Part shown: in pieces, positions 1-64,000 of the stretch
How positions within the stretch are numbered: the stretch's first letter is position 1
How the letters are laid out: each line of letters opens with the position of its first letter
DNA from: Astropecten irregularis
Lineage: Eukaryota > Echinodermata > Asteroidea > Paxillosida > Astropectinidae
Direction: 5' to 3'
Assembly: GCA_963971285.1 (NCBI GenBank)
Contig: OZ020261.1
Span: 1,240,001 to 1,304,000 of the forward strand
Length of the DNA stretch: 64,000 bases
Made by a program: the position numbers and the translations under genes
Notes under the pieces: model-generated
Databases searched by the model: none
What the model saw: only the letters and a program-made list of their open reading frames with translations
Told to the model about the DNA's origin: nothing

Positions 1-394
1 AGAACCCGCATATGCATACAATAAGACCACTCAAAAGGAGTCCCCCTCACGACATTTTGGTCAGTTAAACTGTTTTTGTACCTTGGGGAAAAGAATAACA
101 AGCAAGCGAGTGAACAGCAAACAGTCGCATGAAGTCGAAATACAATGAAGATTATTATTATTCGTTGAAAAGTTAACATCATCAACAACATAAAAAACAA
201 CATCAACATATCATTTTACATAATATTTATATACATGTTGGGTAAATTGTTTTACTCCAGTTTTTGTAAATATTTCGTTAGCTTGTTTTTTTTATCTGTA
301 CACGATGTAGCAATTTAGCCTTTGGGCTACAAGTGCATTGTTTTTTACAATAAACCAGAATAATAATAATAATAATAATAATAACGACAGCAAT

Positions 395-476
395 AACTAA
401 AGTAGCAACATCAACAACAGCGAAAACAGCAACAGCAACAATAGCAACAACATCATAAACAACAACAGCAACAATG

Positions 477-509
<33 letters not shown>

Positions 510-905
510 TTAACAAAACAGCAAGAACAGCAACAACAAAAACAACAGCAGCAACAACAACAGCAACATCATCAACAGCAACATCAACAACAGCAACAAC
601 AGCAACAACAAAAACAACAGCAGCAACAACAACAGCAACATCAACAACAGCAACATCAACAACAGCAACAACAGCAACAACAACTGCAACATCAACAACA
701 GCAACATCAACAACAGCAACATCAACAACGGCAACAATAGCAACAACATTAACAACAGCAGCAATATCAACACTATCAACAAGAATAACACCATCAACAA
801 CAGCAACAACAGCAAAAGCATTAGCAACAGCAGCAACATAACCAAAAAAGACAAAATTGTCAACAACTTTAGCAACAACATTATCAACAACAGCAACAAC
901 ATCAG
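395..905. repeat. CAA/CAG-rich trinucleotide repeat tract
   Basis: About 500 bp built from interspersed CAA, CAG and CAT triplets on the + strand, preceded by an (AAT)n stretch at 360-382. Open frames through it are only homopolymer-like (poly-Gln on +, poly-Leu/Val on -), as expected from the triplet pattern, and have no unique sequence or splice context. I read it as a compound microsatellite, not a gene. Confidence 0.9.
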
Positions 906-2112
906 AAACAAAGAAAACCTGGCACGATGCCAAATCACCCAGGTTTCCAATCTTCCTAATGAAACATCACACGCACGCACACAAACGCAATCAAAGGATG
1001 ATCGCCCAAAAAAATCCCATCAAAGTCTGATTAATCGTTTTCCTGACGTAAATCCACCAATTTACAATCCTGCAATTTATTCATCTTTCCCCGAAGATGT
1101 TTCATATCCAAACACACGAGCTTGTGGAAGTCCTATTATATCAATATATTATTTACATGCCATATCATGCCTAAAAAGAAATCTTAGCAGGAGTATTACT
1201 GAGGATGTGTGGTAAGTGCGTAGGCTCGCTGACTTCTTGAAGATAATACAACCCAAATGTCAAGTTATATTCGATTTTGTTCTGTAAGCAAGTTAGTATA
1301 GGATATGGAAAAGGATGGATTACAGTGTTATGTGGCGTGTTTTGTTGTTGTATCTGCTACAGTGTGTAGCCCTACCAGCACTTTGCACAGTTCATTCTCA
1401 TAGTCACAAGACATTCCCACGTTCGTGAGTCATGAATTTTATTGCTGTTTTCACTGTAAGCATATTTGCTAAGCACATGGAAACTTGCTTACTGGAAAAT
1501 AGGTCCATCCGAAATTGTCCTAAGCCAATAACCTGAAACTGCTTACGGCATTTGCCCGAAACCGTTATAACTTAACCCTATAACCCTATTAGGGTTAAAC
1601 CCTACCTTAAATCGATGTGACATGCTTAGCTTAAAACATAGCCGTTCGTTTTTCAAGTAGCCTTTTTCTCCAGCCAAAACTCTGCTGCGCTGTGAACAAC
1701 ACTGGCCGAGTCAAACTCACCACTCACGCCATTCCGACTGGAAACGCGTCTAGATATCAAACCCGTGATATACGTGGGCCTTTTGAAAAACACTAAAGAA
1801 TAAAAATAAAAACAGACCGCAGAACAAAACAACATTCTCCGTATTTATCTTGCCCCTGTTTATTGATATTTCGGATTCCAGAGGTTCCGTTATTGTATGC
1901 TTATTAGTCGTGCGGTTGCCATAGAAACCAGGTCACGGAAATGCAAATTCTTTGTTAGTTGCGGAGATAGCTGTACGTACATTGAATTCTACGCTAGTTT
2001 TCTTTCATTGTTCTACCATATCTTATTTGGCGTATTGTTTAAGTCCAGACTTTTTTTTATGCATAATGTGTCCCAACAACGTTTTGAAATATGGAGTCTG
2101 TACAATTAACAT
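906..2112. other. No gene seen; telomere-like words at 1571-1606
   Basis: No convincing exon on either strand. Around 1571-1606 there is a short run of TAACCCTA-type words followed by their complement (TAGGGTTA), making a small palindrome of telomere-like repeats. It is too short to be a real interstitial telomere. Confidence 0.5.
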
Positions 2113-2335
2113 GGGGCCATTCTCAAAGCTCAGGCTCTGGCTTCGTCTCTGTAATCCATATCCTGAAAATATAGGTTGTGGTTTTCATTGGAGCTGAAGC
2201 TCTGTTTTCCTTTTTAAACCAGAGAATCTACTTCCGAACCGCAGCCAAAAGCCTCTATTTTGATACCCGTAAATTTATAAATTTATGGATTAACGAAATG
2301 GAGCCGGAGCCTGAGCCGAGCTTTGAGAAAGGCCC
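2113..2335. mobile_element. Fold-back MITE, family B (copy 1)
   Basis: The ends are inverted repeats: the left end reads GGGGCCATTCTCAAAGCTC and the right end GAGCTTTGAGAAAGGCCC. The interior is rich in CTCCGGCTC/GAGCCGGAG and contains the recurring words AACCAGAGAATCTACTTC and AATATAGGTTGTGG. Related copies occur at 39063-39350, 40021-40251 and 47059-47291. There is no coding capacity, so this is a non-autonomous element. Confidence 0.8.
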
Positions 2336-2349
2336 TTGAAGTGTCCAAT

Positions 2350-2556
2350 TTTAGCTTTTACGAAATGAGGCTTGAGGCTAGGCTTTGGATTTAGTTCGCT
2401 ACCGCCATTTTGTGTCCTAAATTAAATGAAGGGCTTGAGATACATTGCGAAGCTGGAGCCTTTCTTGGGCTTTCCTTCGTTTCGTTTTGTGGGCCTCAAA
2501 TGGCGGTAGCGAAATAAGTCCCATGCCTAGCATCAAGCCTGGGTTCGTAAAGGCCC
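2350..2556. mobile_element. Fold-back MITE, family A (copy 1)
   Basis: Imperfect palindrome of about 205 bp. The left arm carries TTTTACGAAATGAGGCTTGAGG and the right arm the inverse (CATCAAGCCTGGGTTCGTAAA). The interior words CTACCGCCATTT and AAATGGCGGTAGCG are also mutual inverses. Related copies lie at 38857-39035 and 56587-56802. It sits just after a family B copy. Confidence 0.8.
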
Positions 2557-4660
2557 ACTAAACTGTTTAATAAGCACTTACACAAAAGACCAAACTAAAC
2601 CCAAATCAGGTTACCAGCGAATCCCCTGTGTGAATGTCATGCTATAAGCAAACATAAGCAGACTACCAGTCAAAAACAAGTAAGAACATGTGACATATTT
2701 GTCAGCTTCAAATTCAATGTATTACAATTTAAATATATCTTATTATCATTGTATAATATCTTTGCTCGCGTCATAGAATTCAGTTGGCAATTTTTCAGTG
2801 TTAGCGAGATTGTTTTGTGCTAAGCAATTTATTTAGTGCTAAGCATTTCCATGACAAAGGACTAATGTGATGTTCGCCTACATTACCTTCGTCCATAGCG
2901 CAGTCCTTATATACTTCAGCCAATTATTTTATCATCACTGAAATTTGAGTTGCTGTGTGTAACGCCTCAACAGAATACTGAATATAGTGTTTGTCAAATA
3001 TTGCAAAGGTCAGTGCATGGGAACGAGGTTGTGTTGTATAAATACGAGCATTAACCACGCTTTCTTGGGGGCGTTTGATATTATACTTGTATACTGTTTG
3101 CTAATGTGATGTTTGAAGTCCCCCTGGTCGTTTTTCGGACGAGCTTGTACGTGTATAACGGAAACATAACAAAACTTGGCATTTAGCTCGGTGCTGTGGG
3201 CCTTGGGCGATAGTTCGGATTCTTGCTGACCAGTTGTCACTCAGTGTAGTCATGTCCAGTTTCTGGACAGGCCTATGAAAAGAGGGTCGAAAAATAGTAG
3301 TCGTGGCTACGAAAATTTTACTCCAATATTCGCTGCATTTTTTCACAATGCCACCAATTTCGTCAAAACTTAACATGGCATTCTTTATTTGGTCTACAAA
3401 AAAATCATCATAAATATTGTTAAAAATCGAATCCATAGCATTTCATTTTTTAAATGTTTGGTTATTCGGGTAGAAAATTAATATAAAATGGATGTTTTTG
3501 ATGTTAAAAAGGTGAAATATGTCCCAGCATTGCGACAAAATTCCCAGTCGGTTAGAAGGTATTGTATTATATACAAACATGATTATGTAATATCACTGGG
3601 AAATATGGATAATAGGTTCAGTACCGGTAATAAGATGAAATAGCTCAGATAATTAGCGGAGTTTTCCACACAAAAACAACTCTGTTTATGTCGTAGATCA
3701 GCTAACGGTATTATGAAATATCTCATTAGGCCTATATTCCGCTGTGTATGTACCGGATGCTTGAAAGCTTTCTTGAAAAGCACGTGACAGCCACGTGACA
3801 TAGCTCAGGTTGTTGTTTTGGTGGTCCCCTCTACGGCAGAAACAGCTCACTGTTAGTGTTACACCTTCGAATTGTTTGCCTAAAATATGAAATTATTTTC
3901 TTTTTTTCATTATTCGTGGTAATCATAAACTCCAAAATCGAAATCTACAGCGAGCTTCGGTAGCTCAAATTTGTGCATGGAAAAAATAGACAGAATTTCT
4001 TTGGACTTTTTTTGGGGGAAAATACTTTCGGTGACAAAAGTTTGTTTCCCTTTTGGTTTGCTAAATTCATTCTTCTGTATTTGGACAAGGGAAAAAGAGC
4101 CGAAAAATTTCCAAATTGACATTTGTCATCCATTGTCTGTTGATGGAATAATCCATTACTTTCCACTTTGCGCAAAATGTCGTATTCCTTATTACATTAT
4201 TTAATGTTCGTCAATTAAATCGTGACGAATTAGGCCCTTTTGTGTGTACATGACTCAATTTGATGCAGCCCTTTTGTGAGGAACCTTCATTAAACCAATT
4301 GAAAATATGACGGGGCAATAAAGTAATTGAGGGATAATGACTGCTCTCTTAATTAGGTGACATTATGTACATTTTAATACGGCATGTGGTTGATAGCGGC
4401 ATTGTGTGCTTTAGTGGATGGGGTAATTTTTTTATATTGACAGTTGCTGAAAGCGTTGTGACCGAACGTTAGCACAGCTGTGGCCATCCTCGTACACAAA
4501 AGTCTTTTGTTCAGCACTTCCAAGAATTGTAATCACCATTTTTATCACCACCCTCATTTGGGGTTCTTTCACCACATCCATCTCACCACAAACGATCCTT
4601 CCCACATCTTGCCTCACCTTCATTCATATCGTGCATTTTTCACCATTAGAGACCACGGGT
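2557..4660. other. Spacer, no supported gene
   Basis: AT-rich spacer. The longest frame is 111 codons on the minus strand (3101-3436). It resembles no family I recognise and has no splice or codon support. No repeat family is obvious. Confidence 0.4.
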
Positions 4661-4666
4661 CGATTT

Positions 4667-4803
4667 CACGATGCCCACGACCGATCGTAACTTGAGTTAC
4701 GAAGGATATAACCCATCGTACCCTACGACCTCTACGTGGGGCTGCAGTGCTTCTCAAGTCTTACGGTTGATAGTAAGTTACGATGACTTTGGTGAAATCG
4801 ACC
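4667..4803. mobile_element. Fold-back MITE, family C (copy 1)
   Basis: The left end GGGTCGATTTCACGATG and the right end TTTGGTGAAATCGACC are inverted repeats. Inner arms include GATCGTAACTTGAGTTACGA. The same end signature is found at 16668-16794, 40252-40402 and 48151-48300. Confidence 0.75.
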
Positions 4804-5059
4804 GCACAAGGAACTAATATTATAAAAAGCTCTTCCGCACGTGAATTTTAACCGAGCACGCAAATTCATTTCTCGGGGTCACTTGCAAAAGGTTACGGAC
4901 GATTTCGCTGCCAAATCTCACCTCCAAACACAACCTCGGAGATAATCTGAGTTCTTGTCCCACCTTGCAATTGTCAAAGAAAACCCCCTCCCCTCTTTTT
5001 CGAGTGATATATGTTTTACCCCTCCCACCGAAACAAGGGTTAAAAACCTTTGTCGTTAA

Positions 5060-5530
5060 AGGTCAATGAGCGACGAATGCTTGCGAACGTAGCCAATTTG
5101 AGATTTCGCCAACGTTCGTAAAAGGTTGCTAGAAAGTTCGTAAACAGTTTTCATTTTTGCAAACAGTTGTTATTGTCGCATAGAAATTTTGAACATGTTT
5201 GTTTGCGAATCTATTTTTCCGCAAACAGTGGCTACCGTTTGCAAAACAGTCGTAAGCCTTTGCAAACGGTTGTAAGGCGGTGTCGCTGAAGTTCTTTTCG
5301 ATTCGCCAATATGCTAGCGATCACATGGCCATGGTTCCTATATGAAATGGACCCATTGAGAGAAATCCGCCAAAGAGCAAAGACCCCTCGGGGGACAGGG
5401 GAGGTCCATGCCGAGGCCCCGGCCGAGACAGATCGCCATCATCCCTCCCCTCCACTCGCCAACATTCGTCAGAAATTGGCGAATCCAAAATTCGCAACGT
5501 TCGTTAGCATTCGCCGCTCAGTGAGATACA
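5060..5530. repeat. Degenerate repeats of CGCCAACGTTCGT and GCAAACAG words
   Basis: Words such as GCGAAT, CGCCAA, AACGTTCGT and GCAAACAGT recur in both orientations across this block, giving a diffuse inverted-repeat structure. The 101-codon open frame over 5311-5616 runs through this repetitive block and is not taken as a gene. Confidence 0.4.
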
Positions 5531-5939
5531 CTGTACTAGCTTTACCAACATCCCGTAACATTATTGAATTTGTACACGAACACTCACTGGATGTCAATTC
5601 ATTAGGCAGGGTTTAAAATCATCCAATATAAAACAGACTGATTGTCACTGCAGTTCATCTCCTCAATGACTTGATTACACCTTCTTCACTATAATTGTAA
5701 TTTTCCCTAATATGTTTTTTGAATGATTACTTATAAGCAGGGCCTTGCTGAGCAATTATCTCACATCATGTCATTAGCATTCGTGCAATTGTACATGTCT
5801 ATTATACATTGCGTTATTGCTACGAATCAAAACCATCGTTAATAAATTTCCATACGAATGTTTACTTAAGTCTGCCTCCAAGTTTCACTTTTAAATAAGA
5901 TGTGGATATTTTAATGTGAGTTGTTATTTTTTTTTTAGG

Positions 5940-6154
5940 AGGGAGTTAGGAGGGCCTGATCTTGCCTACCCCACCCCTTTGTCCCCTTCCCGGGACCACA
6001 CTTGCCCACCTCTATCCTCTCTTTGTGGTTTCCCAGCCTTATTGCATGCTTTCCCTGTTTCCCTGGTCACTCTGTCCCCATTGTTCTGATCATCTCAACC
6101 GTTTATGTGTATCTTTATTCTTTACATGCATGTTCTTGTCCTCTTGCCATTTAG
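5940..6154 (+). repeat. Left arm of a dispersed repeat (paralogue of 50420-50599)
   Basis: Pyrimidine-rich sequence with the recognisable words TGATCTTGCCTACC, TTGCATGCTTTCCCTG and CCTGGTCACTCTGTCCCC. The same words, in the same order, occur at 50425-50570. At both loci the block leads into three tandem 56-bp units, so the two loci are copies of one longer element. Confidence 0.75.
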
Positions 6155-6322
6155 CCTTTGAGAAAGATCCTGCTAAGATCGAAACGTCAGGCTCTCCTAA
6201 CTCTGAGCAACCTTTGAGAAAGATCCTGCTAGGATCGAAACATCAGACCCTCCTAACTCTGAGCAGCCTTTGAGAAAGATCCAGCTAGGATCGAAACGTC
6301 AGGCCCTCCTAACTCCAAGCAT
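6155..6322 (+). repeat. Three tandem 56-bp units with a hairpin core (family K)
   Basis: Units start at 6155, 6211 and 6267. Each contains GATCCTGCTAGGATC (a 6-bp stem with a GCT loop) followed by GAAACGTCAGG or a close variant. The layout (stem I GCCT/AGGC, an 8-nt core, hairpin, GAA, a palindromic ACGT, then C) matches the topology of a type I hammerhead ribozyme with a very short stem III. The core bases TTGAGAAA depart from the catalytic consensus, so activity is unlikely. An AT-rich tail with ATTTCAGGTCA follows. Confidence 0.75.
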
Positions 6323-6983
6323 TTTATATATTTCAGGTCAATATTTTGGTTAATGAGCCGATTGTAGCACTAAGACTTGCATGTGTAGAATTGTAAGCGA
6401 GATCTTTCGTACTAAGCATATTTAGTCAGCTATCGCTACTACTTGAAAACGGTGGACAGACGATAAAAACAAACAGGAGCCTGGACAGTCGAGTCCCGCC
6501 CCCGCAGCAAAGTCAGCGCACTCCCCTCGCATTAATAAACCACGCAGCCTTCGATACATTATTTGATATAATGCAATTTATGTGTTGGTTGTTGATAACT
6601 AGCCGGCTTGCACTCCGACGCGATATAGCTGATGTAAGTAGTTGTCACTTAGCTTGCGGATCACCAACTCGACTCGTCGTTACGGGGGCTGGTTCTCACC
6701 GGGCCCAGCCTTTCCCAGCACGGGGGTTTCTCCCCTCCAACTCGCCTCCTGTTTGCGCCGTAATTTTGATCGCATGACAGCCAACAACAGGTTTTACTGC
6801 ACGGAAATCTTGTATGCGTTCTGTTCACCATCAAATAATACGTGAGTTACCACTTGTTTTTTTCTTTTGATAAAGCTGCGCGTATCTTAAATGATCCTTG
6901 GGATATGGCGGTATGTGATTGGTTTCATGGCTTCTGACTGCCCGACAAACAAAGATAATTGACTATTAGGGACACCACCAACA

Positions 6984-7055
6984 GGGCTGGATGGCTCAGT
7001 TGGTAAGAGCACCGATACGGTGTACCGGGGGTCGTTGGTTCGAATCCCGCTCAAG
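6984..7055 (+). repeat. tRNA-derived SINE head
   Basis: A tRNA-like segment with an A-box word (TGGCTCAGTTGGTAAGAG at 6992) and a B box (GGTTCGAATCCC at 7037-7048). It is followed by a non-tRNA tail (CAATGACTTAAAATTAATC) that recurs after the copy at 24051-24125. The acceptor ends do not pair like a functional tRNA, so I call it a SINE and not a tRNA gene. Confidence 0.7.
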
Positions 7056-7129
7056 TCAACTTGTCTTTGTTCATTTTTCAATGACTTAAAATTAATCTAA
7101 TCCGCTTCCCTTGTGGTTATTTGATGACA

Positions 7130-8270
7130 ATTTATATTTGTGTTCGTTGTTTGGCGTTTCTTTCTAACCCCCAACATGAAGTAAATCCCAACACTTTCCA
7201 ATTTCCCCTTATTAAACGCGTGTAAAAAATCCCCATTAAGTCGCGGGTTGGTTTGTGCGTGCATTTTAATAGTGAACTGTACTGTACAACAAAACGATCG
7301 TATACGCTGTTTCTATGTCATGTATAATGCGAGCTTATCAGCATTTTTGCTGGTTCACAATATGCAAAGATTTTGTTTTTCAAATTCCACATGTGCCCTA
7401 TGGCAATATGCAATCTTGTTGGTAATTACTTTATCAGTCGGATGCTATAGTGTATCCGTATAATTAATGCATTTGACTTAATTTCCCTTTTATTTTGCTT
7501 CCGCCATTAATAGTTTTGCACAGATTTGATATTGACTCTAAGCAAATGAAGCTTTGGTTGTACTTGTATTTACATTTTTAAACCTCATTATTTTGTGCTA
7601 CCGCTGCTGGGGTTTATACTCGTCTGCTCCCTGAGCAATAGTTGACTATAAGGAGGCCCCATCATCCGGACACCCAGGCACGCCGGACAGTTGAGCCCAT
7701 AACACCTGGATAAAAAGCCACCCCCCCCCCCCCAAAAAAAAAAAAAATAAATAAATAAGTAAATAAATACAAAATAATGTTATCATAAAAAGCGCTATCC
7801 AATGATTTCATTTGTGTGTGTGGAGAATTTGGTGCTGACACAGAAAATGTGCATAACCAGTGCACAATAATTGTACGCAGTTTGTTTGCTTAAACATAAT
7901 CAGGCGTGAAATTCTCCTTACATTGGATCAGATGGTCAACGGTCAATCAAAAACCTGTTGACATAAAAACATCCTGGTGGTGTGTTTTGATGTATTTGTG
8001 GGCCGGAAATTAATAAATCGTCGCAAATGATGGATAATGGAATTCTTGGTAATTGCGAGGGAAAAAATGCGATGATCTGTCTCGATGAAATATCGCAAAT
8101 ATCGCGCGGGGATCCATCAAAGAACGCTCTGTAGTCTGAGACTTCAAACCTTATTCTGTAGTCTGTAAACAACTTCGATTGTTATTAGTACTGTACTATA
8201 CCTGTTTATTCTACAGCTTGGATATTGTGCAGCTTATATTCTATAGTCCAAAATTCTGTAAACTTCAAAA
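7130..8270. other. Spacer; poly-C/poly-A tract at 7721-7765
   Basis: No gene is supported. A run of about 14 C followed by a run of A and (TAAA)n lies at 7721-7765. It could be a degraded retroelement tail or a simple microsatellite. Confidence 0.5.
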
Positions 8271-8279
8271 TTCAGAAAT

Positions 8280-8480
8280 GAACAATTACTATCATTTCCA
8301 CTGGAATGAGCTTGAAAAGAGCTTTCCAACGGTATCCAACACTTGGGGTGCTATCTTCCTCTGTCTGTTGAAACCTGAGACAATTCAGGAGATTTGAATG
8401 GGATAAGTCAACAGAAATGTTGCCGTTGAATAGCTGGACAGGCTGATGACACCTGGTGACTTTCCACTCATTATAATTCC
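8280..8480 (+). mobile_element. Dispersed element, family J (copy 1)
   Basis: About 200 bp with the marker words ATTTCCACTGGAATGAGC, TCCAACACTTGGGGTG and ACAATTCAGGAGATTTGAA. Other copies are at 11965-12085 (inverted), 13768-13905 and 54200-54583 (interrupted by a second element). Non-coding. Confidence 0.8.
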
Positions 8481-9034
8481 GCTGTCCCGAGCACTAACAA
8501 GCTATGTTTATGTCTGTGTAATGAACACTTCTTAAGAAGACCACAATTACTGTTCGAAACGTCGGTTCTAATGATTAATACATAAATATATTTTGAACAA
8601 TAGAAATCTTCACAAAACAGCGTCTATTTGTTGCAATTAGCCTATTTCTTGTTAAAATAAAATTAAGACCTGAAAAAAAAAAACTATTCAGAATTTTTAT
8701 TCAGTCACGACCTCGCCCTGGATCCGTTTCTATTTTTATCCGCAAAACGCTAAATCCGTTACGGCCTACCCGATGACAATTGATGCAAACGGAATGACGT
8801 GAAGGTAACAATGACGGTATACTGCGTCAGAAATAACCCGGAACATCCCGGAACATGTCCACCCGGATCAATCACACGACAGTTCAGGGAAAGGAGCAGG
8901 ATTCGGCATTTACAAATGAGATACCACAAAGCATTTATATCTTTTATTCGTGAACTTGTAAATCCATTTAAACAAATAAGCAGTAGTGTTCTGTGGCGCG
9001 TCGACGTTTGTGATATATTCTGCATATCAGCGGT

Positions 9035-9120
9035 TTTAGTCTCTGAGAAAGATCCTGCTAGGATCGAAACGCGTCAGGCCCTCCTAACTCCAAGCATTTT
9101 ATAAATTTCAGGTCATTTTT
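9035..9120 (+). repeat. Family K solitary unit
   Basis: CTGAGAAA (9043-9050), stem GATCCT/AGGATC (9051-9065), GAA, palindromic ACGCGT (9069-9074), then C and AGGCCC. This copy keeps the C, T, G and A of the hammerhead CUGA word. The downstream tail ATTTCAGGTCATTTTTGGCTG matches other copies, and its inverse appears near 9255-9290. Confidence 0.75.
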
Positions 9121-10017
9121 GGCTGATGAGCAGTTTGCAGCAGTTAATTATAATTGTAAAAAAAAAAAAATCTAAAAAAAATAAGCAAGTTAGTGTGGGA
9201 GAAAAAATTACAATTTCTTGTCTAACCTATAACATGAGTTGAATTATACAAGTAATAAACTGCTGCAAACTGCTTATCAGTAAATAAGCACAAAGGAAAT
9301 GGAACTAAGCAATATTATATGCAATATACACGGGCAATGATATAATGTTGCATAGCTTTCCATTTCGGCTGATAACATTGGTGTATTTGGCTTTTAAGCA
9401 AAGACCTATGTGCTAAGCAGGGTATTAAACGCTTAGCAAAGTTTGCATGTTTTTCACATTAGCCAGACTGCCAGAGACTTCGAAAAAGACCATAATGTTC
9501 TCACTTTGTGCGCATGCGCAATTTTAGTTGAGGGTAATTTCAGCACGGGTCAAATCTGTCCCGTATAATCATCAAATAATCTTTTCTATAACAAGGTTAT
9601 TATCGCCATACATTGCTCAAGTTTTCGCCATCTTTTAGAAATGGCAAACAAATTCTTAAGCAGATTAGAAATTCTTCCAATTGCAAGATCAAAATTGATA
9701 TGTATTTAAATAAAATGATATAGGTCTAAGGTAAATTATAATATTTCTCATCCTTAATTATTTGCTAGTGATGGCAAAAAGATGCAGATAAAAAAAATTC
9801 CCTTTTTTACATTTAAATTTTGTGCATAAATCGTAAACTATTACCTATTTTTAATACTCATGAACGGGTACACGGTGGTGAAATCACATTTGGATGTTAT
9901 CTTCATAATTCTGCAGGTTTCACCAATTAAGTAAATTGAATTCGACTTCTTCGATGCAAAAAGAAATATAATCAAAACATTTTTTTCATTAATTTATTTT
10001 GCTTGCAAGAGGGCCCT
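9121..10017. other. Spacer, no gene seen
   Basis: AT-rich sequence. The words GCTGATGAGCAGTTTGCAGC near 9122 and their inverse near 9258-9288 show that the family K tail is present as an inverted pair. Nothing else is supported. Confidence 0.45.
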
Positions 10018-10130
10018 GCCTTTGAGAAAGATCCTGCTAGGATCGAAACGCGTCAGGCCCTCCCAACTCCGAGCATTTGTATATATTTCAGGTAATTTTA
10101 TTTTTGGCTGATGAGCAGTTTGCAGCAGTT
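10018..10130 (+). repeat. Family K unit with tail
   Basis: Same hairpin core with the ACGCGT palindrome, followed by TCCCAACTCCGAGCATTTG and the tail GGCTGATGAGCAGTTTGCAG. Confidence 0.75.
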
Positions 10131-10499
10131 TATTATTTGTATTCATTTATTTTGTAAGCATAAGTTAATAAGGTAGCTTTTTAAGATTGTGTTCAGTTTT
10201 CAAAGCTCGCATATTGAATAGTCTATAGTTAGTTTGATACGCACGCAGCATTTTAATATTTTGCCCCGTACTCGCAAAACTCTGGTGATATGATGGATGG
10301 TGTATCTTTAATCTTCGACTATTTGATGTATGTAACTCGTTGCTGTGGAGATTGACTGCTTGGCGGTGTATCTAACTTCACGAAGCTTTGTTTTGTGTCA
10401 TTTTTACCCATTAAGCCAGGTTTTCCCAAGCTATATCAACCTTGCTCCAGCGCTGTCCCGGGCTTTTTTGCCGCGAAACGGAATTTTTTTCCCTTCCTT

Positions 10500-10660
10500 C
10501 GTCTTCCGTAACGTCAGAACTCAAGCGTCACAGACGTCACCGTGACGTCATTGCCCGTACTGGCCGCTCCGTTCATGCGTCGGTGCCTCCGTGGTGACGT
10601 CACGGTAATTGGATCACGAGCTGAAATAATGCGCAGCGTGGCACGTGACACATGAATGAA
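10500..10660 (+). promoter_or_regulatory. CRE-rich candidate promoter of the ETS gene
   Basis: Two complete palindromic CRE sites (TGACGTCA) lie at 10543-10550 and 10595-10602, with further ACGTCA half sites at 10511 and 10533 and an E-box CACGTG near 10643. The block is locally CpG-rich against AT-rich surroundings. It lies about 600 bp upstream of the proposed first coding exon of the ERF/ETV3-like gene, so CREB/ATF-type control is a reasonable inference. The transcription start itself is not visible. Confidence 0.45.
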
Positions 10661-11190
10661 TCCCGCACAAACATGTCATAAGGCCGGCTCGGTTCTATAC
10701 AGATAATTGATTGATAAGTCTTTCATTATTATATATCTAGAAGCCCTCGTTGAATACACTGCAGCCATACAGCCACGTTAAAAGCATCCCAGTAGCACCA
10801 GCATTGACATCGGAAATATGAACTCTTCCCTGCCTTGGCTGCTATGGCAACCACATCCGTTGATACAGTGTGCTTGTAAAGTACGCGCATGATCTGAATG
10901 GTCTGTATACGTACGCACGCTGATCGTATACGTCCTCCGTGCGTGATGCATGCGCGGCGGTGATGCTACTAGGGAAGATAGCTGATGAAGGCGGTGCGGT
11001 GAGATATTGACACAACTCAGTAAGCTCAGGCAGCTGACAGTAGCAACTTCTGTCTGGATGTGGTGTCTCATATCGCTCTACCGCCCACACTGGACTCACT
11101 GTCTAACCAGACCTCGTGAAACTTAAACCACCTGCTTACTGGTCTACCTTATTATCCTACAAACTCTGCTGGAGGAATCACCAAACCTGC

Positions 11191-11205
11191 ATGATTTTCA
11201 CATTG
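11191..11205 (+). CDS. ETV3/ERF: ERF/ETV3-like ETS repressor, proposed first coding exon
   Basis: This exon is inferred: ATG-ATT-TTC-ACA-TTG followed directly by a consensus donor (GTAAGT at 11206). It encodes MIFTL and ends in phase 0, exactly the phase needed by the next exon at 12828. An in-frame stop at 11104-11106 with no other in-frame ATG between makes this the first start in its frame. The start context (TGCATGA) is weak. The exon lies downstream of the CRE-rich block. A transcript with a different first exon, or starting at an internal Met of exon 2, cannot be excluded without RNA data. Confidence 0.5.
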
Positions 11206-11534
11206 GTAAGTCAGCACACATAGAATTTCGCTGCGCCGATTACCACCAATTTCCTAGACTTAAAAGGAAAATTTCTGGCTTATACCTAAAATGTTATTAA
11301 GCTCAAATCTCACGTCTATTTCGTATTATTGCACTCATGTTTTTTTGGGAGCCCACGAAGGCCGGAAACCGCATTTCCTTGCCGGTACCGCGTGCTTGCT
11401 ATTTACGCATACCGAACATTTTGGTCACTTTTTTGGCGGGAATTTTCTAGTAGCAGACGATCTTGCTTTTGTACGGGACACTTGTAAGTTTGCAGCGTCG
11501 CACAGAGTAGCAAACTAGACTTTTATAATCTTGC

Positions 11535-11577
11535 TTGGAGTTAGGAGGGACTGACGCGTTTCGATCCTAGCAGGATC
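11535..11577 (-). repeat. Family K fragment, inverted
   Basis: GTTAGGAGGGACTGACGCG followed by TTTCGATCCTAGCAGGATC is the reverse complement of the family K core. It lies in intron 1 of the ETS gene. Confidence 0.75.
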
Positions 11578-11964
11578 GTTTATAATATTGTTGATTTCTT
11601 TCAAGACCAAGCGATTGACTTTATTTTCGTTTGCCGTAGTATTTCTGTGCCTGGACTCTTTTCTTTCGCTACGTGATATCTGAATTGGTAGCTCGTATTA
11701 TACTTCGTTTTGTATTTGTACTGGATTTGGCTGAGCATAGCTTTGTATTGGATAACTTTGGATAGAAACCTTTCAGTGCATTCTGGATTGAATTTGTCTG
11801 TGGATTTTGGAAGATGATGAAAATAACGTGCTTTGTGCACGGAGATCATTCTATGGTATTGTAACACTTGAAAAGCATTGAGTGGCTGTTTCTACGGTTC
11901 TGAAATATTGTTTTTGGCTACCCTCGTTTTTTTATATGGAGAACATTTGCTATTCAAAGGCAAC

Positions 11965-12085
11965 ATTCTGTTGAATTATCCCATTCAAATCTCCTGAATT
12001 GTCTCAGGTTTCAACAGACAGAGGAAGATAGCACCCCAAGTGTTGGATACCGTTGGAAAGCTCCTTTCAAGCTCTTTCCAATGGT
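11965..12085 (-). mobile_element. Family J element, inverted, truncated
   Basis: The reverse complement carries the family J words (CACTTGGGGTGCTATCTTCC, ACAATTCAGGAGATTTGAA). It lies in intron 1 of the ETS gene. Confidence 0.8.
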
Positions 12086-12827
12086 GATACAATCTCGTGT
12101 ATTTTTTCGTGGTCAATGTTGGTGAAGTGAAACACCTTCTAAATTTTGCGAATCTGTTCGTCTTCAATGGGACTTTGTCTTAATCTGCTTTTGAGGAGTT
12201 CACATCTTTGACAAGCAAATCGCTTTTGAAGTTCTTCCCTTTACCTGTGAGCTTAATAGGCCTACTACATCTGTGCCGATGCATCAACGAAGACGCTTTA
12301 CTTAGCAAATATCGGCCATGTAAGGATGACTCTGTTGGCCTGGGAACAGCAAAGCATAATACATCAAGATAATCTAAACAAACAACTAGCAAAATGACAA
12401 TAATTGAGTTGCACAAACAACCACATTAAATTCTGGATTTAAAATATGGACTGTCCACACTTTTTGCGTTTGTTTGTTTGTCTGTATGCTTTTATTTATT
12501 TGTGTATGTTTTGTTTTTAATTCCATGGACCGAAAAAAATAATAATAACCAGCATTTGAAATGCCCATTTTAGTGAAGAGGAGCAATATGTGACAGAGCG
12601 TCTTGCCCAAGGACACAATCACTACAGACTAACCCATGGCTGGATTTGAACCAACAATCTATAGATTGACTACAAGATCTTGAGTACGACTACTAGGCCA
12701 CAGCACCCCACTTGAAAATGACACTTTGGTTATTTTGTTCTGAATTTCCAAAGTTGTGTCGTGCTTTCACTAATATGGAGGGTTTTGATTAATGAATTTG
12801 TCTTTTCTTTTGATTGGTTTGTTGCAG

Positions 12828-12999
12828 TATTCTACCACGCCCCAGCGTAGCCAGCCCTGGATGCCTTGCAGGGTGCAACGAGAGCCTAAGATGATGCACT
12901 ATCGCAGCCTCGAACCCCCGACCACTCCCATCCACCAACAACCGGAGCCTTCTCCCAGCTCCAACATCCCCAGCCCGGCCACACCCGTCTACAATGCCG
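12828..12999 (+). CDS. ETV3/ERF: ERF/ETV3-like ETS repressor, exon 2
   Basis: The exon runs from an acceptor (TTTGTTGCAG ending at 12827) to a donor (GTAGGT at 13000). It opens in phase 0 and closes with one base over, which joins exon 3 in frame (GCC-G|GC-GGG). It encodes residues 6-62, a Pro/Ser/Thr-rich segment (PPTTPIHQQPEPSPSS is visible) with no known domain. Vertebrate ERF and ETV3 have only a short leader before the ETS domain, so this 57-residue extension is longer than usual. Internal Met codons (for example in PKMMHYRS) are alternative starts. Confidence 0.8.
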
Positions 13000-13254
13000 G
13001 TAGGTCCTCCAAAGGTACAGAACTAGGAGTTGGATTCGAACAATAAATCCTGACTTGTAAGTGCAGATGCTCTGCTATGTTTTATCAAGCAACGGCAAAT
13101 TGCATAGAGTTTAAGAACATCAGTTAACCGAATACAGATGAACACTGGTTAGTGGTTACCAAAGAAAACTCCATGCATTGAACGTTGCGCTTGACTGGTA
13201 CTCATCTCATTTCTGTTTAAACCAATTTTGCTAAAGAGGAAAATGCAGTAATGA

Positions 13255-13345
13255 ACTGTTGCAAACTGCTCATCAGCCAAAATAATGACCTAAAATTTAT
13301 AAAATGCTTGGAGGTAGGAGGGCCTGACGCACCATTGCCTTTATG
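13255..13345 (-). repeat. Family K tail fragment, inverted
   Basis: AACTGTTGCAAACTGCTCATC followed by AAAATGCTTGGAGGTAGGAGG and CCTGACGC. The hairpin core is missing. It lies in intron 2 of the ETS gene. Confidence 0.65.
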
Positions 13346-13446
13346 CCCCTGATCATTGCCTTGGTGGCCCATTGTTTTAATACCATTGCTTTAACGTGAT
13401 TGTTAACCTTTCATTGAATCTGAATTTCCTTTGGTTTTCGTTTTAG

Positions 13447-13684
13447 GCGGGATGGCGTTCCCTGACTGGGCCTACAAACCAGAGAGCAGTCCGGGTTCCA
13501 GACAGATCCAGCTCTGGCACTTCATCCTGGAGCTTCTTCAGAAGGAGGAGTTCCGTGACGTCATTGCCTGGCAGGGTGACTACGGAGAGTTCCTCATCAA
13601 GGACCCTGATGAGTTGGCCAGGGTCTGGGGTCTCCGCAAATGCAAGCCCCATATGAACTACGACAAACTCAGCAGAGCGCTCAG
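13447..13684 (+). CDS. ETV3/ERF: ERF/ETV3-like ETS repressor, exon 3 (ETS domain, main part)
   Basis: This exon encodes most of the winged helix-turn-helix DNA-binding domain, residues 63-142. It carries the signature [16 protein letters not shown] that precedes the ETS domain in ERF and ETV3, then [32 protein letters not shown] and [11 protein letters not shown], the GGAA-recognition helix. The acceptor is TTTTCGTTTTAG (ending at 13446) and the donor is AG|GTGAGG at 13685. Two bases left over join exon 4 to complete the Arg of ALR-YYY. ETS-domain factors bind GGA(A/T) sites; ERF and ETV3 act as ERK-regulated transcriptional repressors in the nucleus. The N-terminal position of the domain supports ERF/ETV3 over other ETS classes. 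Confidence 0.95.
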
Positions 13685-13767
13685 GTGAGGGAATGATCAG
13701 GTTGAATGTGGTCCACTGCTAACTTCTCACAAAAAAATGGGTTGAAAATTTCAGAAATCAATAATGA

Positions 13768-13905
13768 AGACATCATTTCCACTGGAACGAGCTAGAAATG
13801 AGCTTTTCAACGGTATCCAACACTTGGGGTGCTTTCTTCCTCTGTGTTGAAACCTGAGACAATTCAGGAGATTTGAAAGGGATAAGTCAACAGAATGTTG
13901 CATTT
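13768..13905 (+). mobile_element. Family J element in ETS intron 3
   Basis: Contains the family words ATTTCCACTGGAACGAGC, TCCAACACTTGGGGTG and ACAATTCAGGAGATTTGAAAG. Here the CTGT spacer of other copies is shortened (CTCTGTGTTGAAACC). Confidence 0.8.
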
Positions 13906-14059
13906 TACACTTCTTGATGCATCTTGATTCATCTAGTGACTCGCAGTAAACCTTTAATTGGAAGTTTTGAAATCCCAGTGGGAACTCTTGCAGTAATACA
14001 TGTATGCTTTATTATTTACAAGCCTTATTTTTCTTTTTTTTCTCTTTTAACATTGAAAG

Positions 14060-15734
14060 GTATTACTACAACAAGAGGATTCTGCACAAAACTAAAGGGA
14101 AGCGCTTCACGTACAAGTTCAACTTCAGCAAGTTGATCTTGGTGAACTATCCAGGCACGGACATGAAGTACATTCCTCAGTACATGCCGCCCCAGTCAGC
14201 GCCTGCCAATGCCGGTTCCCCGGATGACGTGATCCTGATTGAGGACAACAAGAAGGCCCATGAGCGACCTGGGGTGAGGACACTCAGCGAATCATCTAGT
14301 GACTCACAGGAATCACTGGAAGGCTCCAAGAGACCTCCACCTGTACGGCAGCGCTCACATAGCCTTGGGGATGCCGAGCCTCTTGGAATCTCTCAACCGG
14401 CCATCCGGACTGAGATGCAGCCTCCAGCGATACCAATCGATGCCAGGCCGCCTCCATTCTCACCCAGCTACCCGACTCTTCGCCCGTCCTTTTACTCGCA
14501 CTCCCTTCCTGCGAGCCCCTGCTACCTGTCCCCGATGCCCAGTCCTGCATCAGCCCTCAGCCCAATCTTCACAGCTCCGTGTCCGCGATTCACCTACTCC
14601 CAGGCTGAGATACGTGCCCATCAGGAAGCTCAGTCCCGCCTTGAGCATGACCGGGTGACGAAGCTCCGTGCCCAGACAATGCCCCGGCCATATGTCCTCC
14701 AGCCATCCCCCAGCACAATATGGAGGAATCACACTGAAAATGAAGTCCGGATCAGCAGTTTAAATCTATCCCCTCCAGAAACCCAGCACACTGAGAACGT
14801 GATACGCATTCCAGATCGTCCGTTACAATCTGAACTTTACTTGAGAAGAATGAACGAAAGAAGACAAGCTCAAGCTCAAGCTCAAGCTCAAGCTCAAGCA
14901 CAAGCACAAGCCCAAGCCCAAGCCCAAGCCCAAGCCGCTAATAGTCAGAAACAGATGAATCGGACCTCCCCGCCAGAGATTAAAGCGCCTTGTACAATCA
15001 CCTCACCACCAGATGATGACAACGTCATGAAAGTACCAGAGCCAGTACGGCCATGGCAACATGCATCCCCTCGGAAAGCATCACCTGACCGGAGGTACGT
15101 CGGGATGCGATCTCCGAGACCCTCCCCAGAAAGGACTAGGATGGACACCGAAGGTAACCGCCTAGAGGAGCAGTCCCGGAGCCCTTCAGAAATCGAGAGA
15201 GAAGACTCAAACAACAGGGACAAAGACAAGGGCATCCCAATTAAGCTCCGTGTCAAGCGGAAGTGGAACCGCGACAACTCCCGTCCGCCCTCCTACCAGG
15301 AAGTTGAGCCCAAATCGCCGAAGATCACTCTGGAATCCAAGCCTTCCTCTCGATCGCTTCCCTGCACCCCGACTCAGAAATCAAGTTCTTTAGGAACAGT
15401 CTTCCAGTTTCCCCCAACGGCTGAAGATCCGGATAAAGAGGAATCCATGCGGAGGTTCCGTGATTACTACTTTGACACCGGCCACTCGGGAAGCCCCAGG
15501 CTTCCCGGTCAACCCATGCTAGAGCTCCGCTCTCCTGGTGCCTTCAGTGTCTTCAAAATGGAGCACCCTCACCGGACTCATCTCATGCCGCCCGATCGAG
15601 GTTTCCCTCCAGAGCGAGCCTTGATCAAAGTTGAGAGTGACTCCAGCCTGAGTAAGAAGCGACCATCCGCCTCGGACAGTCCAAAGGAAGTGTGGATCAA
15701 ACGAGAGCCTCAGCCGGAGGCAAGAGATCCGTAG
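14060..15734 (+). CDS. ETV3/ERF: ERF/ETV3-like ETS repressor, exon 4 (end of ETS domain, repressor tail, stop)
   Basis: The acceptor is CATTGAAAG. The exon completes the ETS domain ([20 protein letters not shown], residues 143-162) and then encodes a long disordered tail to a TAG at 15732-15734, giving 699 residues in total. The tail shows a (Gln-Ala)x12 run at residues 411-434. It also shows KLRVKRKWN (537-545), matching the KLRxKRxW block near the C-terminus of vertebrate ERF and ETV3. FQFP (590-593) is an FxFP-type ERK docking motif, and many Ser/Thr-Pro sites could be phosphorylated. Three psi-K-x-E SUMO consensus sites follow: FKME (640-643), IKVE (664-667) and IKRE (688-691). The combination points to a repressor whose activity is switched by ERK and SUMO, as known for ERF and ETV3; this is inferred here. 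The gene is probably pre-duplication relative to the vertebrate pair. Confidence 0.93.
14865..14936 (+). repeat. In-frame (CAAGCN)12 coding repeat
   Basis: Twelve hexamers encode alternating Gln-Ala. The third base of the Ala codon changes in blocks: GCT in the first units, then GCA, then GCC. This pattern suggests expansion in steps by slippage inside a coding exon, so length polymorphism is likely. Confidence 0.9.
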
Positions 15735-16667
15735 ATCAGAGACTTCCCTCTCTTGAATTCTTCCAAGTTGCTCGGTCTTGAAACCAGCTAACCCCCGAAC
15801 CTTACCTTCTGCTCAGCTTCCAATCCAGTTCATTTGGAACTTTTGTACGTAGCTTTTTTGGCCTGCTAGTATCTCAACCATATTGGTAGTAATGAATACG
15901 GTTAATGACTTGTACCTGAGCAAAGAGAGTTGACATTAAGAAGGCCTCGGCCTCATATACATAGCTCAGAAAGTGAAGCACTGGTACTGTATTCTAGAGG
16001 TCTCGGGTTCGAGTCTTGTTTCACTTCAATTTGATCCAAAACGTTTTGCGAATTGAAATCTATTGCCTCTGTATTATATATGTGTTTCCCTGGTTGCTAG
16101 CCCCAACCTAAGCCCACAGGAGATGTTTAAACTTGCAAAGCGACAGGCTTGAGCCATGAATGGATTCGAACCTCGAACTAGATTCACGTCTACGGACAAG
16201 ACATCTCTAGCCCTACTCCATTTTGTCAGCCCCAATATCATCTCCCTGTACACAGAGATACATTATAAGAAAGCTTTTATGAAAAGAATTGATTCTTGCA
16301 TTCAAGTATTTTGAAAATATCAATATTTTTATGTCAATTTCACATTTTCCAACCATGAGTAAGTACTCTATAATATTTTGAAGGAGAAAAATCAGAGGAC
16401 TCGATTTGTTATGCATATTCATGATTTCCGATGACATCATTGTTATAAATATCCTGTCCGTTTTGTATGTATGGATATTTGCTTATTTTGATACGATTGC
16501 CTTGTAAGCCAAAATGTACAAAGGAAAATTTTGAACATGCCACAACCTTGTAACCAGGGTTTTGTACTGCACTTAATCTGTAACGTTTGACACTCAGTTT
16601 TAAACTATTGCCAGTTACTAAGAAAGTCGGCCAACGGACAAAGATTATAATGAAATTGTCGAACCAG
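15735..16667 (+). other. Probable 3' UTR / downstream flank of the ETS gene
   Basis: No further exon is seen. A tRNA-like remnant with CGGGTTCGAGTC (B-box-like) lies at 15960-16025, and an inverted B-box-like GGATTCGAACC at 16153. The first AATAAA I noted downstream that is followed by a T-rich stretch is at 18663-18668, so the UTR could be long, but its end is not determined. Confidence 0.35.
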
Positions 16668-16794
16668 GGGGCGATTTCACGTAGCCTTACGATCGATCGT
16701 AACTCGAGTTTCGAAGGATACCCATCGTATCTTACGGTAGGGCTTCAAAGTCCTACGATTAGTATTACGATGTGTTTGGTGAAATCGATCCCTG
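16668..16794. mobile_element. Fold-back MITE, family C (copy 2)
   Basis: The left end GGGGGCGATTTCACGTAG is inverted against the right end GGTGAAATCGATCCC. The interior contains GATCGATCGTAACTCGAG. Confidence 0.75.
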
Positions 16795-17800
16795 ATTTTA
16801 GAACCTGAATTATGGAACCGCTCACATTGATGACGAGGTTAATTGTGCTCATATTGGTACTGAAATGTGTGATACCAATTTTAACGGAAAGACACATTGT
16901 ATATAATAATTATATTATAGGAATAACTTGACCCCAAACCAATGTTAACCTAACACAGAGAACCAGCGAAATACCGGTTGTAGTTGCACATAATTTGGCT
17001 GGTAATTAAAGACTGCCGAATATCCCCAAAACAACTTACCAATCAGCGGGTCCACACATATTTCACTGGTAACCCAGCAAAAGTTACATAATACAAAAAT
17101 GTAATACTATACCAGTTAACAATAGTATTTGAATGGCAGTGGATTATGGCTGGTATCCGGAAATATCTTACCTAAACACGACACCAAGCAAAACGTAACC
17201 AGTGATAAATTCTAAACGTGTTTCGAGCCGTTTTTGGCCTTTCATAGAGTATTTGGGCTGTTACTATAAATCCTGAAAACCAAATAGTTTTGGAAGGGGA
17301 ATGCAAGAACAAAGATATTAACCAAAATATCTGGAATTGTAAAAAAAAAAATCACGACGAAGAAAACGTGACAGACTCCTAATTTGTTTACTCCTTTTAT
17401 TTTTGTATGCAGAATGTAGCTTTTCTTTTCACTATAGGGCTGAAGATTTCTGTTTGAAAATGTTTTCTCCATTTGTTTTTGTAATTTAAAGAAGTCATGC
17501 CGATTTAAACATTTTGACTTTTTAGGTTTGCGAATGATGAATTGTGTGGTTAATTTAACCAAAAGTCTTGATTTTTTTTATTCGGTTGAAACTGTTACAT
17601 GAATATCAGTTGTGATGCGATCAAAGATTGTTTTAATTTATATCCGTTTTCTGTCTGAAATCCGAGCTAACAAGCGATTTATCCTATCTGACATAATTAT
17701 TATTCGAGAAATCAAAGTTATTTCCCTTTTCACTCGCGTGGTCACGTGTCAACAGAGTCAATCTCATTGGTCAGCTGCCACCAACCAATCAGTAACCTCG

Positions 17801-18168
17801 TTAAAGGTAGTATCATACTTTGGTTTCAGTATCAAAGAAATGCAGATTCATGTGCAAAAATATCAGGACAGATTCAGTAACAGTCATCTGTGAAAATTTC
17901 AGTCCCATACGGTGCCCACTTTTTGAGGAAACAGTGAAAAACAGCCACAGTATTTCTTAAGTCTTTTCTCTTTTAGTTTGGATCTTTTAAAAGATCAAAA
18001 CGATTTTCGGTCGTTGTTTTATTAATTTCTGGATAAATACACCATTTCAGGTGGAAAAGGTTTAACGGAAGGTTTCTACTAGCATCATCTTCATACCCTG
18101 AAAGTTATACGTAAATCTGTGGAACATTTCTGTTTTGGTCTCTTACCAAAGTAGGATACTACCTTTAA
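17801..18168. mobile_element. Non-autonomous element with TTAA flanks, family F (copy 1)
   Basis: About 368 bp flanked on both sides by TTAA. The inverted ends are AGGTAGTATCATACTTTGG and CCAAAGTAGGATACTACCT. A second copy at 51341-51714 has the same ends and also sits in TTAA. The interior has a GATCTTTTAAAAGATC palindrome. A TTAA duplication is the hallmark of piggyBac-type insertion. No transposase is encoded. Confidence 0.85.
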
Positions 18169-20795
18169 AGTCCTGTGCTTTCTGCAACTTCATTGGCATT
18201 ACCACGCTGGTTATCAATACTTGTGTTCTAACACGCAAACTGTGTGTGGCAGGAACCAGTGCTATACATGGGATCAACTTCACCACAGTGCGCGTGCGCA
18301 CAGTCGACTAGGGACACTTTGATCAAACTTGCTTTTAAAATTTTGCCCCACTTCAAAGTTTTCCTAGAAGAATATACCTGGGAAAGCTCAATCCTTAATG
18401 TCAGGATAGTGAATTTCAGAATTCACGTGGATTCAGAAATCGGCCTGGATTTTAATTCCCAGATTGTGGAATAATCCTGCACTTATAACAGATGCGTTTT
18501 GGGAGCAACAACGCACCAATGGGACGTGCCATTTACATGTCCTAGATCCGGTTCCCATGACAACTTGCATTTCCAATTTCAATGCGAGGCTTTGGATACA
18601 TAAATGAATGTAAAAAGCGTTAATAGATATTTATGTCGCCTTTTTTATGTGACTATTTAAAAAATAAATCTTGTACATTGTAATTTTTTAAAATATATAT
18701 TTCCAGGGATAAGTCAGAATGTAATTTCAATATTTTTGTTCCGGTCGGGTAAATTGCCAATTGGCAACTTCCATCTTTTTTGCATTGTATATTATTTCAA
18801 AACTTTGAAACTACGACAACAAAATAATGAACATGGTTTAAATTCAGTAGATATTTCTATCATCTCCTTGTATATTGACATTTTTTAAATAACATTGGAC
18901 GTTTGGTATTTATTTGTGAAATTGTAATCATTTATACAATTGCATCAAATTGTATTTTTTTGTATTTTATCTTTGATTTTACTTCTTTTTTTCCTTTATG
19001 TCTTTTCTTTTACATTTTGATTTTTTAACTTAATTGCGTTGAGTTTTAGTTTACTGTGTAGTAATTTATACACTGGTCAGCTTAAGGCGATATAGGCGTT
19101 ACTATTTTTAAGTTTATTTTATTCGAGTAACTTAATCCTGGCTGTGTTATTAATAGATCATTACATCATCGCGATGACGTGTTGGTTGTCCAAGAGGGCG
19201 CTCTTATACTCCCACACGATGACGTCATCCAATGCTAATTTATTCCAATGTATATTACGTTCAACTTCGTTTTAGTTCAGATAAATTTTTAATTTCGAGT
19301 TGCTGAAAAATTATTATCTGAGCTTTGTTTCGGCTGGAAACTCAAGCGAGTTTGACTTTAAGCTGAACTAAGTCAAACGTTTGGGAGACTGTCCTAATCC
19401 ACAGTCCACACTTCCAGATTTAGTTGGTATTTGGTGGATACAGGAATTATATACAAACCATGAACTGCAACAGGATTTCAGTGGACATATTACTAAAGCC
19501 AAGTTCCGTGTATCACGCAAATCCTCAGTGTGTATCATTTCATAAGCGCAAATAAATCATGGCCTTTGATGCTGAAAGTTCTATGACCGTACTATCCATG
19601 GATTTAATAGCAAATCCCTATCATGCTATTCACGTACTCAAACGTACGTCATTTCACAAACCATTTTACATACACGCAATTTGTTTTGCATATTTCTTTT
19701 TTTATATACATAGATTTTCCTTTGTAATACTTTATTCTATGACATTTTGCCTTCGATAAAATATACACCAATATTGATGAAGCTCTGGTAGTTTGAATTT
19801 TCGACCTCTAAAAATGGCCGAGATTTCAGTCCAGTATTATCCGATTTTAATTGGATAACTGCATGCGCAGACGATTCCTGGTCGCCATGACTACGGGGTG
19901 AATGATAATGTTTTGTGTTACGTGCGTTTGGCCTTGCAGTCAACGCCTGCAGAGATATCGTCAAATCCCGTGCATTTATACGAGATTTTACAATACACGC
20001 GAGATTTGGGAGATTAACAGTTAAATTTATATTCAGCCGGTAATTTTAAAAAAGAAAGGTAAACTTGTAAAAAAAAATTAATAATAAACTAATCTATATA
20101 CCTTGAGAACATTGTATATTTCAGCATTATTTTGCAGACTTACAAGAAATTCATGATCTTTGGACATCCCATTAAAAAAATTTGCTCGGAATATATAAAA
20201 TATATGATCAAGTGGTGTGTGTATGTTTGTGTGCGTCTTACTCTTAGTTACATTAAGGTTTTACGTGTGTTTCTATGAGTGGCTTGAGCATCAAGTGCCA
20301 CTTGGCTCAAGACGTAATTCCCACACTGTCAAACACGGGCTGAGGTCTCTGTAATGTTTCATCCACTTTGTGCTAGGTGGGCGATAACGGGCTTTTTCCC
20401 CACTGACAACGGACAAAACAAAATCCTCGAGCAAAATTACTCTCAAGACGTTTGAGCTGAGGTACATTTCACCTTTAGTGTACGTCCTTCAGGATTACAC
20501 TTCATAACAGACAGAATTGCAATCCGTAAATTTACACTAAAATCGCATCACGTCAAATATAGAGGACTACACTTGTTTTTTTTACGCAAGTCCAATCTCA
20601 GAGAGATATAGGCCTACTCGTCTTTTCTGAAAATAAAACCCTTGTAACAAATGCAATAGCTCGGAGATCAATATTTCTACAAGTCCTAGAGTGTTGCTGC
20701 TTTTGCCAACCCAAATATTTAAATTTCATGTCATTTTATTCAGATTTGTAAAATTGATCAAATACTGTGGAATGATATAAAGTGCATAGTACTTT
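18169..20795. other. AT-rich spacer, no gene seen
   Basis: No exon is supported. Isolated points of interest are an AATAAA at 18663-18668 (possible poly(A) signal for the ETS gene), a CTCF-like AAGAGGGCGCT at 19192-19202, and a TGACGTCA at 19221-19228. Confidence 0.4.
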
Positions 20796-20915
20796 GGGCC
20801 TGTTTGTTCTAGCACGCGATCAGTAATTCTGCAGATCCACGTCCCATGCAGGATACGCTTAAATGGGATCCGGATCAGCAGGATCACTGATCTCGTGCTT
20901 GAAACAAACAGGCCC
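20796..20915. mobile_element. Fold-back MITE, about 120 bp, family E
   Basis: The left end GGGCCTGTTTGTTCTAGCACG is inverted against the right end CGTGCTTGAAACAAACAGGCCC. GATCAGT and ACTGATC follow as inner arms. This is the only copy seen in the window. Confidence 0.75.
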
Positions 20916-21349
20916 TTTGAGCGATTCCATTGATGACCATTTTGGCAACTATTGGGGGACTCTGACTGGTAACCAATACACAGAATATAATGTCTGGGTA
21001 CCAGGCACAACCGACCAGCGATTGACAATTAAAAGGAACATATAGGATTTGCAAGGCCTCAAAAAATGTATTGAGTTTGAGACAGAAAATGGACTCAACA
21101 GTTCGTAAGCAGTGCAAACAGTCACCAAGGGAAATCTTGGTTCATCAGATGCTGGGTTTTTCAAGCGAATAAAGATTTAGTGTCTTTTCCAAAGATCGTT
21201 CGTCCGAATTATTATTGAGACGATTTAAACCTTTTTTGGCAAAAAGGTGTTGTATAAAATATTTACAAAATCGACACGGACAAGAAATAATCATAATTTA
21301 TCGTTAACCAATCTATAGTTTAAAATATTCTAAAATCTCGCCAAAAATT

Positions 21350-21820
21350 ATTAAAGGCCATTGGAACAGTGGTAAATCTATGAAGCCGGAGATCCCGGGT
21401 TCGTTTTAAGACCAAGTCCAAACCGATACTTTAAATATATAAGAATTCGCCGAAATTTCCAAGTAGTTGCATTGGCATAGTGGTAATGCTTGGGACTACG
21501 GAGCCGGAGATCCCGGGTTCGAGCCCAGTCAAAGATTAATGTTTTTCGTTTTAAGACTAAGTCCAAACCGATACTTTAAATATATAAGAATTCGCCGACA
21601 TTTTCAAGTAGTTGCATTGGCATAGTGGTAATGCTTGGGACTACGGAACCGGAGATCCCGGGTTCGAACCCCGATGGGATATGGAACTTTTGGTTTTTTA
21701 GACTAAGTCCAAACCGATACTTTAAATATTATGGACGAGAATTTATTATGGGGACCCAGTCCAGGGCAGCGGGTAAGGCTCGGAACCCCGGTGTCGGAGA
21801 TCCCGGGCTCGAGCCCCCAC
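21350..21820 (+). repeat. Tandem tRNA-like SINE units (3 clear copies, 1 degenerate)
   Basis: Repeated blocks begin near 21353, 21468 and 21610, with a weaker one near 21764. The two best copies read GCATTGGCATAGTGGTAATG (A-box region, tRNA-Gly-like) and then GAGATCCCGGGTTCGAGCCC (B box). The spacer GACTAAGTCCAAACCGATAC followed by TTTAAATATATAAG separates units at about 140 bp. Canonical tRNA acceptor and anticodon stems do not form well, so these look like pol III SINE heads and not functional tRNA genes. Confidence 0.75.
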
Positions 21821-22000
21821 GAACCGCCCCGGCCCAGTGACAACCGGAATCCGGAGCCTCCACCAACCGCCCAAGTCACGAACCGCCCCATCAGCTCTAG
21901 TCTACTAGATAAAATAAAATGAAATAAAATACACTATTGCTAAAATTTTCGATAAGTTTAGGTGGAAAAAACGAATAAAACTCCTACTGGAAATCACTGT

Positions 22001-22068
22001 GGCTCGAACCAGGAACCTTCTGCATAGAAGTCAGAGGGTATATCCGCTATACCAACTCATCCTTCATA
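22001..22068 (-). repeat. tRNA-like remnant, inverted
   Basis: On the minus strand it reads GGATGAGTTGGTATAGCGGA, then CTTCTATGCAGAAGG, then CCTGGTTCGAGCC, an A-box to B-box order with a plausible anticodon-like hairpin. Stem pairing at the ends is poor, so I treat it as a tRNA-derived remnant. Confidence 0.5.
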
Positions 22069-23390
22069 CTATAAAACGTTTGTTAGTTATATATGAACAT
22101 CGGGCATTGGTAAAATCGAAAAAGATAACCAAGTACAAACTCGTACTTCACATTGTACCGAAGCGAAAAATTAATAACTAAGTACAAACAATAACCGCAC
22201 AGAGGGGACAATAAAGGAATCGTATAAGCTTTGGCTTGGATGGGGTAAAGGTAAAAATATATCTAAGTTCAAATTTTGTCTGCGAAAAAAACTAAAACTG
22301 GAAACTTCAGGATGTAAGATGTAAAAATGACTAAGTACAAACTCATGCTTCACACTGGATCGAAGCCAAAATAACGAAGTACAGACAAAGACCGATTCGA
22401 TGGGGAAATGATTAAGTCGATCGCATTTCACAGGCTTTGTCTTGAATGAGTCAAAATAGCTGAGTTGTTATTTGGAAACATTGAATCATAGCGAAAAATA
22501 GTTGAAACTTGAATATGACTGCAAACTGTACCAATTCAAAAACTAAAGTGCAGGAACAGAGCAATATTGGACAAAATTAAATGGATATGTTTGTGTATAA
22601 ACAGAATTAGCAAACTACATCAGAAGTTACTGAAACTAAGCAAATCACATGAACACAGAACAACATGACAAGAAAAAGGCAACAGGAGAGTAAGTTTTCA
22701 TGAAACGTAATTAATGTGTTTTATTCTGTATTATCCTTCTTGTCCTGGTTTTGAACACAACAACCTTAAACATTCATCATCTGTAATCGATATCAAAGAC
22801 GTTTTCAGCACAGGCACAATTTGATAAAAGTAATTTTCTTGTTAGTTGCTAAAGACAATCACAAACGTGAGAGTAGTGAGGCAAATGACTCATAAAATAA
22901 GTTGATTCTGGATGACATTTTTTTTTCCTGTACCGTAAGGAACTCTAGAAGGACTTTTAATCAAATTTTGATAAAGTGGGATTGTTTTTAAGTACCCTTG
23001 CCATTTGTCTCATGATTAGAAAGCCATATCTGGGAAATCAATTCTCTAGCATCAGAAATACAGAACTGTGACTGGTGTTTTCCTTTCATGCACATGAAGC
23101 AATTCAATAGCAAAAACAACAAATCAACTCTTTGGATAAGGACAGTTTTGTTCTGATTGAGTTAAAGCAAAGTGTAAGGAAGTGAGCTTTGGGAAATGAA
23201 CTAGGAAAATCTTAAATTTAAAAACAAGGTAATGCATGCTGTTGCATATAAGATAAGAAAACAACATGGAATTTGGATAAACAATTCAAAGTTTAAAAAC
23301 TCAGATGGAATTAGGTTTAAAATTATTTAATGGATCATTTTCAAAATGTGGCAAAATAAAGGACCTGTAAAAGCCTACTATAACTATACT
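22069..23390. other. Spacer, no gene seen
   Basis: AT-rich. The words AACTAAGTACAAACTC recur a few times (for example at 22127, 22178 and 22330), suggesting a decayed tandem repeat. Nothing else is supported. Confidence 0.4.
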
Positions 23391-23400
23391 GAAAACTGAA

Positions 23401-23757
23401 AGCAGTCCGTGGTGAGGTGAGATGAGATGCAGTCCGTGGTGAGATTGGTAGCAGTCGGTGGTGAGATTGGTAGCAGTCTGTGGTGAGATTGGTAGCAGTC
23501 TGTGGTGAGATTGGTAGCAGTCTGTGGTGAGATTGGTAGCAGTCTGTGGTGAGATTGGTAGCAGTCGGTGGTGAGATTGGTAGCAGTCCGTGGTGAGATT
23601 GGTAGCAGTCTGTGGTGAGATTGGTAGCAGTCTGTGGTGAGATTGGTAGCAGTCTGTGGTGAGGTGAGATGAGATGCAGTCCGTGGTGAGATTGGTAGCA
23701 GTCGGTGGTGAGATTGGTAGCAGTCTGTGGTGAGATTGGTTGCAGTCTGTGGTGAGA
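23401..23757. repeat. 22-bp minisatellite
   Basis: About 16 copies of a 22-bp unit of the form GAGATTGGTAGCAGTCTGTGGT, with variants (GTCCGTGG, GTCGGTGG) and two longer interruptions that themselves match each other (GAGGTGAGATGAGATGCAGTC at 23415 and 23661). The long minus-strand frames of 142 and 156 codons are this repeat read through and are not genes. Confidence 0.9.
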
Positions 23758-24050
23758 GGGGGTTAACATTGTTCGTGATGAGGGGATCCAGTTCTTGGTG
23801 AAGCCCGATAAAATCTGACGGTAATGGAATGGAAATTGGAATGAGGAATTGCAAGAATAAAATTGATATTTATGTCTTGTCTCTTAATGCAATTTCATCA
23901 AAATTATGGAAAATAGGAATTTTATGATTTGCAACTATTATAGCCAAATTACTTCAAAAGTTCCTGTATTGTCCTCTCATAGTCTTTTAAATTTCATAGG
24001 AAACTAAAATTATTCTAATATAAATTGACATTATTCTGTTTCATTCAACA

Positions 24051-24175
24051 TATGGCTGGATAGACCAATTGGTATTAAGAGCGCTGGTACGGCATTCCAT
24101 AGGTCGATGGTTCAAATCATGGCCCACAATTTTTCACTTTTCAATGACCTAAAATTATTCCAGTCAGTTTCCCTT
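24051..24175 (+). repeat. tRNA-derived SINE copy
   Basis: TATGGCTGGATAGACCAATTGG is followed by GTCGATGGTTCAAATCATGG and the tail CAATGACCTAAAATTATTCC. It is the same family as the copy at 6984-7120. Confidence 0.65.
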
Positions 24176-24959
24176 GGCGTAAGTTATAGGATAGTTCATA
24201 GTCTGACACCATGGTAAACTGAAACAGGGAAATATGTCGTCCTGTGATCAGTATAGGCAAATGTGACATAGGGATATACAGTAGAAAATCCCACACGACA
24301 CAGAGATTCCATGATCAGTGTATTGTCATGGTTGGTTGACATAAGGACAAATATCCCATAGCAAGTGCACTATTATCCTGGTTAGGTCTGTTTAAACAGG
24401 GCTACCATCGAGAAGGTCCCAGGATGCCAGCCCCAACAAGCTGTCCGGATTGTCGGGTCCATCGCTTGACGAGGTTACGCCCGTAGGCATAGAGCCACGC
24501 CGGTTGTCCGGTCCGCCCCATTACCATCTGCTTGCCGCCCTCCGGTGCCGGATGGCCGGTAGAGGACGTACCAACGTTTGACCAACCTCGTGATAACAAG
24601 ACCATGGCCCTATCCCCGGCAGAGGACCATGATTACTTGCATCTTTAAGACGAGTCACTGCCCTATTGAAACAGCCGCTGGTAAGGCCCACACCCAAAAA
24701 TATCATTTTAGATATGACTAATTGATTCATTTATACAGGGGTGTGAGTGGCCTAAGAAAATAATCAGAAGACACTAAGGAAAAAAATAGCAGGTGTACAA
24801 AAAGCTCAAATTTTGATTTAAAATCTTAACAAAAAATCTGAAATCATATTAAAATCTGAAGTCTAACATCTCTGTAATAAGGTTTATTTAGTCAAAAACT
24901 ACATGTATTCTTCTAGATTTAAAAAAATTATTTTGTTTTATTATTATATTATTATTTTA

Positions 24960-25490
24960 CGCCTGCAAAAACATTAGGCCTACCCCCCCCCCAATACACA
25001 CACCGACCCCGCCCTCTTCTCTGACGCCCCTCCAACCAAAGTATAACACGCCCATGTGAATGGGAGACTTTTGAGAACCGGTCATCGAGTGAACAGCGCA
25101 GTCTCCCATTAGTAGCGTAATTACTATTCATCACAAAATTATTGCTTGCATGATAAATAAAATAAAAATAATATAAAAATAAATTACTACAATGTCCCCA
25201 TTATAATGATGAAAAGTCTTCCGCAGTTTTCAGAAAATTAATTTCTGAACTTCAATTAATGTATAGGCCTATATACAACCCACTCCCACAAACACCGACC
25301 ACGCCCACTATCTGACGCCCCTCGCACCAAACTATAACACGCCCATTCCTACCTATGTCGACGTGACTGAAATAGTGAAAACTCCGTGAAGAATTATTGT
25401 GAGCATGACGAAATATAAATGATTGTTATGTTCCCCATAGTGACAGGTCTTCCACAGTTTTCAGAAAATGAATTTCTGGACTTCCGTGAA
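24960..25490. repeat. Diverged tandem duplication, about 260 bp per unit
   Basis: The two units share the words CACCGACC(C/A)CGCCC, TCTGACGCCCCTC, TATAACACGCCCAT and CAGTTTTCAGAAAAT(T/G)AATT, in the same order, at 24990-25255 and 25290-25490. A weak third match (GAAGTCTTCCACAG) lies at 25733. Confidence 0.7.
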
Positions 25491-27514
25491 CGTAAGCCCA
25501 ACTTTTGTCTGTGTCGTCATCAACTGTACGTCCAAAAGCATTCAATCACCCACATGCAAAATTATCTTGTTCGGCCAATTTGCTCAACTAGAAAACCCCG
25601 TTTTACCTCAATAAGAGATCACCAAGTGTCCAGACTTACATTAATATGACCTCTAGTCGTTCTTTATTCTCTATTAAGCTTCCCTACACTCAAAATGAAA
25701 GCTTTCTGGGTGAATTCTACTCACAAATTGCCGAAGTCTTCCACAGATGTCGTCACCGACTTTCGCTTAATTCCCTCGACGCCATTTTAAATGAAGCGCC
25801 TACAAGCAGCGCATGCGCTGATGTAACTATCCATACGCCGATGACGTATTTCAAAAAATAGACAAGGTTTATACATGTACATACAAACAGAGACGATTTT
25901 CACGGAATCACCACATTACAAAATGTAATTCGCTCAGTTTTGAAAATCCGATATTTCTCCCTGTTTTTCGTATTGATAAATCGGCAGGGGAAAAGGGTAA
26001 AGTTGGCGAATACTACGACGAAAAAGAGTAGGCCTACCTTTTGCCATTTTGCCAATAATTATTCACTTGAAAATAAACATGAATTTTCTGCAAAAGAAAT
26101 GAATATTAATAGGCAGGTTTGATGGTTATATCCTTCCTGTGGCTGCTTTCAGCTATACCCCTTGGGACAATTTAAGACAAAATAATTCCAAAAAGACATA
26201 TCATATTTACCTTGAGAAGGCCACATATAGAAAGGGGGTAAGTCCCTTGCCATTTCTTCATTTCCTGTTCGAAAAAATAATCTTAATCTATCTTGATCTT
26301 TTCAAAGAACCCAATGTACACTTTTCATGATAGAAATAATGAGTCCAAATGGTAACCTTTTTTATCAAAATGCTAATACCAAAATGGGCCCTGAATGTTT
26401 CAATGCTACAAATATCATCAATTTACAAAACAAAACTATCCGAAAAAGGTCCCAAACCCTTGACATTTCATGTTAGCATTCACATTTCCAATTCCGTAAT
26501 CTTAAGATTACCTGCATGATTGTAAATATTTTCCTCCCAAAATATTTCCACGCCATATCCTTTGACCTTAATTACGCAACCCCTCAAAATAAGAGACTAT
26601 GTGCGTCTATCCTGGCGTAACTCTGACGTCAACTTCGGAGAATTCTGAGCCAAATATAGCCATTGGATTCAACAGTGATTGCAGTAGTCTGTGTATGGTA
26701 AAGACTGTGTACGTCGTGGGGCGTGGGATGGTAAGGAACGGACGCATTGTTATGTCAATAACAAACTAATTGTCGCCGTTTATGGGCAGAGCGTACGAAA
26801 GAATGAGCTACTCCACTGACTCTGCAATTTGATCGTTTTCAAATCAACCGAAGACAAGATAGTAGAGTGGCATTTCCAATCCAGAGCGCTTTACATCCGT
26901 GGAACTTCAATAAAAAGGCATTTACGCGTATTTATTTTGTTGCCTTGGATATGCATTCAAATAAAAGGAAATGTGAAACGAACTCCCACTTGAAGTCGCG
27001 GCATCGTCTCACTGCGGGCGTTAGAAATAACACGCCTCTCAATAGCAGGCGCTTCGTGATACAAAACAGAACTGCCTACACAATACATTCAATAGATTTA
27101 TTGTATGTTTTTATTTCCTTTTCCGTCGCCCGGTGACGGAAAAAGCAAGCCTCAAATTCCATCAGGTGGTTATTTGAAAACCCTGGGTTTATTCTTTACA
27201 CTGACCTTTTCCCGAGGAGGGATCCGATTTCCCCTTAAGAAGTTTGTTCCTTTTTTTATTGTGCAGCCGCCAAAATAGATTCAAAAGGCAAGAAATGTCC
27301 CGGGAAAACAACCTGTAGGCCTACCTTATATGATAATTATAGGCTCTCCGCATGTACCAACCCCCGATTAATCTTCTGAAGGTCATTAATTACTTCCCCA
27401 AATACCTTTTTTTAATCAAAAATACCTAACTTGAAAAAAAAAAAAATAAGAAGAGACATTATGTCTGTGCATGGTCATACATTGGGATTTGAAAGTAAAA
27501 ACACGCCCTCTATT
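25491..27514. other. Spacer, no gene seen
   Basis: Mixed-composition sequence without a supported exon or a repeat family I could match elsewhere in the window. Confidence 0.4.
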
Positions 27515-27713
27515 GTACTATACACCGATCCGACGGCGCGACCAAGGAGGTAGGAAACACCCGCCATTGCTGCAGTGTCCCCAGCCGCCTTTTGTCCAGC
27601 ACACTCTGTACTGCAGGGTGTACGTCCCCTACTAATAATGGGACAAAAGGTGGGCGGGGACGCTGCAGTAATGGCGGATGGTAAGTCGTGCCGTCGGATC
27701 AGTGTATATTGTA
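27515..27713. mobile_element. GC-rich fold-back MITE, family I
   Basis: The left end TACTATACACCGATCCGACGG is inverted against the right end CCGTCGGATCAGTGTATATTG. Further inner arms pair: CCGCCATTGCTGCAG with CTGCAGTAATGGCGG, and CCGCCTTTTGTCC with GGACAAAAGG. This is the only copy in the window. Confidence 0.8.
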
Positions 27714-28649
27714 CTCTATTGCTTAAGGTTGCACCCAAGTAAATAAACTCCCATAGACCGTAGTGGTAAATCTTCGAACTTCAAAATTCATTAAAAAAAT
27801 ATACAGAACTCTCACAGCTGTTCAAGTTGCACAGAAAAATTATGATGAACATGTCACCTTTCATTTTCTTTTCATTTTATGGTAGGGTGACCATTGCGTT
27901 TTTGAGATATACTCATTCTCAGCTGACCACGCCTAAAACAAGGTATGGATCACTCCAGTCAAAGAAGCCATTTAAAAAAAATCCCTCTGCAAAGCGGCTG
28001 AAATAGAACCACTTTCTAACCCAATTGCGTCAAAAATGGTCACAAATGGAAGCCCAGAGTCCAGGCAGGAGGTCCAGTGCCATATTTTTTCAATCCTTCA
28101 TTTTCATAGCTCTCACAACTCTCTTATTTAAAATATATTGAGTGCTTAACTTTTATTAATGAGCTCGGCGGACGGATTTTGGCACTATTTAATTGGGTGC
28201 ACCCTTAAGGGCCTCATTATTAGTCTTTAATAAAAGGGCGACCTCTTGTGTCTTTCAGCAAAGTTAAATAGCGACCTCTATCGACCTTAAGAAAAGCTGC
28301 CTCTAAGTTCAGTTTCTGACAAGTTCATAACAGAATCAACTCGATAACAAATTCATCGTTTGATGCAAAGCAAAATATGCCCTCTTGATAATTATTTATG
28401 ATCATCAAATATTATCAATATACAAGGGAAATCAACGAAATAAAATCGCCATTGCAATGATTCTTATCGAATATCAAGATATTTTGTTTTAATTTTCACA
28501 AATTCTCACACCAGCATACTAAAAATTACAAATAAATACATAACATTAAAATCATCACATGATTGCAAATAACAAACCATTAGACTTATTTCAAGTCGAT
28601 AAATAGAAATACTAATCTATATACAAGGTTAGACTCTTATTCGTGCGCT

Positions 28650-28960
28650 TAGTCACAGTGGCTTAAGGCAAACCAGCCCGAAGAGCACGAGCAAGAGACT
28701 ACTACTATTCGACCAATACAAAAAGGCATTGCACGCGCATGCGCGCAGGGTATAGGGCCGAAAAGAAGATTGGGTGCCGAACACGCCTCAATCCGCCTTC
28801 CCCTTCCCTGATTGGACAAACCAAACCCTTCTATAACCAATGGGGATGCAGCAAAATCAAAGCCAGCCTTGACGTCATCACTCTGATCCACCCAACTCCC
28901 TTTGTGTTAATTGTGCACACTGCCCTCAAGAGTTAAGTTCCTGTTCGCATTGTTAGCAAC
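28650..28960. promoter_or_regulatory. Promoter-like block with NRF1, CCAAT and CRE words
   Basis: A perfect NRF1-type palindrome GCGCATGCGC lies at 28735-28744. CCAAT boxes lie near 28712 (GACCAATAC) and 28837 (ACCAATGG), with an inverted ATTGG at 28812, and GACGTCATC at 28871. The block is CpG-richer than its surroundings. No coding exon is visible within 3 kb on either side, so it may serve a non-coding or long-intron transcript. Confidence 0.35.
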
Positions 28961-28964
28961 GGCT

Positions 28965-29065
28965 ATGGCTTGCTCTTAATGTAAAACACGCATTAGTATA
29001 AGCCTTTCCTTGAAGCAACTTAAAGGATTAGTCGCAGCCACAGCCATAGCCACAGCCACAGCCGG
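28965..29065. repeat. GGCTATGGCT / AGCCACAGCCATAGCC repeat fragment
   Basis: AACGGCTATGGCTTGCTC is followed 50 bp later by repeated AGCCACAGCC/AGCCATAGCC words. The same words occur in the inverted-repeat elements near 34.6, 45.9 and 63.4 kb. Confidence 0.55.
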
Positions 29066-29414
29066 TCCCACGAATACGAACAGGACCTTATGAGGGATCA
29101 CAGACCCCAAAAAGCAATACTAAATAATTATAATACCAAAAAAACAGTACAAAATTTGAAGAACTTTGCAAATAAATGCAAAAGGCAAATTCGTAAACAT
29201 TCATAATTATTAAAGGAAAATAAAAAATAGCGGTAACACTCCAGCCCACTACAATTTACAATTACAAATATAAGCAAAGGAGTCAAGATACCAGACAGAA
29301 ACCTCTTATGAGAGTTTATGTGTGTTTAGAGACTTAACGTTTCGTTCTGAAAAAAGAAAAGAGAAAAAGATAAACAAAGTACATGTATGCTATCTAAAAT
29401 GAAGTCTACACAAG

Positions 29415-29571
29415 AAATAAACTGCTGCAAACTGCTCATCAGCCAAAATGACCTGAAATATATCAAATGCTTAAAGTTAGGAGGGCCTGACGCGTTTCGA
29501 TCCTAGCAGGATCTTTCTCAAAGGCTGAGAAAGATCCTGCTAGGATCGAAACGCGTCAGGCCCTCCTAACT
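29415..29571. repeat. Family K head-to-head pair with a perfect 46-bp inverted repeat
   Basis: The arms at 29475-29520 and 29526-29571 are exact reverse complements, separated by 5 bp (AAGGC). Each arm is a full family K core including GATCCT/AGGATC and the ACGCGT palindrome. The left side also keeps the family tail (CTGCAAACTGCTCATCAGCC). Confidence 0.9.
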
Positions 29572-30986
29572 AAAATGAAGTCTACCAACACCGTAAAGAC
29601 AATTCAGTATTCTGATTGGCCAAATCGGTGATACGTGTTATGTTCTCAACAATGACCATAATTTCCTTCAAATGGCGATCAAAAATTGTACAAATTTAGG
29701 ATTTGTTTTCACAGTGACAACAGAAAATTTAAGAGACAGAAGTCCAGTTTACACCAATAAACTTAGTTTACAAAAAAAACAACTCATAGCTGCATTTTAA
29801 AGACCCGTTTCGTACCATAATTCATTTTCATTTTGTCTCTAATGTTTCATTTACAAAATGTGATCAACCTTTCCTCCAAGAAAATCTTCATTAGTAAATT
29901 TCTGACCAAATTCTGAAGAAAACCAAACCTTGTTGACCATTAACAATTCCCAACTCCTTCGAAAAAAATATGACATCTGTTTATGAAATAGCCTTAATAA
30001 TCAACTTAGTTCAATACGAATTAGCGTTTAATATTCAATGTTCGTACAACGCCTGCGCACATCCTCACATTCTGATTGACTGATCCTTGGTCACATGTTG
30101 TTTGACGTATGCATTGTGCAACCCACAGCGCAAACGCCAATCGCAAAGCTAGACGTTCTATTACATGGTGGATAGTACTTCCATTGCACCGAAAAGTCAG
30201 AAAGTAAGGATTTACTTAAGCTTGGGGAAATTAACTGATGAAATGAAACCATGATATGAAGAAAATCCAAATAGAATGAATTAACTCTTATCCATTAACA
30301 GAAAAACAAAACTATTTCTCTTGGATGAAAATCGTCTGATTTGAGTCTGAGTTATAAAAGTCACTTCATGCAATCTCAAGAAGACAAAATCTACTCGAAA
30401 TTCATAAACACAAAATAATACTATTGACCTTCATCCTTAAAATTTGAAAGTAGAATTAATTTACAGTCAATTATCGTTATTTCTATTGACGGGTATTGTT
30501 GGTGGATGTAGTCTAGTAGAAAAGGACCTAATTTCCGACATCTATGTTGTACTTATTACAGCCAATTAAAAAAATGTGGAAATAAAGGAAAATCGTATTC
30601 TGAATGTCACTGAAAACTTGAATACAACGCTAACTCGTATTATGCACAGAGTCGGAAGTGGGGCCGTTTCACAAAAAAAGTCATATTTTCCGAGGTAATT
30701 AGGAAACTGACGAAGCATTATGCCACAGTGAACAGCCAACAAAGTAGGTTTGCAACACACATATTAACTAGAAGTAATTCTTCTGAAAAGATTTTATCAG
30801 TTTAAGTCTACATTCCCATAAACAATTAGCATTTATTTTAGGTCGTACGTCTCTTTTAATATTCTTTGTATTGTGTGAATTTTTAAGAGGACTATTTTTT
30901 CGAGAGAAGGAAAGCTATTTTGAAGCATATTCCGTAAGGAATGACTACAAAGAACACCTGGTTTGGGCAAGTACTTTTTGAGTATT
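29572..30986. other. Spacer, no gene seen
   Basis: AT-rich, without supported exons or matched repeats. Confidence 0.4.
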
Positions 30987-31035
30987 GGGTCTCCTGATGA
31001 TGACTAGAGCAGGCCTAGTCGAAACGTTGAGACTT
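30987..31035 (+). ncRNA. Hammerhead ribozyme-like motif
   Basis: Stem I is GTCTC (30989-30993) with GAGAC (31029-31033), a perfect 5-bp pairing that two G-T pairs can extend. The core CTGATGA (30994-31000) matches CUGANGA. One extra T follows. Stem II is GACTAG (31002-31007) with CTAGTC (31015-31020). Then come GAA, the palindromic ACGT (31024-31027) as a minimal stem III, and T at the cleavage position. This is the type I layout described for minimal hammerheads of Penelope-like elements and retrozymes, which work as dimers when stem III is this short. The extra base after the core may impair activity. Confidence 0.55.
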
Positions 31036-32412
31036 TACGAGAAGTGCGAAAGTACGAACGATTCTTAAATGGTGTTTCTGCAAACCGATCCACATAGATT
31101 TGTTTTGTTACCGACTACGAGCACTTGAAGGTAAATACAGTAAATGCCATTTTTCCGTGAAACATTAATGGTAGATCTTATCGGCCATCTTGAATAAAAA
31201 AACAACATCGACAGTACAAATTGCCTACAAACTGCCTACAATATCAATGCACTACTTTTGTTGAACAAGTATTTGAACTAGAAAGTTGGCAACAAAACTG
31301 ACTCAAAACTAGGACAAGAATTTGACGCTATAGGAAATTATTGTATCCCCAGATAGCAGACTAAGTAAAATACGGGCCAAATTGTGTTTATCAGTTCTTC
31401 CGTGGAAAACCGATGGTCAAATTTAGCTTGAAGTGAGGAGTGATTTTACTGATGGAAACAAGACTAGTCGTAATGGTCACAGATAAGGCTGCACGTTTAC
31501 CTCCAGGCGCAAAAACGAGCACAAGATAACAAGGTGTACGGGATTACCAACAAACGGAAAGACGGCGTCCCCAGACGGCTGGTAATGGAGTCTAATCGCT
31601 TAACCCAATTCGATCAGCTCAAAGATTTCAGCTGTTAATAAACTGCACTCGAAATTCTTCAGGAAAATGTGACCTACTTCACGAATTACATCAGTTGCTT
31701 GCTTTATCGTGAAGGACAATACATTGTTAGTTTGTTGTGAGTGAAAAACACTCATAATTAAACATGGCGGCAGGTCCAACTAAGAAACTAATAATAATAA
31801 TAAAATGTGCCAAATCTTTCGTATGCTAGATATACGTGTTCAGTATTTTCTTATGGAGGATTCAATTTATGAGATTATTTTTCTTCTTTAGAATATGAAG
31901 CCATTGCCCCTTTAAAGACCCACGGGCTTAGTTCGGTAAATTGATGAGTAGGCTAAGTGTACAATTCAATATACACTTGACCCCTCAGGCTACTGTCAAT
32001 TAGCGCCTTTAAAGTGACAATAGATATGACAACTGCACTTTCAATTGATTTTTCTTTTTAGGCAGATACGTGGAAAGATGTCGAGTGCCGAAAATATTTT
32101 CAGTTTTTAAAGTAGGATGGACTTTGCTTGTTCTTTGGACAAAGCTGTGTGTAGTGGCCACCTTGGCAATTTGCCAACCTGCTTAAAGCCGTCGCATTAG
32201 TGCTTAAGATGTCTGGTAAGTAGCAAGCTTAGGCCTAATACTGAGAAACGTGAGTCTGAGCTGACATTGTGGGATAATGTTTTGTGTCCATGAGAAATAT
32301 ACTTTACAGTGTTTGATAAGTTCTGTCCAACTTGGAGTACGTAAGTACCAACAATAGAACAGGTCATTCAAAATGCAGCTATTGCACAACAATGTAAATG
32401 ACAATCATGTCA
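31036..32412. other. Spacer, no gene seen
   Basis: AT-rich with no supported exon. An (AAT)n run lies near 31790. Confidence 0.4.
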
Positions 32413-32781
32413 ACAGCGCCCTCTACTGACTGCATTTGAAATGTGGCAGTCTAGACATCAATGACAGTGTGTGCATTTTCCCCCATCCGGGTCAAAGACT
32501 GTAGAGGGCGCTCCAAGTACCAGGATACAATTGAATTATTATAATTTCTCAACAAGTATATCTGAGTGCAAAAACTTAACAATCCACACCAGAAGAGGGC
32601 GCTATAATAAAACTACAAAAAAGTTTCTCACTGCATTATGCCAACTTCAACATAAGTTGGTTAAAACACATTATCATACATTTCAAATTTAACAAATAAA
32701 TTTACATAATTTTATGTAAATAGACATTAAAATAATAATCATAGTGCCTTGAAAAGGTGTTACAGCGCCCTCTTGTGGTGA
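32413..32781. promoter_or_regulatory. Cluster of four CTCF-like motifs
   Basis: The motifs are at 32413-32433 (minus strand, AGTAGAGGGCGCTGTT), 32498-32514 (plus, CTGTAGAGGGCGCTCC), 32586-32605 (plus, CCAGAAGAGGGCGCTAT) and 32761-32781 (minus, CCACAAGAGGGCGCTGTA). All fit the bilaterian CTCF core CCASNAGRKGGCGC closely, the last best. A fifth, CCAATAGAGGGCAGCAG, lies at 33754-33770. The orientations are -, +, +, -. Occupancy is not shown by sequence. Confidence 0.45.
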
Positions 32782-34099
32782 CATGGGTATGAGATAATTA
32801 TTCACATTTGTCATGTAATAATATTGCTACATTTCATTAAATCCGTTATGCCACTTTACATAAGTAAATGAAACAAATCTCACATATAGACAAGATACTT
32901 TAAAAGATTACATTACCGTTCACAAGAAAATAAAGATTCTGTATATTTTCTTTAAACTGACATCAATTGCACTCAACACACAAACAGTTACTGCGAAGTC
33001 CCTACCTACAAACTGGCAAACTGCAAATAAGCATTGAAAGAAAATATTGTTAATCAATTGGCAAAATCTCAAAAAAAGGGGGCAATTTTGCTTGTGTAAA
33101 GCTTTTTTGTGTGTTTTTATCAAATCAAATATTTTCCTGGGTGAACTTTGACCAAAAATAAAAGAACTTTTATTTTTGATGCTGAAACTTTAAAGCTTAA
33201 GGCCACTTTAATACTGCTGTTAAACATAGCTTTGTGGAAACATGTCCAAAAAAATAAAATAATAATAAAAAGCGAACCGAAACAACATCAGAGAGATTTT
33301 TTCAACTGGTTTGTGCATGCATCGTTTGCTGGTTAAAACTGCGCCGGTCATATTTGAGCCAGGCCGGACTAGTTTCTGTTGGTCAAATTGTTACCGGTCA
33401 GTATTGGCAGTTTGGTCATTTTCTCACCAATCACCATTCCCTTGACCATCACCATTCTCCATTCACCATCAGGGATAAAGGACTGGTTCACGGTGCAAAA
33501 TAAAAAAAACACAAATCGTCCCTCCAAAAAACAACTTCAAACCCCGCCTACAAATCAATAAAAATAACTCTACACTATTTGTTTTTGTTTTGTTTACACC
33601 TACTGTCTTTTTTTCAACCAAATAAGATGCAAATTTCAAAAAGATGCTAAGCATGAAACAAATCTGCTAAGCGTAAAAGCCTTACAGATTACTAGTCTTG
33701 ACTGGCAATGTTTGTTTTGTTAATGTTGAGTACAATGTCAACTCTATGCATTGCCAATAGAGGGCAGCAGACACAATGTTCATTTTAAGCCAGGCATAGA
33801 CTGGTTCCCAGTCACTTCTTTATTTTCCATCTTCAATTAACAAAACAAACATCACCAGTCAAGTCTAGCAGATTACCACCGAAAATTGCAAAGGATATAT
33901 TGCTCCTCAGTAGTACCAGGAGGTTTTGTTGTTTAGCCTGGAATTTTTAGCTAGTAACCCATGAGTTTTTTGTGCATAGCAACTTGGTGAAATTGGCATT
34001 GGATCCTACATAAAATGAGCCGGTGCACAGAAGGAATTTAGAACTGTTGTTAAACTACCCCATGCCTGAAGCCAGTCTAGCCTATTCACTCCCACTGTC
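32782..34099. other. Spacer, no gene seen
   Basis: AT-rich. It holds only the single CTCF-like site at 33754-33770. Confidence 0.4.
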
Positions 34100-34340
34100 T
34101 GGGGCCAATTTCATAGAGCTGCTTAGCACAAAATTTCCTTAAGCATGAAAAGTCTCCCTTGAACAAACAGGATTGCCAATCAAAGTTTCATGTGATGTTT
34201 ACTTCTTCAGACTTGAATTCAGCCATCATTTACTGAGCATAACATTCACAAGGAGTTTTGTCTGGCATATTGATTTCATTTACTGAGGTTTTGGTGCTTA
34301 AGCAAATTTTGGTGTTTAGCAGCTCTATGAAATTGGCCCC
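34100..34340. mobile_element. Fold-back MITE, family D (copy 1)
   Basis: The left end TGGGGCCAATTTCATAGAGC is inverted against the right end GCTCTATGAAATTGGCCCC. Inner words CTTAGCACAAAATTT and AAATTTTGGTGTTTAGC extend the arms. A better-preserved copy lies at 39757-39999. Confidence 0.8.
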
Positions 34341-34384
34341 TGGTTCACGATCAGGCGCTCACTTTGGCAAAGTGATTCTTTTCT

Positions 34385-34425
34385 TGTCTTCCATCTTGGG
34401 GGCCCTGGTTCGAATCCCACCAGAG
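34385..34425 (+). repeat. B-box tRNA-like remnant
   Basis: CCCTGGTTCGAATCCCACC matches a pol III B box with its T-arm. The upstream tRNA half is degraded. Confidence 0.4.
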
Positions 34426-34554
34426 GATTTCAGTGGATCAGTCCTTAAACCTGATTATGGGTTTTCCGTAAAATACATTCTTTGATTTTTACCTTTCTTC
34501 TTGCATTTTATTAATGTCATTCAATTCTTGTCTTTTCTGCATAAGTCACCATAC

Positions 34555-34800
34555 TGCAACCAATGAGCAAGGCTGACTGGTAACCAATAGCCATATCATG
34601 TTTAAATGCGGCAGAATGCAGCAGGGAACCAGTGGCAATGAGGGGATCGACTAGACTGGATCTGCATGAATGGCTGCAGCTATGGCTGTTGCTATGGGCA
34701 ACAGCAGCCCATATGCATTGATTGTGTGTGGGAATATGCTTAGCAACAGCCATAGTTATTGATTCAATTCTGGCCTCAGACAAGTTTACGGTCTCGGAGC
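34555..34800. repeat. Inverted-repeat element, GGCTATGGCT family
   Basis: GACTAGACTGGATCTGCATG and CTATGGCTGTTGCTATGG on the left pair with CTTAGCAACAGCCATAG and TTGATTCAATTCTGG on the right. A similar arrangement occurs at 45875-46025. Confidence 0.6.
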
Positions 34801-35025
34801 ACAAATCCAGAATTACCACCATTTGGCTAATGTCTTTCTGAACCATGCCCAGATTAAACTCTAATTTGAAAACTCATCAAGCTACGTCCTAAACCCTAAA
34901 CTACCTCAAAATTACAAACTGGGACTGTTTCATCGAACTAATTAGCACACAATTTGCTGAGCACAGAGGGTTCTTAAGGCAGGAACTCTGTTCTACTTAT
35001 TTGAAGAGTAATTTTCCCCTAGGCC

Positions 35026-35272
35026 AAGGGCACCAAGGCAATGACCAGGGGCATTAAGGCAATGACCAGGGCACCAAGGCAATGACCAGGGGCACCAAGG
35101 CAATGACCAGGGACACCAAGACAATGGCTAGGGGCACCAAGGCAATGACCAGGGGCACCAAGGCAATGACCAGAGGCACCAAGGCAATGACCAGAGGCAC
35201 CAAGGCAATGACCAGAGGCACCAAGGCAATGACCAGGGGCACCAAGGCAATGACCAAGCACACCAAGGCAGG
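35026..35272. repeat. 21-bp minisatellite
   Basis: About 11 copies of GCACCAAGGCAATGACCAGG(G/A). Because 21 is a multiple of three, all frames stay open (for example TRGTKAM repeats on +). No start context or homology supports a protein. Confidence 0.9.
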
Positions 35273-35544
35273 TGCACTGAAGCAAACACAAAGGTTAGTA
35301 GGTTACCAGCTTAAATATCATTCAATGTACACTACTGGTAGCTGGTTCCCATAAGATCAGCCATGATTTTGTACTCAGCAAAACTATCTGCTGAACAGTG
35401 CCATGAAAGGAATCCCATAATCACCTAGAAACACTGTAACATTTACAACACCATATTCATGGTAAACTTCAATAATTTAGCTTGGAAAAATATCAAGAAA
35501 ATTGGCAGCCAAGATTTTAGCCAGTGGAGTGTTCGGGGATCTTT

Positions 35545-36140
35545 CGGACAGCCTGTCTGCTATTTTGGAGACATTGTTTGTTTGTTTTGTACAAGATGCT
35601 GTTTTTTGGACAGTTTGTTTGCTGTTTCGAACAAAATCTATTTGCTGTTTCGCACAGCTGTTTTGTTGTTTACAACACAATGTTTGTTGTTTTTGGTCAC
35701 CATGTTTGCTTTTTTGTACCAACAGCCTGTTTGTTGTTTTGGACACTGGACAGCCTGTTTGCTGTTTTGGACACAGCCTGTTTGTTGTTTTTGGCAGCCT
35801 GTTTACTGTTTCGGACAGCCTGTTTGCTGTTTTGTACCGACAACCTGTTTGTTGTTTTGGACACAGCCTGTTTGTTTTGGACAGCCTGTTTACTGTTTTG
35901 TACCGACAACCTGTTTGTTGTTTTGGACACAGCCTGTTTGTTTTGGACAGCCTGTTTACTGTTCCAGACACACTGTTTGCTGTTTCGGACACAACCTGTT
36001 TGTTGTTTCGGACACAACCTGTTTGTTGTTTCGCACAGCCAGTCTGTTGTTTACAACACAATGTTAGTTGCTTTTGGACAGCCTATTATGCTATTTTGGT
36101 CACCACGTTTGCTGTTTCGGACAGCCTGTTTGTGATTCCG
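35545..36140. repeat. Degenerate minisatellite of CAGCCTGTTTGCTGTTTTGGACA words
   Basis: Repeated GACAGCCTGTTTGCTGTTT and GACACAGCCTGTTTGTTG units with spacings of roughly 20 to 60 bp. The open frames of about 200 codons on both strands (35459-36200) are repeat read-through: rich in Cys/Phe/Leu on + and Lys/Gln/Asn/Thr on -, open on several frames at once, which no real gene would show. Confidence 0.88.
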
Positions 36141-36149
36141 TACATTGAA

Positions 36150-38855
36150 CTCCATACCCTCAGACTGGCTAAAACCTTGCTACCCATCATGCTTTTCTGA
36201 AAATTTAGTATGAAAACTAGATTTTCCGCCCAAAACCATGTTTGAAACACAAAATATAACCAACAATCTTATTAACATTATGCAGATGTTACATAGCATT
36301 TAAATATTACAAAAAACCCACAAAATACCAAATACCTTCCGCTTTTCAATTTTCAAGTAATAGAAGCTAAGGTATACAAACATTATTTTTCGTAAAGTGC
36401 AAAAATATCGAGGTTATACATATTTTGTTGTTGTTTTTAAATTGGGATTTACAAACATTCCTGAAACTTGGAGAAAAAGTCAATTTTGTACAGCATTTTG
36501 AGAGATTTTATTATTCTTTTCCCATCTGGGGAAAAAAATAATGAAATGGAACTTCACATTTTGTCTCGTATCGTTGGCGATTTGCGCAGATTTTAAGAGC
36601 TATCCTGAATGTTGACCAATATTTTTGGATTTAGTAACAAAACTGCATTAGGAGTTTCAAACCCATTCTGTGTTATTGTCTTGTTGTTGTTGTTGTTGTA
36701 GTTGGTTTTATAGTCCAACATGAGACGAAAAGAGAGAAGGCTACCTTGGATTCAAGATGGTGTCTGCCGACACTCTCGTCACTAACAATACAAACATGAA
36801 ATCCTTTTTTGTGAGTCGTGAGTTTATAGCTTTTGAAGAAATCTTTTTGCATGACTCTACGTTTCGAACTGTGTCCAACGATCATCATAATCAGAAGAAG
36901 AACGCAGGACTGGGATTGAAACGTTTATTCCGACAAACAGTTTATGACAGAGAAACCTTTTTAAGGTCAAACTCCCTTAATACTGTCTTCCCGTCATGCG
37001 AACCTTCTCTTTTATTGTCGACCCACCAAGCAAACCCTCAAAGTTTTGGGGAGGTTTTCGGAATTTTTCAGATAAATGTCGTCAAACAGGATAATCTTAA
37101 ACTTCTGGCAAATCAATGACATGCCTTCACTATACCCACTGATATTCAAAGGTTAGTAACGAAGGATTTTTCAATAAGATTCACAAATCAGGAAAGAGTT
37201 ATAGAACACTCAAAGTGTTCTCGACACAATTAGGAAAATGTCTCACGAAAATGATAAAGAAATTTTATCATTTTAGTGAAATACACGATAAATCGGTTCC
37301 ACTTACCACAGTGGTAACCTAATTAGACACAAAGCCAAAGTTGTTCACAAGTCAATGGCACAGGCATACATTGGGTGTAGCTTATCAAACACTATAAGCC
37401 TTTTCAAAACTATGGCTTCGGCTGCGGCTTTGGCTCTGTCATGTTGTGGCTGAGGATTATGTCTTCTTGTTGAAAACAGTATCTACTTCCAAGCCATAGC
37501 CACAAGCCGCTATTTTGATACCTATTACTTTTTATGAAATGAGACCCAAGTCATAGCCTGGGTAAAAGCTGAGGTTTTGGATTGGCTTGGGAGTTTTGAA
37601 GTTCACAAGGATGGACCTGACTCGAAAATTTACATAATTTCCCCTTTATTGCGATATAATGCAGTTATATCGCAGTAAAGGGGCCAACATCACACCCAAA
37701 AAATTGCTGGCCAAAATATGGTTGAACAACCACACAACCGAACCACTGGTTCCATGTTCGAGTCCAACCATACGATATTTCATTTTGGCTATAGGAAACA
37801 TGCACAACATGTTAACGTTACACCCATATGATGTGTCTAGGCTTACACAAGTTCTGTATGCAAGAAGCAACCACACAACCAAATCACTGGTTACAGGCTC
37901 CACTCCCAACCATACTTTTTTTTCAAACAAACATTTTCATTTGTTTTAAAAACAAAAGAAATCAGTTTAACTGAAGTTATTAACTTTTAAATTAAAACTG
38001 GTACTGATCCGCTGACTTACACTTAAAATTCTCAACCGCTTTTCCAATGGTTATAGGTTCGAATCCAATTGCAAGTCTACACAATTGGATGGCTGGAAAA
38101 AGGCTTATAATCAGTTTGATGAACAGAAATGCTCTGAAAAAGTAACCTTCTCTAGTAATACTGCAACCTGATCTTCAAATTCACTGGTTATCCATTCAAA
38201 TCCTTCTACGACTACTTTGTAAATCTAGTGTATTTCATTTGGACGTGAATCAATTCTTGTAAGGAAATAAAATCCTGGAAATCTCAGAAAATTTCAGTAA
38301 TAATAACTTGGGTTTGTTTATGAATGCGGATCTAGAACATGAACAAATTGCACAGCAATGTCGTACTAGACAATTCCTAAGGAATAAACAGAGGTTAGAA
38401 TCCCACTTGGTGCGCTGTTCTGTTACAGCAACATTGGCAAAAACACTTGCCATCCTACTGAACACAGATGTTTACCTTTGTTGTTGTTTACCTCAGTTGT
38501 TGTTTACCTTTTGTTGTTAACTCGCAGTGGTAGTAGTAGGTATGCGGGACTCTCACAATGCTGGATCTGGCATGCACTAAATTCTAGGAATTCTGCATTG
38601 GTGGAGGAAACAAACAAACAAACAAACACTTAATCTATGGGAAAAGTCGAAAGCCACTACCATAAACTCGTGGGTCAATGTAAACCATTGCCAAATAATC
38701 TGTACGCAAGCCTCTCAATTTGCATTGTAAAATCCCACATTTCGAAAACTCTGCTCCACAATCCCCAACCCTATCCCATAATTCCCTCAACGTCCTACAA
38801 TGCACTATAAAAAAGGTCTAGCCAATGATACCCAAAAGGTATGTGCTAAGCAAAA
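36150..38855. other. Downstream flank of the C2CD2L-like gene, no exon seen
   Basis: No exon is supported. A plus-strand frame of 120 codons at 36757-37119 has no recognisable family. A degenerate inverted ACGTTTCGAAC word, related to the GAAACG core, lies at 36858-36868. Fragments resembling family B (GGCTTCGGCTGCGGCTTTGG) lie at 37411-37590. The 3' UTR of the minus-strand gene must start below 39373, but its end is not evident. Confidence 0.35.
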
Positions 38856-38856
38856 C

Positions 38857-39035
38857 GTGGCTTGAGGCTAGTCTTGGGACTTATTTTGTACCCCCATTTG
38901 AGGCCCACAAAAATGAAATGAAGGGATTGGGCCACACGACGGAGCCAAAGAAAGGCTCCAGCTTCGCCATGTATCTCAAGCCCTTCATTTCATTTAGGAC
39001 AAAAAATGATGGTAGCAAAATAAATCCCAACATCC
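38857..39035. mobile_element. Fold-back MITE, family A (copy 2, eroded)
   Basis: Shares GCTTGAGGCTAG(T)CTTGGGA, AAAGGCTCCAGCTTCGCC and CATTTAGGACA with the other family A copies. Confidence 0.65.
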
Positions 39036-39062
39036 AACAATATCCAAAAATGTCTCAGGTAT

Positions 39063-39350
39063 ATGGGGTTTACGAAACGGAGGCTCTGGCTCAGGCTCCA
39101 GCTCCGGCTCCATTTTCTTAATCCATTCTTAAATAATGGGTATCAAAGTAGAGGCTTTTGGCTGCGGTTCGGAAGTAGATTCTCTGGTTTGAAAAAGAAA
39201 ACAGAGCTTCAGCTTTTATGAAAAACCACAACCTATATTTTCAGCATATGGATGACAGAGCTGGAGCTGGAGCTGGAGTCATGAGCCTGAGTCATGAGCC
39301 TGAGCCTGAGCCTGAGTCTAAGCCAGAGCCTGAGCCTGAGCCACAATGCC
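39063..39350. mobile_element. Family B MITE remnant with expanded GAGCCT repeat
   Basis: Carries GGCTGCGGTTCGGAAGTAG, ATTCTCTGGTTTG and AACCTATATTTTCAGCAT, typical of family B. Its right arm has expanded into an irregular (GAGCCT)n tract at 39285-39340. It ends about 25 bp from the stop codon of the minus-strand gene, so it lies in the 3' UTR. Confidence 0.7.
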
Positions 39351-39372
39351 CACTTACCCTATAACTACCGTG

Positions 39373-39671
39373 TCAGACGGGTGATCCAATAGGTTTATCC
39401 TTCCCGTGTCTGGTGTCTTCCGATAACCTTCTCTGTTCATCAGTGGGCTTCCCCGTCTTCAAATCCCCCGTGCTTGACGACCGGCCGCCACCCGGTACCG
39501 ACAGGCTGCTAGCCGTGCTGGTGGGCGTGGTCGGTGAGGGTGGTTCCCCTCCGGGATGAAGCTCCGCCCCGTTCTGTAGGTCACTGCTGGAGCTGTAGAC
39601 ACGCCCCTTGTCTTTCTTGTCTTTCTTCAAGAAGCTGAAGACTCGTTTCTTCATACGACTCGGCGATGATT
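39373..39671 (-). CDS. C2CD2L: C2CD2L/TMEM24-like protein, last coding exon (polybasic tail 2)
   Basis: The acceptor on the minus strand is TTTCCCGTAG. The exon enters in phase 1 (completing a Glu codon) and ends with a TGA at 39375-39373. It encodes ESSPSRMKKRVFSFLKKDKK and a Ser/Thr/Pro-rich tail ending in IGSPV. The start is clearly homologous to the preceding exon (ESSPRGSKRRLFNFKRKDKD), so the two tail exons arose by duplication. Vertebrate TMEM24 has comparable basic, Phe-containing segments at its C-terminus; there the polybasic tail binds acidic lipids of the plasma membrane and is released by phosphorylation. The same role is inferred here. An AGG|GTAAGT-like donor 15-20 bp past the stop could allow 3' UTR splicing. 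Confidence 0.85.
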
Positions 39672-39756
39672 CTACGGGAAACCATGAAAGTTTCATTCTC
39701 AATTCTGTCACATTTCTGCATTTACCCTTCAAAATTACAAGCTAGGATCTCCCACC

Positions 39757-39999
39757 TGGGGCCAATTTCATAAAACTGTTAAGCACACAAATTTGCTAAG
39801 CATGACATTTCTGTCTTAATAAAAACAGGGTTAACAACCAAATTTCCATGTGTTGTGCATCACTTGTGATTGTTCTTTGGCTGTTGTTCGCTGACCATGA
39901 ATATCAAATGGAATTTTCAATGGTGGTTTGTTTTATTGGGCGAGACATTTTTGTGCTAAGCAAATTTTTGTGCTTAACAGTTTTATGAAATTGGCCCCA
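39757..39999. mobile_element. Fold-back MITE, family D (copy 2), intronic
   Basis: The terminal inverted repeats are identical over the first 31 bp (start TGGGGCCAATTTCATAAAAC). Further matching continues into AAATTTGCT(A/T)AGCA. It is a well-preserved and probably young copy, lying in the intron between the two polybasic exons. Confidence 0.9.
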
Positions 40000-40020
40000 G
40001 CTCTTCACAGAGCCACACTT

Positions 40021-40251
40021 GGGCTTTTTTCCAAACCTCGGCTCCGGCTCCGGCTCCGGCTCCAGCTCCATTTCTTGAGTCAATTTTAAAATAATGGGTA
40101 TCAAAATAGAGACTTTTAACTGTGGTTCGGAAGTAGATTCTCTGGTTTGAAAGGGAAAACGGAGCTTCAGCTTCAATGAAAACCCACAATCTCTATTTTC
40201 AGCATGTGGATGACGGAGCTGGAGCCGGAGCCGAGGTTTGGAAAAGGGCCC
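40021..40251. mobile_element. Fold-back MITE, family B (copy 3), intronic
   Basis: The ends GGGCTTTTTTCCAAACCTCGG and CCGAGGTTTGGAAAAGGGCCC are inverted repeats, followed by CTCCGGCTCCGG arms. It abuts a family C element at 40252. Confidence 0.85.
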
Positions 40252-40402
40252 TGGGGCCGATTTCACTAACGTTTTGCGATCATCGCTAGGCCCAAATCCA
40301 TCGCTAAACGGAAAATTCCTACACAAAGTAGCGATCAATTTTCCATTTAGCGATGGATTTGGGCTTAGCGATGATCGCAAAGCGTTAGTGAAATCGGCCC
40401 CA
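40252..40402. mobile_element. Near-perfect palindromic family C MITE
   Basis: Two arms of about 65 bp are reverse complements with three mismatches around a loop of about 19 bp. Ends: TGGGGCCGATTTCACTAACG and CGTTAGTGAAATCGGCCCCA. The arms include GCGATCATCGCTA and CCCAAATCCATCGCTAAA. It could extrude as a cruciform or fold as an RNA hairpin within the intron. Confidence 0.92.
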
Positions 40403-40460
40403 GGTCTCAAAAGAGTTTGGCACTGATCCAACTCCAAACTAGTCTTTATTCCAGACTCAC

Positions 40461-40661
40461 CTCTGCTCCTACCACCACCACTAGGAACGTCCAAGGTATT
40501 GGATCTGGATTTCCGCGCATCGCTGCCCTTGCGCGCTTCACTGCCCGGCGTGTCGGCGCCATTCATTGCCGCCTCCTCGCTGCTTGCTCGCCTCTTGTCT
40601 TTGTCCTTGTCCTTCCTCTTGAAGTTGAACAGACGACGTTTGCTTCCTCTCGGCGAAGACT
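40461..40661 (-). CDS. C2CD2L: C2CD2L/TMEM24-like protein, penultimate exon (polybasic tail 1)
   Basis: The acceptor is CTCTTTATTTCAG and the donor GAG|GTGAGT. It is symmetric, phase 1 to phase 1 (201 bp), so skipping it keeps the frame and would join the upstream exon directly to the homologous last exon. It encodes ESSPRGSKRRLFNFKRKDKD, a Lys/Arg-rich run, and a Ser/Gly/Arg-rich stretch ending SGGGRSR. Basic clusters with embedded Phe-x-Phe fit membrane binding to acidic phospholipids. Duplication with the last exon is evident from ESSP, K(R/K)R(L/V)F(N/S)F and the following Lys/Asp repeats. Confidence 0.87.
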
Positions 40662-40694
40662 CTGAAATAAAGAGAGAATCGGGGATGATGTTAC

Positions 40695-40860
40695 ATGTAA
40701 CCCTAACCCTCCTGATACCACAATACACCACAGAGTAGTTTATGATCCAGAATCAGCAACGAGAAGTACATTGTTAGACAGTGTTTGACTATTACCCTAA
40801 CCCTCCTGCATACCACAATACACCACAGTGTAGTTCATGATCCAGATTCAGCAGCCAATC
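40695..40860. repeat. Tandem duplication with TAACCCTAACCCT and CACAATACACCACAG words
   Basis: TAACCCTAACCCTCCTG, then ACCACAATACACCACAG and GTAGTTTATGATCCAG, occur at 40697 and again at 40793. Another copy is at 41165-41230. The same words form the arms of the element at 44282-44553. Confidence 0.75.
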
Positions 40861-40988
40861 ATGTGCACTCCGTCCACGTCGGTGAAGGGCAAGCCTAATT
40901 TGCATATTATCTATCTCCCGACCAAAATAATTCATATTCATAATTAATTGCGGTACCTGCCGCGATATTGGATTTGATTCACCAGCTA

Positions 40989-41053
40989 GCTTGGTGGCCT
41001 AGTGGTATGGCATCTGCACAAGTAAGCAGGTCGTGGGTTCGATTCCCACCTGA
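40989..41053 (+). repeat. tRNA-like sequence (possible tRNA-derived SINE)
   Basis: TTGGTGGCCTAGTGGTATGG (A box) is followed by GTCGTGGGTTCGATTCCCACC (T-arm and B box, with a well-paired GTGGG/CCCAC T stem). The 5' acceptor strand does not pair well with the 3' end, so I do not call a functional tRNA, though this is the best T-arm in the window. Confidence 0.5.
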
Positions 41054-41369
41054 GACAGCACATAATTGCTTTCAACAAGCATGACTGAGTATACAGTGAC
41101 TCATCCACGTTGGTGAAAGGCAAGCCTAATTTGCAGACAAAGACAATGTTAGAAAGATTTGAATTTTAACCCTAACCCTTCTCCATACCACAATACACCA
41201 CAGTGTAGTTTATGATCCAGAATCAGCAGCAACAAAGACAAGGTTAGAAAGTTTTGAACTTTAATCATTCCTGTATTTGGTAACCAGTGCCTTTTTGAGC
41301 AAAACGTTTGGCCAACGGGTGCAAAGCAAATTCTTTTTTGTGCTACGGCAAGATGGGTCTGGCTTTTAC

Positions 41370-41439
41370 CTCGTTTGAGGCCTTCTCCTTCCTTGGGTCC
41401 AAGAGGATCGTCTGTCATGAGGAAGTCATTGGTAGGGGT
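41370..41439 (-). CDS. C2CD2L: C2CD2L/TMEM24-like protein, short linker exon
   Basis: A 70-bp exon with acceptor TTCCATTTCACAG and donor GAG|GTAAAA. It enters in phase 0 and leaves in phase 1. It encodes TPTNDFLMTDDPLGPKEGEG followed by LKR, an acidic and glycine-rich linker before the polybasic exons. The corresponding vertebrate region is much longer, so either further linker exons are absent here or this lineage has a shorter linker. The phases fit both neighbours exactly, which supports the call despite the small size. Confidence 0.75.
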
Positions 41440-41479
41440 CTGTGAAATGGAAGTGACACACATTACATTCCTTCATTTG

Positions 41480-42020
41480 TAATTGTGACAAGCTTTTGAC
41501 ATCCAGAGATGTACTACACAATGTAACAAGCACTTCGTTTCATAAAATAATCACTAAAAGCATGATAGTATACTGTGACATGAGTAATGTGATGAAAGAT
41601 GTACACAGTGTCACATTGTAACGGGCATCAAGTCGCAGTGTGACATATGCATTCTATTATTGTCAACAGTGTCACAATGCAATCTGAAACACATGTATGC
41701 CATAAATTATGACATTCATCATGTCACACTGTTACAAGCATTACAAACTCGGCACACATTGTCACACTGTAACAAGCATTATGCCACATAATGACACGTG
41801 TTACACTATACTGGATGTATGATGTATCGTGGACATATAACTAGGCCACATTGTGACACATGTTACATTATACTGCAAGTATGAAGGATATATCTCAGTA
41901 CACTAGGTCACACTGTGACAAGCATTACATGTACATGTTTTAATGTGACGCACTTTACATTTAGCACTTTGTGTAACACTATACTACAGTATGCCACATT
42001 GATACCAGCAGAATGTTTGT
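41480..42020. repeat. Degenerate repeat of GTCACACTGTAACAAGCATTA words
   Basis: Words such as TGTCACA(T/C)TGT(A/G)AC, ACAAGCATTA and TGACATG recur irregularly in both orientations. This is a decayed satellite in the intron before the linker exon. Confidence 0.6.
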
Positions 42021-42165
42021 AACATGTTTTGCCAGGAGTGAAAAGTCACGCTTGCCGTAAATTTTTGAAAGTGACATGCTGAAACTGCTAGGCTGTCTTC
42101 TAATAAGCAACAAAACCTGATAGAGAAAGATTTTACTTAATTTCTGTTATATACCACCCACACTC

Positions 42166-43757
42166 ACTGTGCAGTATTCCTATGGCACATTCTATGGACT
42201 TGGACCAAGTTGGGCCATCAAGCCCTATATAAAGTTACAGTGCCTGGGCTCTACAGTCCTGTGTCCTTCAAAATACCACACTGTGCAGTATCCCTATGGC
42301 ACATTCTATGGACTTGGTCCAAGTTGGGTCATCAAGCCCCCATATAAAGTTACAGTGCCTGGGCTCTACAGTCCTGTATCCTTCAAAATACCACACTGTG
42401 CAGTATCCCTATGGTACATTCTATGGACTTGGACCAAGTTGGGCCATCAAGCCCACATATAAAGTTACAGTGCCTGGGCTCTACAGTCTTGTGTCCTTCA
42501 AAATACCACACTGTGCAGTATCCCTATGGTACATTCTATGGACTTGGACCAAGTTGGGCCATCAAGCCCCCATATAAAGTTACAGTGCCTGGGCTCTACA
42601 GTCCTGTATCCTTCAAAATACCACACTGTGCAGTATCCCTATGGTACATTCTATGGACTTGGACCAAGTTGGGCCATCAAGCCCACATATAAAGTTACAG
42701 TGCCTGGGCTCTACAGTCTTGTGTCCTTCAAAATACCACACTGTGCAGTATCCCTATGGCACATTCTATGGACTTGGACCAAGTTGGGCCATCAAGCCCC
42801 CATATAAAGTTACAGTGCCTGGGCTCTACAGTCCTGTATCCTTCAAAATACCACACTGTGCAGTATCCCTATGGCACATTCTATGGACTTGGACCAAGTT
42901 GGGCCATCAAGCCCCCATATAAAGTTACAGTGCCTGGGCTCTACAGTCCTGTATCCTTCAAAATACCACACTGTGCAGTATCCCTATGGCACATTCTATG
43001 GACTTGGACCAAGTTGGGCCATCAAGCCCCCATATAAAGTTACAGTGCCTGGGCTCTACAGTCCTGTATCCTTCAAAATACCACACTGTGCAGTATCCCT
43101 ATGGCACATTCTATGGACTTGGACCAAGTTGGGCCATCAAGCCCCATATAAAGTTACAGTGCCTGGGCTCTACAGTCCTGTATCCTTCAAAATACCACAC
43201 TGTGCAGTATTCCTATGGCACATTCTATGGACTTGGACCAAGTTGGGCCATCAAGCCCCCATATAAAGTTACAGTGCCTGGGCTCTACAGTCCTGTATCC
43301 TTCAAAATACCACACTGTGCAGTATTCCTATGGCACATTCTATGGACTTGGACCAAGTTGGGTCATCAAGCCCCCATATAAAGTTACAGTGCCTGGGCTC
43401 TACAGTCCTGTATCCTTCAAAATACCACACTGTGCAGTATTCCTATGGCACATTCTATGGACTTGGACCAAGTTGGGTCATCAAGCCCCCATATAAAGTT
43501 ACAGTGCCTGGGCTCTACAGTCCTGTATCCTTCAAAATACCACACTGTGCAGTATTCCTATGGCACATTCTATGGACTTGGACCAAGTTGGGCCATCAAG
43601 CCCCCATATAAAGTTACAGTGCCTGGGCTCTACAGTCCTGTATCCTTCAAAATACCACACTGTGCAGTATTCCTATGGCACATTCTATGGACTTGGTCCA
43701 AGTTGGGCCATCAAGCCCCATGCAAAGTTGTGCCTGAGTTCTACAGTCCTGTGTCCA
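42166..43757. repeat. 115-bp tandem repeat array (14 units)
   Basis: Units begin at 42166, 42280, 42395, 42510, 42625, 42740, 42855, 42970, 43085, 43199, 43314, 43429, 43544 and 43659. The period is 115 bp, with two units of 114. Each contains ACTGTGCAGTAT, a TATAAAG word and CTGGGCTCTACAGTC. Units 2-5 alternate between two variants (CCCCCATAT with TGTATCC, CCCACATAT with TGTGTCC), a 230-bp higher-order pattern. The last unit is diverged. The overlapping 93-131-codon frames are read-through, because 115 is not a multiple of three and the frames merely repeat. The array is intronic to the C2CD2L-like gene. Confidence 0.95.
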
Positions 43758-43870
43758 AAATGACTCGAGTGGGCCATGAACCTGCGACCCCTGGAATACC
43801 ATACCGGTGCTCTACCAACTGAGCTATCCAGTTGTTTGTTGGCGGTGTCCCAAATTGTAATTCATCTTTG
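43758..43870 (-). repeat. tRNA-derived SINE, inverted
   Basis: The minus strand reads CTGGATAGCTCAGTTGGTAG, AGCACCGGTATGG and GTCGCAGGTTCATGGCCCAC, then a tail. It directly adjoins the last unit of the 115-bp array. Confidence 0.75.
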
Positions 43871-44281
43871 CTCAAGTGAATGAATGAATTTTATGATTTT
43901 TGTTGTTGTTCATGATGCAGTATTACCGCTTTATGACGCATAACCAAACCAATAACATTGTTATGCAGAAACCAACTCAAAATCAACAAAAAACTTAACA
44001 TTTCAAAATGAAATATTTACGAAACAAAAATAATTTTGTCAAATAATAAATGAAAATGAAATGATGACAAATAAAATGTAAAATATTCAAACCAAATTAG
44101 AAAACACAAAACAAAATAAATAAAATTGTAGGCTTTGACCATGCAAGAAATGGAATTTCGGGAAGAAATGTTTTTCTCTTAAATAATGTAGATAGTTGTT
44201 TGAATTCGTGCTGTCACACAACCATTAATTTACCCTAAAGAATGATGATTTAAAAACTGCAATGCTAGTGCTACAATGATG

Positions 44282-44553
44282 GGTTAACCCTAACCCTCTG
44301 CACCTACCACACAAGACAAGAGCTGCTTACCAGACACTACCACTCTCTCCAGTGGGGGACTGGATCATAAACCACACATAACCACACTGTGGTGTATTGT
44401 GGTATTCAGGATACAGGATACGACAACTTAGGAAAACCCATGTGTGGTACAATTGCGGTACAATGTGTAGTGTTCACAAATCATAGAAGCCTTTCAGGTA
44501 ATGTGTGGTAAGCAGCTCTTGTCTTGTGTGGTAAGCGTAGAGGGCTCGGGTTA
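44282..44553. mobile_element. Fold-back element, family G
   Basis: The left arm, with TAACCCTAACCCTCTGC, ACCACACAAGACAAG and AGCTGCTTACCA, is inverted against the right arm, with TGGTAAGCAGCT, CTTGTCTTGTGTGGT and AGAGGGCTCGGGTTAA. The arms are about 50 bp. The interior has ACACCACAGTGTGG-type words shared with 40695-41230. Confidence 0.85.
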
Positions 44554-44639
44554 ATGAGGAACACACCATAATGGCCACATTGTGATGATGATGTTTCTAA
44601 GAAGAAAGTGTGTTCATGTGCTTCAGGCTAAGGCATAGT

Positions 44640-45000
44640 GATGATCAGTAATTGAAACAGTGGACAGAAAGACAAAGAGTGACAAACAGACAGATGGGTA
44701 GAAAAAGACACAGATAGACAACTATTCTCAGGGACCAACCAACAAACAATTAAGCCCACTATCAACAAATGATGTTTATACATTAAACAAAAACAAACAA
44801 AGTGTGACCAAAATCAGACCGAGTAAAAAACACACAGATAGACAACTTTACTTTATAGTGACCAACAAACAAATCCCGATGTCAACAAATGACGGAAGAA
44901 CATTAGACACAAACAAACAAAGAGTGACACAAAGAGATAGATGGACAGAGAAAGACACAGATAGACAACTATTCCGAATGACGGACGAACTAGCAACAAA
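44640..45000. repeat. GACAGA/CAAACAAA-rich tandem duplication
   Basis: Related blocks with AAAGACACAGATAGACAAC, ACAAATGA and AACAAACAAAGTGTGAC recur at 44705, 44835 and 44955, with a period of roughly 120-130 bp. Confidence 0.6.
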
Positions 45001-45874
45001 GCCACCAATAATTTTGAAGTGAACAGAGAAAACAGTTGATTCGTCCAGTGCACATAACATTTGGTAATGTCAGTTTAAAGACAGCTCAGAATTACTGTGT
45101 GAAAGCTTGCCATTTGTGCAAATTGTTTGCAGCAGAATCTTGACATTATTTTTTGATAATTAGGCTTTGAAACAAGTATGAACTGGCTTTTAATAATAGG
45201 CTTATCCAAGAAATGACTTGAACATACAAATGACACGTATGGGTAACCACAAGGACAATATTAGAGTAAATCTGCGGAAATTATGGATTCTTTTAGAGAG
45301 TATTAGGAAGGCAAATGGATGGCACATGCTTTATAAATCACACTTTAGTGAAGTCAGAAACGCAGCACACCAAACTAAGACTTGAGGTGGAGACTATGTG
45401 GACTGGCTGAGGCTTAGACAGGTATTGTACCCTGACTTCTCATGAAATCTTCACCATTGGATCATTGCAAAGGCACTGTCTAAAACTTGAGACTGGTGCC
45501 CTGTTTTCATGATTAATGCATGCATTAGCCAGATCCAAATTAATGGCTACTTCTATACTAGTAGAGTTCAATGAGGCACAGCATGTATTACAAACAGACA
45601 GCCATAGCCATAGCCGTAATCCAGATCCAGTCTTTCCAATGGAAGACATGAAAGGCACCAGACTGAAGCATGAGACTGGTTCCCTGCCTGCTTCAGTAAG
45701 AACCAACATGAAGCTACCAGAAGGGTATCAGTCTACTCTTGAAAATACACATGGTCAAGTACCCAATGGTCACTACTATAACATTCTTGTGAGTTTATGG
45801 AACAAGCACCAGTCCAAAGAAAGCTGATGAACAGGATGTGCATGTGCAAATTTCACAAAACCGTCAAATATTAA

Positions 45875-46025
45875 GTAGATTGAGACTGGATCCCAACTAA
45901 CTATGGCTACAGCTATGGCTGTTGCTGCGGACAACAAAGCATCTAACTGCACTGAAGCATAAGCCACGCATAGCAACGCCCTTAGCAACAGCCGTAGCCG
46001 TTAATTCAGATCCTGTCTCAAAGGC
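45875..46025. repeat. Inverted-repeat element, GGCTATGGCT family
   Basis: GAGACTGGATCCCAACTAAC and TATGGCTACAGCTATGGC on the left pair with CAACAGCCGTAGCCGTTAA and TTCAGATCCTGTCTC on the right. The pattern is the same as at 34555-34800. Confidence 0.65.
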
Positions 46026-47058
46026 TACTTCTTCACAGCAAAATGTTAACAAATGGACACCGGAATTAGTTTGCGAGTTTACCTTATCGCCAGCCTCCTG
46101 GGATTGTGACACCACACCACACAGAAACACAGAGAAACAGAGTGACAGATAGTGTGACAGACGGGGTGGGGAAGCAAGAGAAATTTAGAGAAAGGTCCAA
46201 GCTAACACTATGTATAAGCACTGGGACGAGGTGTAGGCCTAACCAATATTTTTTCCAAGTGCAAGTGGGTGCTGACGGCTATGGGCTGATTTTCACAAAT
46301 ACTACAGTGGAATGCCAGTATAACGAACATGGCGGGTTGCACAGATATTGTCTGTTATAGTGGTTGTTCGGTATAGTGATTTAATGAACCATATTGGGTA
46401 TGAATTGTACATAGAAATTGGGTGCCAAGGATGATGTTCGGTATAGCCAAATGTTTGGTATAGCGTATTCGTTATAATGTCCAATCATTTGGCATTTTTG
46501 TCGGGAAAGCCTTGTCACTTTTTGTCCAGTAGGGTCCCTTGCCAGACGAAAAGGATGGGAACTTCAGTTTGGAAAAATCTGGGTGGGATTCGAACCGGGG
46601 ACCTCGGAGATGAAAGGATATAAGGATACAAAATAGGATTTTGAATGTTTCAATGCTTATTTTCTCGGACTACAACTATCGGAAATTTCAAGTGAACTTT
46701 AAAGGGAAGTATAGGTAAACCAATTCTTGGTTTAAGAAATTCATTAGAAATGCTATGGCTGTAGTTTAGTTCTGCATAGTTTGTGGTACAAATGCTATAG
46801 GCCTATTACATGCATGTACCTCATGGTTACATAAAAGAAGTTTAGGACTCAGACCTTGCTCATTGTGGATGTCAATGGCATAAAGGCGCCAGATCATTCC
46901 AAAACTGGAGGATGATTTTGGCAAAAGCCGTATCCATCTTTCATACTTGGCTGTGGCTTGAAATTGCATTAAACAAATATGAGAAATGGCTTTAATAAGC
47001 CACTATCATAGAAACATGTGTAAATTCAAGCCATTGCCAAACAATTTAGACACACCAT
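46026..47058. other. Intronic spacer, minus-strand B-box remnant at 46583
   Basis: No exon is seen. GGTGGGATTCGAACCGGGGA (46583-46602) is an inverted tRNA-like B-box region. Confidence 0.4.
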
Positions 47059-47291
47059 GGGGCCTTTCTCAAAGCTCTCCTCCGGCTCCGGTTTCGTCTC
47101 TGTTTTCATACACTGAAAATATAGGTTGTGGTTTACCATTGAAGTTGAAGCTTTGTTGTCCATTTCAAACCAGAGAATCTACTTTCTAACTGCAGCCAAA
47201 AGTCTATATTTTTATACCTGTAATTTTGAAATGGATTCACGAAATGGAGGCGGAGCCAGAGCCTGAGCTGGAGCAGAGCTTTGAGAAAGGC
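47059..47291. mobile_element. Fold-back MITE, family B (copy 4), intronic
   Basis: The ends GGGGCCTTTCTCAAAGCTC and GAGCTTTGAGAAAGGCC match, with the interior words AATATAGGTTGTGG and CCAGAGAATCTACTT. Confidence 0.85.
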
Positions 47292-47411
47292 CTGTGGTAA
47301 GCTCCAGCTTAGAATGATCTGGTGCCTGGATGCCACAAACTTGAGTGTATTTTAATGAAATGAAGTCAGAGTACTAGACATTATATCTAAATTTCTGTAA
47401 CTGCACAAATC

Positions 47412-47590
47412 CTACATGTGCAGTATCCATATGGCACATTCATTGGACTTGTACAAGTTGGGCCATCAAGCCCCACTGCACAGTGCCTAGTCTCTACAGT
47501 CCTATATCCTACAAAATACATTTGGACTGCTGTATGCAGTATCCCAATGACACATTCTTTAGACTTGGACAGTTGCTAAGCAACAAAAAT
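47412..47590. repeat. Isolated relic of the 115-bp repeat (about 1.5 units)
   Basis: TGTGCAGTATCCATATGGCAC, AAGTTGGGCCATCAAGCCCC and CAGTGCCTAGTCTCTACAGTCC match the array unit at 42166-43757 in order, with about 15-20 percent visible divergence. It lies 3.7 kb away in the same intron. Confidence 0.85.
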
Positions 47591-48150
47591 ACAAAGAAAT
47601 ATTAAAGAAAATGTGTGCAACGCGACCAGAAACTAAATCTACTGTTAAATCAAAGAAAACAGAATAAGAAATAAAAAGGAAAAAAATAAATAAATAACAG
47701 AAATGTGTATGAATTTGGTTTAGTCATGGTAAGCAGTCAACTACATGTTCTAAAAGTTGATGAGTGTTGTTAATAACTAACATGTAGATGATGTTCACAA
47801 TGTAAGCACTAAGCACCCTCAACTCAGGATTTGGATCTCTTTTAGATTTAAATTGCGTTCACACTAGATTTAGCACAATTCAAATCCAATACATTAAAGG
47901 AAGTAGGCTAGTTTCTTTTAAGAGGCGGAGCTAAAGATTATGTGGGAGGGGGTAAAACATTTCATTAATAAGTCATTGGGCAACTGGCGGTGAATCACTG
48001 ACTAGCTTTTCTATATTTTAATCTACTCAGTTCGTTCACACAATGTCTAATTTACTTGGTGGGTCAAACTTTGCTCCGTTCACACTAGGACTTATTTGAC
48101 CCTGGGTGAAAATCTTTCCACAGTTCGCACTTGTCTTAATTCAAATGACC

Positions 48151-48300
48151 CGGGGTCGATTTTACCAAACTCTTCGTAACTTGCTATCAATCGTAGGACC
48201 TTTGATGCATTGCAGCACTAATGGGATAGGCCCCCTACGATTGGTGATCCTTCGTAACTCGAGTTACGATCGATTGTAGGGCTTTGTGAAATCGGCCCCA
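48151..48300. mobile_element. Fold-back MITE, family C (copy 4), intronic
   Basis: The left end GGGGTCGATTTTACCAAAC pairs with the right end TTTGTGAAATCGGCCCC. The inner arms carry CAATCGTAGG and CCTACGATTGG. Confidence 0.8.
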
Positions 48301-48709
48301 GGACTTGTTTTCACAAAGCTTTCTGATCCAAGTTTTAAGAGTCAAGTCAAATCCAAGTCAAATCGCCAAAGTAACTTGTACTGTGACATCACACATTGCT
48401 AAGCAACCAGGATTGACATCAATTTTATGTCCGATCATGAAGTTCAGGGTAATCAAGCTCTATGGTGATTTTTGTCACTATAGCAACAGGTTTCCAAAGC
48501 AACAAATGAAAAAAGGCAGTTTTTAAATGAACATTTTGGACAGTTGCTAAGGAAAATTTCTTTTGACATGACTAAGCTTTTTTGTTGAAATTAGTATCCC
48601 TTCAATGCCTGCCAATGTATTTTGTGCTCCATGGAAATGGCCTCTTGTCAAAGGTCACATGCTCATTAATATGCTAATTTATGCAGAATAATGAATATTG
48701 ATTACCGAC

Positions 48710-48843
48710 CTGTGCCACTCCGTGTATGATGAGTGTGCTCTTCTTGGTAGGAGTTCTTGGCCGGTCATCTTTAGAACTTTCAGATAGATGCTTAATGGCA
48801 GTGTCTGCTACAGAGCGTGGGGCACCAGCTACTGCCATCATAT
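48710..48843 (-). CDS. C2CD2L: C2CD2L/TMEM24-like protein, exon with the TPTKKSTLII motif
   Basis: The acceptor is GATTGGTCAATAG and the donor CAG|GTCGGT. It enters in phase 1 and leaves in phase 0. It encodes APRSVADTAIKHLSESSK and RPRTPTKKSTLIIHGVAQ. Vertebrate C2CD2L has a block of the same order, with VAETAI followed by a TPTKRSTLII-type motif, and this is the strongest family signature in the linker. The block lies downstream of the C2 domain in a cytosolic, phosphorylation-rich region; its exact function is not known to me. A second donor 4 bp further on (G|GTAATC) is possible, but it would break the frame into the next exon. Confidence 0.92.
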
Positions 48844-48974
48844 CTATTGACCAATCACAGATGAGAAACAAGCATTATTATTCATGAGTAATGATATCTA
48901 CCTTATAAGATATACAAATATTGAATATGTCATGAATATTCATTTTATATTGAAGTTTGACCTTTGACCTTTAC

Positions 48975-49115
48975 CTGGATCAGTCATGGTGGAGCTGTTG
49001 CTATGGCGTTGCTCAGCTGGTACCTCGATGCTGTCTGTGGGCGGGGCATCAGTGAACATGGCCAATTGGGGTTCAGGGAGGATGGAGGAGGTTGTAAGAA
49101 CCCTTGTGGGCATCT
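48975..49115 (-). CDS. C2CD2L: C2CD2L/TMEM24-like protein, linker exon
   Basis: A 141-bp exon with acceptor TATATTTTTTCAG and donor CCAG|GTAAAG, symmetric phase 1 to phase 1. It encodes MPTRVLTTSSILPEPQLAMF and a Ser/Thr/Pro-rich segment ending HSNSSTMTDP. It sits between the two conserved linker motifs, where vertebrate C2CD2L has a comparable Ser/Thr-rich stretch. As a symmetric exon it could be skipped without a frameshift. Confidence 0.88.
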
Positions 49116-49345
49116 CTGAAAAAATATAAAAACATACAGAAATGGATGCTAAATTAGTTTCCATGGCAACTGTATCTAATGTGTCATTGTACAAGGTTAT
49201 TGAAGTTAAGGAACACAAGTGAACTGTCGTCATTATTTTGAATGACATCTTAAGACATATATCTTCAATTTTTCATTTGACATACAGTACAGTTCTAGCG
49301 ACCAGTGCCTATGGCCCTAGACAGTGTGCGCCTTATAAAAGATTG

Positions 49346-49524
49346 TCTTCTGTTGTTGTTTTGCTGTTGTTTTTGTTTTGCTGTTGTAAATATTGTTGTT
49401 GTTGATGTTGTTGCTGATGCAATTGTTGTTGTTGATGCTGTTGTTGATTTTGTTGTTGTTGTTGATTTTGTTGTTGTTGTTGATGACGCTGTTGCTGATG
49501 TTGTTTTTGATGTTGTTGATGTTT

Positions 49525-49555
<31 letters not shown>

Positions 49556-49800
49556 TGTTGATGTTGTTGATGTTGTTGATGTTGTTGTGGTTTTTGATGA
49601 TGCTGTTGTTGATGTTTATGTTGTTGTTGTTGATGACGCTGTTGCTGATGTTGTTTTCCAGGTTCTTGATGTTGTTGATGTTGATGTTGTTGATGTTGTT
49701 GATGTTGTTGTTGCTGTTGTTTTCTTGTTTTAGTTGATGTTGTTCACGCTGGTGTTCATGTTGCTGATGCTTTTCCTGATGCTGGTGATGCTGTTATGTT
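49346..49800. repeat. TTG/TGA-rich trinucleotide repeat tract
   Basis: GTTGTTGATGTTGTTGATG-type repeat with occasional GCTGTTGCTGATG, the opposite-strand counterpart of the CAA/CAG tract at 395-905. The frames through it (Val/Asp or Leu/Met only) are not genes. It is intronic. Confidence 0.9.
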
Positions 49801-49984
49801 GTTATTGGTGCTTTGCATCTGAATCATTCCTCTAATTCATATCTACAGTTGGAAATGAACTACATGTACATGTATAGTGTATTCATCAAAATGAAAAAAT
49901 GAACAGAATGTCTACAGGATTGTTCAATTGGATTAGGTTATGACCCAAAATCCTGCCGAGAGTTTCAGAGGAACAAATTCTCAC

Positions 49985-50174
49985 CATTATTGGGACCCCG
50001 CCTGTCATTAATCTGTTTGGGTCGTGCCGTGGTCGTGGTTACCGTGGTAATGATAGTGCCGTCGGCTGCCACGGTGCGTTGTGTTTCTACCTTTTTGGTA
50101 GGGGAGGCCGGGTGACGGGGCTTGAAGCCGGACGAATCCATCCAAACCTGATCGGCTGGTTCCATAAACAGAAA
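49985..50174 (-). CDS. C2CD2L: C2CD2L/TMEM24-like protein, exon with the DGTIITTVTT motif
   Basis: The acceptor is CATCTTTGTGTCGTAG and the donor AATG|GTGAGA. It enters in phase 0 and leaves in phase 1 (190 bp). It encodes FLFMEPADQVWMDSSGFKP, then SPTKKVETQRTVAADGTIIT and TVTTTTARPKQ. Vertebrate C2CD2L has the same sequence type just after its C2 domain (TPTKK, then DGTIVTTVTT), so the identification is strong. The choice of this acceptor over an internal CCAG at 50157 is fixed by phase: the preceding exon ends in phase 0. Confidence 0.93.
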
Positions 50175-50221
50175 CTACGACACAAAGATGAAAAACATCA
50201 CTTTAAAGAAGATACAAGTCA

Positions 50222-50335
50222 TAATCTTCTGCAAACTGCTCATCAACCAAAACGGTGACATGAAATGTATGAAATGCTTGGGGTTAGGAGGGCCTGATGT
50301 TTTGATCCTAGCAGGATCTTGCTCAAAGGCTAAAT
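50222..50335 (-). repeat. Family K unit, inverted
   Basis: TTCTGCAAACTGCTCATCAACC, then GGTTAGGAGGGCCTGATG and GATCCTAGCAGGATC, on the inverse of the family K orientation. The palindromic ACG(CG)T has decayed to ATGTTTT. With 50600-50765 it forms an inverted pair. Confidence 0.75.
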
Positions 50336-50419
50336 GACAAGAGGACACGAATATGCAAGTAAAGATGCACATCAATGGACGAAAGGATCAGAAAGGGGGA
50401 CAGAGCCTTACCCCATCCA

Positions 50420-50599
50420 CATTTGATCTTGCCTACCCGCCCCAACATCCCTTTGTCCCTTTTCCCCTGACCTACTTGTCCATCCCTCTCTTCTCCTGGT
50501 GGTTTCCTAGCCCTGTTGCATGCTTTCCCTGTTTCCCTGGTCACTCTGTCCCCCTTTGTTCTGATCTTTACTTGAATGTTCTTGTTTTCTTGTCAATAG
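50420..50599 (+). repeat. Pyrimidine-rich arm, paralogue of 5940-6154
   Basis: TGATCTTGCCTACC, TTGCATGCTTTCCCTG and CCTGGTCACTCTGTCCCC appear in the same order as at 5956-6080. Confidence 0.75.
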
Positions 50600-50765
50600 C
50601 CTTTGAGAAAGATCCTGCTAGGATGGAAACGTCAGGCCCTCCTAACTCCGAGCAGCCTTTGAGAAAGATCCTACTAGGATCGAAACATCAGACCCTCTTA
50701 ACTCTGAGCAGCCTTTGAAGAAGATCCTGCTAGGATCAAATGTCACACCCTCCTAAATCCAAGCA
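50600..50765 (+). repeat. Three tandem 56-bp family K units
   Basis: Units start at 50600, 50656 and 50712, the same period and number as at 6155-6322. The third unit is the most decayed (GGATCAAATGTCACACC). Matching unit count, period and upstream arm indicate that the two loci copied as one element. Confidence 0.8.
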
Positions 50766-51340
50766 CTTAACAGACAAATCATAAGCCTTATACAGAAAAG
50801 TCCAATAATTTAACCTGTGAAAACAAGCATCATGAACATACAACAAAACCAAAAAAACATGGTGCAAGATTTCAATAAATGCAAGCATGAAGAAATCGCT
50901 TTCTATGAGTCAACTTTTCCCATGTTTTGATGCTAATTTGTTTCATTCCAAAATTCTGAAGTGCAAATTTAGTACAAAGATAGTCACAATCGTAGTGAAG
51001 TTAAAACCAATGAAGAAATGATGTCACAATGCGTGTCGTGTATTATCAACCGACAGAAAGCTAACATGACAAACAAACAGGCAGAGAGAGATAATAAAGA
51101 CAAGCAAAGGAATGAAGTAATCTGACCAACCAACAGACCGACTGACCGCTCGGTGGGCTGACCATTTAACTGACCGACCAACCAACCAATCAAATATAGT
51201 TAAAGCAAAACAACAAGCAATACAAACATAATCATAAATTTGCAGGCAACGGTTAGAAAAATCATCTCAATATTTTTTGTTATAAAATCCACATACTGTA
51301 GCTTGATTTTCAAGAGTTTGGCAAATTGTGAAGTTTAAGT
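50766..51340. other. Intronic spacer
   Basis: AT-rich. A short GACCGACC/ACCAACCAACC simple repeat lies near 51124-51195. No exon. Confidence 0.45.
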
Positions 51341-51714
51341 TTAAAGGTAATACCATACTTTGGTTTTTGTCAAAGAAATACAGATTCATGGGCAAAAATA
51401 TCAAGGAAGATTCAGTAACAGTCATCTGTGAAAATTTCAGTCTCATACGTTGCTCACTTTATGAGAAAACAGTGAAAAACAGCCACAGTATTTCTTAAGT
51501 CTTTTCTCTTTAATTTTTTATCTTTTAAAAGATAAAAAAGATTTTTGGTCGTTGTTTTACTAATTTTTGGATAAATTACACCATTTCAGGTGGAAACACT
51601 TCAACAGTATGTTTCTACCACCACCATCTTCATACCCTGTAAGTTATATGTAAATCTGTAAACATTTCCGTTTGGTCTCTTACCAAACATGCCAAAGTAT
51701 GATACCACCTTTAA
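51341..51714. mobile_element. Non-autonomous element with TTAA flanks, family F (copy 2), intronic
   Basis: Flanked by TTAA on both sides, with ends AGGTAATACCATACTTTGG and CCAAAGTATGATACCACCT. The interior parallels 17801-18168 throughout (CATCTGTGAAAATTTCAGTC, CACAGTATTTCTTAAGTC, TTTTAAAAGAT palindrome). Confidence 0.87.
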
Positions 51715-53661
51715 AAAGCATTTGGGACCCTTGTGTAAACCTGATCCACGGACCTCAAGAAAAGATCCCTGACATAGCGAGATCAAGCAAAAAAGTTCAG
51801 AACCTGGAAAAAAAAAACTGGTCCGAAGGAACAAACCCCAAAACAAAACGGTCCACAAAATAGTTCTTAGGATCAATTTGGATTCGAGGGAAAACCTCTT
51901 AATCCTGTGATAAATCTAGCTCATGGGATGAATATTTGTCCCTTACTATTTTCACCATTAAATTCACTAAAAATGGCGTTTTTAGAGCAAAACTCTTTTT
52001 AAAAAAATGGCTTTGTTACTGCTTTTTACAAACCCATGCCTTTTATTAATTTCATGCTGTTATATGAATAATATGCACAAAACCATGCTTATTAGCAGGA
52101 AACTTTGTAATATGCAAGAAATATTTTTTTTAAATCATTCATTTTTTTCCCAGGACTCAAGCCACGCAGGACTTCTAACAATAGGTTTGTTCCAACAAAT
52201 TTTGCTCTTCTGCTTTTAATATACAATTTATAAGTATAGAATTGCTTGTTTCAATATACTTGTACATTTTGATATAATATTCTGTTCATACACAGGCTTA
52301 ATCTTGAATATTTGTACACATCGGTACAAAATTCTGTTCACATGTAGGCTTAAACGTATCAATAAGAAGAAAGCTTAATTCTAGGTCTGCAAAAGTTCAT
52401 ACATGTACTGTAAAGGTTTCATCCCTGGTAACTAAATCCTGATAGTGCATGATATTACACCAACAGAGTATGGATACCAGTTATTAGAAATTAAAAATTA
52501 CTGCTTTGAAAAGTCCAGAAAAATTGAAAAGAGGTGATTTTGAAATTAGTTTGTGAAATTTGGTATTAGAAAATCCAATGACACCGAATGTCGATTTTAA
52601 AAATAAATATTGATATGTGAATGAAATGCCTCATCCTTCTAAGCAGATGGATGCATAGAGACGGTTGCCTTGGCAACCACATATCTGTGGAATGCCTTCA
52701 CCTCCAGTGGAATTCGTTCTGGAAGACATCCTGGATTTCTGCCAAGTATGTAGTCTTATTTCAAGGCCAAATTGGCATACTGACATTCTTGACATTATAA
52801 ACACATACACAAGCATACTGCCCTATCTGTAGTCTTGATACAAGTCAATTAATGAGTATATATGTATAAGCATTCCTGCAAGCATAGTCTTATTTCAAGG
52901 TTCAATCTTGCTAACATTGGAACATAAAACAGAATGCTCTCCAAAATTCTCTAGTCTTATCTCAAGGCACAATATGCAAATGATCATTCCTGCAAAAAGT
53001 GCACACATACTTACTACAAAATGCACATTATTTGCTGATTAAGTTTAAGGAGGCGGGGCTATGGGCGGGGCTGAGCCATAGATAAAGTTGCAACGTAAAG
53101 GCTCCGCAATCTGAAACCAAGACGGCCCATAATGCATCATTGCAGACATAAACTTAACTGCGAATTCTGAACGCAAAGTATAGCAGCCATTTTGGTACAA
53201 ACTCTGAAGATATCGCAACTCTATATATAGCTCTGGGAGAGGGCGGGGCTAGGAGGGGTGGGAGGGGCTTAAATATCATCAAAACCTCACCCCTTCATTA
53301 TCTTCCCAGCCATGGTCTCCGGGGAAAAGGAACTACATTTTGTTGGTGGAAGGATACATTATTAAACTTACAATTGTTGCCTAGCAACATAAAAATTTCG
53401 TCATGATATACAGTGAAAACCAGATCATGGTTCAATTTGCTGAATAACAGAATATACTGATCCAGTAGGCCACGCCCCTTGACAAATTGACCAATTACAA
53501 AGCATGATTTAAGGTCCAACAAATTGCCGCCATTTTGTTTGACATAACATGTTAAATGTAATATACTTTAAAAATACTACCCATGTTTTGTTGAGTTTAC
53601 TTTTATTTTGTATGTACAAGGCAATTATTTTTTTATATACAAACCAGTTTAATCCTTAACC
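51715..53661. other. Intronic spacer with 53.0-53.5 kb GGGCGGGGC/CGCCATTTTG words
   Basis: No exon on the minus strand. GGCGGGGCTATGGGCGGGGC at 53051 and GGGCGGGGCTAGGAGGGG at 53242 are GC-box-like. GCCGCCATTTTG lies at 53525, just upstream of the THAP-like frame. These could form a promoter for a plus-strand transcript. Confidence 0.35.
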
Positions 53662-53802
53662 ATGGTCAAGCGGTGTTTATATTTCAATTGTAATTCTGAC
53701 TCTCGATGCCCTGGCAAGAGAGGAAATGTACATTTGTGGCCTTCTCCAAAACCAAATTCCAACCGAGAGAGGTGCTTTTGGTGGTTGGGGGTGTGCAAAC
53801 CG
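53662..53802 (+). pseudogene. THAP zinc-finger N-terminal fragment (possible first exon or relic)
   Basis: Beginning with a good start context (ACCATGG), the frame reads MVKRCLYFNCNSDSR, then GNVHLWPSPKPNSNRERCFW and WLGVCKP. The Cys5-x4-Cys10 pair, NSDSR, the Pro-x-Pro-Lys segment and the Trp match the N-terminal half of THAP domains as found in many invertebrate THAP genes and P-element-like transposases. The second metal pair (Cys-x2-His) is not in this frame; an exon end near 53801 would be needed. No downstream exon was found. It lies inside a C2CD2L intron on the opposite strand. It may be the first exon of a nested gene or a dead transposon fragment. Confidence 0.5.
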
Positions 53803-54199
53803 TGTGTGATCGTGATATGTTGTGTGCATGTGCACGGTTGCCGTTGCTATGGTGGGTGTGGCCTACTGGATTGGTGTATTTTTAAGGACAGTTCATACAT
53901 CATGTAAATTGCGAAGCAAATCAAATTTAACGTCATAAAATTCGCAACGAACAATTCGCACAAGTTGAATTGAGCTCAACTTCTTACGAACAGCCATTGC
54001 AAATATCCAGTTGTGACGTCAGTTTCGCACCGCACAAAGCATTCAAATGAGGTATAAACCACACTATTGCTGCAGCCTTTTGTAAAATCAAGCCAGCTAC
54101 CACAAAACGTATGGACAGTCAAATGATGTCAATACACTGCGATACCATCACCAACATTTTAAACTGGGAGCGTTTCCCACTAACTTGTAGCATGAAATT

Positions 54200-54583
54200 T
54201 CAGAAATAGGTAGAAAAATTTCGAAATCAACAATTAAAACATTATTTCCACTGGAACGAGCTTGAAAAGAACTTTCCAATGGTATGCACACTTGGGGTGA
54301 TTTCTTCCTCTGTCTGTTGAAACCTGAGACAATAGCGCTCCGCACTAATGACGTCACAAAATCCCCGGATGTCAGACAAACATTGTGTCACACACGAAAT
54401 GTGCATGCACGCGCACACCCACGCAAGTGTGCATGGTTGCAATGTTTGTCTGAGATCTGGTGCTATTTTTAGCTCAAGTGCGGAGCGCTATTCAGGAGAT
54501 TTGAATGGGATAAGTCAACAGAATGTTGCCTTTGAATAGCTGGACAGGCTGATGACACCTGGTGACTTTCCACTCATTTTGTG
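54200..54583 (+). mobile_element. Family J element, interrupted by a nested fold-back
   Basis: The family J sequence runs 54240-54333 and resumes at 54490 (ATTCAGGAGATTTGAATGGG) through GATGACACCTGGTGACTTTC. The intact copy at 8280-8480 shows the uninterrupted junction GACAATTCAGG. Confidence 0.88.
54334..54489. mobile_element. Nested fold-back MITE with AT target duplication
   Basis: 156 bp, with ends AGCGCTCCGCACT and AGTGCGGAGCGCT, perfect 13-bp inverted repeats. It is flanked by AT on both sides where the empty site has one AT. The interior contains TGACGTCA (54349) and GCATGCACGCGCAC. It is inserted in a family J copy. Confidence 0.92.
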
Positions 54584-55747
54584 GGGCAGTACCCCATATT
54601 ACACAGAGTAATTTTGTACAATCAAGAAAATGCAATATAGGCCTTTCAACATCTCAAATTAGGCTTTGGATTCAACTTCTGCTCAATTCTTATCTTCATT
54701 TATATCAAAAAATGCGTTTAACAACAGAAGTTTTGGGAAACATTTTAATACAGATGTACTCAGTTTCAGACAAAGAAAGCAGTGCTTCAACAAAAAGCCA
54801 CAACTTCTATTTTGTGCTTTCCACTGAACAGATGGAAACAAAACCTGAGCCATAGCCATAGCCAAAACCAAAATCTCAGCCATAGACGTAGCCAAAGCCA
54901 AAGTCAAGAAAGACCCAATATTGCACTCTATAAGCAGAATGGCTATAATATTTGACTTTCACAAGCAGAAGCCCAAATTACATATAACAGATTAGCCGGA
55001 AATATGTTTTTATAACAGCAAATTCCATAGCAGTACCAATGTACAACAAACCTTCATTACCTTTAAAATATCAGTTAAAAGGTGTAAAAATATTCAGATC
55101 AAAGCTTTTCCTGGAGGCTTTAAGCATTTAAGTTTATAGCATGGGGTCAGGGGCTCTTTCAAGGGTATTTGTAGCTCCAGCTGTGTTCCTTAGCACTCAC
55201 ATGCATAGATTACTCAAACCATAACCAAAAAAGGTTGCTAGCCAATGAATCCAACTGAAGCATGGGGTCAGGGGCCCTGCTAAGCCCTCTTTTCCCCGAA
55301 TAGAATAACATATGGCCACTAACTGTGCACTACCCACAATCCCTTTTTAATAAATCGGCATTTTTTAAAGTAGACTTGTGCGTGCTACCTGAAGTTATCA
55401 AATTTGAAATTGCAAATTGTTCTTGAATACAATGTACACCCATAGGAGTATGCAAGCAAATTCTCCTATGTATGGATTTTCTTGTATGAAATTCTCCCAA
55501 CCAGGTAATCCAAACTATGTGTGTCTTATCTCCCAGCCAAGCTACTCAAACCAACATCATTCAGCTATTGGTTGCTGTACAACATGTACAAAGTTTCTAC
55601 TGAAGTTCTCCCAAATTCATAAAGTTTACACTGAAGTTCTCCCAACTTCATGTTATTACAGTTCTTCTCATGCACATGGAAACATTCAAAGGGTCAGTTT
55701 GCAAACGTTAGCGAGAATTTAACACAGTCTTGGGTTTGGTTTCTCAC
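54584..55747. other. Intronic spacer; family-B-like fragment at 54660-54905
   Basis: TTAGGCTTTGGATTC and AGCCATAGCCATAGCC words give a weak resemblance to family B/GGCTATGGCT elements. ATGGGGTCAGGGGC(T/C)C occurs twice (55141, 55262). CTGAAGTTCTCCCAA(A/C)TTCAT recurs at 55601 and 55632. No exon. Confidence 0.4.
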
Positions 55748-55798
55748 CCGCTCCTTTGCAGATGGTTCTGGTGACAATTCGTCGGGACAAAATACAAA
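55748..55798 (-). CDS. C2CD2L: C2CD2L/TMEM24-like protein, 51-bp exon after the C2 domain
   Basis: Encodes the 17 residues FVFCPDELSPEPSAKER. The acceptor is TTTGCTCTCGTCCAG and the donor CGG|GTGAGA. It is phase 0 on both sides, so it joins the C2-end exon and the SPTKK exon in frame and could be skipped. The matching vertebrate stretch (hydrophobic strand end followed by acidic and Ser/Pro residues) fits the last strand of the C2 fold running into the linker. The size makes the call rest mainly on splice sites and phase. Confidence 0.75.
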
Positions 55799-56586
55799 CT
55801 GGACGAGAGCAAAAACAGATTAAAAATGGGAGGAGGGACAGCAAAAGAAACCAAAAAACATGAATATTCATTAATATGTAAATGAGGATGTTAATTTGCA
55901 CCAATCAGAGATGCAGAATTAATACAATACAGCAGGTATAGGTTGACTAACCAATTGGGTGGCCAAGAAAAACTGGAAGAGGGCAAATGTTCTGAATATG
56001 CAAATTAACTGGACCGACAGACCAATGATAGCCAAGGAATTAACTTGGTAAATATAAAGAAAAAACTGACAAATGTTTATATTTTATCCAACAAACACTT
56101 GACCTCCAGTGTGTTTGCACTAATATGTTCCTGAAAGAAGAAACAATGAGAGCAAAGTGTATCGCTCAAGAACACAAAAACCAAATACCCAACACCATTA
56201 ACCCATGTTTAGAAACTACAAGTCAACAAATAATTTGTTTTTTCTCAGGCAGTCCGAAGTACTGAAAACCGAAAAATAAACTCCCATGGTGTCTGAATAT
56301 TCTTCAGATTGAATAATAAGTACACTGTTGCTATTTCACATGACTGTGGGTAAGGTATTGAACTTGTATAGTTACACATGAGAAGTCCAGAACTAATACA
56401 TTGTTCAGTATGGGTTAGAATGGCAACAAGGCACCAGACTATTCTAGCTGGAGGTTACTGTGCAATAGTCATGTAACATAGCAACAAGTGTATTTAGTCG
56501 GGGGATGAAATTTGGAATTAGGACATGCAATGAAGTTAAGTCAGAGTACCAGACATTATGGGTATTTCTATAGACTATAAAAACAT
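55799..56586. other. Intronic spacer
   Basis: No exon or matched repeat. Confidence 0.45.
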
Positions 56587-56802
56587 AGGGCCTTCACGAA
56601 ATGAGGCTTGAAGCTAGGCTTGGGATTTATTCTGCCATTTTATGTCCTAAATGAAATAAAGGGCTTGGGATACATGGCGAAGCTGGAGCCTTTCTTCGGC
56701 TTCGTCGTGTGGCCCAATCCTTTAATTTCGTTTTATGGGCAACAAATGGCAGTAGCGAAATAAATACCAAGCCTAGCCTCAAGCCAGGGTTCGTAAAGAC
56801 CC
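56587..56802. mobile_element. Fold-back MITE, family A (copy 3), intronic
   Basis: The left end GGGCCTTCACGAAATGAGGC pairs with the right end GCCAGGGTTCGTAAAGACCC. Inner arms are GAAGCTAGGCTTGG and CCAAGCCTAGCCTC. The best-preserved copy of the family. Confidence 0.87.
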
Positions 56803-57924
56803 ATAGGCTGTGTGCAAATTATATGGCTATGGCTTGCATTGGAATACATGTCTATGGTAGTGGCTCCAGCCGCTTCCCATAAACTCCTGTATTATCAAAA
56901 GCCATAGCAGGTCATTCAGACAAAGCCATCCCTCCATCAGATCATGCATAGTTGACTCTCATCAAAAGGCCAAAGGAAATAAATATTGTGTTTCCAGTAT
57001 TGTGCTCTTACGAAATTTTAAAAAGGAATTTACAAAAAAAATAATTTGGATTAATAAATATTGTATCAGAAACACAATTTTCTTTTTTCAGTCCAACCAC
57101 CAGAAAAACCCAATCACCAAATCCATGACAAATGATTATAATAAACATGTACATGTATAATTATTATGAAGAATGTAAAATAAAATGTGAAAAAATGGTA
57201 ATAATTTAATGCATCTATATTCCCACCACCGATATGGCCAAACAAAATAAATGTTGTGTTTCAAGTACCATGTCCACCAAAGCAAACGATGAGCAAGAAA
57301 AAAGGACTTTTTCCTTTTTAAATGGATTTGGCACATGCACATCTGAACCAATGTCAATATGGCAATTCCAAATAGTGCGCCACCAAGAGTTTGCAACATG
57401 TTGGCCAATCACAATTCAGGGAATTTGACGACCCAATGCGCATCAGGAAAGGGTCGAGGGATTCCGGTTATGGTATCTGGTCGCGTCTTGTTATCCTGTG
57501 AAAACTCTCGAATGTGTCCACAAATCTTACTTAATTTGATGGGGAAACATTATAATATATTATTTGAAATGCTACAAGGACATGACACACTTCCTGCTAC
57601 ATGTATGACTTGGTGGAATAACCTTATTAACTAATAATTGTTTACTTCAACAGCTATTCCTTAAAGAAAAATGGACATTCGAAAATCAGGTTTGAAACAA
57701 ATTCTTAACTTGAATTTTTTTGTGAACCATATTGGACCACCAGAAACACAACATTTGTTTTGAGTGTCTTAATTTTCAAGCGGGAAAACCTCACCCGGTT
57801 CAACATTTGTGTTATGGTTTCCTCGGGCGACAAAGAGAAAATGCACTGGGAATAAGGAAAATTGTTAAATCGAGTTAATAAATTACTACTTTTTTCAAAG
57901 CAAGGTAGACTGCAGGTCAACTTA
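56803..57924. other. Intronic spacer
   Basis: GGCTATGGCTTGC and AAAGCCATAGCAGG near 56820-56915 are a decayed GGCTATGGCT-type pair. Nothing else is supported. Confidence 0.4.
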
Positions 57925-58850
57925 TTGGTTCTAACAGAACCAAACTAGTAGATTTAAGAGTTCTGAAGTTATTGGGTTAACGCACAATTCACAATTAAGT
58001 ACATGGAACTGTAAGGTTAGTTTTTAGGAACCAAATATATTTTGGTTCTTAAAAGAACCCAACAGCGTATTTCAAAATCCAGTTCCAATGGAACCAAGTG
58101 ATGGCTGTAAAAGAAACTTCAACATATTATTGAACACGGCCAGAAATATGAAACTTGCTTCAGGTTCCATAGGAACCATATAGCAAATAGTTATTAGGAT
58201 AGCTATACCGAGGTAAGTTCAAGAACGTTCTTCTCGTAAATATTGGTTCTCAAAGTTCAAAATGGAGCCAAAAAGAGTTCAACACTGAACAATTGGTTCT
58301 AAAAACAACACAAGATCAACATCAACATTTCCTGACCATTTTTGTTTTCATCGCTATAAGTTCTAAAAAGAACCTAATAATACCTAAATAGTTCATTTCC
58401 CTTGGAACTGAACTATTGGTTCTAAAAAATACAATATCAACACGGACATTACTTGACCATTTTGTTTCTATTCCTATTGGTTCTGAAAAAAACCTAATAA
58501 CACTTAAAGAGTTCATTTCCCATGGAACTGAACTACATGTATTGGTTCTTGAGGAACCCAACAGTATCATGACAAACGGCCTTTGTTATCAATGGAACTG
58601 AACAATTGGTTCAAAAGGAACCCAATAGTATCTTGCAAATGGCCTATGTGACCAATGGAAGTCAACTATTGGTTCTTAGAACCCAACAATATCATACAGA
58701 CGGCTTACAATTACATGACCAATGGAACTGAACTATTGGTTCTTAAGGAACTCAATAGTACCTTGAAATGGCCTACATGTATGTGTTCAACAGAACTGAA
58801 CTATATTGGTTCTTAAGGAACCCAATAGTATCATACATACGGCCTACGTG
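57925..58850. repeat. Array of TTGGTTCT...AGAACCCAA hairpins
   Basis: Short inverted repeats of the form TTGGTTCTTAAGGAACCCAA recur at 57926, 58042, 58543, 58608, 58669, 58735 and 58807, with partial ones at 58354-58500. Between them GGAACTGAACTATTGG and (C/A)AATAGTATC repeat. Spacing is about 60-110 bp. It is a decayed tandem array whose unit carries a 7-9 bp hairpin. Intronic. Confidence 0.8.
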
Positions 58851-59384
58851 ACCAATACCTGAACCCTTTTCCCATGGCTTCGACCTGGAAGGTTTCGCTC
58901 GCCGGCTTCCGAACGTTGCATGGACTCTCTCAAACACAGAAAGCCTTCAGCGCACGATTATCATCCACTTCAGAAAGCGTGCAACCGCCAACACAGACCC
59001 AATAGATATGCCAGCAGTCCTAAAATCCCAAAGATTTGATTTCTCTCCAACCAGAGGCGTCAAGTTCGCCTGTCTGAATGCAAGGCTCAGTTTCAAGCCC
59101 CCTGCTGGTAAAAACTCTCGGCTTCTAATGCCCGGTCAACACCCGCTAATCAGTAACTGCGGCGTTGATGGAGCACGGCTTCGCTGCGAGATTCCACAGA
59201 CGATTGAGTGTCGCACTGACAGGCAACCTCAACCAAATTTATTACACCATTACCAACAGGCCTGCGATATACATGTATTTGTCTCCGTATACCTACCATC
59301 TGACTCTGAAAATCAGAAAATCGGGCGAATATTTTTTTTTCTGTCGAATTTGTAACCTAAACTGGAATGTCTTGTGGAAGAATT
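58851..59384. other. GC-richer intronic spacer, no supported exon
   Basis: A plus-strand frame of 115 codons (59008-59355) covers GC-richer DNA, but it shows no recognisable domain and lies antisense to the host gene's transcript. I do not call a gene. Confidence 0.35.
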
Positions 59385-59490
59385 GTCAAAACTCATCGTA
59401 ACTTACTATCAATCGTAGCACTTATGATGCATTGCAGCCCTATACGTAGGATATGGGTTATCCTTCGTAACTCGAGCTCAATCAACCCCT
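59385..59490. mobile_element. Family C MITE fragment
   Basis: CATCGTAACTTACTATCAATC, TATGATGCATTGCAGC and TATCCTTCGTAACTCGAG match copy 4 at 48170-48260. The ends are eroded. Confidence 0.7.
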
Positions 59491-60470
59491 GGTCCAATTT
59501 CTAACTCAGCTAACCGCACAATCCTGCACTTATGATTATCATTCTCTGCTTATAGGGTTAGTGCCAAAGTTAGACTACATTAGCTAGGTAAGCAAAAGAT
59601 CTCTTATTATACCAACTACACTCAACAAAATGGAAAATTCCACCCTGCTTCTTACTGTAAGCACCAATTTTATGCTTACAGTAAACAGAGAATTGAAATT
59701 AGGCACAGATATGTTATTTCTTGTTTTTCATTAATAGTTGATGATGTCATTATGATGTCATCATGACGTTAATGAATTCTGACAACCATGATTGTACAGA
59801 AATTTTCTTTCTAAGCACAAATAAAAAAAAAGCCAGAAATCAACAGAATCGTCGACATTTCTGTAGACAAACCAACTCCCTTTCTTAATATTTTCTACTT
59901 TCATACAAGTTAAAAATACTTACATGTATAGATAGAAAGGTACATGTACCAGGGTACACATATGTATTATAAACAAGGCCTATACCCAAGAGATGATAAA
60001 ATGATATTATGAATTGTAAAAGAAAACAAACTAGAACACAACAATAAACAAGAAAGGTTATCACAACATTTCTTAGCTATGCTGTGAAAAATGTTACAGC
60101 AGAAAAATGGTTAGCTTTTAAAGAATGTTTATAGACGGTAAACAAATAAAAACATTTACATGGCCTTAGCAATGGAGATTTCTTTCAAATTATGTCATTA
60201 GATGTTTAATTATCGTGTTTGAAAATGTCAGCGCAACACAAAGTATTAAATGCAAACTTGTGTGGAATTTCACACTTAAGGAGTAATGTCAGGATATAAT
60301 ATTCAAGTTTATGGTAATGAGGGATTCTTGTTGTTATGTTTCACTGTGAGTGATCGCTGTACATAATACAGTATGTATGTTCTTACACTGATGACAACAA
60401 TTATGCATACATTCACACACATAGTGTGGAAAGAGTGATCCTTAATTTAGCCATCGTCCAATGAATGTAA
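59491..60470. other. AT-rich intronic spacer
   Basis: ATGATGTCATTATGATGTCA at 59740 is a small repeat. No exon. Confidence 0.45.
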
Positions 60471-60982
60471 TGACTCATCCCTCCATATAACTCTTGTCCA
60501 ATCAAATTCAAGTTTATGCAAAAAATGATCCCTTTATTCAAACCTGAACCAATCACAATGTAAATTTAAAAAGGAATGATCCCTTTGTTTTGTCACATTC
60601 TTATTGAATCATGGAGCAATCCCTGTATTTCACATTTGACCAATCATATTCTTTATTAAGCTGTGAACAAAACCTGGATTTAACTCTTGACCAATCACAA
60701 GGCGGATCAATCTCTTGTTTTCACACCTGACCAATCATTTTTTTTATAGATCTGTGAGCAATCCCCAAGATTTAACCCTTGACCAATCACAAGGCGGAGC
60801 AATCTCTTGTTTTCACCCCTGACCAATCATATTCTTTGTTAAGCTAGGAGCAATCCCCCAGATGTAACCCTTGACCAATCACATCACGGAGCAATCTCTT
60901 GTTTTCACCCCTAGCCAATCATATTCCTTGTTAAGCTAGGAGCAATCCCCAAGATTTAACCCTTGACCAATCACATTCTTAC
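60471..60982. repeat. Tandem repeat rich in GACCAATCA (CCAAT) words
   Basis: Roughly 110-bp units made of TTGACCAATCACAAGGCGGAG, CAATCTCTTGTTTTCA, CCTGACCAATCAT and GAGCAATCCCCAAGATTTAA, most regular from 60690 to 60980. About nine CCAAT words occur, all in the same orientation. The array runs up to the splice donor of the adjacent exon (60983). Confidence 0.85.
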
Positions 60983-61110
60983 CTCCACTGTCAGGGATCC
61001 CTTGATGTTGTCGCTCTCGCTAAGTCGTCCCTGTAACGGAATAATTTGCCGGCTGCTCGGGTTACGCTCCAGCGAGTCCAGACAAATCACCGCCTCACCG
61101 AGAAACTCGT
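60983..61110 (-). CDS. C2CD2L: C2CD2L/TMEM24-like protein, exon for the end of the C2 domain
   Basis: This is the most upstream exon of the gene inside the window. It begins with two bases of a split codon (acceptor GATGTTTGTTCCAG) and ends in phase 0 (donor GAG|GTAAGA). It encodes DEFLGEAVICLDSLERNPSS, then RQIIPLQGR and IKGSLTVE. The D-E-F-L-G-E-A-V-I-x-L pattern is the typical penultimate strand of a C2 domain, and KGSLTVE is its last strand. Vertebrate C2CD2L has ELLGQATLPV in the same place. C2CD2L is an ER-anchored SMP/C2 protein that transfers phosphatidylinositol at ER-plasma membrane contacts. The earlier exons (anchor, SMP, rest of C2) must lie beyond position 64000. Confidence 0.9.
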
Positions 61111-61769
61111 CTGGAACAAACATCAACATCAATAAAACAAATTAAAAACAAGATTGAGACTTGACGGGCGGAATAGACAACAAGCATCTCAAATATAATT
61201 ACTTCAGACATGAAGATACAGTGTTTGTATATCACGTACCCGACCAGCAAGATTATTACTGCTGTAGGCTTGACATTTGATACAAAGTAGCACCAACGGT
61301 GCTCTTATATTAAGGCAGGGGGGCAAGAGCTTATATTGATGAGATGTCTCACGTTAGCAGCTGATGCTAAGAGGTCATTGCGTCAACCCTGCGAAACATC
61401 CACGAGTCTACCCTACCATCTTAACGAAGTACAAGGTCGGATATGTTAAGCCCTGGCGATCGCTTCATGACACACAAGGATCAAGTATTCAATTACATAC
61501 TGGTATAATGCATCGAATGTCTATATGCATCAGGCAGACTATGTAACATGTGCGCACATTGGTGACATATTTCTAGCATGACCCATCGGTAGGAGGGTGC
61601 AGTAGAAGATAAAAATAGATCATGGACGAGGTTGACAGCGGGCGACCCAGGGGATCGTAGCAGGAACAGAGATTAGCGCTAGTCAATAGATGATAGTACT
61701 GTAACTCAGGTCTATGGTGATTTGAGATATTCAAGGGAGAAAAACTGGAGTTGTGAAGTTACTACGGTT
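61111..61769. other. Intron sequence, no exon seen
   Basis: No C2-type exon could be found on the minus strand upstream of 61110. No repeat is matched. Confidence 0.45.
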
Positions 61770-62215
61770 TTATCATTCTGCAGAATGTTCTGAAGATTTT
61801 GTTATGTAATTGGGCAGAATTCTTTTGTTCTGCAGAGTTTTCTGTCAATTTGAAGGGCTTTTGGGGTCACTTCTGCAAAGTATCTATTTTGGCATTATGC
61901 AGAATTTTTCCCATCATTCTGCGGACTATCTTGCATCATTCTGCATAATTTCTTGCACCATTCTACAGAATTTCTTGCATCATTCTGCAGAATTGCTCAC
62001 ATTATTCTGCAGAATTTCTTTCATCATTGTACCAAATTGTTCTGAACAATTTCTCGCATCATTCTGCACAATTTATATTGAGCCATTCTGCAGAATTTGT
62101 CTTCATGAAGAATATCTCAACCCAATCTTACAGAATGAGTCCACATTGTTCTACAGAATGCAAACTGCTTCAAAACCAGCCAATACATGCACTGGATATT
62201 TTATTCTGCAGCCTT
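61770..62215. repeat. Degenerate repeat of CATTCTGCAGAATTT
   Basis: ATTCTGCAGAAT, a 12-bp palindrome, and close variants recur about a dozen times at roughly 25-35 bp spacing, often as CTTGCATCATTCTGCAGAAT. The 143-codon plus-strand frame here is repeat read-through. Confidence 0.85.
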
Positions 62216-62529
62216 TCAATACACCATTCAACAACTTTTAGGAAAACATTCTACGATATATTTTGCTAGAATTGTTGGGTTCAAGATGCAGATATACTGT
62301 ACATACAGAGCAGGAGAGTAGAACATAGACTAGGATTATGAAGGTTGTGAAAATTACACTGGAGATTGTAGAATACTGAAAACTGTAAAAAGTGGAGTCA
62401 CAGATTGAAAAAGTTGCGACATAGAATGGCAGATTTTACATTGGTACAGAATTGGCAGACCATTCTGCCATTCTGTTGCCATGCCCTGAAGTTCATGCCA
62501 CTCTCTCTATCTGCCACTCTGAAAGGAAG

Positions 62530-63585
62530 AAGCAAACAGCCCCCTCTACTGGTGAACATTTGAAAGGATAGATACAAGTTTTAAGTGGGTGCGTCCGTTA
62601 AGTACGGGGCAGCCCTGACCTGGGAATGGTCGTGTATACAGCGCAAAACAAGCAAGAGGGTGGGGACGAGGTTGACAGGTGTCGACTCAAGAAAACTTAA
62701 CGAACACACCCATGGTTCTACATTATTACAATTATACATGTAGGGAGAACTAAATAGCCCCTCTACTGGTGAAACGTTGAAAGGATAGATGGAGGATTAT
62801 CGTGCCAGCTACAAAGTACAAGAAGAGGCAAAGAGCTCCCTCAACAGGTGACAATTGGAGAGGATAGATGCAGGTTTACAGTAGCAACTACAGAGTATTG
62901 GAAGCAAAGCTGGAGATGGAGTTGCCATATAACTTTGAAGTTTGGATCTAAAATGGCTGCTCAATGTGCGTACACTGATGCATAGTCAGCCATGTTTGGT
63001 CCAACTTTCAGACCATTCATGTAGCCATTCTGGACTTTATCCAGGGGTTTTATCCTTGATTTCCAAAGACAACCTCTATTTTGACACTTAAGAAATGATA
63101 TACCCCTCTATTAAGAAATGTCAAAGAGTTGGTAAAGTCCGTGTGAAAAATCCAATAGCCCCCTCTATAGGCGAAAATGTGAAAGCTAAGGCAATTATGT
63201 GCCAAGTGAATTTTAAAAAGGATAATATCAAATGGCCCATTTAATGGTGACAATTTGAGAGATTAGGCGAAGGTTTATCGTTATGGCAACAAAAGGCAAA
63301 TAGCCCCCCCTTAACTGGTGACCATTGGAAAGGTAAGGCAAAGATTTGTCGAGCTAAAAAGGTTGGGTCCAATTAACTACTCCGACTATGGCTGTGGCTA
63401 ACACTTGAGTAACAGGGCACATGTACAAAGTATTTGTCTGGATCATAGGCTGCAGTTAAAAAAAAAAACAGCCTTAGCAAAAGCCGTAGCTCAGACATTA
63501 GAAAGCCAGTCCCATATAGCCACAGCCATCTGGCTTTTTATTAACAAAGATCAGGAAGCAAACAGCCCCCTCGATTGGCAAGAAT
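62530..63585. repeat. Irregular repeats with AGCCCCCTCTACTGGTGA core
   Basis: Cores lie at 62537, 62756, 62834, 63156, 63231, 63301 and 63561, usually followed by AAAGGATAGAT or a variant and GGTTTA. The best ones (62537, 62756) are CTCF-like when read on the minus strand (CACCAGTAGAGGGGGCT). The spacing is 70-320 bp. Intronic. Confidence 0.65.
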
Positions 63586-64000
63586 TTGACAAGAACAAAG
63601 TAGATAATCAGGCAAAAAGGCAAGCTAGTGTACACAAGAAAGATCAGAAACTTTTGATGCAATTTACACACAAAAATATCCACAAAACACAAAAATCACG
63701 AAGAAAAATATCCCAAATAATACTCACTTCTATTCACAAACTGAATGCCTTTGATTCAAATGTTATCAACAAAGGAATTTCAAGAAAACATTTTAAGGAG
63801 AGCTTGAAAAGGCTACTAAGTTTCAGAGAGTCATGTACAAAAATAATATCACTACATGTATTTCTGAACAAGCTATTTTTAGTTTGTCATTTTTATAAGT
63901 ACAGTATATGAGTATGAGTACACTCATGAGTATACAGGTATTTTGTACTTAGGAATATCATGAGTACAAGGAATTCCTTTGAGTACAAATGAGCACAACT
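63586..64000. other. AT-rich end of window
   Basis: A plus-strand frame (63405-63911) is Lys-rich and AT-driven, with no domain. ATGAGTATGAGTACACTCATG at 63908-63928 is a small palindrome. No gene called. Confidence 0.4.

Follow-up and report, generated by a model that had tools for sequence, protein, structure and literature searches.

Short dispersed repeats headed by a predicted minimal type I hammerhead in the genome of the sea star Astropecten irregularis

Minimal type I hammerheads are known from Penelope-like elements and from Terminons (PMC7761336 and PMC6466107, in the parts consulted, citing Cervera and de la Pena 2014 and Lunse, Weinberg and Breaker 2017); the first of these sources, in the same parts, calls the in vivo activity and the role of the Penelope type "still a mystery". 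The Penelope elements of Adineta vaga, according to the sections of PMC3846280 used here, have an optional 31-bp tail and duplications of 8-10 bp; some of their pseudo-LTRs carry a 5' palindrome, and pseudo-LTRs also occur inverted or solo. For the Anolis element PAc, reverse transcription is initiated internally and an optional tail of 30-40 bp occurs, and in the assay of that study the hammerhead of the Penelope element cut only when protein was added (PMC11167929). A second group, the metazoan non-LTR retrozymes, has RNAs of about 170-400 nt and a ribozyme that is efficient as a monomer in most invertebrates; in one coral the type I motifs number more than 6000 and fall into 16 families (PMC7229834, in excerpt).

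The window analysed is a 64,000-nucleotide stretch of Astropecten irregularis DNA (assembly GCA_963971285.1, contig OZ020261.1, positions 1,240,001 to 1,304,000). Direct reading of its plus strand finds, at 30987-31035, a conserved hammerhead core together with stems I and II and, in the place of stem III, the palindrome ACGT. An earlier note on this DNA, made from its letters, had described a 5-bp stem I, CTGATGA, a 6-bp stem II with a 7-nt loop, GAA, ACGT and a cleavage-site base; each was located on the plus strand, and the motif is confirmed to exist as first described. The 5' strand of stem I occupies 30987-30993 and its 3' strand 31029-31035, GTCTC (30989-30993) forming Watson-Crick pairs with GAGAC (31029-31033) and 30987-30988 adding two outermost G.T pairs. 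The core, CTGATGA (C3-A9), lies at 30994-31000. Stem II is GACTAG/CTAGTC at 31002-31007/31015-31020, with its 7-nt loop at 31008-31014; GAA (G12-A14) follows at 31021-31023, and then ACGT at 31024-31027, for which pairing is possible only between two copies. The T at 31028 holds position 17, and cleavage is predicted after it, a position assigned by hammerhead numbering. Scored for the core, the window copy has 11 of 11 core positions and a permitted base at 17 (C3 U4 G5 A6 N7 G8 A9/G12 A13 A14/A15.1-U16.1/H17), the numbering used for this count coming in part from PMC3088659. Of the two features that define a minimal dimer-type hammerhead, the very short palindromic stem III is present as ACGT, and tandem copies are present elsewhere in the genome. 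A fold of this minimal kind with a palindromic stem III is indeed the one that the literature ties to Penelope-like elements, as the earlier note had stated.

A start codon within the hammerhead was considered and rejected. The sequence CTGATGATG places an ATG at 31000-31002, 26 nt upstream of the predicted cut site, and PAc likewise has an ATG 26 nt ahead of its cut site (PMC11167929); in copies with a 6-nt loop, however, stem II brings a TAG into frame, and G often replaces the T of that ATG, as it does in many copies. From the same ATG to the 3' end of copy L011B is 111 nt, which resembles the PAc start site, but the distance varies between subfamilies, and it was not counted for that reason and because the start codon had been rejected.

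A repeat unit of 109 bp (30988-31096, plus strand), its limits given by the ends of genome alignments, begins with the motif; it joins the hammerhead-like hairpin to a 3' leader that is conserved when copies are compared (31036-31096) and ends CCACATA. Some genome copies continue for about 35 nt after CCACATA, a segment not found in the window copy, and a 17-bp stretch present in both copies at locus L011 is missing from it as well; the longer copies read measure 123 and 145 bp. Sampled stretches of the genome (475.7 Mb, 168 contigs) contained additional copies, and the genome was searched with window positions 30900-31120, for which 40 of 1480 candidates were scored, giving 52 matches, and with an L011 copy, for which 40 of 1589 candidates were scored, giving 57. 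Among the 39 main places that the first search found besides the window, 36 start at query positions 86-93 (window 30985-30992) and 37 end at 194-200 (window 31093-31099); for the 39 main places of the second search besides the query itself, the counts are 36 starting at 69-77 and 35 ending at 195-199. Since alignments in both searches stop at stem I and at CCACATA, the ends of the unit are sharp in most scored copies. The exact hairpin string from CTGATGA through GTTG, with a 6-nt loop and any extra letter, occurs 326 times forward and 330 times in reverse, a total of 656 that counts this loop form only and so omits the window copy with its 7-nt loop, while the reversed-pattern control gives 0 + 0. 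The loop of stem II is 6 nt long in 28 of the 29 other aligned copies and 5 nt in one. The motif thus belongs to a dispersed, transposed-looking repeat, which agrees with the retroelement origin suggested in the earlier note. Viral contigs gave one pattern match (L001), which to the eye resembles a chance occurrence in GC-rich microbial DNA, and a phage collection gave eight records with matches of just 18-22 nt at E 3-10.

Copies are found singly, in tandem and head to head. Locus L021 has identical tandem hairpins 81 nt apart, tandem copies lie at C10:1513108-1513369, and C1:3251205-3251945 is an array in 163-bp steps, known from coordinates only. Head-to-head copies with a partial inverted partner occur at L013, L016, L021, L026, L028 and L032. 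By a count of rows over the 80 main places of both searches, an opposite-strand partner is close by at 20 and a same-strand partner at 5. The searches of the window yielded this one copy of the family and no other, and the window copy is therefore without a tandem partner for dimer cleavage within one transcript.

The earlier note had listed one base between the core and stem II as the only visible fault of the window copy. This base, a T at 31001, is instead a feature of the family whose letter is free. Stem II directly on A9, as a type I hammerhead would have it, is seen in none of the 30 aligned copies, all of which have one base inserted (T in 18, G in 11, C in 1), and the exact hairpin string lacking the base occurs 0 times genome-wide against 656 with it. 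A hand count of 100 of those 656 listed gave G in 51, T in 44, C in 3 and A in 2. The surrounding core is well kept: C3, U4, G5, A6, G8 and A9 are each retained in 28-30 of the 30 copies, with G12 changed to A in L011B and L030. On the 5' strand of stem I, 49 of 210 cells depart from the majority letter, some copies being truncated or changed there. An extra base at the junction of A9 and stem II could impair the fold.

How readily would such a motif arise by chance? All descriptors were composed after the motif was known, a circumstance that favours a chance hammerhead-like hairpin in an unrelated short repeat. The strict descriptor (exact CTGANGA, 0-1 extra base, stems I and II of at least 4 bp, GAAACGTH) matches once in the window and 0 times in 1000 dinucleotide shuffles of it; with any four bases replacing ACGT, the shuffles give 16 matches. 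A much looser descriptor has three matches in the window, two of them belonging to a second family described below, against 306 in the 1000 shuffles. A second strict descriptor, in which a U3-A8 core is also allowed and a palindromic stem III is required, finds six matches in 254 kb, five of them in the window and one in L017, a sampled stretch, whereas 60 shuffled sets of that size yield 0. Folding gives a z of about -2.2 for the window copy, with 4 of 200 shuffles equally good, and z values of -4.0 for L011B and -0.2 for L011A, the latter not better than shuffles. When the window copy adopts its most stable fold, some of the core is paired with the 3' side, as a chance hairpin might have it.

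The Rfam covariance search that the earlier note had proposed also speaks on the side of chance. Rfam hammerhead families give no match at the gathering threshold over the window, and none at E<=10 for 451 or 57 bases at the motif or for loci L021, L023 and L027. (Matches of L021 to MIR2630 and other microRNA families, all under their gathering scores, presumably reflect its inverted repeats.) Two outcomes had been named in advance as counting against a ribozyme: no covariance-model match, and copies that fail to preserve stem pairing. The first was obtained and the second was not, as stems are kept in 85.4% of pair cells among the 30 aligned copies. The alignment takes in 30 of 33 places (29 distinct), L016:5465-5515 on the minus strand, L026:297-347 on the plus strand and L032:224-274 on the minus strand having been left out beforehand as rearranged or half copies.

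Evidence of another kind comes from the second family in the window, which is unrelated to the first and satisfies the same descriptor. It lies at 6155-6315, 50598-50765, 9043-9089, 10018-10142, 29475-29571 and 11542-11595, as a 56-bp minisatellite and single copies, with a head-to-head palindrome at 29475-29571. The layout is mostly TTGAGAA (CTGAGAA at 9043), an extra A in most copies, GATCCTGCTAGGATC in the pattern GATCC..GGATC, then GAA and a palindrome, which by copy is ACGT, ACGCGT or, once, ATGCAT (L017); other copies have non-palindromic changes such as ACAT. The stems are unrelated to those of the first family, whereas the layout and the one-base insertion are identical. U3-A8 replaces C3-G8 in 21 of 26 copies, an alignment made up of 24 fuzzy matches and two window copies overlooked by a non-overlapping scan, and the consulted part of PMC3088659 reports that change in natural hammerheads. 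An exact 34-nt form of this family occurs 281 + 219 times genome-wide (500), with 0 + 0 for the reversed control, and forms arrays with steps of 56 and 60 bp. That two families differ in their stems yet share one layout is, as far as comparison of sequences goes, the best evidence that points to hammerhead heritage over a chance hairpin. With this recurrence and the absence of strict matches from 1000 shuffled windows and from 60 shuffled 254-kb sets, chance is already disfavoured, and we consider it very improbable.

Other features of the window may be recorded here. A possible third, decayed relative, AAGAAGACCACAATTACTGTTCGAAACGTC, lies at 8556. At 42165-43756 a 115-bp unit is repeated in tandem 13.9 times with 97% matches, and a related diverged stretch lies at 47386-47575. 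Rfam finds two tRNA matches, at 6985-7058 and 40988-41057; the first resembles 43761-43870 and 24054-24176, a likeness that points to tRNA-derived repeats. A 145-bp tandem repeat at 21400-21729 has a unit that is partly tRNA-like by eye. Open frames at 13407-13685 and 13971-15731 read like an ETS-domain protein, putatively ERF/ETV3-like.

The ends of the units bear on how they were copied. We compared 26 copies with a 145-nt reference taken from L030, a locus whose copy is among the 26; a match was kept if it began no later than base 12 of the reference and extended at least to base 95. Seventeen begin at the first base of the reference; the 3' ends fall at 106-108 in 12 copies, at 111-116 in six and at 141-145, where the reference itself was cut, in eight. 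At the L021 junctions, a shorter 3' point is joined to the GGTCTC of the usual 5' end. Flanking direct repeats of the kind left by target duplication score a mean of 5.19 over the 26 copies, against 4.20 (sd 0.19) in permuted sets, and 0 of 300 permutations scored as high; the signal is one of averages, with a score of at least 8 in three of 26 copies and just a 5-base match at the window copy. This similarity of flanks is as target-primed insertion would leave it. At L016:5350-5600 and L016:5800-6050 a common flank, AAAGTATGATA.TACCTTTA, meets both units at or within about 2 bases of the predicted cleavage position.

These ends and arrangements invite comparison with the Penelope pseudo-LTRs of PMC3846280 (in the sections used) and PMC11167929, with which the units share a 5' palindrome, an optional 3' tail of 31-40 bp, inverted copies, short target duplications and solo occurrence. 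The combination of an optional 30-40-bp 3' tail with inverted partial copies, as in Penelope, is found here in eight of 26 copies reaching 141-145 and in six loci with inverted copies. Unlike the Adineta pseudo-LTRs named in those sections, which are 193-218 bp long, the units read here are 109-145 bp, solo, and shown with no matching autonomous element. The resemblances would appear to be ones of anatomy and not of shared sequence.

A retrozyme in the strict sense would account differently for such copies: tandem units would be transcribed and self-cleaved, and the circularised product would be the intermediate of transposition. The 163-bp-step array fits the 150-450-bp range of metazoan tandem type I hammerhead repeats given in the excerpt of PMC7229834, and the units are like the non-LTR retrozymes described there in being short, with one type I hammerhead each and some of them in tandem. 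They differ from those retrozymes in lacking a usable stem III as monomers and in having tandem rows beside only five of 80 main places. Most single insertions, moreover, begin with the outer base of stem I or close to it and not at the predicted cleavage site, and the 3' ends are more variable than the 5' end, while a circle offers nothing that would fix the 5' end at GGTCTC. We therefore regard a retrozyme cycle as unlikely.

A further possibility is that the hammerhead is dead: the extra base would have ended catalysis, and the hairpin would have been kept as a palindrome serving template switching or the self-priming of DNA synthesis. The extra base is family-wide, as this requires, and the opposite-strand partners beside a quarter of the main places form an arrangement that PMC3846280, in the sections used, ascribes to palindrome self-priming. 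The absence of covariation above shuffles agrees with it as well. The earlier note had looked to compensatory changes in stems I and II, and none appeared beyond shuffles in either family, with two pairs showing double changes against 1.3 in shuffles for the first family and three against 2.9 for the second. The 20 sampled loci were chosen as best matches to the window copy, which biases them towards similarity; the stems may survive only through the youth of the copies, and since copies that are young or drifting neutrally would keep them anyway, stem conservation is no proof of selection. A plain hairpin, on the other hand, needs neither a core nor a GAA-palindrome, yet both recur in two families with unrelated stems, and the extra place departs from the majority letter in 12 of 30 copies where the 11 core positions do so in just 10 of 330 cells. 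On balance, catalytic death with a retained palindrome is a credible but doubtful account. What stands of the first reading of this locus is thus the fold, the dispersed repeat and the kept stems; the extra base is corrected from a fault to a family feature, and the covariance models and compensatory changes lend no support.

Pfam gives no match above cut-off in the window between 28.5 and 33.5 kb, the one DUF543 match, at E 0.12, lying below it. Among sampled stretches the domain search covered the element's strand of L011, with no match at E<=0.5, and inspection by eye of the open frames of 140 aa or more in the sampled 10-kb stretches revealed none that looked like Penelope. The genome does have 60 GIY-YIG matches (150 of 158 candidates scored), many with equal scores and in open frames of up to 954 aa, which we take to be Penelope-like elements. 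Two of these, G000:C17:11034007 and C17:11037274, share a strand and are separated by 3.27 kb; the second belongs to a 921-aa open frame, and the pair may be tandem Penelope-like elements. For the 80 main hammerhead places of both searches, compared after exclusion of 29 secondary rows, just one lies less than 5 kb from any of the 60 GIY-YIG places, at 3.1 kb and on the opposite strand; up to 20 kb there is one further case, 9.3 kb away on the same strand. The reverse transcriptase linked to a GIY-YIG frame that marks a Penelope element was thus found neither in the window at 28.5-33.5 kb nor on the element's strand of L011, and the 80 main places include just that one case within 5 kb. With these few neighbours and the Pfam results, no autonomous partner was tied to the unit; solo units would be expected to show the same lack of a linked reading frame.

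The reading that we favour, if by a modest lean, is that the motif is a predicted ribozyme, a minimal type I hammerhead-like motif of the dimer type that heads a short non-autonomous retroposed unit. In a transcript with two or more units, the ACGU palindromes would pair mutually into a four-base stem III, and the dimer of units would, judging from hammerhead chemistry, cleave after U17. In the L021 tandem, the lowest computed energy is -36.0 kcal/mol for a fold with dimer pairs, -38.1 with monomer pairs as two separate hairpins, and -40.3 for the free minimum; the nested double hammerhead, less stable than both in these computed energies, is feasible as a modelled fold. A Penelope-like reverse transcriptase, acting in trans, would start at CCACATA or about 35 nt downstream, these being two internal sites, and template jumping by that enzyme would yield two 3' ends, tandem arrays and head-to-head copies. 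Internal start with template jumping agrees with a 5' end that hardly varies, with two preferred 3' ends, with the junctions at L021 and with the head-to-head copies. The solitary window copy would then most likely be an inert relic of such an insertion.

The closest described relatives of this predicted ribozyme are the minimal hammerheads of Penelope-like elements and Terminons. As presented in the parts of PMC7761336 and PMC6466107 consulted, these share with the present motifs the type I layout, the near lack of stem III, a palindrome suited to dimers, tandem occurrence and many dispersed copies outside coding elements; the present motifs differ in the extra base after A9 throughout and in having no Penelope reading frame tied to the copies seen here. 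The first family is a new family of dispersed minimal type I hammerhead-like motifs in this sense, and we claim no novelty for the insertion after A9. In the literature surveyed, no title or abstract opening names a short interspersed element built from a hammerhead of this type. More tentatively, the units may represent a class of ultra-short retroposed elements, of about 109-163 bp, that consist of little beyond a hammerhead and an internal start for reverse transcription, are served in trans by Penelope-like enzymes, and have a core that tolerates or even needs a free base between A9 and stem II.

The family has exact hairpin copies by the hundred, ends sharply, forms tandem arrays and carries its core insertion throughout, and it lends itself to direct tests of dimer cutting, of the inserted base and of the unit ends. 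Its design recurs in this genome in a second, unrelated family. If the proposal is true, the many "dispersed minimal hammerheads" found in animals would be intact mobile elements and not debris, and many "ribozyme motifs" in animal genomes would be accounted for as a single kind of mobile DNA.
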